Assembly (NCBI RefSeq): GCF_964204645.1
Contig: NC_134030.1
Span: 11,158,278 to 11,222,277, forward strand
DNA from: Tubulanus polymorphus
Taxonomy: Eukaryota; Nemertea; Palaeonemertea; Tubulaniformes; Tubulanidae
Length of the DNA stretch: 64,000 nt
Direction: 5' to 3'
The notes under the pieces are model-generated. The model saw only the letters and a list, made by a program, of their open reading frames with translations, searched no databases and was not told the DNA's origin. Shown in pieces: positions 1-64,000 of this stretch (positions are counted from its first letter, which is position 1; each line of letters begins with the position of its first letter). A program made the translations under genes and the position numbers.

Positions 1-2949
1 ATTGAACCCTTTAACGCTTGTTAGAATTGATACCTTAACCGAAATTTCATTTCATAGTTATACAGTTTGGTTGAAATGATATTACAACTTCTAATATAAG
101 ATCAAAATAATAGTGCATTATATTATAATCTAATACCCATTACTCACTGAGGGTATGCTAGTGAGAATAAGCCTAACAATTATCATTATTGATTGAATAA
201 ATACTGAAATAAATTCAGTTGAGATGTTCACGTAGTTTTGAAATCAGTTATTCCAATTTGATAAAAAACCTCTTCTGGTCTAAGTAAAAGAATGCAAGGC
301 TGAAATTTCCGTTTCACATGCTTTCCTACTTTGTTGAGTAAATCGTTTGTATAGGTTATCAAAAGCCCAGCAGCAGCTATCAGTCAACAGGTGAATTACA
401 CTGGCTAACGAGACAGTGATTGATGAACGAATAAACAAACTGCACTGACCACCAAAAATAATGTCCTCTTAATAGTAATAAAGTTAGCACCTCAAAACTC
501 TATTTGAAGATGCCAATGAAATAAAATGCCAATGAATCGCTGAATTTTAAGGTACTTTATCAGTTTTTCTCCAACTCATTTTCTCAAATTATCGTAGAAT
601 AAAAACTACTTTTATATCAGTGGCACCATATTCTACGACAAAAAGGCATTCATGGTAAGAATAACGTTACCAATTCGTTAGATTGGAAGTGAATGCAGGC
701 TAGGACCAACAAAGGTGCCGATTTAAGATGCCGATAGACAGAGAATCTCTCCCGTAGCGACTGACACGGTTGCATATACCTTCCGTGGCGACAAGTAATA
801 ATTTTCTATCTAAACGACTACATGACCCGAAGTAGTCGAATAGAACACTAATCCGATAAATGAAGAAATTCTGCAATAAAATTTTATACGATGACATTTA
901 ATTATCAAAATTAAACCGCAACAACTTTCGGATTTTCAGTGACTGCCATCTGACTTAAAGCTCAAATCACTGGAATGTCTACATTCCACCTGATGATGGC
1001 TGTTAGTCAACAGTCAAAACGTTGCGGTTTCATCTCAATACATGTTATCATATTAAGAGTTCTATCACGGTATTTCTTCATTCATGACCTCACGGTGAAG
1101 ATCACCGAAGGCCGTTACTGTAATCCAAATGAAATCTTGAATACTATACGAAATTTCTTATTTCTATTAAATTCGGCCTCAGTTCGGAAGATTTCTTTAG
1201 AATGCATTGATAGATCCACATAAATCTATTATAGATACAGCATATTTTATTTTTTTAAATCAACATTTCAGCGAAATTAATATAAAATCATGGGAGGTTC
1301 GAACACTCCAAAATGCACATCTAAATTTATGATGCAAAGACATCCAGACCCCCGTTGAAAATAAACCACCATTTCAATAATGAGAGGTTAGCCTGAATTT
1401 ATGATTACGCTTCTAATTTAAGAAATTAAATCAAAATATGAATGCAGACATGCTTGAAAATAGCTGCATTTGTTAAAATCGAATTCTGCATTAAACAAAT
1501 ATCGCCATAAAAAGAAGGAAGTTTCGATTCATCGTAAAACGCCATAACCAATGACAATTTGTAAACTAATTTACTCCAATCTCGATTTTTATTGGTTAGA
1601 CTATCTTCAGAGCTTAACTGAGACACTCAAAATACAACTATATCCCAAACTATAGCGTGGGTATAGAATTTCCACTAGTTTCTCAATGTGTTCATGTTGT
1701 CACGTATCACCGCAAATCTTAAGTGGCTACTAAGTAAAAGAAGACGTTTAGGCTCAAATGTGCGATAGACGTTCTTGGATTTAGAGAACAATACAGAGAC
1801 ATGGGGCCAGGCCCTCATCCATTTTTCTGACGCTTGAACATAATTTTTTTCATCGCCTGCTGTTAAAGGATACCAGTGTAAAACCGTTATTGTCGTATTT
1901 CTGCATAGCGTTACATTCTGAAATTCCTCAACAGTTCGTGGGCTTAGATAGATTTTAACCTTCATTTTAGACATTAGATAATCTTAGCCTCATTGAATCT
2001 ATTGTAATCGTTATTATCCTTTTTCACATAAAACATGCCTGAAATTGTGAGCATATACCATTCCTAATTTCAACTAAGAAAGTGCTCAGAAAGCACCTAA
2101 ACGCATCTCATTCTTCAAAGACCACACCCCTTTGTGCCTTATGCACCTGTGGCCCTTTCTCCAAAAGCTAGATTCTGGAACATTTTACTGAATTACTCAA
2201 TGGCATTTATTTCAAGTCTGCCCCCCCCCGCGATCATGCCACTCTCCAAAAGCGTCTTCTTTTCAGTTTGGATTCGCTTGCCAGATTCCCTGTTATAAAT
2301 AGCGACATATGCTTCAGATTTGCAGTGATACGTGACAATATAACCAGCGTATAAACAGTAGTGCAAAACTGTATGCAAACGCTATATAGTTTTCAGGGCA
2401 GTTAAAATATTCTGAATATGCTCTTTGAGGATGTGAAATATATGTGCGATAAAACTCTAACCGATAACCATCGAGCTAAATCTGTTTGTATAATGTGATA
2501 AGTTTTGAAGTTTTAAGATTGATCGAAATTGCCTTTATTTCATGGCAATAATTTAATGAAAATTCAATTGGAAGATTAAATGCAGCTTTTTCAAGTATAG
2601 GTAACATGATTTTTGATTATTTTTGTCATTAAAATGGTTTATTTTCGGAAAAATACCCCTGTAAATATCCCCCGGTAAAAATCTCCTCTATGTAAATGTC
2701 CCCCTTGCTAACAGCAACATTTAATAAAATACTTCAATATTCTGATTTTGAAAAGCTTAAATCGTTTCAAAAATTTCAAATTTTCCGTGTTGTCTTTCCC
2801 AATATTCATCATGAATAATCTGTGACTTTTACTAAGCTGCGTACCTACATATAAGATGACATAATTCGTGACTTTTAGCAAGCAACATGCATAAAAAATG
2901 ATGATATTATCAGATGTAAGATAAAACCCACTATTTAAAGATTAAAAGA
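1..2949. other. AT-rich intergenic DNA, no supported gene
   Basis: No gene can be supported here. The longest reading frame (minus strand, 1675-1974, 99 codons) has ordinary amino-acid composition but no motif I recognise and no clear splice partners. Positions 2641-2710 contain degenerate GTCCCC/CCCGG repeats like those of the inverted-repeat element at 31127-31796, probably a fragment of the same family. Confidence 0.5.
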
Positions 2950-3039
2950 AATCTAAAATCGAGAATTATTTATTGAAATAATCTAAAACGTAAGAACATG
3001 GCGTTTCGATCTCACACTAGAGACCATCGTCAGGTGTGA
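2950..3039 (-). mobile_element. 3' tail of a Penelope-like element, separated by the Polinton
   Basis: Read on the minus strand, this piece begins with a CTCACACCTGACGATGG stretch, continues into GTGTGAGATCGAAACG, and then becomes AT-rich. Short 'GATGGTC...CGAAACG' segments of this kind are typical just downstream of GIY-YIG ORFs in Penelope-like elements. The GIY-YIG remnant ends at 17592 on the same strand, on the far side of the Polinton. The two pieces are therefore best read as one element split by insertion. The outer end of this tail is not defined. Confidence 0.6.
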
Positions 3040-3045
3040 GATATT
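3040..3045. repeat. Target-site duplication, left copy (GATATT)
   Basis: GATATT directly abuts the left end of the Polinton and is repeated exactly at 17517-17522. Six base pairs is the size known for Polinton/Maverick integrases. Confidence 0.95.
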
Positions 3046-3449
3046 AGTAGTATAGTCAGAGGGGGGTTCTGGCACAGCTAACTTTTGGGCTAACTGTGCT
3101 AATGTGAGCTAACTTTGAGCTAATGTAAGCTAACTTTTGAGCTAATCTGAGCTAACTTTTGAGCTAATCTGAGCTAATGTCGGTTAACATCTGAGCAAAC
3201 TTTTGAGCTAATCTGAGCTAATGTTGGTTAACATCTGAGCTAATCTGAGCAAACTGTTGAGCTAATGTGAGCTAATATCGGTTAACATCTGAGCTAATTT
3301 GAGCTAATGTCGGTTAACATCTGAGCTAATCTGAGCTAACATTGAGCTAATGTGAGTGAATGAATGTTAATACCGAGCTAATGTGAACTAGTTATCGGGC
3401 TAATGTCTATGTGTTATATGGAGCTAATGTGGGTTAACTATTGAGTTAG
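3046..3449 (+). repeat. Polinton left terminal inverted repeat (404 bp)
   Basis: Matches the reverse complement of 17113-17516 from the first base until the sequences diverge after ...ATTGAGTTAG. I see one mismatch by eye (GCTAATGTGAG versus GCTAATCTGAG). The inside is built of short direct repeats of the type GAGCTAATCTGAGCTAA(C/T), alternating with GTTAACATCT. Similar degenerate units continue to about 3500, past the TIR boundary. Confidence 0.95.
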
Positions 3450-4570
3450 CTATTGAGCTAATGTGTGTTAATGTTGTGCTGATGAGGGTTAACAGCGGGT
3501 TGTTTATACTATTTCTGGTATATGAGTAAATTTCTGAAAGTGTTGTGAAAGGGGGTACAGTAAAATCTGATAGAACAAAGTATATGTTATAAGTATGGTA
3601 TGATGATGTAATTATTTCGAGTGTTAATTAAACAGGGGAGACAAAACTATAAGTATAGCAAGATATTTTTTATTGAATGTGTCTGAAATGAATTCAACAG
3701 ACAGGTGTGGATGTGATGGTGAATGTAGTTGAATAACAATAGGGGCTAACATGATAGTTGGGATATGCGAACTCAGATGACCTGTTAATGAGAATACAGA
3801 ACAATAACACTCCGGTGTAATTTCGAGAGTTCCCACCGACGGTAATGGCATTTTTTCTCTTTATAATCTTCATTATGAATACTGGGTTCAATGTGATTTA
3901 TTAGGTTTTGCTTCCGAGAATACTATCATAAATGAATTTATCGTCGGACATCTGTATTGAAACTCCCTGTTCTTTTCAAAAAGTAATGTGTTCAGAAGGT
4001 ATTATCTGTTTGTTTTATTCGTTTCTGTTGATGACTGTTTGACTGAATAGATAGTAATATAGATTTTCTACTCTGATGACCATCCCGGTGGTAAACCGTG
4101 AGAAAGTTTGAATATTCTCTTAACAGGGGGGTAAAACAGACATAGGTGGAGTGACAGTATTTAAAGAAACAATGAAGATCAATCACGTGATTTAAAGTAG
4201 ACCAATGGAATGATTCTGTGGTAACTTAAAAATTACGTTGATTGGTAAATTTTAACATCCTATTGTTGATCGAACATTTAAAAATGCCGACTACCGCAGC
4301 ACGGTCTTTTTCGTTCCAACGCGCCGAAGTATCCAACAACGCAGAACCACGCTATCATCATCATCATCATCATCATCGACATTATCGTCACCAAAGGAGA
4401 CTAAGGAAAGAAAACTCATTTACTAAGGTAAGCTACGTATTATTTTCCTTAATTCTACATAATTCTTTTGTTTAGATATTCTCAATGTGAAATATGTATA
4501 CTCGTTATCGAAATTTTTGCATTGTATCGAAAAATATTTTACAATTTTTATCAATTTTTTAAGATGAAAT
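3450..4570. other. Left internal region of the Polinton, downstream of the late-type gene block
   Basis: This 1.1-kb stretch separates the left TIR from the protease stop codon. It contains the end of the GAGCTAAT repeats and several overlapping minus-strand frames (3624-3891, 3992-4186) that look accidental. It also holds the short + strand candidate exon described separately at 4284-4427. It probably carries the 3' untranslated region of the minus-strand gene block. Confidence 0.5.
4284..4427 (+). CDS. Candidate short + strand first exon with a histidine run
   Basis: An ATG at 4284 opens a 48-codon frame rich in basic residues with a run of seven histidines. It ends at a strong splice-donor sequence (AAG|GTAAGC, phase 0). 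The next + strand gene in the element is the DNA polymerase at 11492, whose ATG directly follows a pyrimidine-rich tract ending in TTTAG, also phase 0. A long leader intron linking the two is possible, but many other acceptors lie between. The histidine codons come from a CAT repeat, so a chance ORF is the main alternative. Confidence 0.25.
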
Positions 4571-5038
4571 TTACATTCTAATGAAATACTTGCTAACAAA
4601 TTGTTTAACATAATAATCATTATACTCGTAATCAGTTTTACTAAAACTACTGAATATCTCGGGAAAACACATACCGTGTGAGAGAAGAGTTACAAAATAT
4701 ATGCAATAATATCCGCAATTCGTACTAAACAAACTTTGTACTCTAACTCGAGAATAATCCCAGTAATGACAGTGTGTATCTAAATAGTTTCTTAATATAA
4801 TATTATAGAATTGCGGTTGTTGTCCGTAACTATCTAGGAAATAACCTTGTTTATTTGCAAATATTATAAAACAAATCCAATGTTCTCCGCTCTTATCACT
4901 ATTTTGAGAGTTTACAATGAAAATACTGGGATACTCAGGAGGTTCGGGTAAACGATCAGCTGCGTAGACACCTTTAAACAATTTGTTCGCACAAGTATCT
5001 TCGCGCAAAATATTAATTAATTGATCGGTATACAACAT
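4571..5038 (-). CDS. PRO: Adenain-like maturation cysteine protease
   Basis: A 155-residue protein of the adenovirus-protease/Ulp1 fold (C5/C48-type), which in adenoviruses and Polintons cleaves precursor capsid proteins. The catalytic residues are visible in the expected order: His53 (GEHW), Asp69 (YFLDSYG), Gln101 as oxyanion residue and Cys108 (STNCGYYC). The frame is open upstream to 5191, but that part overlaps the capsid gene in another frame. The ATG at 5038, four bases beyond the capsid stop codon, gives a start just before a normal adenain N-terminus and is the better choice. The likely substrates are the neighbouring pX/pVI-like and capsid proteins. The assignment is firm; activity is inferred from the intact active site. 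Confidence 0.9.
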   Translation of the reverse strand: MLYTDQLINILREDTCANKLFKGVYAADRLPEPPEYPSIFIVNSQNSDKSGEHWICFIIFANKQGYFLDSYGQQPQFYNIILRNYLDTHCHYWDYSRVRVQSLFSTNCGYYCIYFVTLLSHGMCFPEIFSSFSKTDYEYNDYYVKQFVSKYFIRM

Positions 5039-5042
5039 CTTT

Positions 5043-6362
5043 TTAAAAATCTGTGACAACAGTGCGGTCTTTTGTAATTTCCAACACTTCATCAAAGTTG
5101 GCGTATAATAGTAAATTAATATTTTCTGGTAGAGGTTTTGAAAATTCCAATTCAACGCGAAGGGAACCCTTTTTACTGATAGCCAGGTCACTGAATCCGA
5201 AATCAGGTGTCAGATCGAATGCGGTTAGGAAATATCCGTTAGCATAATCTTTTCTGGTTATTCCAATTGTCTTATCTTGATATAAAATACCGGTGCCAGT
5301 GAACAATGAGAAATATCCTTCACTCAAGTCTTTCGACTCGAAATTTATTGCCGACGCTTCAACTTGCGACCCATTGATGGACACCGCAATTCTAGTGATA
5401 TCATAGTGTTTAAAGTCGAACGGGTTTTTATCGTAACTTCCACTCAGCGATTCGTCCGAGCAGAATCCGATAATTATATTCCTCGGTAAATTTCCAATTA
5501 TCAGATTATCTCTTATAACACTGCGTACTCCACGTGGTATATTCACCGGAAAAATGCTTGTTTTTACAAAATGGTATTTGGCATTACTAGTAGCCAATGC
5601 TTTCTCATGCGCTAACTGAACTGACGGGCTTAGTTGTACTCGTCGCACATTTAATGTAGCGTTTTCAATTTTCACTTTGAACTTTACGTCTGGATTCGGG
5701 GACATTAAACAAAATGCATCCTTACTTCTGATTAACTTAACTTTAACCGTTACATTCGAGAGAAGTAGTTTATCTAGTCCGAACGCATCGCTGTGTAATC
5801 GAAGTTGCGCTTTTACGAGATTGTTCGGCTTTTTCAGTAAATCATAACGTTCTTTGAGACCCGAGTTACAATTCGCGCTTCTAGGATCTGTATCGTTCAT
5901 ACGCCCGGCTTCGTCTTTATATATCATAGCACTTTCCATCCATCCCGGTTTCGTAGATGATTGACAAAATATCAAGTTCTCAATAGCGGCTCTAATCGGG
6001 TGTAAGTCCATTCCATTACTAATTAATTTGTCGTTGAATCGTACCTCGACGTCACTGAATAGTGACTGAGCGTAATTAATAAGGGTAGCTACGGGATCAT
6101 CTGCTTTGTCATTGTTCATCGGACTGCCATCGCCCTTTACAATTTTAAACGTTGCATCTAACCACGTGTGGTTTAAATCTAGATAATGTTGTGAGTTACC
6201 GGTTATAAGAAAATCGATATTTCCGCTATCCGTAATTGTAGCTAACGGTTGATATTTAGCATAATGTGCGGACTCCATAGTGATATTAGTCATCGGCAGT
6301 GAAAAGATGTCCAATTCACTCTTGAGTGCAGGGTGCGAGTCTTTGTGTACTTTCAAACCCAT
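5043..6362 (-). CDS. MCP: Polinton major capsid protein, double jelly-roll type
   Basis: A 439-residue protein with the sequence style of the Polinton major capsid family (the family also found as F54H12.2-like proteins in nematode annotations). The N-terminus (residues about 10-60) has the 'DIFSLPMTN..ME' and 'FLITGNSQHYLDLN' segments characteristic of this family. Later come beta-rich segments such as 'LRLHSDAFGLDKLLLSNV' and, near the C-terminus, 'GSLRVELEFSKPLPENINLLLYANFD'. In relatives the fold is a double jelly-roll forming the hexons of an icosahedral shell. It lies directly upstream of the protease with a four-base gap and downstream of the pX-like gene by 63 bases. The ORF is intact. 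The fold is known for the family and not shown here. Confidence 0.88.
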   Translation of the reverse strand: MGLKVHKDSHPALKSELDIFSLPMTNITMESAHYAKYQPLATITDSGNIDFLITGNSQHYLDLNHTWLDATFKIVKGDGSPMNNDKADDPVATLINYAQSLFSDVEVRFNDKLISNGMDLHPIRAAIENLIFCQSSTKPGWMESAMIYKDEAGRMNDTDPRSANCNSGLKERYDLLKKPNNLVKAQLRLHSDAFGLDKLLLSNVTVKVKLIRSKDAFCLMSPNPDVKFKVKIENATLNVRRVQLSPSVQLAHEKALATSNAKYHFVKTSIFPVNIPRGVRSVIRDNLIIGNLPRNIIIGFCSDESLSGSYDKNPFDFKHYDITRIAVSINGSQVEASAINFESKDLSEGYFSLFTGTGILYQDKTIGITRKDYANGYFLTAFDLTPDFGFSDLAISKKGSLRVELEFSKPLPENINLLLYANFDEVLEITKDRTVVTDF

Positions 6363-6425
6363 GTTATATCAGTGTTGATGTTGGCGATAACAATGAAGAT
6401 GTTAACAATGATAACGATCAGTTAA

Positions 6426-6818
6426 TTAATATGCTTCCAGGCTTTCGATTGTTCCACGTTGACGTTTCACCCGACGTCTATTCGACTTCGATTTTACTTT
6501 ACGTTTTCTCTGATTATTCGGGGCTTTTAATACATTTCGAACGGCTGTTTTACCGTTATTCAATAACGATTCTCCTAGATCTCTTCCACCAATGACGTCA
6601 CCTATTGTGTTGACACCGGCTTTAACTATATGTGGTGCTGCTTTCTTTGCAATTGTCTTAAACAAAGGGATCGCTCCCCTGAATAATCCTCCCAGAATAG
6701 ATCCGATTCCTGCTCCTTTTTGTATCGGTCTACCGTGATAGAAATCATTCCCGCCACCCGCCTGCCGTAAATAATAATTACAGCAAGCGTCTTGATCTAT
6801 GATACATTCGGTTTTCAT
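6426..6818 (-). CDS. Glycine-rich pVI/pX-like small virion protein
   Basis: A 130-residue basic protein. After a short cysteine-containing N-terminus it has an AGGGND segment (about residues 20-25), then a glycine-rich amphipathic stretch 'IGSILGGLFRGAIPLFK', and a lysine/arginine-rich tail (KRKVKSKSNRRRVKRQR). This arrangement is shared with the adenovirus minor proteins pVI/pX and with the small Polinton protein between penton and capsid genes. GG-X sites are the type cut by adenain, so processing by the adjacent protease is a reasonable inference. The start codon overlaps the stop of the penton-like gene by four bases, suggesting coupled expression. Exact correspondence to pVI or pX is uncertain. 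Confidence 0.72.
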   Translation of the reverse strand: MKTECIIDQDACCNYYLRQAGGGNDFYHGRPIQKGAGIGSILGGLFRGAIPLFKTIAKKAAPHIVKAGVNTIGDVIGGRDLGESLLNNGKTAVRNVLKAPNNQRKRKVKSKSNRRRVKRQRGTIESLEAY

Positions 6819-7627
6819 AGTAACAACTTTCGTCTAAAATGTAACACGAGGGATACTTTGCCCCTTTTAAAGATGGGCGGAGTACCACTGTCCTTAAACA
6901 TATAGATTTCAATAACGTCCAGTCGATTACTCCTGAGCGGAAGATAATAAGGTCGTCTAAATTCACGATCTATAACTGTTTGATTTATATCGTTTACACC
7001 TACAATCCTTAACAAAGGTGCGCTATCGTGTCCAACTTGTTGATGTTGAATTAACTCTGAATAGATTAAGATGTTATGATTATCGGCCATAAGGTCGACC
7101 GGTCTAGACGCTATGACCTCGACGTAGCCGAAGTTATCGGATGAACTTGCTTTTCCTATGATTTTAGTTTCGGTAATATCATCACTAAAAATGTCGGCGT
7201 CGACTACATGCATCGAAGGGAAGCCCAACACCCAGGCTAATTCCTTCCTGAACTTAATTTTCGCGTTAGCGGATAATCTAATCGAAACTCGTTGGCTTAT
7301 CTCATTATACATTAGTTGTATTTTATTCGCTGCCGGTGATCGCGTTATAACCGAGTTCACATGTTCTATCAATGTTTCGATATTTCTATACACACCGCCT
7401 GGCACGCTATACGCGTCACTCCATTGTCCATCACCAGAGTCCACATAAAATTCTCCAGTAATTACGTTGTCGAATTCGCAATTGAAATTTATGTGAACTA
7501 ACGCGACTTCCCAATTACCTTCTAGGTTAATCGTCCCTCTCAATTTAACTTTAAACTTTTCTTGAGAGTTTCCTGGAAATTCATCCACGCTTCCATCGCT
7601 CAATAATGTTAGATAAAAGTCATGCAT
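6815..7627 (-). CDS. Penton-like minor capsid protein
   Basis: A 270-residue protein whose N-terminus ('FYLTLLSDGSVDEFPGN', then 'FKVKLRGTINLEGNWEVAL') matches the pattern of Polinton minor capsid proteins. These are predicted single jelly-roll penton proteins occupying the five-fold vertices. The middle and C-terminal parts are beta-rich with few charged clusters. The gene overlaps the integrase gene upstream by eight bases and the pX-like gene downstream by four. It belongs to a capsid-gene block in the order penton, pX, MCP, protease. No damage is visible. The jelly-roll fold is inferred from the family. Confidence 0.8.
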   Translation of the reverse strand: MHDFYLTLLSDGSVDEFPGNSQEKFKVKLRGTINLEGNWEVALVHINFNCEFDNVITGEFYVDSGDGQWSDAYSVPGGVYRNIETLIEHVNSVITRSPAANKIQLMYNEISQRVSIRLSANAKIKFRKELAWVLGFPSMHVVDADIFSDDITETKIIGKASSSDNFGYVEVIASRPVDLMADNHNILIYSELIQHQQVGHDSAPLLRIVGVNDINQTVIDREFRRPYYLPLRSNRLDVIEIYMFKDSGTPPIFKRGKVSLVLHFRRKLLL

Positions 7628-8714
7628 TCTTCTTCTTTAGTTCTCGTGCCGGAATCCACGAATTGAATTTCGTCGGGTATCCCAACCACTTCACGAGCAA
7701 CTCGCGGTTTCTTCCTCGACCGCGTCTTCTTATAATCTTCTCCACTCGGTAAACATCGTCGTTTTTAATTACTTTTTGTAATTCGTGACGATAGAATTGT
7801 CCCTGAACCTGCTCACCCATTTGATCTATAACGTTATATGTCGGTGGGTTGTGCGGGATCTGTTTTGAAACCGAGAATATTTCGTGCGACCATCCGGGTA
7901 AATAACCCTTGTCGAAATCTTTCTTATATCTTGCGATTCTGACGGTATCCCCAATAGAAAACTTGTACTGTTTGTTCATAAGAGACTCTTTTCCGTATAG
8001 GTTTTCCCACACCAACTTCTCATTATTTTCACTAACTTGAGACGGGTTCATTTTTATCGACCTATGATACGAATTGTTGTAGGCATTTATAATCTTAGGA
8101 AGAACATCTATATAGGTTTTCGTCTTGTACGCGGTCATATAGCGGAATAATCTTCCCTTTAACGTTCTGATGAATCGCTCGACAATACTACATTTCACTG
8201 TATCCTCGCTCGTAAAGTGATGAATGTTATACTTCTTTGTTATCTTACTAAAATATGCATTCAAAAATTCTTTGCCCTTATCACTTTGAACTTTTTTCAT
8301 ACGACTTTTAATCGCTATACCTTCGAATGCGCTACTAACTTCTCCACCATTTTTCGACTTTAGGGGTATGGCGTAAGCGAATTTAGAAAAAACGTCGATC
8401 GAAACCAGTAGATATTTAATTCCTTTATTATACTTAGATATATTCGATAAATCACACAAATCGATTTGATGCTGTTGATTGATACCGGATACTATTGTTC
8501 TATTCCTCTTGAAACGCACGCGAGTAGGACGATGAAGCGTATATGCCTCTTGCGATTTCAGAAAGTCTCTAATAACGTCTATACCAATTTCATTTCCGGA
8601 CAGCTTCGCGGCGCGATGTAATGCATTCAAACCACCGAATGCGCTTGGGTTTTCTGGGTTGTAGTACAGGTTGTTCAGTATCTTTTTCAAGTCCGAGGTC
8701 AGGCGAGTCGACAT
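7620..8714 (-). CDS. INT: Polinton integrase (RVE core plus chromodomain)
   Basis: A 364-residue retrovirus-type integrase that would insert the element and create the 6-bp duplications. The catalytic triad is visible: Asp85 (HQIDLCD), Asp145 (VQSDKGKEF) and Glu179 (SIVERFIRTLKGRL), with 33 residues between the second Asp and the Glu. The N-terminal 60 residues are helical and lack an obvious HHCC zinc site. The C-terminus carries a chromodomain-like segment ('YRVEKIIRRR', 'ELLVKWLGYP', 'NSWIPAREL') that may direct integration to modified chromatin. The gene is intact and packed against the penton gene. The assignment is very secure. Confidence 0.95.
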   Translation of the reverse strand: MSTRLTSDLKKILNNLYYNPENPSAFGGLNALHRAAKLSGNEIGIDVIRDFLKSQEAYTLHRPTRVRFKRNRTIVSGINQQHQIDLCDLSNISKYNKGIKYLLVSIDVFSKFAYAIPLKSKNGGEVSSAFEGIAIKSRMKKVQSDKGKEFLNAYFSKITKKYNIHHFTSEDTVKCSIVERFIRTLKGRLFRYMTAYKTKTYIDVLPKIINAYNNSYHRSIKMNPSQVSENNEKLVWENLYGKESLMNKQYKFSIGDTVRIARYKKDFDKGYLPGWSHEIFSVSKQIPHNPPTYNVIDQMGEQVQGQFYRHELQKVIKNDDVYRVEKIIRRRGRGRNRELLVKWLGYPTKFNSWIPARELKKKNA

Positions 8715-8824
8715 CGTCTTTCACTTTTGACTGTTGCACACAACACGAAATGTTGAATTTTTTACAATTAATGTTAATGAGCGATTGCGGTAAACAATCA
8801 GACTTCATCATTTCGTTATCCCGA

Positions 8825-9361
8825 TTATTCACACATATGCATATTGAACAACACATGCGGCAACACCGAAATCATCTGCTTTAAAGATTTACACCCGCTA
8901 ATAATCACACATCCCTTATGTTGTATTATAAATGTAACATTTCCACAGCGAGATATGAGGCTGGGGGTGATCTCCGGATCATATCGCCCACCTAATAACG
9001 TGTGTAGTTGGGATAAGTTAACTTTAATTCCCGTTCTCGCAACACCTGTCATTGTTTGAATTTTAAATTCTGTCAATCTAACGGCGGCAGTGGTATTAAT
9101 CTTTTGTATCAATCTAGCAAATCGTCGCACACTGGTATAACTCTCGCTGGATGACTTTGCTCCGTTACATACTATTCTCCCGCTTGCGAATAATAGACAC
9201 GTGCCCCTGATGCGCTTATTCCTAAGAATTAATGCGTTAAATTTACGAGGGTTGTACACTACGTTTGACATTGTCCTAGACAACTCCTCTAGATTGAGCT
9301 TACAATTAAGATTTGCAGTCGCTACTACATTAACAACGTCGATCATTTCTGATGTTACCAT
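8825..9361 (-). CDS. TATA-binding-protein (TBP) homologue carried by the Polinton
   Basis: A 178-residue protein consisting of little more than the TBP core. The first repeat is well conserved: 'NVVATANLNCKLNLEEL' (residues 11-27), 'YNPRKFNALILR' (36-47) and 'LLFASGRIVCNGAKS' (56-70). These include Phe41 and Phe58, which correspond to the DNA-kinking phenylalanines of the first repeat. The linker to repeat two, 'FKIQTMTG' (99-106), is also typical. The second repeat is recognisable ('YDPEITPSLI', 'SGCKS') but diverged, and its kinking phenylalanines appear to be replaced. Cellular TBP nucleates Pol II, I and III pre-initiation complexes. Here the gene sits between integrase and a packaging-type gene, inside an intact element, so it would act on the element's or the host's promoters. 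An exapted or captured host TBP is the simplest origin. Confidence 0.9.
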   Translation of the reverse strand: MVTSEMIDVVNVVATANLNCKLNLEELSRTMSNVVYNPRKFNALILRNKRIRGTCLLFASGRIVCNGAKSSSESYTSVRRFARLIQKINTTAAVRLTEFKIQTMTGVARTGIKVNLSQLHTLLGGRYDPEITPSLISRCGNVTFIIQHKGCVIISGCKSLKQMISVLPHVLFNMHMCE

Positions 9362-9627
9362 TACGAGAACTAGATACTAAATGAACTTGGATAAAATGAG
9401 ATAGAATCTAAATTTTCTCCATTCATTCTCTTTCAGATATAGATCACTCGACGACAACGACGACGACGACGTATATTAGAATTTCAAACTTACATTAGAT
9501 TCATCAAAACGTATCAAGACAATCGAATAAAAAAGGTAATCCGATGATAAATTAGCTTTATCATTATTATTATTATTACTATTATTATTATCATTATATT
9601 CTACAAATACACTAAACAAAAATATGT
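9362..9627. other. Intergenic gap with microsatellites
   Basis: Between the TBP-like gene and the next ORF lies a 266-base AT-rich spacer. It includes a short CGA repeat near 9450-9473 and an ATT/ATC microsatellite near 9556-9598. It should hold the TBP-like gene's promoter on its right flank as seen from the gene, but no clear TATA box stands out. Confidence 0.5.
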
Positions 9628-10365
9628 TCACATATAAATCCAATTTTCGAAATCTATATCTTTAGAATTTTTAGATGGCGTAGTCATCCTCCTCCTCTTC
9701 GTCATCTTTGCTTCGAATTCATTCTTAACGTTCGGGCGATTGTTAATTAATTTATTTCTAACGAATTTATTCGGGATAAACGTCTGTGGAACGGACATAT
9801 CTTGTAATGCCTTGATGAAATCGTCGAGTCCGTTCATTTGTTGAGACTTGTTAGGTGTCATGCAGAGATTGATTAAATCGACGATATTACTATCATCTCT
9901 TTTGACACCTTTTACTATTATCTCCCCCTTATCGGTCCATGACAATATTTCGGAATATCGCTTTATTCGCTCCAATAACATTTCCGATTTCTTTCTATAG
10001 TTTTTCGGTACGTTATTCAAAATTTCCTGGTCGAATTCACTTTTAGTTTCGGTAGTTCGTTTTAAATCACGATCGGTATTCAATGCACTGCTTTTACTTA
10101 CTATGTTAGAATTAGTGATCGTCGACTCCTTTGAATGTTTTTCGATTTGCATTAGTTTATTCAACGCGTCGTTATACATCTTCAATTTCACGTCGTCCTT
10201 CACATCATTATCCATTTGAAGGATATCGGACATTTGACTTTCTATATTTTTCACGCGATTCGTTTCACCACTCGAAGATTCTCGCTTGTCATCGGTTGAT
10301 GTGATTTTTTCAATCATGGGAATAAATGATCCCGGAACAACGTAAAGTTTTTCAACGTTCTTCAT
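9628..10365 (-). CDS. Polinton-conserved hypothetical protein (245 aa)
   Basis: A hydrophilic 245-residue protein. It begins with 'YVVPGSFIPMIEK', has a long charged and coiled-coil-like middle (residues about 40-125), then a more conserved-looking block 'VPKNYRKKSEMLLERIKRY' followed by 'WTDKGEIIVKGV'. The C-terminus is basic (KMTKRRRM). Proteins with this layout recur in Polintons from many animals and have no established function; a virion or assembly role has been proposed by position. Its ATG overlaps the stop codon of the preceding 108-residue gene by four bases (ATGA), so the two are probably expressed together. Confidence 0.65.
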   Translation of the reverse strand: MKNVEKLYVVPGSFIPMIEKITSTDDKRESSSGETNRVKNIESQMSDILQMDNDVKDDVKLKMYNDALNKLMQIEKHSKESTITNSNIVSKSSALNTDRDLKRTTETKSEFDQEILNNVPKNYRKKSEMLLERIKRYSEILSWTDKGEIIVKGVKRDDSNIVDLINLCMTPNKSQQMNGLDDFIKALQDMSVPQTFIPNKFVRNKLINNRPNVKNEFEAKMTKRRRMTTPSKNSKDIDFENWIYM

Positions 10366-10688
10366 TCCATAAACCCGAGTAGTCGACCGATTCCTTTCAG
10401 TATCAGTCCAAGGAAACCGCCTTTTTGCACGATTAATGATTTTTTCGATTTAATCGGTACTCGTCTATTAGCGAGAATTCGAATCCACTTCTTATGTCGC
10501 TTCAATTTCTTTTTATCCGATTCGCTGTGTTTGATATTCCCTCTTAATGAATTTATACAGACTTCGCAAATAACTTTCACTAATCTGTTCGACGATGATG
10601 ACAGAATCGCATCGCGCATATTTTTCTTTCCATCGCATAAAAGTCTTAAGTGAGGAGCGAATTCCTTCAAATGCAAGTGGTTCCTCAT
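10362..10688 (-). CDS. Small basic Polinton-conserved protein (108 aa)
   Basis: A short, strongly basic protein. It has a cysteine pair in 'VICEVCINSLRGNI', a Lys/Arg-rich helix 'KKKLKRHKKWIRILA', and a C-terminus 'VQKGGFLGLILKGIGRLLG' that is glycine- and leucine-rich. The family is widespread in Polintons, where a 'QKGGFL' motif followed by a hydrophobic tail is typical. The KGG site resembles an adenain cleavage site, and a DNA-condensing or membrane-active virion peptide would fit, but this is inference. It overlaps the 245-residue gene by ATGA and starts 33 bases downstream of the ATPase stop codon. Confidence 0.65.
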   Translation of the reverse strand: MRNHLHLKEFAPHLRLLCDGKKNMRDAILSSSSNRLVKVICEVCINSLRGNIKHSESDKKKLKRHKKWIRILANRRVPIKSKKSLIVQKGGFLGLILKGIGRLLGFME

Positions 10689-10721
10689 TTTATCAATTGA
10701 CGATGTTCGCGTGAAATTACA

Positions 10722-11369
10722 TTATTTAATACTTTTTATCTTATAATAAATATGATATCCCTCGCTGGGAAATATTCGTGTGCGTAATCTCCATTTGTCC
10801 GACGTTTGTGGTTTGAAATCACAAAATAGATATCCACGCGGTGAAATTGAGGTCGCATCTGTAAACGCCTCCTCGAGCGATTTACCTAACCCGGACTGCA
10901 TCGCTAAAGTCTTTACTTGGAGTCGATCCCTCGGATGCTTGAATAGAACTATATAATGCGTGTTTAACGATATTGTCCGAAAATGAGGTCCTCTCGGGAA
11001 AAGGGTTTGCGATATTAGAATCACTTGAAGTTTTCTATGATGACTACCACGTGTAAAAATGGTCTCCAATAATTTGGGGTCGCACTCGTTCAATACATCA
11101 TCCAAAATAAGTAGTTTTGTTGTCTCTGAACCTGACAAACTTTCGTACAATTCCTCTGTTAAACCCTTAATAAACTCAACTCCCTCTGTATCGTGATAGA
11201 TTTCCTGATCTTCGGCGTACACCCAAACTATACGATCGGGAAATGGATCGAACATTCTTTCTTCAATCAATCTTTTAGTAAAGACTGTCTTCCCGATACC
11301 AGTCATTCCATTGATAATCGACGTGAACCATCCTTGCAATTTAGTCGGCGGTAAATCAGCTATTTCCAT
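10722..11369 (-). CDS. ATP: FtsK/HerA-superfamily genome-packaging ATPase (A32-like)
   Basis: A 215-residue P-loop ATPase of the kind that pumps DNA into capsids in Polintons, virophages and large DNA viruses. Walker A is GMTGIGKT (residues 21-28) and Walker B is LLILDD (86-91), followed by a polar sensor segment 'VILISQTLFPRG'. The length is normal for Polinton ATPases. It is the first gene of the minus-strand block and is divergent from the polymerase gene across a 122-base gap. The start chosen (11369) places Walker A at the usual distance from the N-terminus. Intact. Confidence 0.93.
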   Translation of the reverse strand: MEIADLPPTKLQGWFTSIINGMTGIGKTVFTKRLIEERMFDPFPDRIVWVYAEDQEIYHDTEGVEFIKGLTEELYESLSGSETTKLLILDDVLNECDPKLLETIFTRGSHHRKLQVILISQTLFPRGPHFRTISLNTHYIVLFKHPRDRLQVKTLAMQSGLGKSLEEAFTDATSISPRGYLFCDFKPQTSDKWRLRTRIFPSEGYHIYYKIKSIK

Positions 11370-11491
11370 TGCCCCCTTTTACCACAGATTAACAGAATCA
11401 AAATTAACAGCGATCTATCCAAAACACGTTCATTTTAAAGATTATTATCCACACATTATATTTATTTCTGTCTTCCTTTCTTTTTCTTTAG
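11370..11491. promoter_or_regulatory. Divergent intergenic region between ATPase and polymerase genes
   Basis: This 122-base spacer must contain start signals for genes on both strands. On the + strand a TATA-like ATTATATTTATT lies at about 11455-11466. The polymerase ATG is directly preceded by a pyrimidine tract ending TTTCTTTAG, which is a good splice acceptor. This raises the possibility that the annotated ATG lies at the start of a second exon. Confidence 0.4.
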
Positions 11492-12030
11492 ATGGCACAG
11501 AAACAAGTATCAGAACGACTCAGCTTAGGACCAGTCGCCCTACCCAAGCGGTATGGGTGCACAATGTGCGAGCTGGTGTTCGCACACGCCAGCTCGAGAT
11601 CCCGGCACATTAACCGGGTGCACAAAAAGAGTAAACCGCTTTGTGCCAAATGCGGGGAGGGGTTTAGCACGACGGCCTACCGGGACAGGCACCAATCACG
11701 TTGTGCGAGACCCCTCCCAATCCCAGCGGCACGACGGCGACTGGTCCTTGAAGCACCGGCACCGCCAGCAGCAGCAGTAGGGGCGCCGCCAGCAGCAGCA
11801 GTGCCAGCAGCAGCAGTAGGGGCGCCGCCAGCAGCATCAGTGCCAGCAGCAGCAGTGCCAGCAGCAGTATTGCCAGCAGCAGCAGTAGGGGCGCCACCAG
11901 CAGCATCAGTGCCAGCAGCAGTATTGCCAGCAGCAGCAGTAGGGGCCCCACCAGCAGCAGCAGCAGTGCCAGCAGCAGTGCCAGCAGTAGTAGGGGCACC
12001 ACCAGCAGCAGCAGGGGCACCACCAGCAGC

Positions 12031-12068
<38 letters not shown>

Positions 12069-15000
12069 GGGCACCACTGGAATGGGAATGGGAAGAGTTA
12101 CCGGATCTTGATGAGGAAACTCTTGCCCTCATCGGGATCCGGCAAGGTGGCGCCTTAGAGGGGTATGTACGAAAATACGAGTTCCCATCCACTGAAAACA
12201 ACAAGTTTGATTTAATTAAATTTTATAACGATATCAAACCGCATCTCATCCGACTGCTTAAAGATGATTTAAGTAGATTGGGTGGGATAAAATGGTTTAC
12301 CAGCATTCATATAATTTTAGAAAAAGATATCGATGGTGTCCATCAACAAAGGACTGTGTATTTTACTAGCCACACTCGAAGTGCTTTCAATGGTGAACAA
12401 TTTGACGAGCTCTTGGATCAGGCTAAGAATAAAATGATCCAATTATTGGAACAATACAATACTGAGGGTACTGGTTGGAGGTTTGATTATGTCGAAGTGT
12501 TCGATCTACACGTCGGCATATATGAACCATTAGGTGGAGGTTCGTATATACCCTCTCCTCGTGTAATCGTTTCACGAGGAGGGGTTATAAATATCCAAAA
12601 TTTCGACAATATGTGCTTTCTTTGGTCTATACTCGCCCACCTCCACCGAATGGACACGAACCCCCAACGAGTATCTAAGTATTTACGGTACAGAGACGAA
12701 TTGAATATGAACAATATCAATTATCCAGTAACCGTAGAACAAATACCCATTTTCGAACAGCAAAACGATATATCAGTTAACGTATTTGCCTATGAGGATG
12801 GAAATATTTTTGTTCGTCGTTTGAGTGATAATCCACGCGCAAATCATGTTAATTTATTATTACTAGTTGATAACGATAACGCCCATTATTGTTTGATAAA
12901 TGACCTTAGTAAATTCCTTTTCCATCTAAACAAAAAGAAAGCCAAATGTTTTTGGTGTTTTAAGTGCATGCACTCTTTTTTATCGCAAGAAAATCTTGAT
13001 GTTCATACTCGGTACTGTATTCAAGGAATACAAAAGACAATCATGCCACCGACAGATGAGAATGTCTTGAAATTTGTTAATGTCACAAAACAGCACAAAC
13101 TGCCATATGTGATATATGCTGACTTCGAAATGTTTTTAGAACCGATTGAGGGGTGTAAATTGAACCAGAATCAATCTTGGACATATCGTTATCAGGTTCA
13201 TGAACCGTGTGGATTTTGTTTTAAAGTCGTTGGCCCTGACACCAGACATTCCCATCCGACAGTCCTTTATAGAGGAGACGATGTTATGAAGAAATTCTTA
13301 ACATCCCTCCTCGAAAAAGCAGAGGAAATATTACAGGAATACAAAAATCCTCAACCTTTGGTTATGAACGACGTCGATGAAACACACTTCAAATCAACTG
13401 ATATTTGTCATATATGTAAGGAAACCATAAATGGTAAGAAATGTCGGGATCACGATCATATAACCGGCAAATACAGAGGCCCAGCTTGTAATTCATGTAA
13501 TCTGAGTTATAGGGTTCCTAATTTCATACCTGTGATATTTCATAACTTGAAAAGTTATGACAGTCATGAAATTATTAGATCATTGGGCTTGGTTGAATTT
13601 AGGGGGTATAGAATTTCAGTGATCCCGACGAACACTGAAAAGTTTATCGGATTTACACTTGGTCCCCTACGCTTCATCGACTCGTTGGCATTTCTCAATA
13701 CCTCTCTCAGTACTCTTACGGAAAATTTGGTCAATTCGGGTAGAGAGAAATTCATTCATTTAAACTCGGAGTTCCCCGCCAATAAACTTGATCTTTTATT
13801 ACGTAAAGGTGTTTACCCATACGACTACATGACAGGTTCGGAGAAATTTAATGAGACAAGTCTCCCTCCTAAGGAGGCATTTACCAACACCCTGACGAAC
13901 ACTGAAATTTCGGTAGATGACTACAAACATGCACAGAATATTTGGTCGCAGTTTAACATGGCAAACATGGGCGAGTATCACGATCTCTATCTTAGAACCG
14001 ACGTATTGCTACTTTCAGATATTTTCGAGGAATTCCGCAAGTTCGCTCATAAGAGCTACGGATTAGATCCTTGTCATTACTACACTCTACCCGGCTACTC
14101 ATGGGATGCCTGCTTGAAACTGACAAAAGTCGAACTTCAATTGTTCACTGAAGTCGATATGTATTTGTTCATAGAACAGGGGATACGCGGCGGAATATCT
14201 GTTATTACCCATCGATATTTCGAGGCTAATAACAAGTATTTCGCCGATTACGACGAGGCCAAGGAGTCATCTTATATCATGTATTTAGATGCTAATAATC
14301 TGTATGGGTGGGCAATGTCTCAGGCATTGCCTGTTGGTGAATTTAGGTGGTTAGAAACAGAAAACGATCCCCTTTGGCCCGACGCTCAGGATATTTTAAC
14401 GATGACGGACGACGCCCATTTCGGCATGATACTCGAAGTGGACCTTGAATACGGTGCCGAGTTACACGATCTACATAACGATTTACCGTTAGCTCCGGAG
14501 CGCATGTTAGTCAACGAAGATTTAATGTTATCTCCGTATCAAAAGCTTCTATTTCAGACTTTGAAACTATCGTCCAGCAAGATACACAAGCTTATCCCTA
14601 ATCTTTACAATAAAACTCGGTATATTGTTCATTATAGGAATTTGAGGCTTTACATGAAACTTGGTATGAAATTAACAAAGATTCATCGTGTTCTCCATTT
14701 TCGACAATCAGCCTGGATGTCACCGTACATTGCTTTGAATACCGAATTCCGAAAAAATGCGAAATCCAATTTTGAGAAAGATATGTACAAATTACTGAAT
14801 AATGCAAGTTTTGGCAAGACAATGGAGAACATTAGGAATCGAATCAACTACCAAATTATTAACGAACCGGGGAAATTGAGAAAAGCTCTAGCGAAGCCAT
14901 CTACGATTTCATGGAACATTATTTCGGAGAATGTTGTGGGGGTAAAAAAACAGCAGATTTCGATCAAGTTGGATAAGCCTGTGTATCTTGGCTTTTCAAT

Positions 15001-15595
15001 TTTAGACATAAGCAAAACGTTAATGTATGATTTTCATTATAACACCATCAAGGCAGGATACGGGGATAACGCTAAACTTCTTTTTACAGATACGGATAGT
15101 TTAACGTACGCTATTCGCAGCAACGATTTGTACACGGATATGGCGGGGATTTCCGACCAGTTCGACTTTTCAGCCTATCCCACCGGCCATCCTTTATTCT
15201 CGGACAAAAATAAGAAAGTACTAGGCAAATTTAAGGATGAGACCAATTCTTTTCCCGTTAAAGTGTTCTGCGGTTTACGGAGTAAGATGTATTCAATGAC
15301 ATATCTTTCTCCGGATAACAACGGAACACTTGTGGAAAAGAAAACTGCAAAAGGTGTTGCGAAGTACGTCGTTAAGCAGTCCGTATCCCATAATAACTAC
15401 GTTGATTGCTTGCGTAATCAATCACGTATGATGGCTAACATGCGGTCTATCCGGAGCTTCAATCATAAGTTACATTCAGTTAATTTAAATAAAGTCGGAT
15501 TATCACCATACGACGACAAACGTTATATACTAGATGATGGTGTAAGCACATATGCTTATGGTCATCATAAAATTCCGGAGATAAATCATCATTAA
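11492..15595 (+). CDS. POLB: Protein-primed family B DNA polymerase with N-terminal zinc fingers
   Basis: A 1367-residue replicative polymerase of the DNA_pol_B_2 (protein-primed) class. Two C2H2-type zinc fingers occupy residues about 24-71, followed by a long Ala/Pro linker (about 88-195) encoded by GCAGCA/CCAGCA repeats. A cysteine- and histidine-containing region around 370 and 462 ('NMCFLWSILAHLH', 'AHYCLIND') resembles the papain/OTU-like domain seen in some relatives. The Exo I motif is YADFEMF (about 539-545). A cysteine/histidine block with 'RDHDHITGKYRGPACNSCN' (about 650-670) resembles endonuclease VII (HNH-type). Polymerase motifs A (YLDANNLYGW, about 930), B (KLLNNASFGKTMEN, about 1099) and C (FTDTDS, about 1198) are intact. 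It is the only major + strand gene of the element. Confidence 0.95.
11752..12080 (+). repeat. GCAGCA/CCAGCA repeat in the polymerase gene
   Basis: A GC-rich repetitive stretch coding for alternating Ala-, Pro- and Gly-rich units (AGGGGCGCC-CCAGCAGCAGCA type). It ends in an uninterrupted GCA/GCG run around 12027-12062. It keeps the reading frame and contrasts with the AT-rich surroundings. It also opens long but meaningless frames on the other strand. Confidence 0.85.
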
Positions 15596-16045
15596 AAGAA
15601 CAAGTCGTTATACTTAATATATATTTGCATATCTTTATTTATTCATAGTTATAAACATTGATTTATTTACACTCACTTATACATGCGTTTATGTTTTCAG
15701 TTTTACTTTAAACTATTTAACTAATATATATATTTATTTATTTATCTTATCTATTTATTTAAGATTATATGAAAGTTGGTAAACCATTGGTTTAATATCG
15801 TTATAAGTGTTTTCTATATTTCTTTTTATTTCAGGGATGGGATCTAACTCGTACCCCCTCTAAGCGCACCTTTTCCCGTTTTTTTTTTTTTCTTCCTTTT
15901 CTACTTTTTTATGCCAATTTCCCTATAATTCTTTTTTAAAATAAATAAAGAAAAAACCAGCATTTGATTATTAACATAATTCATGACTTTAGTTTTTGAT
16001 ATTTATCTATATATGGATTGAGGATACAGGAGATACATATATTCA
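15596..16045. other. Convergent 3' region of POLB and the PC4-like gene
   Basis: A 450-base AT-rich stretch between two converging genes. An AATAAATAAAG at about 15940 is a plausible polyadenylation signal for the polymerase transcript. A long T run lies near 15880-15890. No further ORF is supported. Confidence 0.55.
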
Positions 16046-16860
16046 TTAATCATCGATTTGGAATACAGGATGAGGATTACAGTAAACACACTGGAGAGCA
16101 CCCATCTGATTCTGATGATCATCATTGAACATACACGCTTTCATCCCAACGAGTTCAGGTTCCAAATCAACGAAAGAAATATTCATCAGTTTCTCCCACT
16201 GTTTTTCAGATAGTTCTATCCCGGTTTTCGTATGAACTCGTTGTTCCGTTGCAGCTATATAACAAAAATATCTAATGTCGATTATAACCTTATTGAAACG
16301 TTTGAACACGGTCACGTATCGGTTCCTACCGACGTGTAATCGAAAATCCTCTATGATATTATTGTTATTGTTGCTTTCATTAAACGAATTGATGGCGGAA
16401 TTTATGGAATCTCTATGCCAGTCGAGATTAGCCCATTCTTGCAGGTGTAGGCTAATGCCGCGTTTCGTTGGAAATAATCGAAGGTCATCACTGAGTTCAT
16501 AAGTTCGTATGTCAACACGTTTAACATCCTGCCACTCGCTGACACACGCAAACACTAAATTGCCCAGATAATGACGTTTCACATCCGCTTTCGCATAGAC
16601 GTATTCTTCTTTAGACTCACTCAGTTTTATATCCGTTTGTACACAAGCATTCTCTTTAACAACCGTATCTATGACAAAAGAAAAGATAATATGGTTACAT
16701 TACAAGTGAAACAATAAATAACTCAAAGGAGGAGAGGATGTTTTACAAACAAACAAATTAATTACACATACATACCAGGCTTAGCAGCGTTAATATCTAG
16801 CTTTAAATTCTTGAAATTCAGTCTTCGAGGCCTCTTTTTTGGAGCATCAGGTTCAGACAT
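16046..16860 (-). CDS. PC4-like (coactivator p15) protein with two PC4-type domains, spliced
   Basis: Two exons on the minus strand. Exon 1 is 16860-16776 and has a basic, nuclear-signal-like N-terminus (APKKRPRR). The intron 16775-16669 (107 bases) starts GTATGT and ends after a pyrimidine tract at AG. Exon 2 is 16668-16046. The frame is kept across the junction, giving 235 residues. The second domain (residues about 137-190) closely follows PC4: 'LHVGRNRYVTVFKRFNKVIIDIRYF', then 'TGIELSEKQWEKL'. An earlier segment (about 60-110) repeats the pattern in weaker form ('YLGNLVFACVSEW', 'VDIRTYEL', 'PTKRGISLHLQEWANL'). PC4 proteins bind single-stranded DNA and assist Pol II initiation and replication. 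Position near the right TIR, with its own promoter, suggests an early regulator or ssDNA-binding protein. Confidence 0.85.
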
Positions 16861-16936
16861 GTTTCGTTTCAACACGGGAGTTGTGTGCGTATCCATGATC
16901 AACTCAACGAATGAAATCACCTTTGGAGAACACACG

Positions 16937-16958
16937 TTATATACCCCTCATGACGTCA
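16937..16958 (-). promoter_or_regulatory. CRE plus TATA-box promoter of the PC4-like gene
   Basis: On the minus strand, a perfect palindromic CRE (TGACGTCA, 16951-16958) is followed seven bases later by GGGGTATATAA (TATA core 16937-16943). The ATG is at 16860, leaving room for a start site about 30 bases downstream of the TATA and a leader of roughly 50 bases. This is the clearest promoter in the element. Confidence 0.7.
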
Positions 16959-17112
16959 GATATTTTTCAGAACGAGGATCGTAATCATCGAAACAATTGA
17001 TAATTTGCATATGTTTATATTCATCCAGATCTAACCATATTCAAATGATCTCGTTTATAAATTTCACACACACCAGCTCAATAGATTACCATAAAAACCG
17101 GTAACTAAATAC

Positions 17113-17516
17113 CTAACTCAATAGTTAACCCACATTAGCTCCATATAACACATAGACATTAGCCCGATAACTAGTTCACATTAGCTCGGTATTAACATTC
17201 ATTCACTCACATTAGCTCAATGTTAGCTCAGATTAGCTCAGATGTTAACCGACATTAGCTCAAATTAGCTCAGATGTTAACCGATATTAGCTCAGATTAG
17301 CTCAACAGTTTGCTCAGATTAGCTCAGATGTTAACCAACATTAGCTCAGATTAGCTCAAAAGTTTGCTCAGATGTTAACCGACATTAGCTCAGATTAGCT
17401 CAAAAGTTAGCTCAGATTAGCTCAAAAGTTAGCTTACATTAGCTCAAAGTTAGCTCACATTAGCACAGTTAGCCCAAAAGTTAGCTGTGCCAGAACCCCC
17501 CTCTGACTATACTACT
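17113..17516 (-). repeat. Polinton right terminal inverted repeat (404 bp)
   Basis: Reverse complement of 3046-3449 with about one visible mismatch, ending ...ACTATACTACT at 17516. The repeated GAGCTAAT units are preserved in the same order in both ends, as expected when one TIR is copied from the other during protein-primed replication. Confidence 0.95.
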
Positions 17517-17522
17517 GATATT
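17517..17522. repeat. Target-site duplication, right copy (GATATT)
   Basis: Exact repeat of 3040-3045, immediately outside the right TIR. Confidence 0.95.
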
Positions 17523-17591
17523 GACTAAAAACAAGGGTATATATAAAGAGGAGAACAGGTTAATTGAGTAAATTGGTGAGTGAGTAACTAA

Positions 17592-17960
17592 TTAGTGTTT
17601 GGCAAGGCATGAAGTAATATACTTAGAAAGAAGGGAATTATGAGGAGAAAAGCCATTATTTAAATTGGTACTAATATCTGAGTGACGAGTAATTAGGGAA
17701 GACTCAACTATGTGGCGTTTAGTGTAATTGCTGGAAGTATAAATAATTTCAGCTTGTTTATCAAAATTAAAACGATGACCAGTGTTCCAAACATGATTGG
17801 CTACACCACTAGCCGGTTTTTGATTTATTATATCCTTTTTGTGTTCCGAAATTCGAGTTTTTAAATCACGACCAGTTTATCCAAAGTACATTTTATCACA
17901 GCCAAAACGAGGAATTTTGTAAACTCCGCAGTCCAAAGGTTTAGATTGATTGTTTTTTAC
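17592..17960 (-). pseudogene. GIY-YIG endonuclease remnant of a Penelope-like element
   Basis: Minus-strand translation gives a GIY-YIG domain: 'GVYKIP', 'KMYFG', then after an in-frame TAA (17877-17879) 'TGRDLKTRISEHKKDI', 'VANHVWNTGHRFNF' and 'RHIVESSLI'. The stop replaces a Gln codon in the normally conserved YIGQTGR segment by a single base change. In Penelope-like elements this nuclease follows the reverse transcriptase and nicks the target. The frame ends at 17592. Interrupted, so presumably dead. Confidence 0.85.
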
Positions 17961-18217
17961 CAAAGTCTTGTTAATTTGGTTTTCATACGTGAAAATGATT
18001 TGTCTATCCAATAAAGGGAGAGAGTGACGAAACTTTTCCAAAACAGGTACATACGGAACTACAATGAATTCTGAAATGTTTTTTTTTATTTTCTGGAGGT
18101 TTAGAATTAAAGAAAGTACGTTTAGCCTTAGAAATAGCGATTTTCAAAATGTGATCAGGGTAAGCCAATTTTTTAAGAGAGTTGGATATGTGGTCAAATT
18201 CAGCCGAAAGGAAGGTT

Positions 18218-18780
18218 TCATCGCAAATCCGCAGTGCACGGAGAAAGAGGCCTTGAAAAAAACAAATGAGAGTATTTATTGTGAATTAGAACGTCTAAAA
18301 ACGGGATTTGGTCATTTTGTTCCCATTCAAATGTGAATTTCAAAGATGGATATTGAGAGTTGATGAATGAAGTCAATAAAAGAGTTAAGATCAAAATCAT
18401 CAGAAACTAAAGTACAGAATGTTATCAACACATCCAATCCAAAAGTTAGGTCCAGAGCAGCGTAATTTCGGAAGAATTTCGCATTCAAAATGTTCAAGGA
18501 AAAGATTAGCCAAAATGGGGGATAATGGGTTGCCCAAAGCGAAACCGAAATTTGTTCATAGATTTTGTCTTGGGACTGGAAGTATAGATTGGTTGTACAG
18601 AGCTCCAAAAGTTCAAGTAAGCAATCTACAGGAACCGGGAGATCAAGATTGGAGTCCGGGAGTTTTCTTCTTAATAAATTGAGAGTTGGTTCCAATGGTA
18701 TATTTGTGAACAAGGATCGATATAGCGTCGAAACATATAAATTTTTGGCCATTAGGTTTGAGATTTTTTAGTTAGTCTAA
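18218..18780 (-). pseudogene. Penelope-like reverse transcriptase fragment, frameshifted
   Basis: Two overlapping minus-strand frames hold recognisable Penelope RT pieces: 'SLFTNIPLEPTLNLLRRKL' near the start, and near the end 'YPSLKFTFEWEQNDQIPFLDVLI'. Between them the frame changes and the YxDD box is not intact. Upstream of 18752 the frame also shifts (a 'KFICFD' segment is in another frame). The 5' part of the element is missing or unrecognisable. This is the host element into whose 3' region the Polinton inserted. Confidence 0.8.
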
Positions 18781-21605
18781 AAGATCCATATTGTGCCGAA
18801 TGTGAGAATCAGAAAAAGTACCCAGAGCGGGTACTGTACTTTAGCCAGATATTTTGACGTAGTTTTTATTCTGAAGAAATCTTGTTTAAAAGTATTAGTT
18901 AAATATTTATGTACCCTGTGTTAAATCAGATGGAGAGGCCCGTGTACTTCTTCACAAAAATAGCATTTTGACCTTTCAAGGAGATCGGTGTGCTGCAAAG
19001 ATATACGCGTTACCTCCGCTATGAGATTTTCAGTCAGGTGGGGAATTCGGGTCACCCGGTTCTATAGTCATGAACACTGTACTATAACGTCCAGGCATCC
19101 ATCTAAAAGAGTCCATGCTCGTAGGTTCCAGGTTTATAATATGCAGGCAGCAGGCGAATCATTTGGGTCACCTGCAATGTACTATAACCATAGAAATTTA
19201 GCACTGCTATGCTTTAACCAACCAACAGCTGATAGAGTTCATCAGAGCATCCAAACTTTAAATCTCCAGAAATCTACTACTGTTTTATATGCAGTGGATG
19301 CCATGTGTCCCTCTAATCGCCTGTATCAATGCAAACATCTAACACGTGTGGCGATTTTAACTGCTAAATCTGCCAGCGATCACTCGATAGCGTTACTTTT
19401 CATAGTGATCTGTTGATATCTTAAAATTGAGATTGGAACAAATCCTTCCCGGATAAAAGGAACACCTTAAACGGTCACCTAAAACATATTCATAGTCTTG
19501 GATAATTACATGTCACATAATCATTTTAGTTCAGGAATCGAAATGTTTTAAGCTCGGCTTAAAAATCCTCCGATATTTAACAAGTGTTTTAAAGAACACT
19601 GATATGTTTGATAACAGGGTCGAATGGCTTTGAATTTGAATTTTGAATTTGAACATTTCATCCAATTCCAAATTGGCTACATATTTCTAGGTTTCATACG
19701 TTTTGAGACAGGATGATTTGATATTGTTTTAACAATCAAGAGAAATCTCTCAAGAAAATCAAGACGCGGCGAATATATTTAAAGCAACGTTTCGCCTAAA
19801 AAAAATTGAAAAGCTATATTGTATTTCTAATATAACACATGTGCATGATCAGGCCTCATGACAGATAGGCTACTACTCAACGGTGAAAGCCCTTCAATTC
19901 TGCTGACCATTATTAATTTGTATTAGATAACAAACGTGACTTAAGCAAGGGGACAAAACGCGGACAGCGATTTTATTGTCTGTATCAATAAAATACATGA
20001 TTAAGCATATATAGCCTTGGTATTTTTCTGCGCAGAAGTGTGTTTGTTGTTTGAGCTAAATGGATGAATGCCATATGTATAACTGAGCAATAATGTTTTA
20101 ATATGCGATAGAGCTACCTCTCCCTCTCCGTAACCCCTCTCTGTAACTTTCAATCAATCTAGGGTCCTAAAACCGTTTCGTATCAATAGATACATTAGAT
20201 TTAGAGGATGTTGATTTAATTTCCGATAACAAAAACAATTAGTAGTCGTACTTTTCGGAAATTCAACTTAAGTCAGACTTTTCTAAGTCTGAGGATTTTT
20301 CTTAGTTCCAAACGATTCGACTTGTCACCGAATAACCAAGACCTCAATTCTTGTTATATCTTTGTGTTCATTTGTAAAATCTTATGTACATATTCAAGCA
20401 CGAATCAAGGACTTCGATAAGAAACAGATTTTGAGAAAACTGATTCTGATATATGTCATCTGTGAGGGAAACGAGACATCAAGCTTAATTGCTGTTCTTG
20501 GTTCGACTCCGTTTTCATAGCCATTTTAAACATAGTAGTGCGCACCCGGTAAATCGAGCCTTCTTACCGAGTCAACAGGTCATTTTTTCAAACTCAAAAT
20601 AAAATGTTGTTGGCCGCATTGCTCTTCTGGATCGATATTTGAATATTGATTCAAACAAAATATATATTTAACATAAAACCAGACAGGAGAAAGTTAGACA
20701 CAATTGTGTATATATGTTGATATTTCCTCTGTTCACAAGTTTACAACTGCTTACATCTGTTTTTATGAATTATTTAAACCGTTGTTGACCATCCAACTTG
20801 AGTACGTCCACTAACAACCGTCTTGTTTGGTTCTCGCGTGGGAACCACGCATCCTTTTTAGTGTATATCTATTTGTTAAAATAGACACGACGTAATGATT
20901 GACAGTTCAGATAACAGTGTGTTGTTTTGCTGCTAGCGGAAAATAAGTCCATTGTAAATAATTTCTTGATTCATAAAATACTAAATCACCCTAAAGTAAG
21001 GGAATATTCTCCCAACTGGACTCAATTTAAATTGTTTGCGCCATCATTGACCTCGAACGATGAATTCAATGTAATTTTAAAACGCACTGAAAAATTACTT
21101 AAATATAGTGGTAAATTTCCGTCAATAAGATTTTATTAATTGTGGTATTTCATTGAATTTTAACTGAATTCCGCAAAGTTCAAACACCCTTCAAGCTAGC
21201 AAGACAGCTATATCAGTGCGATTATACATTCCTCTATCAGGAAGAGAATTTTGGTCAAGCCCATTTTCATGTATAGTCAATTAGCACACTGTCCTTTAAA
21301 ACCAAGCAACATGTGATGCTCACAGTGTGCAGACTATTTTTGATCAGCGCGCTCAGTGACGTCACACAGAGCTCCTAAACTATAATGATCAAAAAATTGA
21401 ACTAAACTCAATGTATCGGAACAAATCCGAACATGTACACGGCCAGTATTTTACATTTGATTCCAAAAACCCGTTCATGCAGCGCACAGACCGCACCAAC
21501 CCGTGAAGTTTCGCCGTTAGTTTCTTATAGTAATCATTTGCTCGGACGAAACTTATTTAGTTAACATTCTAACCGTGTGAATCCCTAGTTTTCGGAATTC
21601 TGACT
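18781..21605. other. Intergenic, no supported gene
   Basis: AT-rich sequence without convincing exons. A 142-codon + frame (18988-19416) contains two diverged copies of a segment (GGGTCACC...) and no domain, so it looks accidental. The stretch 20590-20630 (AAATAAAATGTTGTTGGCC...) recurs at about 25573-25603. Confidence 0.5.
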
Positions 21606-23340
21606 AAACCATTTTACAGTTGCTAGCCGCCATTTTGTTAGGGTACTTTTGTCCCGTATTGTTGGGTCATTTTTTTCTCTTTTTTAAAAACTATCCGTGA
21701 TGTGTATTGTATCATATTTCATCTGTCGATGGATGGATTTTGACAACTTCAGCAACATTCAAACCGCGTGAATCTCTAGTTTTCAGTTATGTTAAAATCA
21801 TTCCTCAGATTTACAACAATGCGACATGAGAGCGATATAAAAATCGGTGCTCAGTTTTTGCCTTGCGCATAGAAATCCAGGGTACTGAACTTTGAAGTTC
21901 GTTATTTTCAGAAATAATTTTCTAAAAAATCCAAACATTTCAAGCACTGTGCGCATAAATGCCCCCTTTTAGGTGAACTTTGAAATTTTAAGATATCTTG
22001 CCTAGTTTTTTTCCTATGGCTCTTTAACTGCAGCGCGTGTATTGTCATTCCGAGATTCGGCGCTGTTTTCTTTGCGTGTATTTCAGTATATGGGAGTTAT
22101 TTCTTCATTTTCACTACACTTGTCTCTACGGAAAATGGTTTTAATTGTTGGTACGAGTATCAGGTTTAAATATCACGTCGTTTATGCAATATAATAGATC
22201 GGAGACATTAGAGATGTTGGGGTTTAAGGGATTTTTCTGACCAGTTTTAGCAGCGAGACTGAGCGGCATTTTGATCACGCATTCGAAGTTGCGCGCGGGA
22301 AGAGAATATATGGGCCTATATTGAGATGGAAGAAGAAAAGAAATATAGCACTCAAAATCGAGTATGATGACCATTTAAATCAGTAGTCTATCAATAAATT
22401 TACATAAAAATCTACTGAAATTAGATGGATGGAGAAGTGGTCAAAAAGCTGGACAAATGGGGTGGGGCAAATATTCAGCTACTTTCTATGAATACTTTCT
22501 ATTAAGTACACTCAAGATTGATTAGATTGGGAAGAAAATATAGGAAAACGTTTTCTTTTTTTCGAATGTCAGACGCAGGTGATAAAAAGTAAAAAGTGAC
22601 ATCTACCATCACCAAAAACGCAAGAAGTGTGTGGATTGCATTTACAACAAAAGAGTGATATTTTGGGTTTTCTTAGGTGCATGTACGTAAGCCTCTGCCT
22701 GCCGTAAAAGCGGTTACCATTACAGCCATTACGAACTAGCGCCGGAGAACGGAATACAGTATTAATGCCGTAATATTTAAACCTGATACTCGTACCAACA
22801 ATTAAAACCATTTTCCGTAGAGACAAGTGTAGTGAAAATGAAGAAATAACACCCATATACTGAAATACACGCAAAGAAAACAGCGCCAAATCTCGGAATG
22901 ACAATACACGCGCTGCAGTTAAAGAGCCATAGGAAAAAAACTAGGCAAGATATCTTAAAATTTCAAAGTTCACCTGAAAGGGGGCGTTTATGCGCACAGT
23001 GCTTGAAATGTTTGGATTTTTTAGAAAATTATTTCTGAAAAAAACGAACTTCAAAGTTCAGTACCCTGGATTTCTATGCGCACGGCAAAAACTGACCACC
23101 GATTTTTATATCGCTCTCATGTCGCATTGTTGTAAATTTGAGAAATGATTTTAACATAACTGAAAACTAGAGATTCACGCGGTTTGAATGTTGCTGAAGT
23201 TGTCAAAATCCATCCATGGACAGATGAAATATGATACAATACACATCACGGATAGTTTTTAAAAAAGAGAAAAAAATGACCCAACAATACGGGACAAAAG
23301 TACCCTAACAAAATGGCGGCTAGCAACTGTAAAATGGTTT
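21606..23340. repeat. Large inverted repeat with 568-bp arms
   Basis: The left arm 21606-22173 is repeated in reverse complement at 22773-23340, with only scattered differences. The 599-base spacer has no recognisable ORF. Each arm starts AAACCATTTTACAG, covers a CCGCCATTTTGTTAGGG segment, and ends ...CAGGTTTAAATAT. Shorter direct repeats (ACCGCGTGAATCTCTAGTTTTC type) occur within and just outside the left arm. It could be a foldback transposon or an inverted duplication. No target duplication was found. Confidence 0.85.
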
Positions 23341-23705
23341 ATTGTGCGCATAAACGCCGCTTTCCAAATGAAATTTGGAATCTAAAGATAATTGTCGTTT
23401 TCTAATACGTGAATTTGAAACTGTCGTAGGTTATCACTATAATTGCTATAACATAATTATCCTTCATGATTAAAAGCATAAATATAGTATCGGGAAAGGA
23501 AACTAACTCCATCCTTTATATTTCAATTCATACTTCGACACAGAATAGCGAACAGTAGGACCTTCTCAAGACGAAATAAAAACAGATTCTCTCTGTCACC
23601 ACATCTTCAAAATACTGTTTATTTATGGTAACATCCAATTGGCCAGTACTTCAAATGAAAAAAACAACCGACTGGGGTTGGGCCAGTAATCGCAAGCAAA
23701 GGTCA

Positions 23706-23811
23706 TGCAGTGAACCGACCTAGGCTACAATATTGTAGCCTCGGTCAGTGTTTACAAAAAAAGTTGTGCAGTGAACCGACCTAGGTTACAATATTGTAGC
23801 CTCGGTCAGTG
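23706..23811. repeat. Tandem pair of palindromes
   Basis: A 61-base unit occurs twice. Each copy centres on a palindrome: AGGCTACAATATTGTAGCCT (23722-23741, perfect) and the same with one change at 23783-23802. Both are flanked by TGCAGTGAACCGACCT on the left and CGGTCAGTG on the right, the outer parts adding further pairing (ACCGACC/CGGT). Confidence 0.85.
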
Positions 23812-24315
23812 CTAACAGCTGAATCACAAGTTCTATGCAAACCCGCACTGCTTTTAGGTAACAAATTATCTATCATTCATTTGACCGAAGCATAACCGTT
23901 TTCTTTTTTCAGCTTTACAATTGATTCCATGAATTTAATAATTCCATTTTCGAATAATAATGTGTTTAGAACGCACTTCACGTTCCTCCCCCAAACAATT
24001 CAAACTCGAACGGAACGGCCCTGGTAATTGGTGTTCGTTGCAGCTCTGGATGCGCATACATCATGATTGGGCGTCCTGTCGGCATGTCTATTCTTTGCTT
24101 CCTTATCTTGTTACAATTCCAAACATTCACCACCTGATCGTGAACGTGCTGAAGAAGTTTTTGAGTTATATGGCCACATAATTCAAAACCATGACTATAT
24201 TAACATGATCGAACCATATATCGATGTAGATTACAAGCTGCCAGAATGTATCGAATCGTAACACTTTCGGTACCTTGTATTCAACAAAACCATTAAACAG
24301 AGATATACAGAGAAA

Positions 24316-25101
24316 CTATTTGAGAGAAGATATTCCAACCTGAATAACATGCATGAAACAAAACTGCAGAAGATTCTTATCTATAAAGTCACCAGTGTGA
24401 TAGCCGTCATCTTGTAGCCTTTTAAATAGATCCAACCAAAAGTTAACGCTTTCTTTCCTTAGAATACCCCACCAAATCTCCATTCTCTGGTTTGCTGTGC
24501 TTTTGCCCCTCAGATAACTGTGATGTCCAGCATATCGATCGATGTGATCGTTTCTGAGAAATATTTGCATTTGCTGGATAAAAGGATTCTCCGTTCCATC
24601 ATCTGCCCTTAATCTAGATGGGCAACCATCTTTGGACTCTACTGCCTCTAAGAAATACCCACATATGACACGGGGATCGTTGTTCGTTGTCCAAACTTCC
24701 AACCAGATAATTAATCTTGAGAATCCATCAATGCATCCACTTACACAAAAACCAAATGGTTTTGGCTTATCATATCCGTCGACATTCCAAATTGCGTTAG
24801 GCCCAGGATTTTCATACAAACGCCGCCGGAGTCGTTTTGTTATTCTTTGCTTCACTCCTTCTGGGTCTAATATGCCGAGCAGCAGTCGCACCACATTCTG
24901 GGGAATTCTCAGGCCATGCTGTGTACACTTAAAGTGCATCCATCGATATCCATGTAAATGACCTGATTTCTCCAACTGATGTATGATATACAGAGCTACG
25001 GTGATGATATCGGAGTAATCCTTTCTGCGGAACAAACCCAACTGAGCTCCTATCCGTCGCACAGTACGGTTACTAATTTTGATGTCAAAATCCTTACACA
25101 A
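24316..25101 (-). pseudogene. DDE integrase-core transposase, probably decayed
   Basis: An open 261-codon minus-strand frame with a rve-type core. Recognisable pieces are 'WNVDGYDKPKPFGFCVSGCIDGFSR' shortened here to its two Asp-bearing parts (NVDGYDK and CIDGFSR), 'RLRADDGTEN', and 'STANQRMEIWWGILR' with the expected Glu. The family is common in marine invertebrates and is related to IS3-like eukaryotic (IS3EU) transposases; I am not certain of the exact class. Upstream, the homologous N-terminal part continues ('HEIFRKLF', 'GFSNAEI') but is broken by a frameshift and a TAA at about 25109. No terminal repeats were identified. Confidence 0.65.
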
Positions 25102-25229
25102 ACAGTATTATATTTCTGCGTTGCTGAAACCCTAGAAAAAGTTTCCTGAATATCTCATGGCGATCCATTACAGTTAGTATTACGAAATGGGTACAGCGTC
25201 TACTCTTTCTCTTAATATACCAACTCGAA

Positions 25230-25565
25230 AAATCATTTTGTGAAGTCGACTTACAAACTCGAAAAGTCTACTTATTAACTCAAAAAGTCGACTTTTTAAA
25301 CTCGAAAAGTCGACTTACTAACTCGAAAAGTCTTAAAAGGCTTAATAACTCGAAAAGTCGACTTTTAAAAGTCGAAAAGTCGACTCATTAACTCGAAAAG
25401 TCGACTTATTAAAGTCGAAACGTCGACTTATTAAGTACTCGAAAATACGACTTTTTAAACTCGAAAAGTCGACTTAATAACTCGAAAAGTCGACTTACTA
25501 AGTCGAAAAGTCGACTTAATCACTCGAAAAGTTGACTTTTCAAAGTCGAAAAGTCGACTTTTTAA
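25230..25565. repeat. TCGAAAAGTCGACTT satellite
   Basis: Around fifteen imperfect copies of a 20-25-base unit, ACTCGAAAAGTCGACTTAWTA, in a head-to-tail array. Each contains the palindromic SalI-like GTCGAC flanked by AAAA/TTTT runs, so the array can fold on itself in many registers. Confidence 0.9.
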
Positions 25566-26434
25566 ACTGAAAATAAAATGTTGTTGGCCGTATTGCTCTT
25601 CCGTAATAACGTAACCAAGCTAACAAAAAAAAGTTCAAAGAACATTTTCTAAAAGTTTTTCACTAACATTTTAACGTTAACGTTTAGCGTTTATTATAAG
25701 GTACAGAGGACGTTTTGATAACGTTGAACTGATGGTTACTTCATAACCTCTCCGCAGCCATTGATCTTGATAAAAACGTTCCAATAACGTTGGTATGACG
25801 TTTCAAAATAACCACGCTGTCCTCTTTCATGAGCTCGAATAAATTTCAATTAACGTTAATATTTGAATAATTTTGTCTAACTTCTATTTTGTAACTACGT
25901 ATATGCATATATGATATCGAAATTATTCTCCCGTTAGTTAGTCCTCCAGTGCACAGTCGTCGTCGAATACATCGTAGCTGGCTGCCTTTGCGATTCCTAA
26001 AATACAAAGGAAATAACAAAGAAACTTGTATTTTCATAGTTGTGTTAAGCCTTGAAGTTCATTTCGATCATAAGTGTATACGGGGATTGTTATGATTATT
26101 ATTGGAGCACAACAGTTTGGTCATTTCACCGATATAAAACCCTACGAAAGGGTCTCTAACATGGGGTTTCTACATGAAAGATTGTTTCATAAACATCCTA
26201 TCGGTATTTTTCCGTATGTTTACGGTATCAAAATTTGTGGATTGAATAACGTACCTTAGCCAATAAACGATTTTTTTAATCCATTGAACACGCCGTATAA
26301 AGCTGATTGCTGAACAATGGCGGACACTACCTGCTTTGATATATAACGATCTCCATCGGTTTCGAATCCCATATTTTTCTTTACTCCCGAAAGTTTGAAT
26401 CTTGCTTTCCGATGGTATTAGAACGTATGAATCC
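25566..26434. other. Intergenic, no supported gene
   Basis: Non-coding. It contains several AACGTT motifs (25665-25800) that recur at 27480-27545 on the other side of the MITE. No ORF is supported. Confidence 0.5.
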
Positions 26435-26440
26435 GCATAG

Positions 26441-27372
26441 TATGGTGGCTGATAAGGGCCGTGAAAATATTTCCAAACAAAAAATAATTTTGTCATAAAA
26501 AATAATTTTCCATCGAAAAATATTTCGTGAGTGAAAATAATTCCGCTATGAAAAATAAATTTCCATCAAAATATATTCGTAAGCGAAAATAGTTTTCTTA
26601 TGAAAATAATCGCCTTCAAAATATATGCTGAGCAAAAATAGTTCTGCTATGAAAAATAAATCGTCTTCCTTCAAAATATATTCCGATACTAAAATATGTT
26701 TGCAGTGTAAGAAATAATTGTGGGTTTTCCGCTAGTGCGCGCTCGCTTGTGATTGAACTGTCTCACTTAAACTTATTTCATCCATGCTACTAGCCCTAAG
26801 TATAGTATCACTGCGTGCATGAACTACACAGGGCATACCGCAAGGCTCTCATGTAAAATCAGAGCGCTTGGGTAGAGCATTGGTTTTGATCCGAAAAAGT
26901 CGTGACGAATTCTTGTGACCTAACGTTAGGAAGGATGGGATGGTGGTGCCGTCATCGGGTCCATGTGAACACAAATTAGGGCCAAAAATTTGTACAGTCA
27001 AAATCAAATTAAATTAGGGCTCTTGATTTTGATTCCTCCGGTCCATCTAGAAATAACCATTTTTGGTCAATGTAATGGACTCCGCATATCAATAAAAATG
27101 GCCAAAATAACGGATACAAGTTTGTTGTAGCCGTAGGATCGAAAACTAAGACATCTTTTACTTGATGTCCCGTTCAACACACTACATAAACACTACATAC
27201 TTGACGGTACAAACACTGCTGCGTGAAAACGGAAAAACCCGAAATTATTTTGAAGGCGATTTATTAAGTAATTATTTTTACTCGCGAAATATTTTTTGAT
27301 GGAAATTTATTTTTCATGACGAAATAATTTTTTTGTCAGGAAATATTTTCATGGGCCTTATCAGCTACCATA
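26441..27372. mobile_element. MITE with 6-bp target duplication
   Basis: The element begins TATGGTGGCTGATAAGGGCC and ends with its reverse complement (two differences). Direct repeats GCATAG lie immediately outside at 26435-26440 and 27373-27378. The terminal regions also share long imperfect pairing rich in GAAAATATTT/TTTTCATGAC. There is no ORF, so it is non-autonomous. Related ends occur alone at 27925-27948 and, more diverged, at 34333-34356, so it is a family. Confidence 0.85.
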
Positions 27373-27567
27373 GCATAGGGATTTGCTTAAAATGGGCAAT
27401 ATTGATCAATATTGATGATATCTGACTTAGCTAATCATTTGCTGCAGGGTCTTGGATGACAAGTTTATAAAACCTTCAGAAAACGTTATCGCCTGAACGT
27501 TACATTATAAACTATCACACAACTTTCACGAACGTTTCCGAACGTTGTGTGCGAGCTGGGAAAATTC

Positions 27568-27912
27568 CTGGTATGCAAGTGAGGGCGCCAGATCGCCAGA
27601 ACGCCAGAACGCCAGAACGAAAATATGACATCGAATTTCCTTTAAAAAATCCGTTTCGGTGCGCCAAAACAAAGAATATTCCGTTTTTGCTCCCAAAACA
27701 TTCAACAATGAACAAGCATTCAGCCACTGTAAATTTTTTTTTCAATTCGGCGCGCTGACCGTGAGTTTAATTTGCATATATTTGAACATATAGAATTATT
27801 CTACGTGGTGGAATTCTTTGTTTTGGTGCGCCAAAATGGACTTTAAAAAGGAAATTCGACGTTTTTTTGTCTTAGTGTTATGGCGCTCTGGTTCCCTCAT
27901 TCGCATATCAGG
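27568..27912. repeat. Foldback element
   Basis: Imperfect inverted repeat. The left arm (CCTGGTATGCAAGTGAGGG, then GAATTTCCTTTAAAAAATCC, then GCGCCAAAACAAAGAAT) pairs with the right arm (...ATTCTTTGTTTTGGTGCGCC, AAAGGAAATTC, CCCTCATTCGCATATCAGG). A CCAGAACG triplet repeat lies in the left arm. It is a likely degraded MITE; target duplication not evident. Confidence 0.6.
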
Positions 27913-28308
27913 ACTTTTACGTTATGGCCCTTATCAGCCACCATAGAAATCAGCATTTACGATTTAAAATTGTACATGAAGATCGATTTCTGTGACGATT
28001 TTAGTTGAGTTGGATTGGGATGGAATTTCTACTTGCACTTCATTGAAAATTCATCAAATTACATTATATTCAATTTAATTTCATTTCGCATTCAACTTCA
28101 TAAGAAGAATAGAAACGATTGATCTGAGGTATTCGATCCTGCCATCTCCCTGTCTGTGTTAGTACTGTTACATTGTGTAAATTATATTGAGATGGGAGAG
28201 TATTTTGACAACCCGTAGATTACATCATAGTCAACACTTGGCGCGTGGAGCAGATGGCTAGTAAAAGGCTAAAATGAAAGATACATTGTGATACTATTTC
28301 TTTTGCAG

Positions 28309-28569
28309 GAATTAAATGGGTAGATCTCTTTTATTCTGGACAACGATCCATGACGGTATCAGGCTATCTCTGTCAAAACTGGGCGAGTTCAGATCCGCAT
28401 GTACCAGGGTACACTGTTTCAGAGATTCTTAGGCAAATGCCCGAAAGCTTTATCCATGATGCACAGAACTATTGCCGCGAGGTTGGGCAAGTGGGCGTGC
28501 CATGGTGTTATACCGTCAATAATGAAAGATGGGAACGTTGTGGGATTACGGTGGCTTATGGAAATACCG
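28309..28569 (+). CDS. Receptor-type gene exon: degenerate kringle domain
   Basis: A phase 1-1 exon (acceptor TTTTGCAG, donor G|GTAAG). It encodes a kringle-like module: 'SGQRSMTVSGYLCQNW', 'DPHVPGY', 'AQNYCREVG', 'PWCYTVNNERWERCG'. The middle four kringle cysteines are present, but the first (usually 'C..G.G..Y.G') and the last are missing, so the outer disulphide is lost. Kringles bind proteins and lysines extracellularly. This is the first module recognised in the + strand series; the start of the gene, with signal peptide, was not found upstream. Confidence 0.75.
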
Positions 28570-29654
28570 GTAAGATTTTTGAATTTCGTAGGCGTTAAGA
28601 TAATAACAGCGACATATATACTTGCACATGTTTTTCATATTACACTCCAAAATATACAGTTGCCAAATTGCCTTACATTTGAAGATGTATTCGGTTTAGC
28701 TGCTGGGTTTAGAGAAAAACAAGAAAAATACTTACGAAAAAAATATTGGCGCCCGGTGGAAAAATGGAAAATGTAGTAGTATATACATATAGGTGAAATG
28801 TAATATGGAGGTTTGTGTATTTGGCAAATTTTCATGTAACTAGGGGTCCAGGGACACCAGGGACTCCTCCGGGTCATCTCTGGTATGGCGGTGATGAAAA
28901 ATATGGCGGTTGGTTCAGTAGATCTGAACTTTCGATGTACATATATCAAGATATCAGTAATCTTAAGGACATTCCATCGATTTTATCGGAGTAGGAAACT
29001 GCTTTTAGTGGAAATAGTGTTGAAAATGGAAGAAGGATGATTATAATCGAAAGAGGCAAAATAATAGGCAAAGTAGCAGACACGCTAAATCTCGGGTAGC
29101 CAGTCCACCCAGAGTCTTCTGACTTACTATGTAATTAGCTTTCCAGCCTAGCCCTAAATGGTTAACAAACAAGGGTGAAGAGGTTCCAGATTTGAAAGCT
29201 ACAGGCCGTAAAATAACATTCATTCAACATATTTCATTTTTTCGGTAAGAATTAAGTATTTCAATATATCAGACAATCGGAAGAAAAGTCTCCAGTTGTA
29301 GGTAATTCTGGTGATTTCTTTGTGGGAGACATCTACAATTCCGACACTATGTCGTTTGTTTATCGAACGCTATGATCATTTCGCCACTCGTTGAAATTTT
29401 TAAAAAAGCGATGCGTGCGGCTATTTTTCTAAAACTGATGGTCGGTCTACGCTTTCAAATTTCGCTAAAGTAATTTTTAGGAATAGAATTTGATTTTTAC
29501 TTACGCCCTGTCCATAGGACACTACCACATTTTCAATAAATTCGTTTCAGTTGCCTGTCACTGTATGACTGCCATATGATGAAGTGTGAGACGAATATGT
29601 GCACGGCATATTAGTACACACATTTTTTTGAATCGAAATTTATTTTTCATACAG

Positions 29655-30322
29655 GTAATTTTGTATTTTCCGATCAACCTGGTAAGGCTACACTTAGCAT
29701 AGGTCATTATTACGATACGGACATCTGTATCGGGCTTTGGTACGTAAAGAAGAACGTTGGCAAAGTTTTCGACCTGGTGTTGCAGTACGATGACGATCTA
29801 AATGACGTTTACTTATACTCGGAATACAGCCGAACGGAGCAATGGACATTCACCGATATAGATGTGGTCAACTCAGTGAAACAAAAATTCGCGGTAATTA
29901 CATTAACAGATCATAACAACATTGAAACTTGAGTGAGACCGTTTTGCTGACATTCTACTTTTGTGTATCAGTTATTCTCAGCCAATCTAGCATGCCTAAT
30001 GACTATTTTCTAATCAATGAATAAGAACACGAATCTAACAGTTGATCTTATTCAGGGATCTTTCAGGGAACTTGTCGACCTTTACGGCCCTTTCTTTCGC
30101 TTAAGGTGTTCGTGTCAGGCTAAGAGTGTTATCAAATTTTTAATCCTTATTTACCGGGCACTTTCTTTGTTTGATACTCTGTTTTCTGTGGTGTGATATG
30201 TTTTTTAATGAGGGTGTGATACATGTTTCAGGTAACGATACTAATGAATAAGGATAATAATGACGTAATAGCGATAGACGACATTGGGGTTGCAACGAAG
30301 AGCTGTTTCTCAAAGCCATATG
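29655..30322 (+). CDS. Two exons: MAM-like beta-sandwich module
   Basis: Exons 29655-29893 (phase 1-0) and 30232-30322 (phase 0-1). Together they give 'ATLSIGHYYDTDICIGLWYV', 'VFDLVLQYDD', 'SRTEQWTFTDIDV', then 'VTILMNKDNNDVIAIDDIGV' and a final 'SCFSKPY'. The ending 'VIAIDDI....C' is the C-terminal signature of MAM domains (usually AIDDIS...C) and the alternation of strands fits, but the first half is diverged. The frame continues across the junction. The intron between them spans about 340 bases. Confidence 0.55.
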
Positions 30323-30434
30323 GTATATTTCACACTCCTTTCGCTTTTTCCATTGCATTTGGAATTATGAACGAAATACTGATTGTACGGAATACATAGT
30401 AATTCCAATGAAAAACATGTATGTGTAATTTCAG

Positions 30435-30947
30435 GTACTAGAGCAATAGCAACGAATAATCGCAATTCCCCGAATAGATGGGTCGATGTTGATCAATCAC
30501 GCGTCTATATCCATCTACAGGAATTCATGTCATTCTGGCATTGTGAAGAATTTTGCAAGACGCATTTTTCCGGGGCTGAATTGGGTCCATTCCGTTTGAG
30601 TCAATTAGACGAAATACAACTTCGCTTCAACGATAAATTCACAGGTATACTTACTATAATTTTAAGGTTGCGGCAACAGTTATGTATTCGATGACTCATT
30701 TCAATTTCAGCAACACAATACAACATTTATGCACGATTGATTGCTATATTCAATAAAGGCATTCTTCTGTTTAATGCAGATATTAAAAGGGAATACTATC
30801 CGGCTTGGATTAACAACAGAGTGTTCTCACATCGCCCTTTGTTCGGTATCCACAAGGCTGGTAGGCAGTGCTTAGGCGCCAATGCTTCAGGAATAGTCGT
30901 GTACGATTGTAATAAAAAGTTACCTTGCCTTTGTCAAATATATACAG
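30435..30947 (+). CDS. Two exons: diverged C-type lectin-like module
   Basis: Exons 30435-30644 and 30711-30947, both bounded in phase 1, join in frame. The first carries 'EFMSFWHCEEFCKTHFSGAEL'. The second carries 'YYPAWINNRVFSHRP' and 'CLGANASGIVVYDCNKKLPCLCQ', which matches the long-loop/C-terminal cysteines of the C-type lectin fold. The Ca2+-binding EPN/QPD and WND motifs are absent, so sugar binding by the classical mechanism is unlikely. Confidence 0.6.
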
Positions 30948-31126
30948 GTAGGACCTGCGGCATCTCCTGATATTAGATACACAGCCCCGTAGCGTAACCA
31001 ATCTCATGCAGTTCGTTTCGTGAAAATACCTTTTTTGAGGGGTTCACCTTAAATCACTTGACCTTCCCACGCTACGGGCCTGATACATACGTATAATGCT
31101 TCCAATATGATTAAAATAGACTATAT

Positions 31127-31796
31127 GGTATACGGTAAAAATGTCCCGGGAGAAATGTCCCCGGAAAAAAATGTCCCGGAAAATATGTACCCGGAAAAAT
31201 GTCCCAGAGAAAAAATGTTCCCGAAAAAAAATGTCCCAGTCTATGATTACTAACTTAATGTAGTTAATTTCGCATCATAATAACACTAGAGAACAAACAT
31301 GGTAATACATTTTAATTACAATTTTAACATTTTATAACAAATAATGGCTCTTCTATGATTTAGATATTTGTATTACAAATTTAAAATGTCCTTAAATTTG
31401 ACGTATTAATTGAAGTAACTGTGCATTTACTTTATAACTTTTCATAATTTCCTCCATTAATGATATGTAATTTAGTAACTGCGCATTCAATTCAATAGTA
31501 AGATCTTCTTAAATTTGACGTATCATGTAATGAGTTCACATGTACTCAATAGGCAAAATTAATCAATGCTAAAATTTTAGGCCTATAATTCTCATGTTCA
31601 CTCAATGAATTCTTTTTAATGGTTAGTGTGCAATTTACACAATTACCAAGTTTGTTCTCCCGATTAACATTGATGTGTAATTTGCTAAATTATTAATGAT
31701 TGACTGCCGGGACATTTTTTCTACCTCATGGGACAATTTTTCCCTTGGACATATTTTCCGGGGACATTATTTCCCGGGACATTTTTACCTACATCT
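31127..31796. mobile_element. MITE built of GTCCCGGG repeats
   Basis: Ends in inverted GGTAAAAATGTCCCGGG (31134-31150) and its reverse complement (31773-31789). The ends are made of tandem AAATGTCCC(C)GG units, and the centre is AT-rich without an ORF. GACTATAT occurs directly outside at 31119-31126 and 31797-31804, a possible 8-bp target duplication (hAT-like size). It lies in an intron of the lectin-module series. Confidence 0.7.
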
Positions 31797-33227
31797 GACT
31801 ATATACACGTGGAGGTACATTAAGTAACGATAAAACTAAGTACATTTACCGAGTGTATAATATCTATATAATAATCTGTTCACGGCTGGATGGTAACCAG
31901 CGAGTTTTGGTCTCGAAGTCGATGTCAACTTAATCGACATCTAAAGGTTAAATGAAGTAGTTGAATTAGTAGTAGTTTAGCATGGGAGAAGTCTGTAAAA
32001 TAGTTGGCTGGCTAGAAAATAGATTTGTTCAATCGGTGAGCCATTCGGACTTTCTTGGTACCGTTGGAAAGCCAACATCATTGGGGCTTCGGACGGAAAT
32101 CTCAGCAATAACTCACAAACTATGATATATAGCCTTGACATTTCAAAACTGGAAACAATTTCAAATAATTGCCAACAATCATCTAAATTGACCCAAAATG
32201 TTAGAAAAAGAAATTATAGATGGTTTAACGACAAGTGTCACTTCAGTGATACTATTCCAATAAACAATTCCAGCAGCTGTGTTATCCAGAAAGAGGTCTA
32301 GTCGTTTATAGTTCCTGTACGGCGAAAAACCTTGTCGTAAACGCCGTTTCAAGCGCTCCGGAGAAGCTTTCTATATTGCATCTATCATTTCGATCCAGTT
32401 GACAGCCTTAGGCGCAGCAAAATAGGCAAACAGTCTTTAGTGTTGGTAAGGCCTTCAATTTGATGTACGGGGACCACTGAGTGAAACACACATTCTCCTC
32501 AAACAACTTAGACCTTTAAAGCTACCCGTATCTAAATTTTATTTGGAATGTAAATAGTCCCTCAATGTAACAAATCTACTTCGCAATGTCCCAACTGGAC
32601 CACACTCATCGATAACTGACGATGCGAGCTACTAACATAGCTCGTGTCTACACAAAATATCGAGTTGCAGGACTACTAACTCTGAAAAGAGAACTAACAC
32701 AACACGACAGGTATTGTATCCCAGTTTTATTGATGTACTCCTCAACTAACTACGAACTAACTCAACCCCCGGCAAACCCCAACTGCGTATGCTCATCTAC
32801 CAATCATAATCTTTCGAATTCACACTCTCAAACTAACATAACACATTCACTCCTTACAGGTTGGAACGAAACTTGCTCATGAAATCAAAATCAAAATGTA
32901 TACGGTATTTTGGGGCTATGAAAATTAGGCCAACCTTTAACGAGCTTTATATACAGGGGAAAATATGTTGATCGAATAATTATTCAAGAGCTCACTTGCT
33001 CTTCCCTAACATAACCCCTATATATATTATCCTTAGCATAACCCGATGGTTTTTTTACACCTGACTATGATCTTCTGTGGAAGTTCAAAATCAATTTTGA
33101 TTCGATAAATGAATTTGGTTTTTATCTTTGCACGTTGCGTTTATAGTGGGTTCTAATAATGTTACGTATCATTTCTCAATGTCCGAGTGTGATTATTTTC
33201 TTAGTATCATCATTTCAATATTTTCAG

Positions 33228-33422
33228 GCTCTGGTGATGGGGTAGATATACTATCGAATTCTCATGCGGCGTCGTTATACATATCGCAAAATGGCACAAC
33301 AACCGAATGGGAACCACTGCCGGGGAACCAACAATGCATAGACTTAAGAAGCGGATCTGTGCTTAAATATGAGCTGCCTAAGCCTCACGTGATTCGTGAA
33401 ATCCGAATAAGTAACGTCCAAG
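33228..33422 (+). CDS. Exon: beta-rich extracellular segment, possibly discoidin-like
   Basis: A phase 1-1 exon (acceptor TTTTCAG, donor G|GTGCG) coding 'LYISQNGTTTEWEPLPGNQQCIDLRSGSVLKYELPKPHVIREIRISNVQ' in three stretches. 'L..P..IREIRISN' resembles the strand in discoidin/fucolectin-type domains that follows the first core strands. No clear full domain, so only a weak family suggestion. Confidence 0.5.
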
Positions 33423-33498
33423 GTGCGTTGCTTCAATGTAACTTTAATGTTCATGTTTCGAAAAAACCTCTGAGATTTACTGTGGATTTTTTTTCTAG

Positions 33499-33810
33499 CT
33501 GCATTTATGGGAGTAAATGAGACAGATATTATCAATATTATTAATGAGGAAAAGAAAGGCCAGTGTAAATTGACGCATTCCGGTGAGACTTATCGGGGTA
33601 CCATATCACGGACATATACGGGAATCAAATGTCAAGCTTGGGCAACACAAGATCCACACGTATTCGACCAGGACGCGAACCACTTCCCGGAAAAAGACTT
33701 CGAAAAAGCGAAGAACTACTGCCGTAATCCTGACGGTGAGCCAGGTCCTTGGTGTTATACAACTGATCCTGATGTGCGCTGGGAGCTTTGTGAAATCTAC
33801 CCTTGTAGCT
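33499..33810 (+). CDS. Exon: complete kringle domain
   Basis: A phase 1-1 exon (acceptor TTTTCTAG, donor T|GTAAGT). It encodes a full kringle with all six cysteines: 'GQCKLTHSGETYRGTIS', 'YTGIKCQAWATQDPH', 'AKNYCRNPDGEPGPWCYT', 'VRWELCEIYPCS'. The Asp-x-Asp/aromatic lysine-binding residues are not obviously complete. It is a better-preserved copy of the module at 28309-28569, about 5 kb downstream. Confidence 0.9.
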
Positions 33811-34193
33811 GTAAGTGTATTCGAAAAATAATGCAACAAAAATAAAGTGACTGGTTTTCATCTAAGATCTAAATACGTAACATATGTAAATACGTAGTAC
33901 ACTTATTTCAGCTGACCTTGGTTCCGGTATACACTATACCTATATAAAAGGTTCGTTGAATTGATATACAGTTGCTGTTGCTTAATCTGAGGAATTCGTA
34001 TGCAGCGAAGTCTCATTCAAGGCCCGTAAATATAAATGCAAAAATTTTATAAATTTTTCACTGAATTCGTAAATATCATTTGTCTATATTTGACACACGC
34101 TGCATCTCTTGTTTTCAACTTCGTATCATTGATAATTTGTTTGTGACTTCCATGATTTTACTTTGGTAGCCGATATTTTCTCACGATTTCTGA

Positions 34194-34280
34194 AGTTTTC
34201 TCGCGCGAGAAAACCAAACTTTTTGAATTCTGCCGAGAGAAAAACAAACTTTTTGATTTCCCGCGCGAGAAAACCAAACG
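34194..34280. repeat. Short tandem repeat with CGCGCGAGAAAACCAAAC
   Basis: Three imperfect copies of a roughly 35-base unit, TTCTCGCGCGAGAAAACCAA followed by ACTTTTTGA. TCTCGCGCGAGA is a perfect palindrome. The repeat lies in an intron. Confidence 0.7.
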
Positions 34281-34623
34281 GGTTTATGTGAATATTCTAT
34301 CGTTGCTTTTAGCCGTACAGAAAATCGTTTAGTATGGCCCGAATCAGCCGCCATATTATACGTGTTTCTAATAACCTACGTTGTTTATGAACGCATTTCT
34401 AATCATTGTAACTTTCTTGGGAGGGTGGTTCATTGAAATATTTGCTGTTTCTCCAAAGATGAGAGGTTAGCGGATTTGACGACTTATATGTAAACAACTC
34501 CTCATTTACTTCATTAGGATTGTCAGATTCGTGAATATATTCGAGCTATTTCTTCGTTCATTTGTATTAATTTTCATTCATCGAGTTGATTTTTCATCTA
34601 TTATTTATCTGACTTTTCACAAG

Positions 34624-35182
34624 CTTGCCCCGATGGATGGGATCACAGTGACGGTGGGCATTGCTACCTGTTTTCAGAGCAACAGTTCACCAAACGCGAT
34701 GCGGAACGATACTGTCAAGATAAAGATCCACGCAATAGCCATGTATGTCAGTCTTATTTCGAGGATTCCGCAGTTAGATTTGCAACGGTGACCTTGTTTG
34801 GATTGAAACTATTTTCTATCTTTATCGGTAGTTACTTCACATCAACGGGCCGGATGAAATGAATTTCATAATGATTATTCTCAAACTTATATCAGTGAAG
34901 AACGTATGGATACAAGGGTCATCGGAAAACGATTTCACATTTCAGAGCTCCTTAGGAGGTAAACAAAATCATCCCCATCGATATTATCACAAATAACACA
35001 ATTGTATGGTGCATGTTGATCAATGAATGTGAATATATGGCTATTGTATGAAGAATCTAATCATCGTTTAGGAAAAAAGTATCGATTTGACTCTTTATTG
35101 TGGAACGCTATAACGGGGGATTGGATCCCGACTAACGCAAAGAACACAACGATGGCAATCGCCGTCTGCGAGACATTAAAAC
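34624..35182 (+). CDS. Exons of a C-type lectin domain
   Basis: Three pieces. From 34624: 'CPDGWDHSDGGHCYLFSEQ', 'TKRDAERYCQDKD'. At 34896-34958: 'NVWIQGSSENDFTF'. At 35072-35182: 'FDSLLWNAITGDWIPTNAK', 'AIAVCETLK'. Order and motifs (C-W..C, AE.YC, WI.....D.F, AVCE) fit a long-form C-type lectin. EPN/QPD is not seen. The end of the first exon is uncertain: the donor at 34743 would give the wrong phase, and a later one at 34828 keeps frame but adds untypical sequence. Confidence 0.7.
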
Positions 35183-35460
35183 GTAAGTATAACGTAGGTT
35201 GATGTGCACGTATGGGTAAGTCAAACCCACCGATTAATCTTGCTCGGTTTAATCCGGATCTTGGTCTAATCGGACAATCTTGCCGTCCATTAGTTAATTG
35301 ATATATAAACAATTTACTTTTAATCAGGATTTTCAGTAAACCGGATAAATTTTGTTGGTACGAAATCATCCAAATTCAGCGGATACTACCAACTGTACAT
35401 GTTATTGTAGTCACATGTGCATGTATGTGTGTATATATTGCGTGCGCGCGTGTACTGCAG

Positions 35461-35555
35461 GTTGTTTTGTAAACCGCACACCAACTATCACGTCAGAAGG
35501 CGCCACTGGGATATCAGGCGAAATAATACCTGTAATGGGGTTTGAGTGTAAATGA
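35461..35555 (+). CDS. Short exon or terminal exon
   Basis: Starts after TACTGCAG in phase 1 and is open for 31 codons ('CFVNRTPTITSEGATGISG', 'MGFEC') to a TGA at 35553. An AATAAA follows at once. The same spot also reads as a phase 1 donor (T|GTAAAT). Either the upstream module series ends here as a secreted protein, or this is a small linker exon. The sequence alone does not decide. Confidence 0.4.
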
Positions 35556-35830
35556 AATAAAGTATATAAATCAATTCGATCAAATTAGTTCATTTTCAAA
35601 TAGCCTAACTTAAATTGCAATTTTCGGGACAATTCAACAGCTAGGTGAATCACGCATTGAAATAAACTGATTATTCTATAGAATTCATATGTGGCACGAT
35701 TTTCATACACGCATTCGAATTTGACAAATTATTGTTAGATTTTAATTGAGTTTTGAAATTCATAGTTGATTTCGTACTGTACACTATAGCGAACTGTAGT
35801 GAAATGTTGCTTACCATAGTAGCGTTCCGG

Positions 35831-36713
35831 TGGGTCTGTCTAAAGAACATACGTCTAACTGCCCGTTGTTTTTTTCGTTTCGGGTGAAATATAAAATCCA
35901 GTTCGGGTTTTAGCTGATATCGAAGATTACTTTAAAGTGGGTTCGAGCGCCAAAATGTGCAATTGACAACTACATTATCTTAAGCCAGGACAGATGGATA
36001 GCGGGCCTAGGCCACACATCCAATAAACCATAAGCTTAGGGGGCCTACTGGACAGCACTATTACCCCCTTCATTTAAACCACTGCTACATGATATCATCC
36101 CACAGGTTTCAATAAAATATCAATTCTGTAACAGAGGAGAGGGGTATAATTGTAATAATAGATAATCAATTTTGAACTGTAGTTTTAATTTTCTTAATTG
36201 AAATTTTACTACAAAAACCAGAAATGTGAACAAAATCTTATCAGATTTTTGTCACATATTTTATTTATTCCAAAACAGATTCATACAGTTGATCATTCCA
36301 TACCTTGTACATGTTTTAAGATACAAATATATCTTTATTTGAAGTGAATGAAACTTATAAGTGGTTATGATACATCACAGCAGAGAAAAGCACTATTAAT
36401 CACACTATAGCCTTACATGTGCATAGCCTTGATGTAAATGGTTTTTTATAAATAATATGTTCCATTCTTTAAATTGTTTAATCGATAACGAATGCACTGA
36501 GTGAGAACCTTATTGAGAGCCTTATTGACAGGACAGCGGTATATCGCTCGGACACACGCGAGCTCCTTAGTACACACAGTATTATGGGGCGCCACGCTCA
36601 GGACTGGGTGAAGTCCTGAAATGAATCATTCAAGTAGCATCTAAAACACTAAAATCAAAATCGGAACGAAAAATCCAAAGGGCGGTTAGAGGTATGTGCT
36701 TTAGACAGACCCG
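35831..36713. repeat. Inverted-repeat element (probable MITE)
   Basis: GGGTCTGTCTAAAGAACATA at 35832, followed by CTAACTGCCC and a TTTTTTCG tract, is mirrored at 36664-36712 (CGAAAAATCC, GGGCGGTTAGAGGTATGTGC, CTTTAGACAGACCC). The 750-base interior has no ORF. Target duplication not found. Confidence 0.6.
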
Positions 36714-37930
36714 TTGCGGGTACCCCATTCAATTCAATTTCAATTCAGACTATTGCACAGTAATGTTTATGGATAACATTATTAACTTTTTACGGTAAGG
36801 AGCAGCAAATTTAATATTGGCTGTGTTTTAGCAATTCTTTGTATTTAGCATAAAAATCCGTGAAGCCAATTAAACAGTTCCAAAATTCTCATTTTAGGCC
36901 TACCAGCTCATTTTCTTCCTGATGAATGTGTCAATATTTTGCTATAGGTTTAGATTTTGTTCAATGCTCTATCCAATCATTCCAGCCATGAATGCCGATA
37001 GGCCTAGATGATGAGACAGCACAAATACTCATCAGAAAGTGACGAACACTGATTTATTGAATTTCTGCCATATAATGTATTTTTAGAACAAATAAACGTT
37101 GACTATTTTATCATACGGGAGTCTCCTACAATTTTGAGGTCTCTGAAAAATTTCAAGCTCAAACATTCCGAACTGAATATTTTCTGAAAAATTTAGTTTA
37201 AAAACAGAAAATGTCAAAACTTTATTGGCAATTAACTGTTTTTAAAACGGTAAATGGTTCTAGAAGATGTAAAAACCTTTTGAGTATGTGCAATTAAGTG
37301 GACACCTTCCGCTCCTTTGCTTACCCAGATACCGTAACGTATAGTACCTAAATATACATTATTGTTGTGGTTTTACGTCAAGAAACAGCCATGTTCCTTG
37401 GCCCCTGGGCCATTCATGTAAATAGTAAAAATATGCTTTTTTGCCTTCTGACTTTTCTATTTTTCAACTTGTAACATTGTTACGAATAAAGATATATATA
37501 TATTTTACCAGACCTTGACTAAGTTATATAATATTTTAACGTTACCTTAAAATATTAATGTAAGTATCCATCGACGAAGTATCTAACGAAATTAAAAAAG
37601 GAGCACACTTATTTATAGGTGCCACAGAAATAGTTCAAATCATTATCCACAACAATAAACCGTTCCTATTCTCACTACGTGGCGCTGCGGACATACGGAA
37701 GAAATCAGTTTGGCTTTTGTCATCCTCGCTGTCAGATGTGCTTTTACTGTTGTGGTGATTCACAGTTTGGCATTGTTCTGTGACCATGTGTACTTATGTT
37801 GAACTGTGTGGCTTCCCTTTTGCAGTTCGGAGCCTGTCGTCTGGGGTATTCCGCTGTGTGTGGAATAGGGGATAGTCCACTGTGTGTGGATGGCCAATGT
37901 GTTTGGACTTTGAGAATTTTTGATTATTTT
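36714..37930. other. Intronic or intergenic, no supported gene
   Basis: AT-rich non-coding sequence; no module-type exon with matching splice sites was recognised. Confidence 0.4.
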
Positions 37931-38200
37931 GATTGCCCACTTCGGTGGTCGGATCCAATGTGTTTGGACATATTTTTTGATACGTATATTTTGATTGCCC
38001 ACTTCGTTGGTTGGATCCAATGTGTTTGGACAAATTCTATAGATACGTATATTTTGATTGCCCACTTCGGTGGTCGGATCCAATGTGTTTGGACAAATTT
38101 TCTATGGATACGTATATTTTGATTGCCCATTTCGGTGGTCGGATCCAATGTGTTTGGACAAATTCTATAGATACGTATATTTCGATTGCCCACTTTGTTC
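37931..38200. repeat. 63-bp minisatellite
   Basis: Four full copies and part of a fifth of a 62-65-base unit beginning GATTGCCCACTTCGGTGGTC, with starts at 37931, 37993, 38056, 38121 and 38184. Because most units are close to a multiple of three, both strands stay open and show repeated peptides. No coding role is implied. Confidence 0.9.
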
Positions 38201-39342
38201 ACTTTGTGTGGACTAGAGGATGCGTGCCTTGCAGGACTGTGTGTCCTGTTGCCTACTGTGTGCGGGCTGGGGGTCTGTGTGCCCCGGAGTCCGCTGTGTG
38301 TGAGAAAAGATTGGAAGAATCGTTACGTTTAATAAAGAGTGATAATGAATAAGTGGATTTTAGGGCAGGGAAAACTCGAGCAGAGAAAACACGAGAGGTC
38401 AGGGTTGTTGGCTCTCCATATTCAATGTGTGTTTCGGTATAGTACGTTTGTGAGATTTATCGGTCAGGGAGTTCGCCTATTATTTCGGTTTTCTGATCCG
38501 TTCCGGTGATTTAATTAAGCGCATTTTCGTTTCCGTGGGGAGTTTAGTCGCGCTCAACGCCTGATTTAGTTTGCTCCGTTCGTGCGGGACGTGTGTCTAA
38601 TACCTTACATTTTGCAGTTTTTCGCAGCTTCGTGTTGCGTTTGCCCTTGTATTCCACGGGTTTTTTTTGTTGGTCAATTTGTCTTTTACCGTTTTCCGAG
38701 GTGGAAATGAAATTGCAAAAGATTTGGTGAGCTCGACCTATCGACCTCTGGTATGAAACAACATATACCATATCACTTAGTCTTCACCCAAGTTGTCGCT
38801 TATCGGTCGTTTTGCTGTCAACATTGATTCATAATACAGACAGATCAACTCACCGTTGAGTGAACGTCGCATGTGTGGCAGACAAGTGGCCTATATTGGT
38901 CGACCATTAAATAAATATAGAAATATAATAAAACTTAAACGATCAGATTGAACGATCCTACACCTGGAATTAGATAATTTTGATTGTACCGATTAGGTTT
39001 TATATTTCACATACAACTTGCTCGTCGATCATTCAATTTTTCATCATGACACCATTACTGGTCACTGTGCATATATCGTAATTAAAGTAAACTTGAATCA
39101 CTTCTTACTTTTTAACCATAGCTAAATGATCATTATACTCGCTCACTTCTATCAATTTCAGAATAAAATGAAAACCATGGGCATATCTCGTTGGCTTTAT
39201 ACCTGGGCCCGTACTGAGATTAATACTAGTTTATAGAATGGGGCCCCAATTTTTTCAATGTTTTACACTTACCGGAATACATATATTATGATTTATCGAA
39301 TTCTGAATTCGGCAGGGATTTATAGAATTGTTTTTATTTCAG

Positions 39343-40339
39343 AAAATCGAGTTTTTATCTATGGGAATTTGGAGCAGCATCAATCGGACAAACATAGTTA
39401 CAATTTCGAACTCTTTGGCACACGTCGAATTCTTGTTACTACGATACCGCAACAGCTATCTGGAATAATCTTTTCCATCGGTTATCGAAGTAATACGCAT
39501 GGCGGCGCCATGCTTGCCAAATTAAAACGCGGAACTGTGTTGGATAAAAAATCGAATTGGAAATTTATCTTTCCAAAAAATGCAAACTTGCCTCATTTTT
39601 CAAGTAAATCTGAATATTGTACAGCCTCATTCACTGCAAACTCAACAAAGCATCAGCGGATAGTTGTGGAAAGTATTGTACGTATTTCCATAAAAAAGGG
39701 CTGGAGACCATCGACGATGGAACGATTGAAATTGCCAGTGTCAGGTGGCGATATGATAGCGCTACTCCCTCTCGGTGACGCTAATTTTGAATCATCGGAA
39801 GACCATAATATCACAAACCGGCCGGGTATGATATTTGATGCCATGGAAATATGTGATATTACCGATAATGTGTTATGCGCAAGGAACATGACACGGGCAT
39901 CTGTGAAAATATTTTTTTTCATCGAAGATGAGTATTCAGGTCTGTATTCTATTTGAGATTTTCGAGGTTGAATCGGTGTCTTAGGATTTTTTTAAAGACA
40001 TTTTTTTATAAACCTAAAACTACTTGGAATTAACCTAAAAAGCCTTTTAATGGATACGTCTTCAAGTCGCTCCCAAACTAGGATTTGTGTGAAATTATAC
40101 TTTTCTCCAAAAATATCTTTCAGGTAAACCTCACGTCCCTCGTGCAACGAATGAGGGTGCAGTACAGATAATGACGAATAACGAACAGCATCAAACAGAT
40201 TGCCGAATAGTTCCTCATCTGTATCCCCAATCTGATAGGGAGGTCATTCATGTGTGCCACGCGAACGATGTTTCAAGCCTGATATTCAAAATAACAACGA
40301 ATGTCACAATCTGTAGTATTTCCGCGTTTGGTTATCCAG
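39343..40339 (+). CDS. Two exons: large uncharacterised extracellular module and a fucolectin-like end
   Basis: Exon 39343-39939 (phase 1-1, about 199 codons) carries no domain I recognise. It is rich in beta-prone segments and has several N-x-S/T sites and few cysteines. Exon 40124-40339 (phase 1-1) contains 'CRIVPHLYPQSDREVIHVC' and ends 'VTICSISAFGYP', which resembles the final strand of fucolectin/discoidin-type domains (LCEVEVYG pattern). If the donor at 40340 is not used, the frame runs on to a stop at 40423. That would make this the end of a gene. Confidence 0.6.
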
Positions 40340-41258
40340 GTAGAGTAAAAATGAGTAATGGAACGGTTTTGCTCTCAATCTGTAAAATCTTGCGAGCATC
40401 TAGCCTCAAGGCCTTTAGAATCTAGTGACACAACGTCATATTGGCGATGGCGGGCAACTAAAGCAAGGAGGCAAGATAAAAACATCGAAACAACGAGACG
40501 TGTTTCGTTGTTCAGTTCGACGGCTATTGCATACATGAAACAATGGGGAATCACAACAAATGTACAAATGAAATAAACTTATTTCATTTTCAGATTTTGG
40601 CATACTTTCTTTTTAATTGATTTATTGAAGAAAAATTTATTCAGTTTCATTGAAATATAAATGGTATCGAACGCGGAAGACCGAGTAATTACTAGCGAAG
40701 TTGGTGGATCCTTGCTGCCATACGTAAAATCCTCAAGTGCCACAGGAGGTCGTAGGTGTCCCATACTGACCAAGCGAAAATCAAACATGTTTGATTTGAT
40801 CTGATTTGAACATTTTCTTTTTCAAAATTTGATTCCACAAACATTGATATTCGTTTCTCTTAAACGTAAACGACACAAGGAGACGTTCAGTAACATGTTT
40901 CTGTCTTCTGTTATCGTGTTTCCCTGCGTTGTGTGCATTTTGCCTAAGTAGTTTAGAAGTATTAAGCTGAAAACGCACACGAAGTTTCCGCTCAAATAAC
41001 AAGATATGGGCGAGTAACAATTGCTCATCAACATTTTTGCAACCGAAACGAACCGAGCGCTTTGCCAGGCGCCTCCAGCTGGTGGCGCCGCCAATATCTC
41101 TTTTGTTCTCTCAGCCAATCACTGTTGAGTACAAGTTCTTTTCTCTTCCACATCCCGAGCGTGAAAGGTTACGTTTTATTTTTGTCCTTATTTACCCCCC
41201 TTTGATCCTATTTTGCTAGGCCATCCGTGTCTAAATTCTATTCACACAATACGGCAGG

Positions 41259-41901
41259 ATGTCAAGGAACATTGTGATAGTTGGACATAGCTATATCAGG
41301 CGTTTGAAAGACTTTATTGAGGGAAATCATTCCACGTATTCAATCGTGAAGCCGGACTGTGGCCTGAATGTGGAGCGTTTTAATTATTCAACACCTCGGT
41401 TGATCGGTATTGGGGGTGCAACGATCGATACTTTGGTCAATCGCGACATCCTGTCTTCCATAAATGAATGCCAACCCTCATTAGTGATTTTACAGATAGG
41501 GTCGAACGACCTATGCAATCGGTACCTTACGCCAACATTCGTTGGGATGAAAGTTTTTCAATACGCGACATCGGTGGCCGAGCAGACTGGTGCTTTAGTG
41601 TACATTTGTGATCCTATATGCCGTATACCAGTTATAGAAATTTTAGTCGAGAAGCCGGGGATAAGAGAGAGTTTTTGAGATGCAGGAGTTCTTGCACACC
41701 GTCTGCGACGGTTGCAAGAATGCTTTTTCCTGGCGTCATCGCGGGTTTTGGAATTCGCGACATAACGTTTTTGCCCAAGATGGGGTCCACCTTAACCTGC
41801 AGGGACAGTTGATGTTTTATCGATCGCTACGTGGCGCCATTGTGAATGCCCATCACAAACTAAAAGACGACCGGTGGCCAACTGCCGGTTCGTCCCAGTA
41901 A
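41259..41901 (+). pseudogene. SGNH/GDSL-like hydrolase ORF of the YR retroelement
   Basis: The first frame (41259-41678) contains SGNH block I as 'IVGHSYIRRL' and block III as 'LQIGSNDL'. Block V 'DGVHLN' appears only in another frame (41680-41901). The reading frame changes at about 41620-41690, so the gene is broken. SGNH esterase domains accompany several Ngaro-like retroelements; their role is unknown. The stop codon lies in the first copy of a 55-base tandem repeat. Confidence 0.75.
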
Positions 41902-41976
41902 AACTGATAATCTGTGGAGAAACGACCGGTGGCCAACTGCCGGTTCGTCCCAGTAAAACTGATAATCTGTGTAGAA
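41867..41976. repeat. Two copies of a 55-bp repeat with a hairpin
   Basis: Unit ACGACCGGTGGCCAACTGCC... at 41867-41921 and 41922-41976, differing at about one base. Each contains ACCGG...CCGGT as an inverted repeat. Further right, at 42030-42200, three looser copies alternate CAGGTGGTC(T) with (G)ACCTTAATTGNCCTG, also able to pair. Confidence 0.8.
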
Positions 41977-42625
41977 ACGACTCTTACCGTTAAATTATTT
42001 GCGGGGCCTTAATTTACCTTTTATCTAACAGGTGGTCTCTGATTCTGACAGCAGGTTATATGACCTTAATTGCCCTGTGTTTTTCGGTTATCAGGTGGTC
42101 TATTTTTGTTATTAATTTCATGGCCTTAATTGTCCTGTTATTCGGCAGGTGGTTTATGTTTATAGCTATACATTAAGGACTTAATTTTCCTGTTCAATGG
42201 GGACGGGTGTCCAGATGTTCGTATTTTCAACGTTTCAGGAGCCCACGTGCAGGGTTTGATTGCCCCGTCATCACGGATAGTCGAAACGCTTGTTGTCCAA
42301 TTATTTTATCGACGTTTAGACATGCAAAATACTCACTTTTCAGAACAACGAGTTAGTTTAATTTCCGTCGTGTATGCCGGGTACCCTTAGGGCTCATGTT
42401 TTTTTGGGATTAATTGTCCCGCCATTTGGTTAGGTGCCTTAAATTTATTGGTCTCATAGCGTCCTCAAGTGTGGTCTGCTTGTGACATATACGTTACTGT
42501 TTCTAATTTTAGGCTTAAAATCCTACCAGCGTCTATGCGGGTACCCTTCCTGAGTGAATTTTAATTACTATATCCAAGAAAATTTTTGTTTTTGTTGTGT
42601 TGTAGTGTAGTAGAATTCATTCAAA

Positions 42626-43427
42626 ATGAATCGTGGCAAAAGATCGTCGTCGGCAACCCAACGCGGTGCGAAACGTAGCCGAGTTTCAGCTGCGTCAACT
42701 AGTAGTACCCGAAGTTCAGCCGCACCGACGCGTAGTAGCCGAGTTTCAACTGCGTCGACGAGTATGCAGGAAAAAGAGGCAAGGGTCGACCGCCTCTTGG
42801 ACACTCTGGAGAGGGCAGTGGCATTGTTGCCCCAAATTCAACAGGACGATGCCAATTCCGACAGATGAAGGTAATGGGGGCACTGCAGTGCTGCCCAACA
42901 TGGGTCAGGAAACGCCTGCCCTGTCCATCGCCCCATCCAAGGCGGCCGCCTTGAAGTCGATCGAACAATGGTTGCGTGCGTATGAAATATTTTGTGCGGT
43001 GCATCTTCGTAGTTGTCCGGCTGACGCCATACCTTTACTAAAATATGGCCGCAGTGTACAAAATTTGGCCGCCCAAGGGGAGGACTGGTCATTTTACGAC
43101 ATGAATTTCCGGGCAGAACGTTTCTCACCTGAGGGGGCCACTCGCAGTTGGGACACCGTCGATTGGGAGCTTTGGATGGAGTCCAAAACTCGACGCCCCT
43201 CCAGCCAGTCCTTTCGCAACAGCTCCTCGCAATCGCTCGCCAAAGTCTGTTTTGCGTACAACAGCTTCTCTGGGTGTACCCGGAAATCCTGCATCTATGC
43301 ACACAGATGTAAATTTTGCAGGGGCTCACACTCGGCAGTCAATTGTGCCCGGTCAGCCGGCACTGGCAACCAGCGTCCCGAAAGACCCAAGGCTGCCAAG
43401 CCTCCCCACACCGGTTGGAATAACTAA
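42626..43427 (+). pseudogene. Gag-like ORF of the YR retroelement
   Basis: Begins ATG at 42626 with a basic, Ser/Arg-rich N-terminus and a leucine-zipper-like helix ('RVDRLLDTLERAVALLPQI'). The homologous frame then continues one register away through 'SIEQWLRAYEIFCAVHL' and a zinc-knuckle-like block 'CFAYNSFSGC', 'HRCKFCRGSHSAVNC'. One frameshift near 42865 separates them. It should package the RNA in an intact copy. Confidence 0.7.
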
Positions 43428-43436
43428 ACTTCTACC

Positions 43437-44801
43437 CTACATTTTTGATTACGACTCTGAGCAACGCGATTTACTAATCAACGGTTTTCAACACGGTTTC
43501 CGCATCGACAGTTTTTTCGGGGGACCAATCGCAAGCCGCGGTATCACAAATTTAAAGTCGGCTAGGGATCATCCCGATGTGGTTCGGGAAAAGATTACGA
43601 AAGAACTTAATTTAGGGAGAGTTAGGGGTCTCTTCAGTGACCCATTTATGCCAGATGGTGCTCCGATTCATGTTTCGCCCCTCGGCGTCGTGCCTAAAAG
43701 CTCGGGGGGTTTAGGGTTATCCATCACCTGTCCTACCCAAAGGGTTCTTCGGTTAACGACTTTGTCCCCGTGGATGCATCCACCATTAAAAATTCAACTA
43801 TTCAAGATCAATCGATATAATCAAATCTCTGGGTCCGGACGTTTACCTTGCAAAAACAGATATCGAATCCGCGTTTCGCATTATCCCCATAAGCGAGTTT
43901 GACACCATTGTTGGGCTTTACCTTGGACGGCAAGTTTTATGTTGATGCTGTTTTGTCGATGGGGGCCTCTAGTTCGTGCGCTATTTTCGATCGTTTCTCG
44001 TCTCTTTTAAAGTGGGTAGCTCTTCATAAGTTAGGGTGCTCTTTCGCTGTACATATTCTTGACGATTTTCTGCTCATTGCAAAAGGCGAGCTCAAGTGCA
44101 AGCATGATCTAAACAACTTTCTACGACTATGTCACGAGATAGGTGTGCCCATTAAGCTAGATAAGACGTTCCCACCCGTTCGCCAGTTAACGTTCGCCGG
44201 AATCATGATCGATGCCGTTTTGCGGGAGGCGCGTTTACCTGAAGATAAATTACTCAAATGCCGCACCTTAGTGGATCAATTTTTAGATAAGTGTAAGGTA
44301 ACTTTACGCCAATTACAATCGTTGATTGGCACTCTGAACTTTGCATGTGCCGTTATAGTGCCTGGCCGTCCCTTTCTCCGGAGACTGATTGATCTGACGG
44401 TCGGCGTGCCTCATAAGTCATTTCACATTACGCTCACGGCCGAGTCCAAAAAAGATCTCCACGTCTGTCGTGTTTTTCTCGCAGGCTTCAACGGCAAGTC
44501 GTTTTTCATAGACGACAGGAGATTGACTAACGAACGGTTGAACCTTTATACCGACTCGGGGCTATATTTGGGCCCCATTGGTTCAGTGGCGCCTGGCCGA
44601 CCAGACGGCCAAAAATTACTCCATTGCAGTTCTAGAGCTGTACCAAATTGTAGCGGCTCTGGCCGTTTGGGGTGAGCAATGGCAGAATAAGACCATATGT
44701 TTTCATTCTGACAATCAAGCGGTTGTTCATGTCATCAATCGTCAGTCTTCACGGGACAGAGCCATGATGACCCTTGTCCGGAAAATGGTATCGTAATTTG
44801 T
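43437..44801 (+). pseudogene. Reverse transcriptase and RNase H of the YR retroelement, frameshifted
   Basis: Fragments in three frames. The first has 'LINGFQHGFRIDSFFGGP' and 'SPLGVVPKSSGG'. After a shift near 43706 the fingers/palm region continues in another frame, with a stop. From 43899 come 'TLDGKFYVDAVLSMGASSSCA' (two segments) and the catalytic 'HILDDFLLIA', then thumb. RNase H follows: 'LNLYTDSG', and in another frame 'AVLELYQIVAAL' and 'CFHSDNQAVVHVIN'. At least three frameshifts make it non-functional. Confidence 0.8.
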
Positions 44802-44908
44802 TTAAAACGTAACATTGTTTTCCTCAGTGAGCATATACCAGGCCATCTTAATATTCTACCGGACTTCCTCTCTCGTTTTCAGTACCGCAGATTCCACTGG
44901 GCGGCACC

Positions 44909-45852
44909 GTGGGTCGACTCGGTCCCAACGGAGGTCCCTCGTCCTTGGCTCCCGGCAGGTATAGGCCCACTATAGACAAACTGCTGGCTGCTGCGCTTAG
45001 TCCAGCTACGACCAGAGCATACGATCGCGCGTGGGGTAGGCTTGCCACTTTCGGTGCTCATTCGGGTACCGACATATCTATACCAGTGGCCGCGACCACA
45101 ATTAACTTATTCATCGCTCACTTGCACGAAACTATCAGCGTCCGCCATATCCTCATCCTTTTCGGCTATTTCTTATTTTCATAAAATACGAGGGGCCCCG
45201 ATCCCTGCAGATCATTTGTAACACAGAAACTAGTAGCGGGCGTGAGGAATTTGTCTCACAACCGCGACGTCCGATTGCCCATTACTCCCGTCATTATGTC
45301 TCGCTTGCTCGGTCATCTTTCTTCGTCGGAGGAGGCCTTGTCCAGTAGCCGCTTAGTGCAGTCAGTTATGATCGTGGCATTTTGTGGATATTTTCGCATC
45401 GGCGAGTTATTACCCAGGGCTCTTGCCTCAGCGGGGGACGTGATACAGCTTCGAGATGTCACCGTCACGCCTTCTGGTCTTCAGATTATCGTACGCAAAT
45501 TCAAACATAGCTCTCGCGTTGGCCCGCAGGTCATTCAGGCCGAATATTTGTCGCTACCCGTAGACATGGATTTGGCTCTCATTATCTCGGATTATTTACG
45601 TTACAGAGGGCCCTTCCCTGGTCCGCTCTTTATAGATTGTTCCGGTAAGCCGTGGCTGCGCCGTGCGTTCGAGAGGCGTCTCGCAGTCTTGCTACATGGC
45701 TGCAAGCTTTCCACTTCCCTTTACAAGGGCCACTCTTTTCGCATCGGAGCGGCTACCAGCGCAGCAGCCAGGGGGTCCCCGATGCGCAGATAAGGGCAGC
45801 TGGCCGCTGGGGGTCGGAAGCTTACCGCAAGTTTATAAGGCTGTCTAGGTAG
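44909..45852 (+). pseudogene. Tyrosine recombinase of the YR retroelement, frameshifted
   Basis: The N-terminal SAM-like part 'ALSPATTRAYDRAWGRLATFG' is followed by a broken joint (45182-45241), then the catalytic part. That has Arg in 'FCGYFRIGELL', 'GHSFRIGAAT' (H-x-x-R), and after a last frameshift near 45790 'AGRWGSEAYRKFIR' with the catalytic Tyr. All key residues survive, but in separate frames. The enzyme would have circularised or integrated cDNA. Confidence 0.8.
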
Positions 45853-45857
45853 TCTCT

Positions 45858-46228
45858 GTGGGCTCAGCCACATATGGGTGGCTGTGTGGCATTTTCTGAG
45901 CCCACTTTGGCGTATTAACTCATTAATTAATTAGGTCAAACAGCTAGGGCGTTTGACTTCGTCTTAATATTACGTAACTCTGTATTATTCATCTCCATAA
46001 CTAGGTCAAAACAGCTAGGGCGTTTTGGCCATAATTTTATGATTTTATGTTTATAATATCATTGTCTAAATATTAGTTAATAAGTTTGTAATGGTTTTTT
46101 GTATACGTCAAAAACAGCTAGGGCGTTTTTGACATTTCTAATTTTTATGTTTTGTATATAATAAACGTCAAGTAGCTAGGGCGCTTGGCCTTTTCATCAT
46201 AAACGTCAAGCAGCTAAGGCGCTTGGCC
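45858..46228. repeat. Hairpin array at the 3' end of the YR retroelement
   Basis: A first inverted repeat GTGGGCTCAG...CTGAGCCCAC spans 45858-45905. Five hairpins with a shared loop (C/T)AGCTA(G/A)GGCG follow at 45935-45957, 46005-46029, 46107-46133, 46167-46189 and 46205-46227. Their stems are GTCAAA/TTTGAC, GTCAAAA/TTTTGGC, GTCAAAAA/TTTTTGAC, and GTCAAG/CTTGGC twice. Changes on one side of the stem are matched on the other. Confidence 0.85.
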
Positions 46229-46470
46229 TTTTCATCTTCGGGTCGTTTCTGTTGCAAAAATTTGATTCCGCGTTCTGTGTTTTCTGTGTGTCCATCTGCC
46301 TTATGCGTATAGATCCTAGCGAACATGAACAAATGTGTCGATAAGCCGATCAATATCGACCATTATATTTCTCTATTTTTAATTTTTTTCAAAGCATATC
46401 AATGATGCTGCTGAACAGAAAGCTAATTATTCTGCTTTGCAGGTATAATCAATTTTTTTTCTGTGAATAG

Positions 46471-47001
46471 ATAAAGTGGTGTTTAGGAACGTCTTGAAAA
46501 ACCAAAGGTTTAGAATTGGAAACGTAGAACTTGGTTCACACGACAACCAATCGGTAAACAGCATGTTGTTCACCGGGAAGTCGTGGGTACAGTTTGATAT
46601 GGGAGCATTACACTATGTAAATTCAGGTTATTATTATACTGTGCATCGTGTTAGTCTACTAGTCTCAAGACAAAAAGATAGTACTTTTTAAAATGACATT
46701 ACTTGGCTGGTTCAAATTTAAATTTCTTGTTATTCAACGTTATGCGTAAAAAGTGTGCTTTCTTTTATAGTGGTTTTAGCAACAGATAACGTAACCATTC
46801 GTGGCATCGCCGTTCGAGTAACGACTTCCACGTTCTGGAAGGCGGATCTGTTTATATGCGATGGTATACAACATAATGATTCATATCAAATCGAAATTCA
46901 CTGCACTGTTCCAAAATTTGGACGTTTTGTAACAATTTTTCAAAAGAAGGGACATGACGAACTAATCTATCGTATATATCACGTGCAAGTTTTTGGAATA
47001 G
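46471..47001 (+). CDS. Two exons: fucolectin/F5-8C-like carbohydrate-binding module
   Basis: Exons 46471-46626 and 46771-47001, both phase 1-1. The first has 'FRIGNVELGS', 'SMLFTGKSWVQFDMGAL', matching the 'G..V.FDLG' core of fucolectin (FTP) and discoidin folds. The second has 'TIRGIAVRVTT', 'CTVPKFGRFVTIFQ' and the final 'YRIYHVQVFG', the typical last strand (CEVEVFG in relatives). A complete module divided over two exons; ligand unknown. Confidence 0.7.
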
Positions 47002-47278
47002 GTGCGTATTTTCAGTCCACAATCCTCACAGATTGTCTGATGGAAACAAACTTTTACGTAGTGGAATTAGTATTCATTTCATTAAGGAAAACTCCCAAGA
47101 AATTTGAGACCAAATAAAAGAGTTTTGACTCAATAATTCCATGCCCCATTATCAAAATCATCATAGAATAGAATCGAAATATCAAACACTCCCTTTTTCT
47201 TGTATAGCGGGTGTCTCTCAATTAAATCAGACGGTCATTTTTTTGGAAATCGTAGTGTGTATTTTCCGTATTATCTAG

Positions 47279-47430
47279 GGTTCGAACGTATGGAGGATGC
47301 CTTAGGGATCGGGTCAAACCTAGTAACAGACGACCAGATTACATCAAGTTCTGGTATCCCGGGAGACGTCAAGATGGTTCCTCCAAACACTGCCTGGTGT
47401 GCTACCAATGAACTTCAAATGTACCTGCAG
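47279..47430 (+). CDS. Exon: first part of an F5/8 type C (discoidin) domain
   Basis: Acceptor TTATCTAG (phase 1) and donor CAG|GTAAAT (phase 0). Encodes 'DALGIGSNLVTDDQITSSSG' and 'NTAWCATNELQMYLQ', the hallmark start of discoidin domains (PLGIES..I.D.QI.ASS and W.A......YLQVDLG). The domain should continue in following exons; the matching last part is at 51486-51645. Confidence 0.75.
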
Positions 47431-48860
47431 GTAAATGATACTCTGGGAGAGGACAATCACGTGTGATGGCAGTGAGAGCGTAAGCGTACACGCAGTCGTT
47501 CCACGGTGTTCTCATATCGTGGAATGACGGAATCGCGGAATTTTTTAAAAACAAGGAATTTCTTCACTTTCACTATAAATAGATATCGGGATTTCCCGCG
47601 GGGATACCCATGTCAGATAAGGCACCGGACCAATCGATGCACTCAGTTAGCTTCCAAATACACTGTTAGCACGCAATTTTATCTGACATTATTCTGTGAT
47701 ATCGTTCACTGGCTGCCAGTTACCAGCCGCAGCAGCAGTCAGAATGTAGTCGGACAAAGAGATCGGCACCAGGTCAAACATCGGTTATCAAAGTTAATCG
47801 ACATTTTGCGATCTTAGTAGATTTGAGCACGGTCGCCCTTTAGACCCAAGGAATCAACACGAAGAAGCAACTAAGTAACAGATTTCTCTTCACAAATAAC
47901 GGAGTTTAAAAGATATTATCTTATAGATAATCAACACGGAGAAGCAACTAAGTAACAGATCTCTCTTCACAAATAACGGAGTTTAAAAGATATTATCTTA
48001 TAGATAATCTTTAATATCATTCAACTTTTATCTCTTCTAGATACACCGCACTCTCATTAATCACAAGTTAGATGCACGTGACGCATTAAAAACCGATGCC
48101 AGAATCAGTGAATCTGTTTTCGTCTGATATCGTCCATTTTGGGATAATTCTCTTAACCGTTTATAAACATACCTCAGTTTGGTCTTAATACGACCAGTGA
48201 AACAGTGCAGGCTAAATAAACCATCGTATCCATTTTAAAATGCAACATTTATTAAATCAGTTAAACGTTTATTAATGGTATCATACACAGAACTCGTGGA
48301 TGTGGTCCTACCCGACGCACTACTTTGGGTACAGACCTGATGCACACGTTTAAATGATCGGTTCAGCAGTCAATGTTGATAGATTAATTGCCTACGTAGG
48401 TAATTTATTTTCTCGTTGGGAAGTAACGTTAATTTGTTGAGTGATGATAGCAATAGATTAGCACATATGCCTACCAGGTACCGGTGAAAACATCCGTCCG
48501 GTGGCTTTTCCAACAAGGGGTATCCCGTGGAAAAGCACAGTTACTATGTATAGTGAAAATGAAGAAATACCGTGTTTTTGGAAAATTCCGCGATTCCGTG
48601 ATTCAGCGATATGTCAACACCGGTCTTTTTCCAGTGTGAATTTATTGTAAAATATCCATTTCGATTTTTCGTGCAGAGGAAACGGGGTTCGACAAAATTA
48701 CTACTTAAGCTTCTGGGCCCGGTTTCACGAAAAAGTTAAACTCAAAAAGCTGTTTATCTTGAAATTGGTACTATTATCCAAATTATAGTGTACGCGACAT
48801 TCTATATGTATTAGGTTGATTTCCGGCGAGAAATATTTATGACCATGTTTTCAACTAAAG

Positions 48861-49063
48861 TTCCTTCTGGAAATGAAGTGCGTTTCGTTGATGGTCTGGC
48901 ATTTATGTGGAAGGAAACATCAACCGGAAAAAGAATATGGTATACGGAACCACCATTTAAGCACAGGGTAAATTGCAAGGTCAAAGCTCGTTATACCGCC
49001 ATCCGTAATACCGCAAAATTCACCTATTGCCAAGAATTTCCTTTTGCACGGTACATTTTGTAC
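48861..49063 (+). CDS. Candidate exon between discoidin halves
   Basis: Open from an AAAG acceptor at 48860 to a strong donor TAC|GTAAGT, with a basic, aromatic-rich product ('VRFVDGLAFMWKETSTGK', 'FTYCQEFPFARYIL'). The end phase (0) fits the exon at 51486. The content does not match the usual discoidin middle. Supported only by splice sites and position. Confidence 0.35.
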
Positions 49064-50414
49064 GTAAGTGTATGTAAATAGCTTTCCTTATACCACCTCT
49101 CACCATCCGCCATAACGCCAACGAAATCGTCGAACAGTCCTATTCAAACGCATAGAGAAAACACTCGTTATACTGTTGTGGTGGAGTTACCACCATTTGT
49201 TATTGTTCTTCACCAACTGTTATGTTGCTGAATGTCCACCAGTATTGTGTGCAGTGTTGGCAAATCTTCTTACTTGCGTTGTTGGTCGCACCCGCTTGTA
49301 ATCCTCTTTGTAGAACAACTCAAACGACCTCTTGAGTAATTATCTATTCGTATTTATTCTCTCTTACCCAGTTGTGTACAATCTTTCTCCCTCAAGTATT
49401 TGTCTCTCTAAAACCTCCCTCTCTTCTCTTCAGCCTTCTCAAACCTCTAAGCTTTCTACTAACAAGATGACTTCAAAGTCCTGGGGTTCGAAGGAGCAAA
49501 GTCTGATGTACAAATTATAAATCACATATAAGAAAGGCAAATTATGAAGAGAAATTGATATTCCATTAGATAAGTTTTTTTAAGAAAATTCAATTTGTTT
49601 TCCGTTTGCATTGCGCACGTGGTTATGTTATTGTTTACATCTGACGTCATCGATAAAATAAGGCGCGCAGCTGAGCCTGCCTGTCAATCAACATAATTGG
49701 TTTACACTAAAAATGCGCTTACTTAAAAAACTATGTAGTGTATCAATCTAGAATTTTCGGCACAATATCCGATACTAAATACCTTACTTTAAAGGTTTAT
49801 TTGGTGTAAATCGTATCACAAATATTTCTGATATTTTGTTCTTAACTTTTGAAGTGGAAGCCGGTGTCGGCATCATCAACGTGTGTATGGCTGTACGTAC
49901 GGGTACTGGCGCTTTAACAGGCTCAGCATTGATGGTGTATTTATGCACGAGTAGATGTAATGATTTGTTTTAACCAACCGCTAAATCGGCATTCATTACG
50001 CATGATTTTAGAAAATGATATTATTCAGAGTATTTGAATATATCTATCATGATAATTATAATATTCTTAAGACAAGTGAATTACGTATGTGGACCTATTT
50101 CATTGAGGCGTATCACTCAATCTGAAAAAAAATCTTCCGATCCTGTCACGTGACTTCATGACTGCAACTTGACGATAAGCTTTGGTTCTCATTCTTCGAA
50201 CCAAAACCATCTTCTTTTAGATCGTTTACTATTTAGTAACGAGTTCAGGCCCTCTTCTCTTTTGCGCATGGCTTGGTATTTACGGATTGTTACGTATTCA
50301 TACGTCAAGATAACAGCAACACTAGCCGTAAACTCCAGCCTCCGAACTAAACTGTCTAAATAGGTGGGCGGCAGAATCAAAATTTAATTAATTTAATTTA
50401 ATTTAATAAATTTA
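49064..50414. other. Intronic, no supported gene
   Basis: Non-coding sequence with a short ORF at 49332-49520 that has no features. Nothing recognised. Confidence 0.4.
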
Positions 50415-50954
50415 AACGAGTTTAATGCATCCGAGAGACAACCAAAATTGTTATCGTTTATATGATAGTTTATTTGTTACCAAGCATTTTTAGCAACAAT
50501 GCAACCTTGATTTGTGGTATCAGTCACCATGGAAACTGCGTCTGAACATAGCCATTGTTGGAATAATTTTTCTGTTTTGGCAGGTTTTTGTTGTGCCCAT
50601 AGAAACCGTAGTAACGAACTATCAAGTAAAATATAATTTTGCAAAGAATGCCCAAAAACTATATCTTTCAGTAAAGATAACTGAATAATTTACCTCCATC
50701 GAAAAGAGCGGCTCAATATCATTTGGAATCGATATTTTGTTTGCTATTCTCCTTCGTCATATATGGCAAACAAACGCATTAGAAATATTGTATTGATAAT
50801 AGTTATTCCAACAATGGCTGCGTTTAGACGCAGTTTCCATGATGACTGATACCATAAATCAATGTTGCATTGTTGCTAAAAATGATTGGCAACAAATGAA
50901 CTATCATATAAACGATAAACATTTTGGATGTCTCTCGGTTGCATTAAACTCGTT
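50415..50954. mobile_element. Inverted-repeat element (MITE-like)
   Basis: Ends AACGAGTTTAATGC / GCATTAAACTCGTT with about 140 bases of further inverted similarity. This includes GTTATCGTTTATATGATAGT, AGCAACAATGCAACCTTGAT and GCCATTGTTGGAATAA and their complements at 50800-50930. The interior is about 240 bases and non-coding. Target duplication uncertain. Confidence 0.75.
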
Positions 50955-51485
50955 AAAAAAGCTACATTTTTCGATTCTGCCACCCTTCTAAAACTACTAA
51001 ACTATCTTCCAAAAATTATACCGCAAACGATTTTGCGTCAACGATCTTTTCCATCTGTTATGTTAAGAATCGATACGTGTGGTTGGCTGTATCACACATC
51101 TACAGGATCATTTTTTTCTATCATCCAAATGAAATAAACTAACGCCTTCACGCTTCCTAAATTAAGATTAATTGATGTCAATTCTGGATTTGGTCAATAG
51201 TTATGTCTTGTATACTTTGTCAACTCTCGTGATCACCATTTCGTTTTGCACCACATTCGTTATACCGCCAAAATCTTTACAGCCCCGAGGCTTACGTTAT
51301 AACGAGCTTTGAATGTATATGATATATCATGCCTTTTACATGCGTCAAATATTTCAAATTTGTGTACACTTGGAATAGAACCGTACTTCGATAATTTTAT
51401 TTCAGAATGAATTAAACCCGCTACTGCGTCGTGATTTGAATGATTGCATATATCGGTCATTTTTAGAAATATTTACCTTTTACAG

Positions 51486-51645
51486 AAAATATTTTCACCA
51501 GCTGGCGTCATAGAGAATTCTATGGAGATGTTTTTTGGTCTTCAGCGACCTATAAAAACTACTCTAGTTCAGTTCTTTGTAGTATCATTCCACAACATCG
51601 CTTGCTTGCAACTAGAAGTGCATGGATGGTTTATTGGTGGAAATC
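51486..51645 (+). CDS. Exon: last part of a discoidin domain
   Basis: Acceptor TTTTACAG (phase 0), donor C|GTGAGT (phase 1). 'VIENSMEMFFGLQRPIKTTLV' in two pieces and 'NIACLQLEVHGW' correspond to the end of F5/8C domains (N.L..PI.ARYIRI.P..W....LR.EL.GC). The phase matches the donor at 47430, or the candidate exon at 49063. Confidence 0.65.
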
Positions 51646-51984
51646 GTGAGTATGTCCTGGAACATTTTAGCTCGACTTCTGTTAAATGGACAACAAAGGA
51701 AAATCACTGGTTGTCGAACAGTTATTATGATTCATCATATGAATCTTTTTCTTTTTCGATCTTAAAATAGGGATTGTCCCCATTATTTATTTATTTGGCT
51801 GGTAAATTTTGTTTGATTTTTCGATTGAGTGTCCCTTACAGACCCACCACACCTGCCGGGAGCGAAACAGGGGGTTTGATTTTGAAATCGGAAATCTTAT
51901 GAATGAATCTTAACGAGAATTCTAACCGTTGGCATACATATCGAAAGATTTATGAAAAGAATTATCTTTTGTGTTATTTTCTAG

Positions 51985-52205
51985 TAAGTGGGCATTTCAA
52001 AACTGGAATCGTCGATTATAAGTTGTGGCAAATTGGTTATGAGTGGACCATCGCTGCTCCGGAGAATTTATATTACCTCATCGAATATCCTATTCAACAC
52101 ATCCCAAGACCAGTTACGATGGTAATCCCGAGATTCAAAGCAATTTTCCTACTTCGCTCGATTTATCATATCGCTGATATTCGAATATGGGCTTTGACCT
52201 TATAG
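51985..52205 (+). CDS. Exon: fucolectin-like half module, possibly terminal
   Basis: Starts in phase 1 after TTTTCTAG and is open to a TAG at 52203. 'DYKLWQIGYEWTIAAPE' and 'IPRPVTMVIPRFKAIFLLRS' followed by 'IADIRIWAL' resemble the second half of a fucolectin/discoidin fold (RYVTIQ...L.L.DVRVWA). No donor is seen before the stop, so this may close one gene or be a damaged exon. Confidence 0.5.
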
Positions 52206-52554
52206 TTATCGTATGGTTGAATTGTTTCCGTGACCTACGACACAACATTGAAAGTGATTCGCCATACTGATTTCCCCAAAACAATCATTATTCCATGATA
52301 CAGATCTAGTAGACTAGAATACCCGCCCAAGGCGGATGGCATGGGGGGCAAATGTGAAAAAAAGAAGTTACAGCAAGAATAAGTTATTTTTTTGAATGAG
52401 CTTTCTTACAAATAACTGAGAAATAAAAAAAAACAAAATGTCTAAAAATTTCAAAAAATCAAAACTTTGTAGGTGAACTTGGCATCCACTGTTAGATTTC
52501 ATCCGTCTTATTTCGAATTTATCAATGCATACCGTCGATCATGATTGATTTACA

Positions 52555-52792
52555 ATGTATTTTAAGGAAAGATTCAAAGATAATTGGTTTAGAAATTCGA
52601 CCACTACCACGCGGGTATTTGAGGTTCATCACATTGGTCTTGACGGCAGTAAGAAAACCAGTACATTCGATGAACTACCGACGTTGGTTGTGAACAGAAA
52701 TGAAACTCTCCTCTTTCGGATAATTGTCAGACTTTCCGACAGCATATTTTCCGCCAAAGGTTTTTGGCTTAGATTAAATGTGACAGAAATAG
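52555..52792 (+). CDS. Candidate exon, beta-rich extracellular segment
   Basis: An open frame with two N-x-S/T sites ends at a phase 1 donor (G|GTAGGA, 52793). 'LPTLVVNRNETLLFRIIVRL' and 'GFWLRLNVTEI' suggest beta strands, possibly CUB-like. The acceptor is not clear, so the left boundary is only the first ATG of the frame. Confidence 0.4.
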
Positions 52793-53668
52793 GTAGGAAC
52801 TTCAATCCCCGGTGTCGTCGCTTCAGGTATAAACGGAATCGTGGAACCTTCCAATAACGAATCGCTTGGGCATATGGGTACCGGGAAGTTTAATACACTA
52901 CTACAGATTCGAACCATAAAGTAATAGACCGGATTTTCAAATAAAAGGCCTTATTCAACAGTCTTTCTCGTGACGGCATATCACGATGAACCATGTCATT
53001 TGACAAGTAATATTGGACTTTCACTATGCCACATTAGTAAGCGTTAGAACTACTTTAAGATAAACTGCTGTCACGAGGCCAACTATACCGGCTCACACCT
53101 GATGGTGGCAAGAGTCGCATAGTGTAGTGTACTTTGCTAATTTCTTTAGCAAATTGACAACACAGAAATGAAAGTCCCGCAGCCTTAAAAGACTTCAGGC
53201 ACCCAAATATCAGGAACTGTGGGTAGTACTACAATTTTCAATAAGGTATGAGGGGATTAAGCTTTCAAATCAGAATACAAGCTATATATACTATCTTGCC
53301 ACGCTAGAGGTGCACGTATACAATTGGTACGGCGGTAGAGTACCGCTATTACAATTCTGATAAAATTCAAACTGCAGGTAGAGAAAGATTGAGTGAAGAC
53401 TGCTGTTAGGCATGACTTAAAACCGATTAGAAACATTTTGTACACTAAATAATCTTTGATTATCATTGAAAGAAATATACCCGAGATATTCCGGATAATA
53501 CAATTGTTTTGATAGCTTATATTCGACGTTATTGAACTAATTCCGCAGAATCTATATACTTAGTGAAGACATCGGTACAAAGAAGGGATGAATCTAACTT
53601 TTTACTGAAAATTATGAAATTGTATCCATCATCTTTTCTTTTATCGTATCTTACTTTATTCTTTGAAG

Positions 53669-54085
53669 ATTGCCCAGGATACGGATTCTTCGATGGGACT
53701 GATTCTTCTATTCGGAAGCTGGAAAAAGAATGTAGTATATTTGCGTCACCGCTGTTCCCGGTCAGGCATGGGCGGTCATTATCCATCACATGGCACATCA
53801 AACTTAGATTATTTAGTAACTTCATTAAACTTACCTTCTACCAATTCGAATTAAAATCGTCTTCTGGTGGGTGCGCCGTTAACTACTTGGGCGTTTTACA
53901 AATAACAGGCTCCTTTGAACGGTTCTGTAACAACCATTTGCCACCTAGCGCTATTTTCAGTGATTGGCATATGTTGACAATCAATATGACTGTTAGCGGA
54001 TCATCTCCGAGAGGAACGGGATTTTTAGCAAATTACCAATCACTCGCCACTGTATACGATAAATATCTCGGAGGAAATGAATCAG
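53669..54085 (+). CDS. Exon: CUB domain
   Basis: Phase 1 acceptor (TTTGAAG). 'ECSIFASPLFPVRHGRSLSI' and 'TWHIKLRLFSNFIKLTFYQFEL' (given in part), 'GCAVNYLGVLQI', 'FERFCNNHLPPSAIFSD' and 'TGFLANY' follow the CUB pattern: I.SP.FP, W.I, I.L.F..F.L, C..D.L.I, FC, and G(F)xAxY. The frame meets TAG at 54088, so splicing is required. The only phase-consistent site is CAG|GCTAGT, a GC-AG type donor. CUB domains mediate extracellular protein binding. Confidence 0.8.
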
Positions 54086-54319
54086 GCTAGTGAAATGTGA
54101 CGCAAGCTTTAGCATGTAGTAATGCAAACAGTGACGGAAATTTTATTCACTTAATTAATTAAGATATTGAAAAGACCATTATTGTGTCTTTCTTTTCTCT
54201 CCTAAAGCCATTCATTGGTTATGATTTAAATGAACGTCTAAATTTTTTCACATACATGATCATTCGTATTTTTATCCGCAATTCGTATATGTTAACTTCA
54301 TCGGTCTCTCTCATTGTAG

Positions 54320-55136
54320 CATCCAAATGTGAATCAAATTGGGTGTACCATGACGGCAATTGTTTGGGTCTACGGTCGGCTAATGAGAGCTCGTTTTTGA
54401 AGATTTTTGCTGCCAACAGACTTTGTGAAGCGGAAGGTGGTTTTCTTGCAAGCATTAAAAATGCAGACGAGGCTAAAACAATTCACTTCATCCTGATTTC
54501 CAACTTTCGGGGTCGGAAAACTCTGAGAAAAGTCTATATTGGTGATGACAAATGATTTCCATTTCTGGTTTTTTTCGTTATGGGTAACTATGTGTATAAA
54601 TCCATCTTTAACCTTTATCCCATTATTCCATTTAGGTTTGTATGATAAAACTAACACTCGAGACTTCCAATGGCTTGACAATAGTGCAGTAGGATTTACA
54701 GCATGGTGAGTTTATTCAGCAGCGTTTTTGTTTTAACACACTTGGTTCGCGTACTTCAATAATCACTAAACATAATTTCCAAATTATAAGATTCTTTAAT
54801 TCTATTATGAGCCACAACTAACAGCCATTTTCAGATGGAATAATCACAAATTAGTAGAATTTATCAAATCTAATGTGTATTACAATTCAAAATTGTTATG
54901 ATATCACTATCATCTAATCTTTACACATTATTTCATATTTCGTCCACAACAACTGGTCTTTAGGGCCATGGGGCAGCCTGATGGAGGAGCATTAGAGAGG
55001 TGTGTCTATTTAGATCAAAGGTCACTGAAACCTGATGTGTCCCGGTCAAATTGGTTCGATTTTCCGTGTGGTCGACCGACTACGAATCACTATATTTGCA
55101 AGAAACCGAGCGCAAGATTACCATCAGATGAAAGAG
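54320..55136 (+). CDS. Three exons: C-type lectin domain
   Basis: Exons 54320-54541, 54636-54705 and 54964-55136 join in frame (phases 1, 1, 2, 1). Products: 'CESNWVYHDGNCLGLRS', 'ANRLCEAEGGFLASIKNADE', 'VYIG'; 'DFQWLDNSAVGFTAW'; 'GQPDGGALERCVYLDQ', 'WFDFPCGRPTTNHYICKK'. All core cysteines and the W-x-x-GQPD junction are present. A QPD motif is the galactose-type Ca2+-site signature, but the usual WND is replaced by WFD, so Ca2+-dependent sugar binding is possible but unproven. Confidence 0.88.
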
Positions 55137-55252
55137 GTAAAAAGATTCTCGATCATTTGGGTAAAGACATTTCCTACAAAATTTCTATGACATACTTCCA
55201 ACGTCTTTAGAGCGTATGTTCAATTGGACGCAGCTTCTAACGATGCCGTCAG

Positions 55253-58200
55253 GTAACGATTCCATGTGCGCTGATTATGGATTGGTTCCATGTAAGAATG
55301 GAGAATGTATACACAAAACTGACGTTTGTAATGGTATCGAAAATTGTCGAGATTCATCGGATGAAACAAATTGCGGTAATTATAGTAACAGTTTGTGCTA
55401 ACATTCTAATAAATATATCGATAATAATATAGGTAATAATAAAAATAATAATGGTGATAATGTTATGTCGGAGTTGTGGCGATGTCGCTGTCAAAATACA
55501 TATAAACGTACTATAGATAACATAATAACGAGATTCTATTCATTACCGTTAGAAAGTAGCAACCACGCTGTGAATTTTTCCAAAGGCATTTCTTCACTAT
55601 CAAACACGCTTATTTCGGAAGACTTAAATCCGGATATCGATCAAATCAGGGTATTGATAATCATCTGTCCAATCAAATATGATTTTTATTCGGATTTCCC
55701 ATAAACTGGATTAATTCTATTGGTCCCAAAACATCCGATCGCCAATGATCGGGTGAGTTATGTAGCAGTAGGGGACGATTGTCGTATAAAGAGAAAATAA
55801 GGTTTTCAATTTCACACATTTTGCATTGCTCAATAGGTACCAATACTTCGTGATGATTTCCAAAATTAATTCAATGATGTGATCTTTAGTCCATCCAAAT
55901 AGTATATATACCTGCTTATTTTCTTGAATCGAAGTATTTTTCGTCATCAATGTTTCAGCAACACACTGTCCTGGAAATAGGTTTCAATGTGGTAACGGGC
56001 GATGCATATCCTTATCATACCTGTGTGATTTCAGAAACGACTGTGGGGATGGATCTGATGAATCATTTTGTCGTTAAGTCTTTATTTTCGTTAAATGATT
56101 AAAATTTCCGATGATAACAGAAACAGCTAATGTTTTCAATGATTGACAATGAAACATAATTCATAATGAATTCAAGAAAATCGCTGAAATATTTTGCTAT
56201 TTGATATTGTAGATCACCCAGCGTGTAATGCTGCAGAGTACGAGTGTCAAAGTGGCCAATGCATCCCAAATATGAAACATTATGACCACGTAACGGACTG
56301 TATCGATGGATCAGATGAGGTACCCGATACAGGTAACATCACTCGACACCGAATGAAATTTCTCTTAAATGAACTGTTACCAAAAGTATTCCAATCACTT
56401 GAGTAACAGGAAAAAATTGACCCAAAAGTGACGCCTTAATGAATAATTGTGACATATTTCCGATAATGACAAGCGTAATATTAATAATATAACATTAGTG
56501 ATCAAGTTATTTAGATTTCCATATATCGCAATTGAATCGAATTGACCAGCAACCATGATTCTAGCCTGAATTGAGACGTATTGCAATAAGTCATGAAATT
56601 CAGTTTCAAATACACAATTGTAACGGCATAATACACAAAATGTAAGGGTCAAGCTGCTAGAGTACGAAACGACGAAATTGCGAGATATGAAACGGAATTA
56701 CGAAATGCAAAACGAAATTACGAAATATTAATTTTTTTGCGAGTAGTGCTTAAGTACGTGAAACGAAATAAGAAACAAATGGTCATATTTCAAACACGAC
56801 CATACTATAGTCACAGCTCGCGATGACGCCACGGGACTGTCCAAAGTTGGGCGGTACAAGTAAATGATCTTTTGAAAGTATTCAGGAATTCTATCTTCTT
56901 AAACTGAAAGGTGTTTAGCCTATTGACATTTTGAGACGGTCACAAAGTTGATATGATAAATTATACATCGGAATCTATAGTGTGTGGTCGTTATTTCATT
57001 TCATCCATCGTGGATCAAACAATATGATTTGCTTTAAGGAACCAGAAAGTCACCTGATAGCGTGAATTCAAAGTGAGCGTTTCCAGGAAATCAATAATGA
57101 AGCCTAAGCCTAAAAAATGAATATCTTGTTTCTCCGCCGCGGCCAGGTCATTTTGTAAATTCCTATAAAATGTTTTGATCTGGTCATTTCTATAGCTGCC
57201 GGGTCTGTTATTGTATGCCTGATCATTGAAAAAAGTAATGTACAGGGCGGAGGTGGCCGACCGACCCACATTTTAAGCTCAGCAGAGTGGAGCAACAAGC
57301 TTTGGGTATCATTATTTAGCCTAAACACAGCAGGATGTGTTTGCACACTTCGTTCCCTAACCCGTAATTTATTGATCGGTTCCTTCAAGTTATATGAGCA
57401 TGCGTAGATCATTTTCCCCTCACAGGGATTCGAACCTGCTGATATCGCTAAACTCGGCCAAGGCGTTGAACCCCGCCATATTAGACCGATTGCGTATGTT
57501 TAATTAAGCCAGCTGCATGAGTCTGCCAATTTCGTTTCGAACATGTATTCCATTTCACAATTTAGCAGGACACGCGAAAGAATGGCCATTTCGTTTCGTA
57601 CTTCAGCATTTCGTTATTTCGTTTCATATTTCGTTTTTTTCGGTTTTTTCTTTCGTAGAATGCAACGGGTTCCAGTGTTACGATGGATCGTGTCATCCGT
57701 CCGCTTGGAAATGTGACGTAACGTTAGATTGTTCGGGTGCATTTCGAGAAGATGAAACCGGTTGTACTAAACGTAAGCGAAATACCGGACCGTGCTTTCA
57801 TGGAACATATTCTGGCGTGGAAACTTTCCACTAATGATCGATTACCAAGTGATTCAATTACCGTCTTTCATCGTTTGTTTTCGAGGAATACCGCAAGATG
57901 GATTCACTGAATGCGCCAACGGTTTCGTTTACAACTCTTCGCAAAACTGTATGTACGACTTGGATCAATACGGATATTCAACACCATGTCGGGATTATTC
58001 ACATCTCATTGACTGCGGTAATAAAAAACCTCTTGCCACTCTAATCGTCCATTAGATCTTCTTAATTATAACATGGAATTTGAAAATGCAATCATATCAC
58101 ATCAACGGCTGGTGAGATAATGTCGAAAAAATTAAATGAATTTTGCTTTATTTCATATGCTGCGTTGTCTGTCCAGTTTTATCCGCTTCGTTTGGTCCCA

Positions 58201-58511
58201 TTTACTTACATGTAGTGCAAATAAGGGCTACAGTTATTCTTGCAACCAATAATACTTCTTGAAAAGAATACACATAACTTTTTTGTATGGTATAAAACCC
58301 GTCGGAGATCATACAGATTTGATACCGAGATTGCGTAAATGTTATAGCAAGTTTTATGTTTTAATCAATGAATAAGACCTATCTCTACTTTCAGCACGTT
58401 TTATTTGTCCACCTGGCTATTTCAAATGTTCTACTAGCTACTGTATCGCAGCAAAGTTCGTTTGCAATGGACAACCAGAATGTCCTAACAAAGAGGATGA
58501 ACACAACTGTG
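55253..58511 (+). CDS. LDLa repeat array of an LRR-GPCR (six exons)
   Basis: Six phase 1-1 exons, one LDL-receptor class A repeat each: 55253-55375, 55959-56072, 56213-56332, 57659-57772, 57896-58017 and 58395-58511. Examples of the signature are '[17 protein letters not shown]', '[17 protein letters not shown]' and '[17 protein letters not shown]'. The third lacks the final cysteine (ends SDEVPDT), and the fifth is strongly diverged, without the SDE Ca2+ site. A seventh repeat begins the next exon. Such arrays before LRRs are known in GRL101 and relaxin-type receptors, where they contribute to ligand response. Confidence 0.88.
56655..57650. repeat. GAAATTACGAAA foldback in an LDLa intron
   Basis: GTACGAAACGACGAAATTGC... 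with GAAATTACGAAATGC units (56658-56730) is mirrored by GCATTTCGTTATTTCG, TTTCATATTTCGTTTTT at 57585-57642. Between them lies a minus-strand GGTTCGAATCC box (57428-57438) with a TGGCCGAGT box just upstream of it, as in tRNA-derived SINEs. The spacing is shorter than in a true tRNA. The right arm runs directly up to the acceptor of the fourth LDLa exon and supplies its pyrimidine tract. Confidence 0.5.
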
Positions 58512-58593
58512 GTATGCCGTCATCTATGATGAGATGCGAAAATCTACCAACAGACAAGTGAATCACAAAATATCTTTATTTCTTTGATTTACA

Positions 58594-60421
58594 GACACAT
58601 ACGTATGCCCTGGTATGTACAGATGTTCTTCGACAAAACAGTGTGTGCCTCTGAACGAAGTGTGTGACAGGATAAATCAGTGTCCGAGCAACGATGACGA
58701 ACGATTTTGCGACATGGAAATTCCTAGTCCCTGTATCGGGTACGGTTATTCCTTGTCTTGTCATTCAATGGAACAAAGCCATCTACCACCCAACGGCAAT
58801 TACTTTGTCGCCAGGTCGATTGGTTTATTCAACAATACACAGTTGAGTCTAAACTCCGCTACATTTCGTTCGTTCACTTATTTGACTTACCTCGACCTAA
58901 GGTTGTGCGGTGTGAAAGAAATATCGACGGGAATCGTATCATATTTACTTAATCTTCTTTTTCTTGATCTTCGTGATAATCCGTTGGTGATTATTCAAGT
59001 CAATAGTTTGAGTCTTGCAAATCTTCGATCTGTCCAGCTCTACGGGAATAAAATCCTTTCCACAATAGAACATGGCACATTTTCGAACACATCCGCTCTG
59101 GAAAAACTCGATCTGCACGGAACAAACCTTACTGTTCTAACATCAGGTATGTTTCTAGGACTCTCATCAGTAAAATCATTGAATCTCAGTGGCAGCAATC
59201 TTGTTGAAATACAGGATGGTGCATTTGAAGGTCTCGGCAATGTATCGCATTTGGATATATCTAACAATGACATACAGACATTTAGCAGTGTGATTTTCAT
59301 TGAACTTAGATCTCTGAGTTATTTACGAAGTGATCATTATAAGTTCTGCTGTATGGCTGAAGGTGTCTTGGAAGCTAACTGTTACCCTCCAAAAAATATA
59401 TTTTCATCTTGCTCTGATTTGATGAGCAGCTACGTCTTACGGGTTAGCCTGTGGATCGTTGGGACCGTAGCTCTAGTAGGAAATCTCGTAGCTGTACTGA
59501 TTCGCTTTTGTTACGATCCGTTGTTGTCAGCAAATGGTCGATTAACTCTAAGTCTTGCGCTATCAGACTTCGCGATGGGTATGTATATGTACGTTATCGC
59601 TAGCGCCGATACTTACTTTCGTGGTACCTACATCATACACGATGAAAAGTGGAGAAATGGAGCATTGTGCAAGTTTGCAGGATTTCTCGCGACATTATCT
59701 AGTGAAGTATCCATGATAATGTTGTTAATCATGTCTTTAGACAGATTCGTGGCAGTCGTATTTCCTTTCTCCCAATTGAAACTGACACCTAGACGGGCTT
59801 CAATTTGCATCTTTTTTACGTGGTTGTCTGGTTTTGTCATTGCTGTTTTGCCTCTTCTACCCATTCAATACTTCGACAAATTCTACTCGCGTTCTGGAGT
59901 GTGCTTGTCTCTACATCTAACGTCTGAAAAGCGTCCTGGTTGGGAGTATGCTGTTGCGGTGTTTATTGGATTAAACTGCGTGGGGTTCATTGTTATAGCC
60001 GCGTGTTACGTATGCATGTACAACGTTATATCTAGATCTAGCCAAAAAAGACACCAAATGAAGTCCCAAGTTACAGAAGTAGCTGTCGCAAGAAAGATGA
60101 TGTTAATAATACTCACAGATTTCTGTGCTTGGATGCCGATAATCATACTAGGTAGGTGCGGCATCATAGCACAGGTTATTCACGTCACTTAAGTTATACA
60201 TGTTGTGCAGTTGTTCTTCGTGCAGCTTGAACTTATCGAATGTCATTCTAAGGCTACATAGCTGCACCTTTAATGCTTCTTATTTAAATTTTAGGAACGC
60301 TTGCAGTTAGTGGTCAGGTTACGATTCCGGGTGACGTTTACGCATGGATAGCCGTATTTGTATTGCCGATAAACAGTGCTATTAATCCCTTGCTGTACAC
60401 CATAGCAGGCTACAGATCTAT
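58594..60421 (+). CDS. LDLa, leucine-rich repeats and seven-transmembrane core of a GRL101/relaxin-type receptor
   Basis: Exon 58594-60151 carries a seventh LDLa ('CPGMYRCSSTKQCVPLNEVC'), a linker, and about six LRRs ('LTYLDLRLCGVKEIS', 'LEKLDLHGTNLTVL', 'VSHLDISNNDIQTF'). A cysteine hinge ('FCCMAEG', 'NCYPPKNIFSSCSDLM') precedes the 7TM domain. Visible marks are TM1 'VGNLVAVLI', TM2 'LSLALSDFAMGMY', a Cys before TM3 (ALCKFAG), 'MSLDRFVAVVFP' at the end of TM3 (DRF instead of DRY), and TM6 'DFCAWMPI'. Exon 60295-60421 gives TM7 with 'NSAINPLLYTIAGY'. This is an LGR type C / GRL101-like GPCR, expected to signal through G proteins at the plasma membrane. No damage is visible. Confidence 0.92.
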
Positions 60422-60518
60422 GTAAGTCGTCTTGCAATAAAAAATACCTTTGATCAAGATAGCCAGATTACATTGCATTGGAATATGTAAACCGACTGCG
60501 AATGTATTATCTTTTCAG

Positions 60519-61288
60519 TAGAGAAAATGCAAGAAAACGGAAGTTCGATGCACTACGTAAGTTTTCGATTCAATAAATCAATTCTTAGTACAATTTATCC
60601 ATAATCGTAGACATTATAGATGTAAGATTTAAGAGATCCAACGAATCCGTGCCATGCCATGTCTTTTTCAGAAAACGACCTTAGAGATGGAAGTACTAAA
60701 GATGTAACACTTTTGTTACCGAATGTTCTACCCATAGTTAGTCATGAGAACCTGAGTCATTTGTCAACATTATCGTCGTTCTTTCGCAACGAGAGAAATG
60801 TGGATCTACGCACGGCACTTATTATACTGCGCCGACTCGCAAATGCGATACATGAAATCCATTCTAGAGATATGTCTCTGAAAACGCTAGACGTAAACAT
60901 AATACTTGTCGGAAATAAAAAGGTAGACACATTTTCCACAATATGTACGCCTATCTGTAAAAAGTAATTAAATAGCTTTAGGGCTGCAGCAACTACATTG
61001 TATGTTTTACTCATCCTGATTCCACATCCAAGAGGAAACCAGTTTAATTCCCCTCCCCCATCCAGTACCGTAGCAAACAAATATTTATGAAGTCACCCCT
61101 AAATCTATGAATCAATGGCAGAATTTTCTATCGTGTTTCAGAACACTCATGATGGCAAACTGGACGTTTTTCTCACCACTGATAGGGTACACGGGTTAAA
61201 CGGCATTGCAGAAGATATCTTACAGTTTGGTAAAATTGTGCTGTTTATTTTGCGTAAAATGAGTACTTTCAAGAAACGAATGGAGTAG
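60519..61288 (+). CDS. Cytoplasmic tail of the LRR-GPCR with kinase-like C-lobe remnant
   Basis: Three exons continue the receptor in frame: 60519-60556 (basic 'RENARKRKFDAL'), 60672-60922, and 61142-61288 ending in TAG. The second contains 'LRTALIILRRLANAIHEIHSR' followed by 'LDVNIILVGNKK', which follows the kinase helix E and catalytic-loop layout (LA..HS+...N.L+). The HRD triplet is replaced (LKT), so no catalytic Asp is seen. The third contains 'AEDILQFGKIVLFIL', as in the kinase helix F (D.YSFG..L..I). No N-lobe, glycine loop or lysine is present. A truncated pseudokinase-like tail is the best reading. Confidence 0.75.
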
Positions 61289-61689
61289 AGATTTTATCGA
61301 ATGCCCATTTTTCTCACATTGTTTATCTTATTTTTTGCCAGAGTTAACCTAAAACGGCGAAAAACAAATTTTCTTTGTATGTTGTTCGCAATTGGTAATA
61401 TATACATGGAGCTAAGTAATGTTAGCAGTGTTTACTTTGTTGACTGAATGAAGGCGTTAGTGAAGAGAAAAAATGATCTTCCCATCCTCCCCAGCAGGGT
61501 GAGTCTCGATGCCATCAAGCTCGTTGGCATCGATACTCGCCCCGCCAAGGTACGAAAGCCTGCAACACCTGCGCGAGTGCGCAGTTACTACGAACGAAAA
61601 ACAAGCCGGTGTCCGGGAGAACCACATTATTATCGATCATATTTTCTCTTTACAATTGGTAGTCGACATTCCTCAGAAATAATAACTAG

Positions 61690-62390
61690 GGGTCCAGGGA
61701 CACCATGCCCACTTGGGAAGTGGTTTCAGACGCCCTATCCAATGACCTTGAAAAATCCAATGACCTTGAAACTAACCACGATCATAGAACATGTCAGCAG
61801 CTACAATTTTGTAATTGAATGTGGTAACAAAATATGCCTAGTTACCAATATGATATGGAAATATGAAGTAATGCTACTATTCAACGACCCCTGGTGACCA
61901 AATGCAAAGCCCAAGCCCTTGCAACTCACCATAATCATAGAACATGTCATGAGCTACAACTTTGTAATTGATCGTGGTATCAAAATATGCCTAGGTACCA
62001 GCAATAATAAGGAAATACTAAATCATTCTACTATTCAACACCCTTTGTGACCATGTGCGAAGCCCAATGACCTTGAAATTCACCATAATCATAGAACATG
62101 TTATCAGCTACAACTTTGCAATTGATCATGGTAAGAAAATAGGTATAGGTACCAATACAATAAGGAAATAATAACTAAGTTATTCTACAATTCAATGCCC
62201 CCTGGTGGCCATATACAAAAACCAATGACCTTGAAACTCACCACGATCATAGACCATGTCATGAGCTACAACTTTCCAATTGATTATGGTAGCAAAATGT
62301 GCATAGGTACGAATATAATATAGAAATACCAAATTATTGTATTGTTCAACGCCCCATTTGTTTGGCCATATACAAAAACCAATGACCTTG
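61690..62390. repeat. Roughly 150-bp tandem repeat (CCAATGACCTTGAAAC family)
   Basis: Four to five imperfect units, each with CCAATGACCTTGAAACTCAC, then CATAGAACATGTCATGAGCT, then ACAACTTTGTAATTGAT, then TAGGTACCAAT and a CCCCCTGGTGGCCATAT segment. Units start near 61750, 61903, 62066, 62224 and 62378. The first is preceded by TAACTAGGGGTCCAGGGACA, which also occurs at 28839-28858 next to other sequence. Confidence 0.85.
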
Positions 62391-64000
62391 GGCCCTTAAT
62401 AGATACAAATATATACGAACGATCGAGGTAATTGATAGAAGCATCTTCAAATTTCCCTCGAAAACTTCAAAAATGTGTAAGAAGTGCTGATTTTGGCGAA
62501 CAACAATGGCTGCCAGTCGGCCATCTTGAATCTGACAGGGCCAGTTTTTGGCCTGAAGATGTGTCTAGGGTAGATACACGTATAAACCAAATTGAGACAT
62601 TACCTTGAAGCGTCTTCAAAACTTTGTAACTCTCACGAACTATCTAGATGGTTATCTCTCGACCTCAATAGCTTCAAGACCCATCTCAAAACAACTTTGT
62701 TCCATGCAGCATACCATTAACTCTCGGAAAGCGAATTGGATTTAACATTTTTTGGCAGAATAAAATTTGATTGAATTTGTAATTCGAGCACATGGCTAAT
62801 TAGCATATCAAGGTCATACACCCGATTTGGGAAAAGCTATTTTTTCGCGAACCTTGCGCAATTCTCAAGGGTGAATTTTCTGTAGAGCAAATAAAAATTC
62901 CTCCCAAACACCAAATCAACTAAAGATTTCATAGAAATCGATCTTGAAATACAATTTTAAATCTTAAAATAAAACCCGGAAGTAAACAGTAGACGATACC
63001 GCGGGTTCACGTGAACACCTGATTTCTGTAAACGAAATGTTGGTTGTGACAAAATTGTTCAGACGGTTTCAGGTGGTAATTAGTACGGAAACGTAACGAC
63101 CATGGTCGACTTATTCGATGAAATCAGGCCTATGTGATATCCAAATTTTGACTTTTTTATTCTCCAGACCTCCCTGATACAGAAATAAAAAATTTTGGTG
63201 GTACGAAAGTGCAATCACAGCGCCGACGGCGACAGAGCCGTGTCAGAGATCGGCGGAGTGAAAATTGAGGTGGACGAACACGAAGAAGTAGGCTATTGTG
63301 CTACTTGAATCGATAAAACTCCTGGCGCGACCCCGACGCTTTTCGTTGATTAAGTAATACAAATATCATGCAATGGGTTTTCACAATCTACCGCCGGTAC
63401 GTATTTACCGGATTTCAATATCACTCCAAAATTCAAAGAAACCTCGAAATATCGAACCGGAACACTTCCGGTAGATATCCGCGGCTGCCCAACCGGGAAA
63501 CTTATTTGTTTGAATAGATATTGATAGGATCCATCATCTTCACCCGTCAAGGGATTCGAACCCACCAGAATCGGGTCGGGCCAATCACAGCTCTTGTAAC
63601 AAACCACATTAGGCTTCTGTGGAATTTCCCAGTAAATGGGCCAATCAGCGAACACGTAGCGAACGCGGAAGTATTGTCGCGTGTTGATACATGACGTCAT
63701 GCGCAAAAGCGCCAGTAATGAAATCACGATAATTCACGTGAACAGCTGCTGATATTTTCAGATAAACCAATCACAGGGAAGACACAACTTCTTGATTGGC
63801 TGATAAAAATTGAAATTTTCCCGATTTAATTTTCGTGAAAAATGCAGAAAACATTTTTATGAAACCCTATTTCAAAATTCTGCTCGCTACGATTCCGAGA
63901 ATGGATTACGCTTAAATACGTGATTTGTTCGAATATGCCCTCACTTGGCAAGCAAAATGGCCTTTTGTGTGGAAACCATGTCATTTTAATTCGCTCCATT
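62391..64000. other. Intergenic; one unassigned minus-strand ORF
   Basis: Mostly non-coding. A minus-strand frame at 63350-63727 (125 codons) has ordinary composition and several prolines ('WPIYWEIPQKPNVVCYKSC'), and is followed by sequence without clear splice sites. I recognise no domain. It could be an exon of an unseen neighbour or a chance frame. Confidence 0.4.

Follow-up and report, generated by a model that had tools for sequence, protein, structure and literature searches.

A TATA-binding protein homologue with a changed second repeat as a recurring gene of one Polinton clade

The element and its TBP gene

The window analysed here, a stretch of 64,000 nucleotides from Tubulanus polymorphus, carries an element of ~14 kb that spans 3046-17516 between inverted repeats matching at 412/420 bases. 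The features of the element, by window position and strand, are as follows:

3040..3045: left target-site duplication, GATATT
3046..3460: left terminal inverted repeat, begins AGTAGT
4571..5191, minus: adenovirus-type C5 cysteine protease, open frame (weak PF00770 match, E=0.0015, below cut-off)
5043..6362, minus: putative major capsid protein, so assigned mainly by position (no profile match)
6426..6818, minus: conserved 130-aa Polinton protein, p130 (tblastn to relatives)
6815..7627, minus: putative minor capsid/penton protein (conserved in relatives)
7620..8714, minus: retrovirus-type integrase with C-terminal chromodomain (PF00665, E=2.9e-9; PF00385, E=1e-8, above cut-off)
8825..9361, minus: TATA-binding protein (TBP) gene, 178-residue product (profile match, predicted fold; possible true start 9346)
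9628..10365, minus: conserved 245-aa protein, p245 (adjoins TBP in relatives)
10362..10688, minus: 108-aa ORF between p245 and ATPase (coding seems conserved, by eye)
10722..11369, minus: packaging-type ATPase (AAA/Pox_A32 matches below cut-off; Pox_A32 E=0.0033)
11492..15595, plus: putative protein-primed DNA polymerase B with endonuclease VII domain, 1367 aa (PF02945, E=2.8e-6, above cut-off)
16046..16582, minus: tandem PC4 coactivator protein (PF02229, two stretches, E=9.2e-18)
17102..17516: right terminal inverted repeat, ends ACTACT
17517..17522: right target-site duplication, GATATT

Searches of Pfam and PHROGs gave no profile match for the capsid ORF and PDB sequence matches were at chance level only; its single-sequence model was too poor to use (pLDDT 29.6). 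We take the 1367-aa ORF to encode a putative polymerase B from its PolB-like motifs; no polymerase match to it was found in Pfam, PHROGs or PDB sequence searches, which returned endonuclease VII, zinc fingers and weak chance matches instead. There was no TFIIB match among the scanned window ORFs. The 178-aa PC4 ORF scored 63.9 bits against a PF02229 cut-off of 25, and reached only E=8e-4 in PDB by phmmer. The 108-aa ORF (10362-10688) has a glycine/hydrophobic and basic stretch, and by eye its coding is seemingly kept upstream of p245 at three further TBP loci (L040, L042 and L045). Both inverted repeats (3046-3460 and 17102-17516) are composed of many short TGAGCTAAT-like units. Elsewhere in the window, a minus-strand ORF at 24316-25101 with an rva_4 integrase core (PF24764, E=1e-25) belongs to another mobile element. 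A reverse-transcriptase ORF lies at 43899-45793 on the plus strand (PF00078, E=2.6e-5, below cut-off) and is followed by a frame that looks, without Pfam support, like a tyrosine recombinase; this region is perhaps a DIRS-like element.

Long inverted repeats, a 6-bp target-site duplication and AGT-type ends are features of Polinton/Maverick elements and, with the RVE integrase and its chromodomain, they bear out the Polinton setting of the original prediction, which was made from the sequence of this DNA. In PMC8097293, AGT twice/ACT twice is given as the commonest end motif of vertebrate Mavericks, and those elements resemble the present one in such ends and in their inverted repeats and integrase gene; their ATPase and capsid genes have putative counterparts here.

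The ORF at 8825..9361 had been proposed to encode a TBP homologue, and this was confirmed by a Pfam scan of the window ORFs, in which PF00352 matched both TBP repeats in two stretches at 115 bits against a curated cut-off of 22.9. The predicted model of the protein likewise has the two-repeat saddle fold, as a TBP should, and the top-ranked cellular TBP in structure comparison is 31% identical to it.

Recurrence of the gene and its neighbours

A PF00352 search of the same genome gave 41 matches, host exons among them. The host's own multi-exon TBP lies at L056, and L057 holds a TLF-type gene (TLF/TRF2, TBPL1). Eighteen further TBP-locus regions were compared by tblastn with the window proteins, making 19 loci when the window is added. 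The order integrase-TBP-p245 was present in 16 of the 18 further regions, or 17/19 with the window, so that the gene does occur in other Polinton copies, a point on which the original prediction had staked itself. At L054, TBP, p245 and ATPase are present and the integrase is not in the fetched piece; at L053 the TBP is degraded and p245 is missing. Identity to the window TBP is 100, 69, 46, 46, 43 and 36% for representative proteins, and the gene keeps its place among elements that share only about 40% identity in their capsid proteins. Full-length TBP frames were found at 11/19 loci (window included), with seven interrupted and one, L048, with an altered C-terminus. The TBP protein is identical in three copies; over about 6.1 kb, identity to the window is 99.9% for L038 and 100% for L039, and therefore the element has moved recently. 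TBP is a standing part of one Polinton clade.

Outside the 19-locus count are three weak loci on C9, L034-L036, and one at E=3.57. The three (G000:C9 near 4.48, 4.71 and 4.81 Mb) are diverged matches to the TBP second repeat, one of them beside a partial Polinton integrase, and perhaps represent an older TBP-bearing lineage.

Searching the genome with PF02229 produced 90 matches at E<=0.01, grouped into 51 loci that probably include the host's own PC4 gene. PC4 was found within 10 kb at 16/19 TBP loci; random placement (2000 draws) gave 0.14 such loci on average and never more than 3. Of the three remaining TBP loci, L044 and the degraded L053 have no PC4 near them and L048 has one at a distance of 26 kb. 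At L042 and L043 the nearest PC4 lies towards the capsid genes and is encoded on the other strand from TBP. Since 35 of the 51 PC4 loci are not near a TBP gene, TBP and PC4 are not strictly tied. Many PC4 loci apart from TBP (e.g. C4:15999909 and C7:11153031) have open frames of 200-225 aa; these TBP-distant loci are perhaps non-autonomous derivatives or another element family.

Related elements were sought through their integrases. From 1782 candidates, 112 were scored, and 14 of these lay within 5 kb of a TBP locus; the rest comprised L060, L059 and 96 others at 38-40% identity (L061 among them), which are perhaps a second numerous family. L060 retains integrase, penton, capsid, p130 and p245 genes, 33-42% identical, with no space for TBP between integrase and p245. 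Because integrase trees join L060 to the TBP-bearing L049 (100/99; 100/97 with L049 and the database integrases P0128-P0130), L060 reads as a TBP loss. The penton tree sets L060 between two TBP-bearing groups, a placement that would be compatible with loss and is less decisive than the integrase trees. No PC4 match was found near L060 in the PF02229 genome search, as if TBP and PC4 had been lost together. That a TBP-less L060 exists means that TBP is dispensable in some contexts. No TBP was found in the pieces of L059 and L061 examined. L059 (G000:C5:11374000-11379500) has a related integrase with an ATPase and a deoxynucleoside kinase-like ORF (by eye), and L061 (G000:C6:9552500-9557000) has a 38-39% related RVE integrase adjoining an ATPase-like ORF (by eye), with no PC4 match near.

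DNA-contact residues, selection and phylogeny

Fourteen Polinton-type TBPs were mapped on the host TBP, with contact residues given in human-type numbering (Asn163, Val165, R231, R235, Q238). Repeat 1 retains both kinking Phe in 14/14 proteins, Asn163 in the 13/13 with a letter at that position and Val165 in 13/14. In repeat 2, Asn is replaced by Thr in 14/14 and Val by Thr or Ser in 14/14 (Thr in the window). The second kinking Phe of this repeat is His, Gln or Leu in 12/14; the first remains Phe in 11 proteins and has become Thr in the window and L040 and Leu in L045. The host TBP and nine other TBPs compared retain the four Phe together with both Asn/Val pairs; the window TBP does not have this complete set, its repeat 1 being complete and its repeat 2 changed. 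Identity of the 14 proteins to the host TBP is 34-46% in repeat 1 versus 21-35% in repeat 2, in agreement with the asymmetry first noticed in the window sequence. The accompanying claim that both kinking Phe of repeat 2 are lost held for the window and L040 but not for the other 12 of the 14 proteins; on this alignment, what the clade shares in repeat 2 is T in place of N and T/S in place of V, not a double Phe loss. Relative to cellular TBP (PF00352; host TBP at L056), the Polinton gene has a single exon and lacks the long N-terminal extension, and its repeat 2 has usually lost one or two kinking Phe in addition to these N and V changes.

Repeat-1 helix residues R231, R235 and Q238 (human numbering) are kept in 14/14 proteins. 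The TFIIB-contacting stirrup Glu is also unchanged in 14/14, and for this reason the surface that meets DNA seems to have changed more than the one that meets partner proteins. The window protein is a TBP homologue by profile and fold, without the canonical TATA-binding surface. TATA-like words showed no enrichment in 22 upstream regions, where TATAWAWR occurred 0 times (1.2 expected), TATAWA 3 (3.4), TATTTA 3 (1.9) and TTAWTTAW 1 (1.0). This result fits a changed target, and equally fits the absence of a promoter role.

Pairwise dN/dS by the NG86 method was 0.125 for L042/L043 (dS 0.545, dN 0.068), 0.130 for L042/L044, and 0.074 for window/L040 at a saturated dS of 2.37. Other finite values in diverged pairs were 0.079-0.222, all with dS above 2 (saturated); the remaining diverged pairs were fully saturated, and near-identical pairs offered no synonymous change to use. 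These ratios indicate purifying selection, by which the TBP gene has been kept across diverged copies. When window/L040 was divided by repeat, repeat 1 gave a dN/dS of 0.075 and repeat 2 one of 0.070 (both saturated). Judging from this one pair with its saturated dS, repeat 2 has diverged from cellular TBP yet seems to be as constrained as repeat 1.

A TBP profile search of a 5.8-billion-protein database gave 1491 proteins at E<=0.001. The best 120 of these were listed and 12 were checked by sequence, from which eight were picked (P0008-P0013, P0015 and P0112). In a 47-row tree the eight formed one clade with six TBPs from the present genome (100/95), within which P0008-P0011 grouped with the L049 TBP (100/99). 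In a 42-row tree without several long-branch rows, 12 of those 14 again formed one clade (100/99). Some group labels in the trees were guessed (P0005 as VIR; P0001, P0002, P0003, P0028 and P0032 as archaeal; P0017 and P0018 as fungal). By these trees, the TBP clade appears to span several sources. The P0008 contig is 8156 bases and the longest for P0010 is 9114; integrases P0130 and P0129, two of the three best integrase matches, are on contigs of exactly those sizes. No equal-size integrase contig was found among the 120 integrases listed for the other six TBPs (P0009, P0011, P0012, P0013, P0015 and P0112), and integrase P0128 (7122 bases) pairs with no contig of the eight TBPs.

With the host TBP as candidate donor, the join was rejected in the 47-row tree (p-AU 0.0125) and was not rejected in the 42-row tree (0.165). 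A join of Polinton TBPs with TLF was disfavoured (p-AU 0.035), though the branches are long. No close relatives of the window TBP were found in IMG/VR; profile scans there found one 7.2-kb contig (L058) and ten loci (L062-L071) with TBP. No Polinton genes were seen in the gene content of L058 and L062; at L063-L071 the TBP frames only were examined, and the frame printed for L067 was not the TBP. Our guess is that the TBPs of L058 and L062-L071 come from archaeal viruses or archaea. A capsid-protein scan alongside these searches gave no match.

Known TBP-bearing systems and a possible role in transcription

To our knowledge, TBP is held to be a universal general factor supplied by the host, with large DNA viruses as the known exceptions. 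Giant-virus TBPs (e.g. that of Heterosigma akashiwo virus 01) and the mirusvirus TBP resemble the present case in that TBP is carried by eukaryotic DNA viruses. TBP is given for 59% of mirusvirus genomes (PMC10132985), sporadically for algal endogenous elements of putative mirusvirus origin (PMC10675990) and for giant viruses (PMC11464507). The haptophyte virus CpV-BQ1 has a TBP and two TFIIBs, read in PMC12085832 as able to redirect host RNA polymerase; whereas that is a virus of a haptophyte alga with TFIIB, the case here is a 14-kb integrated element with TBP and PC4 and no TFIIB match in the scanned ORFs. The 50 viral matches listed from BFVD are 8-19% identical to the window protein (best TM by query 0.77), versus 31% for the top-ranked cellular TBP; none of the 50 is named as a Polinton, many rows being unnamed.

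In text searches, TATA, TBP, transcription and PC4 did not appear in the vertebrate Maverick paper PMC8097293, nor TBP in PMC8097293, PMC4642659, PMC10120064, PMC11071308 or PMC12220804. The literature searched, mostly non-subscription and judged mainly by title and abstract opening, yielded no recognisable account of a Polinton TBP or PC4; within that literature, the earlier impression that TBP had not been described as a standard Polinton gene stands. TBP-bearing viruses are thus known, and what is new, as far as this literature goes, is TBP as a conserved Polinton gene with PC4 beside it.

Our favoured reading, held with about even confidence, is that an ancestor of one Polinton clade acquired TBP in a single capture, that the gene has been passed down with the element from then on, and that it most likely serves with PC4 as an element-specific promoter factor. 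Repeat 1 would contact DNA like cellular TBP, the remodelled DNA surface of repeat 2 would alter which sequence gets bent, and the conserved stirrup and convex side may still dock host TFIIA/TFIIB. TBP and the tandem-PC4 coactivator could then recruit host Pol II to promoters of the element itself, perhaps those of late capsid genes.

The same retained outer surface could instead make the protein a decoy or competitor that binds host TFIIA/TFIIB (or NC2/Mot1), bends DNA poorly, and lowers host transcription or shields the element. Such a role would suit the loss of repeat-2 DNA contacts beside a stirrup Glu and repeat-1 helix kept in every protein, but a pure decoy need not keep the repeat-1 DNA contacts and both kinking Phe of that repeat, which are nearly invariant, nor would one expect repeat 2 to be as constrained as repeat 1 in the one pair divided (saturated dS). 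Endogenous elements would also gain little by poisoning their host, and we consider this explanation unlikely. A part in replication or packaging, with TBP bending or marking the ends of the element while PC4 coats single-stranded DNA during protein-primed replication, would have to account for a TBP gene placed among capsid-side genes beside integrase and p245 rather than at the ends, with no link found here between TBP and the inverted repeats. In its favour, single-stranded DNA is a ligand of PC4 domains, a single-strand binder is required for protein-primed replication, and 35 PC4 loci have no TBP nearby; the element PC4 may act as a single-strand binding protein instead. As an account of TBP, we regard this reading as improbable.

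We are similarly doubtful that the protein is a TBP-like factor for TATA-less or Pol III/other promoters that has come to resemble metazoan TLF/TRF2 by convergent loss of kinking Phe. TLF/TRF2 (TBPL1; host L057) is a TBP paralogue with altered kinking Phe, the host TLF exons deviating at these positions by eye, and the lack of TATA enrichment upstream would agree with such a role. However, TLF has a changed repeat 1 where the Polinton proteins keep theirs, and it does not group with them in the tree, the join being disfavoured though branches are long. That the gene is a functionless passenger, a host gene copied by chance, seems very improbable to us: interrupted frames at 7/19 loci, the altered L048 C-terminus and the absence of the gene from L060 are what a passenger might show, but dN/dS is low, proteins from several sources form one clade, and the gene position persists where capsid proteins have diverged to about 40% identity.

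Returning to the promoter-factor reading, the data suggest that some of the machinery for starting transcription is supplied by the element itself. Tentatively, we propose that an animal Polinton clade may have a private initiation system, in which a TBP whose second half reads different DNA acts with a tandem-PC4 coactivator, and the general factor that recognises element promoters would be encoded by the element and not by the host. If true, small integrated DNA elements can establish their own promoter recognition. The half-remodelled TBP would offer a natural experiment on the role of each half of the saddle, and the finding would have a bearing on what moves Polintons from silence to virus-like expression and back.
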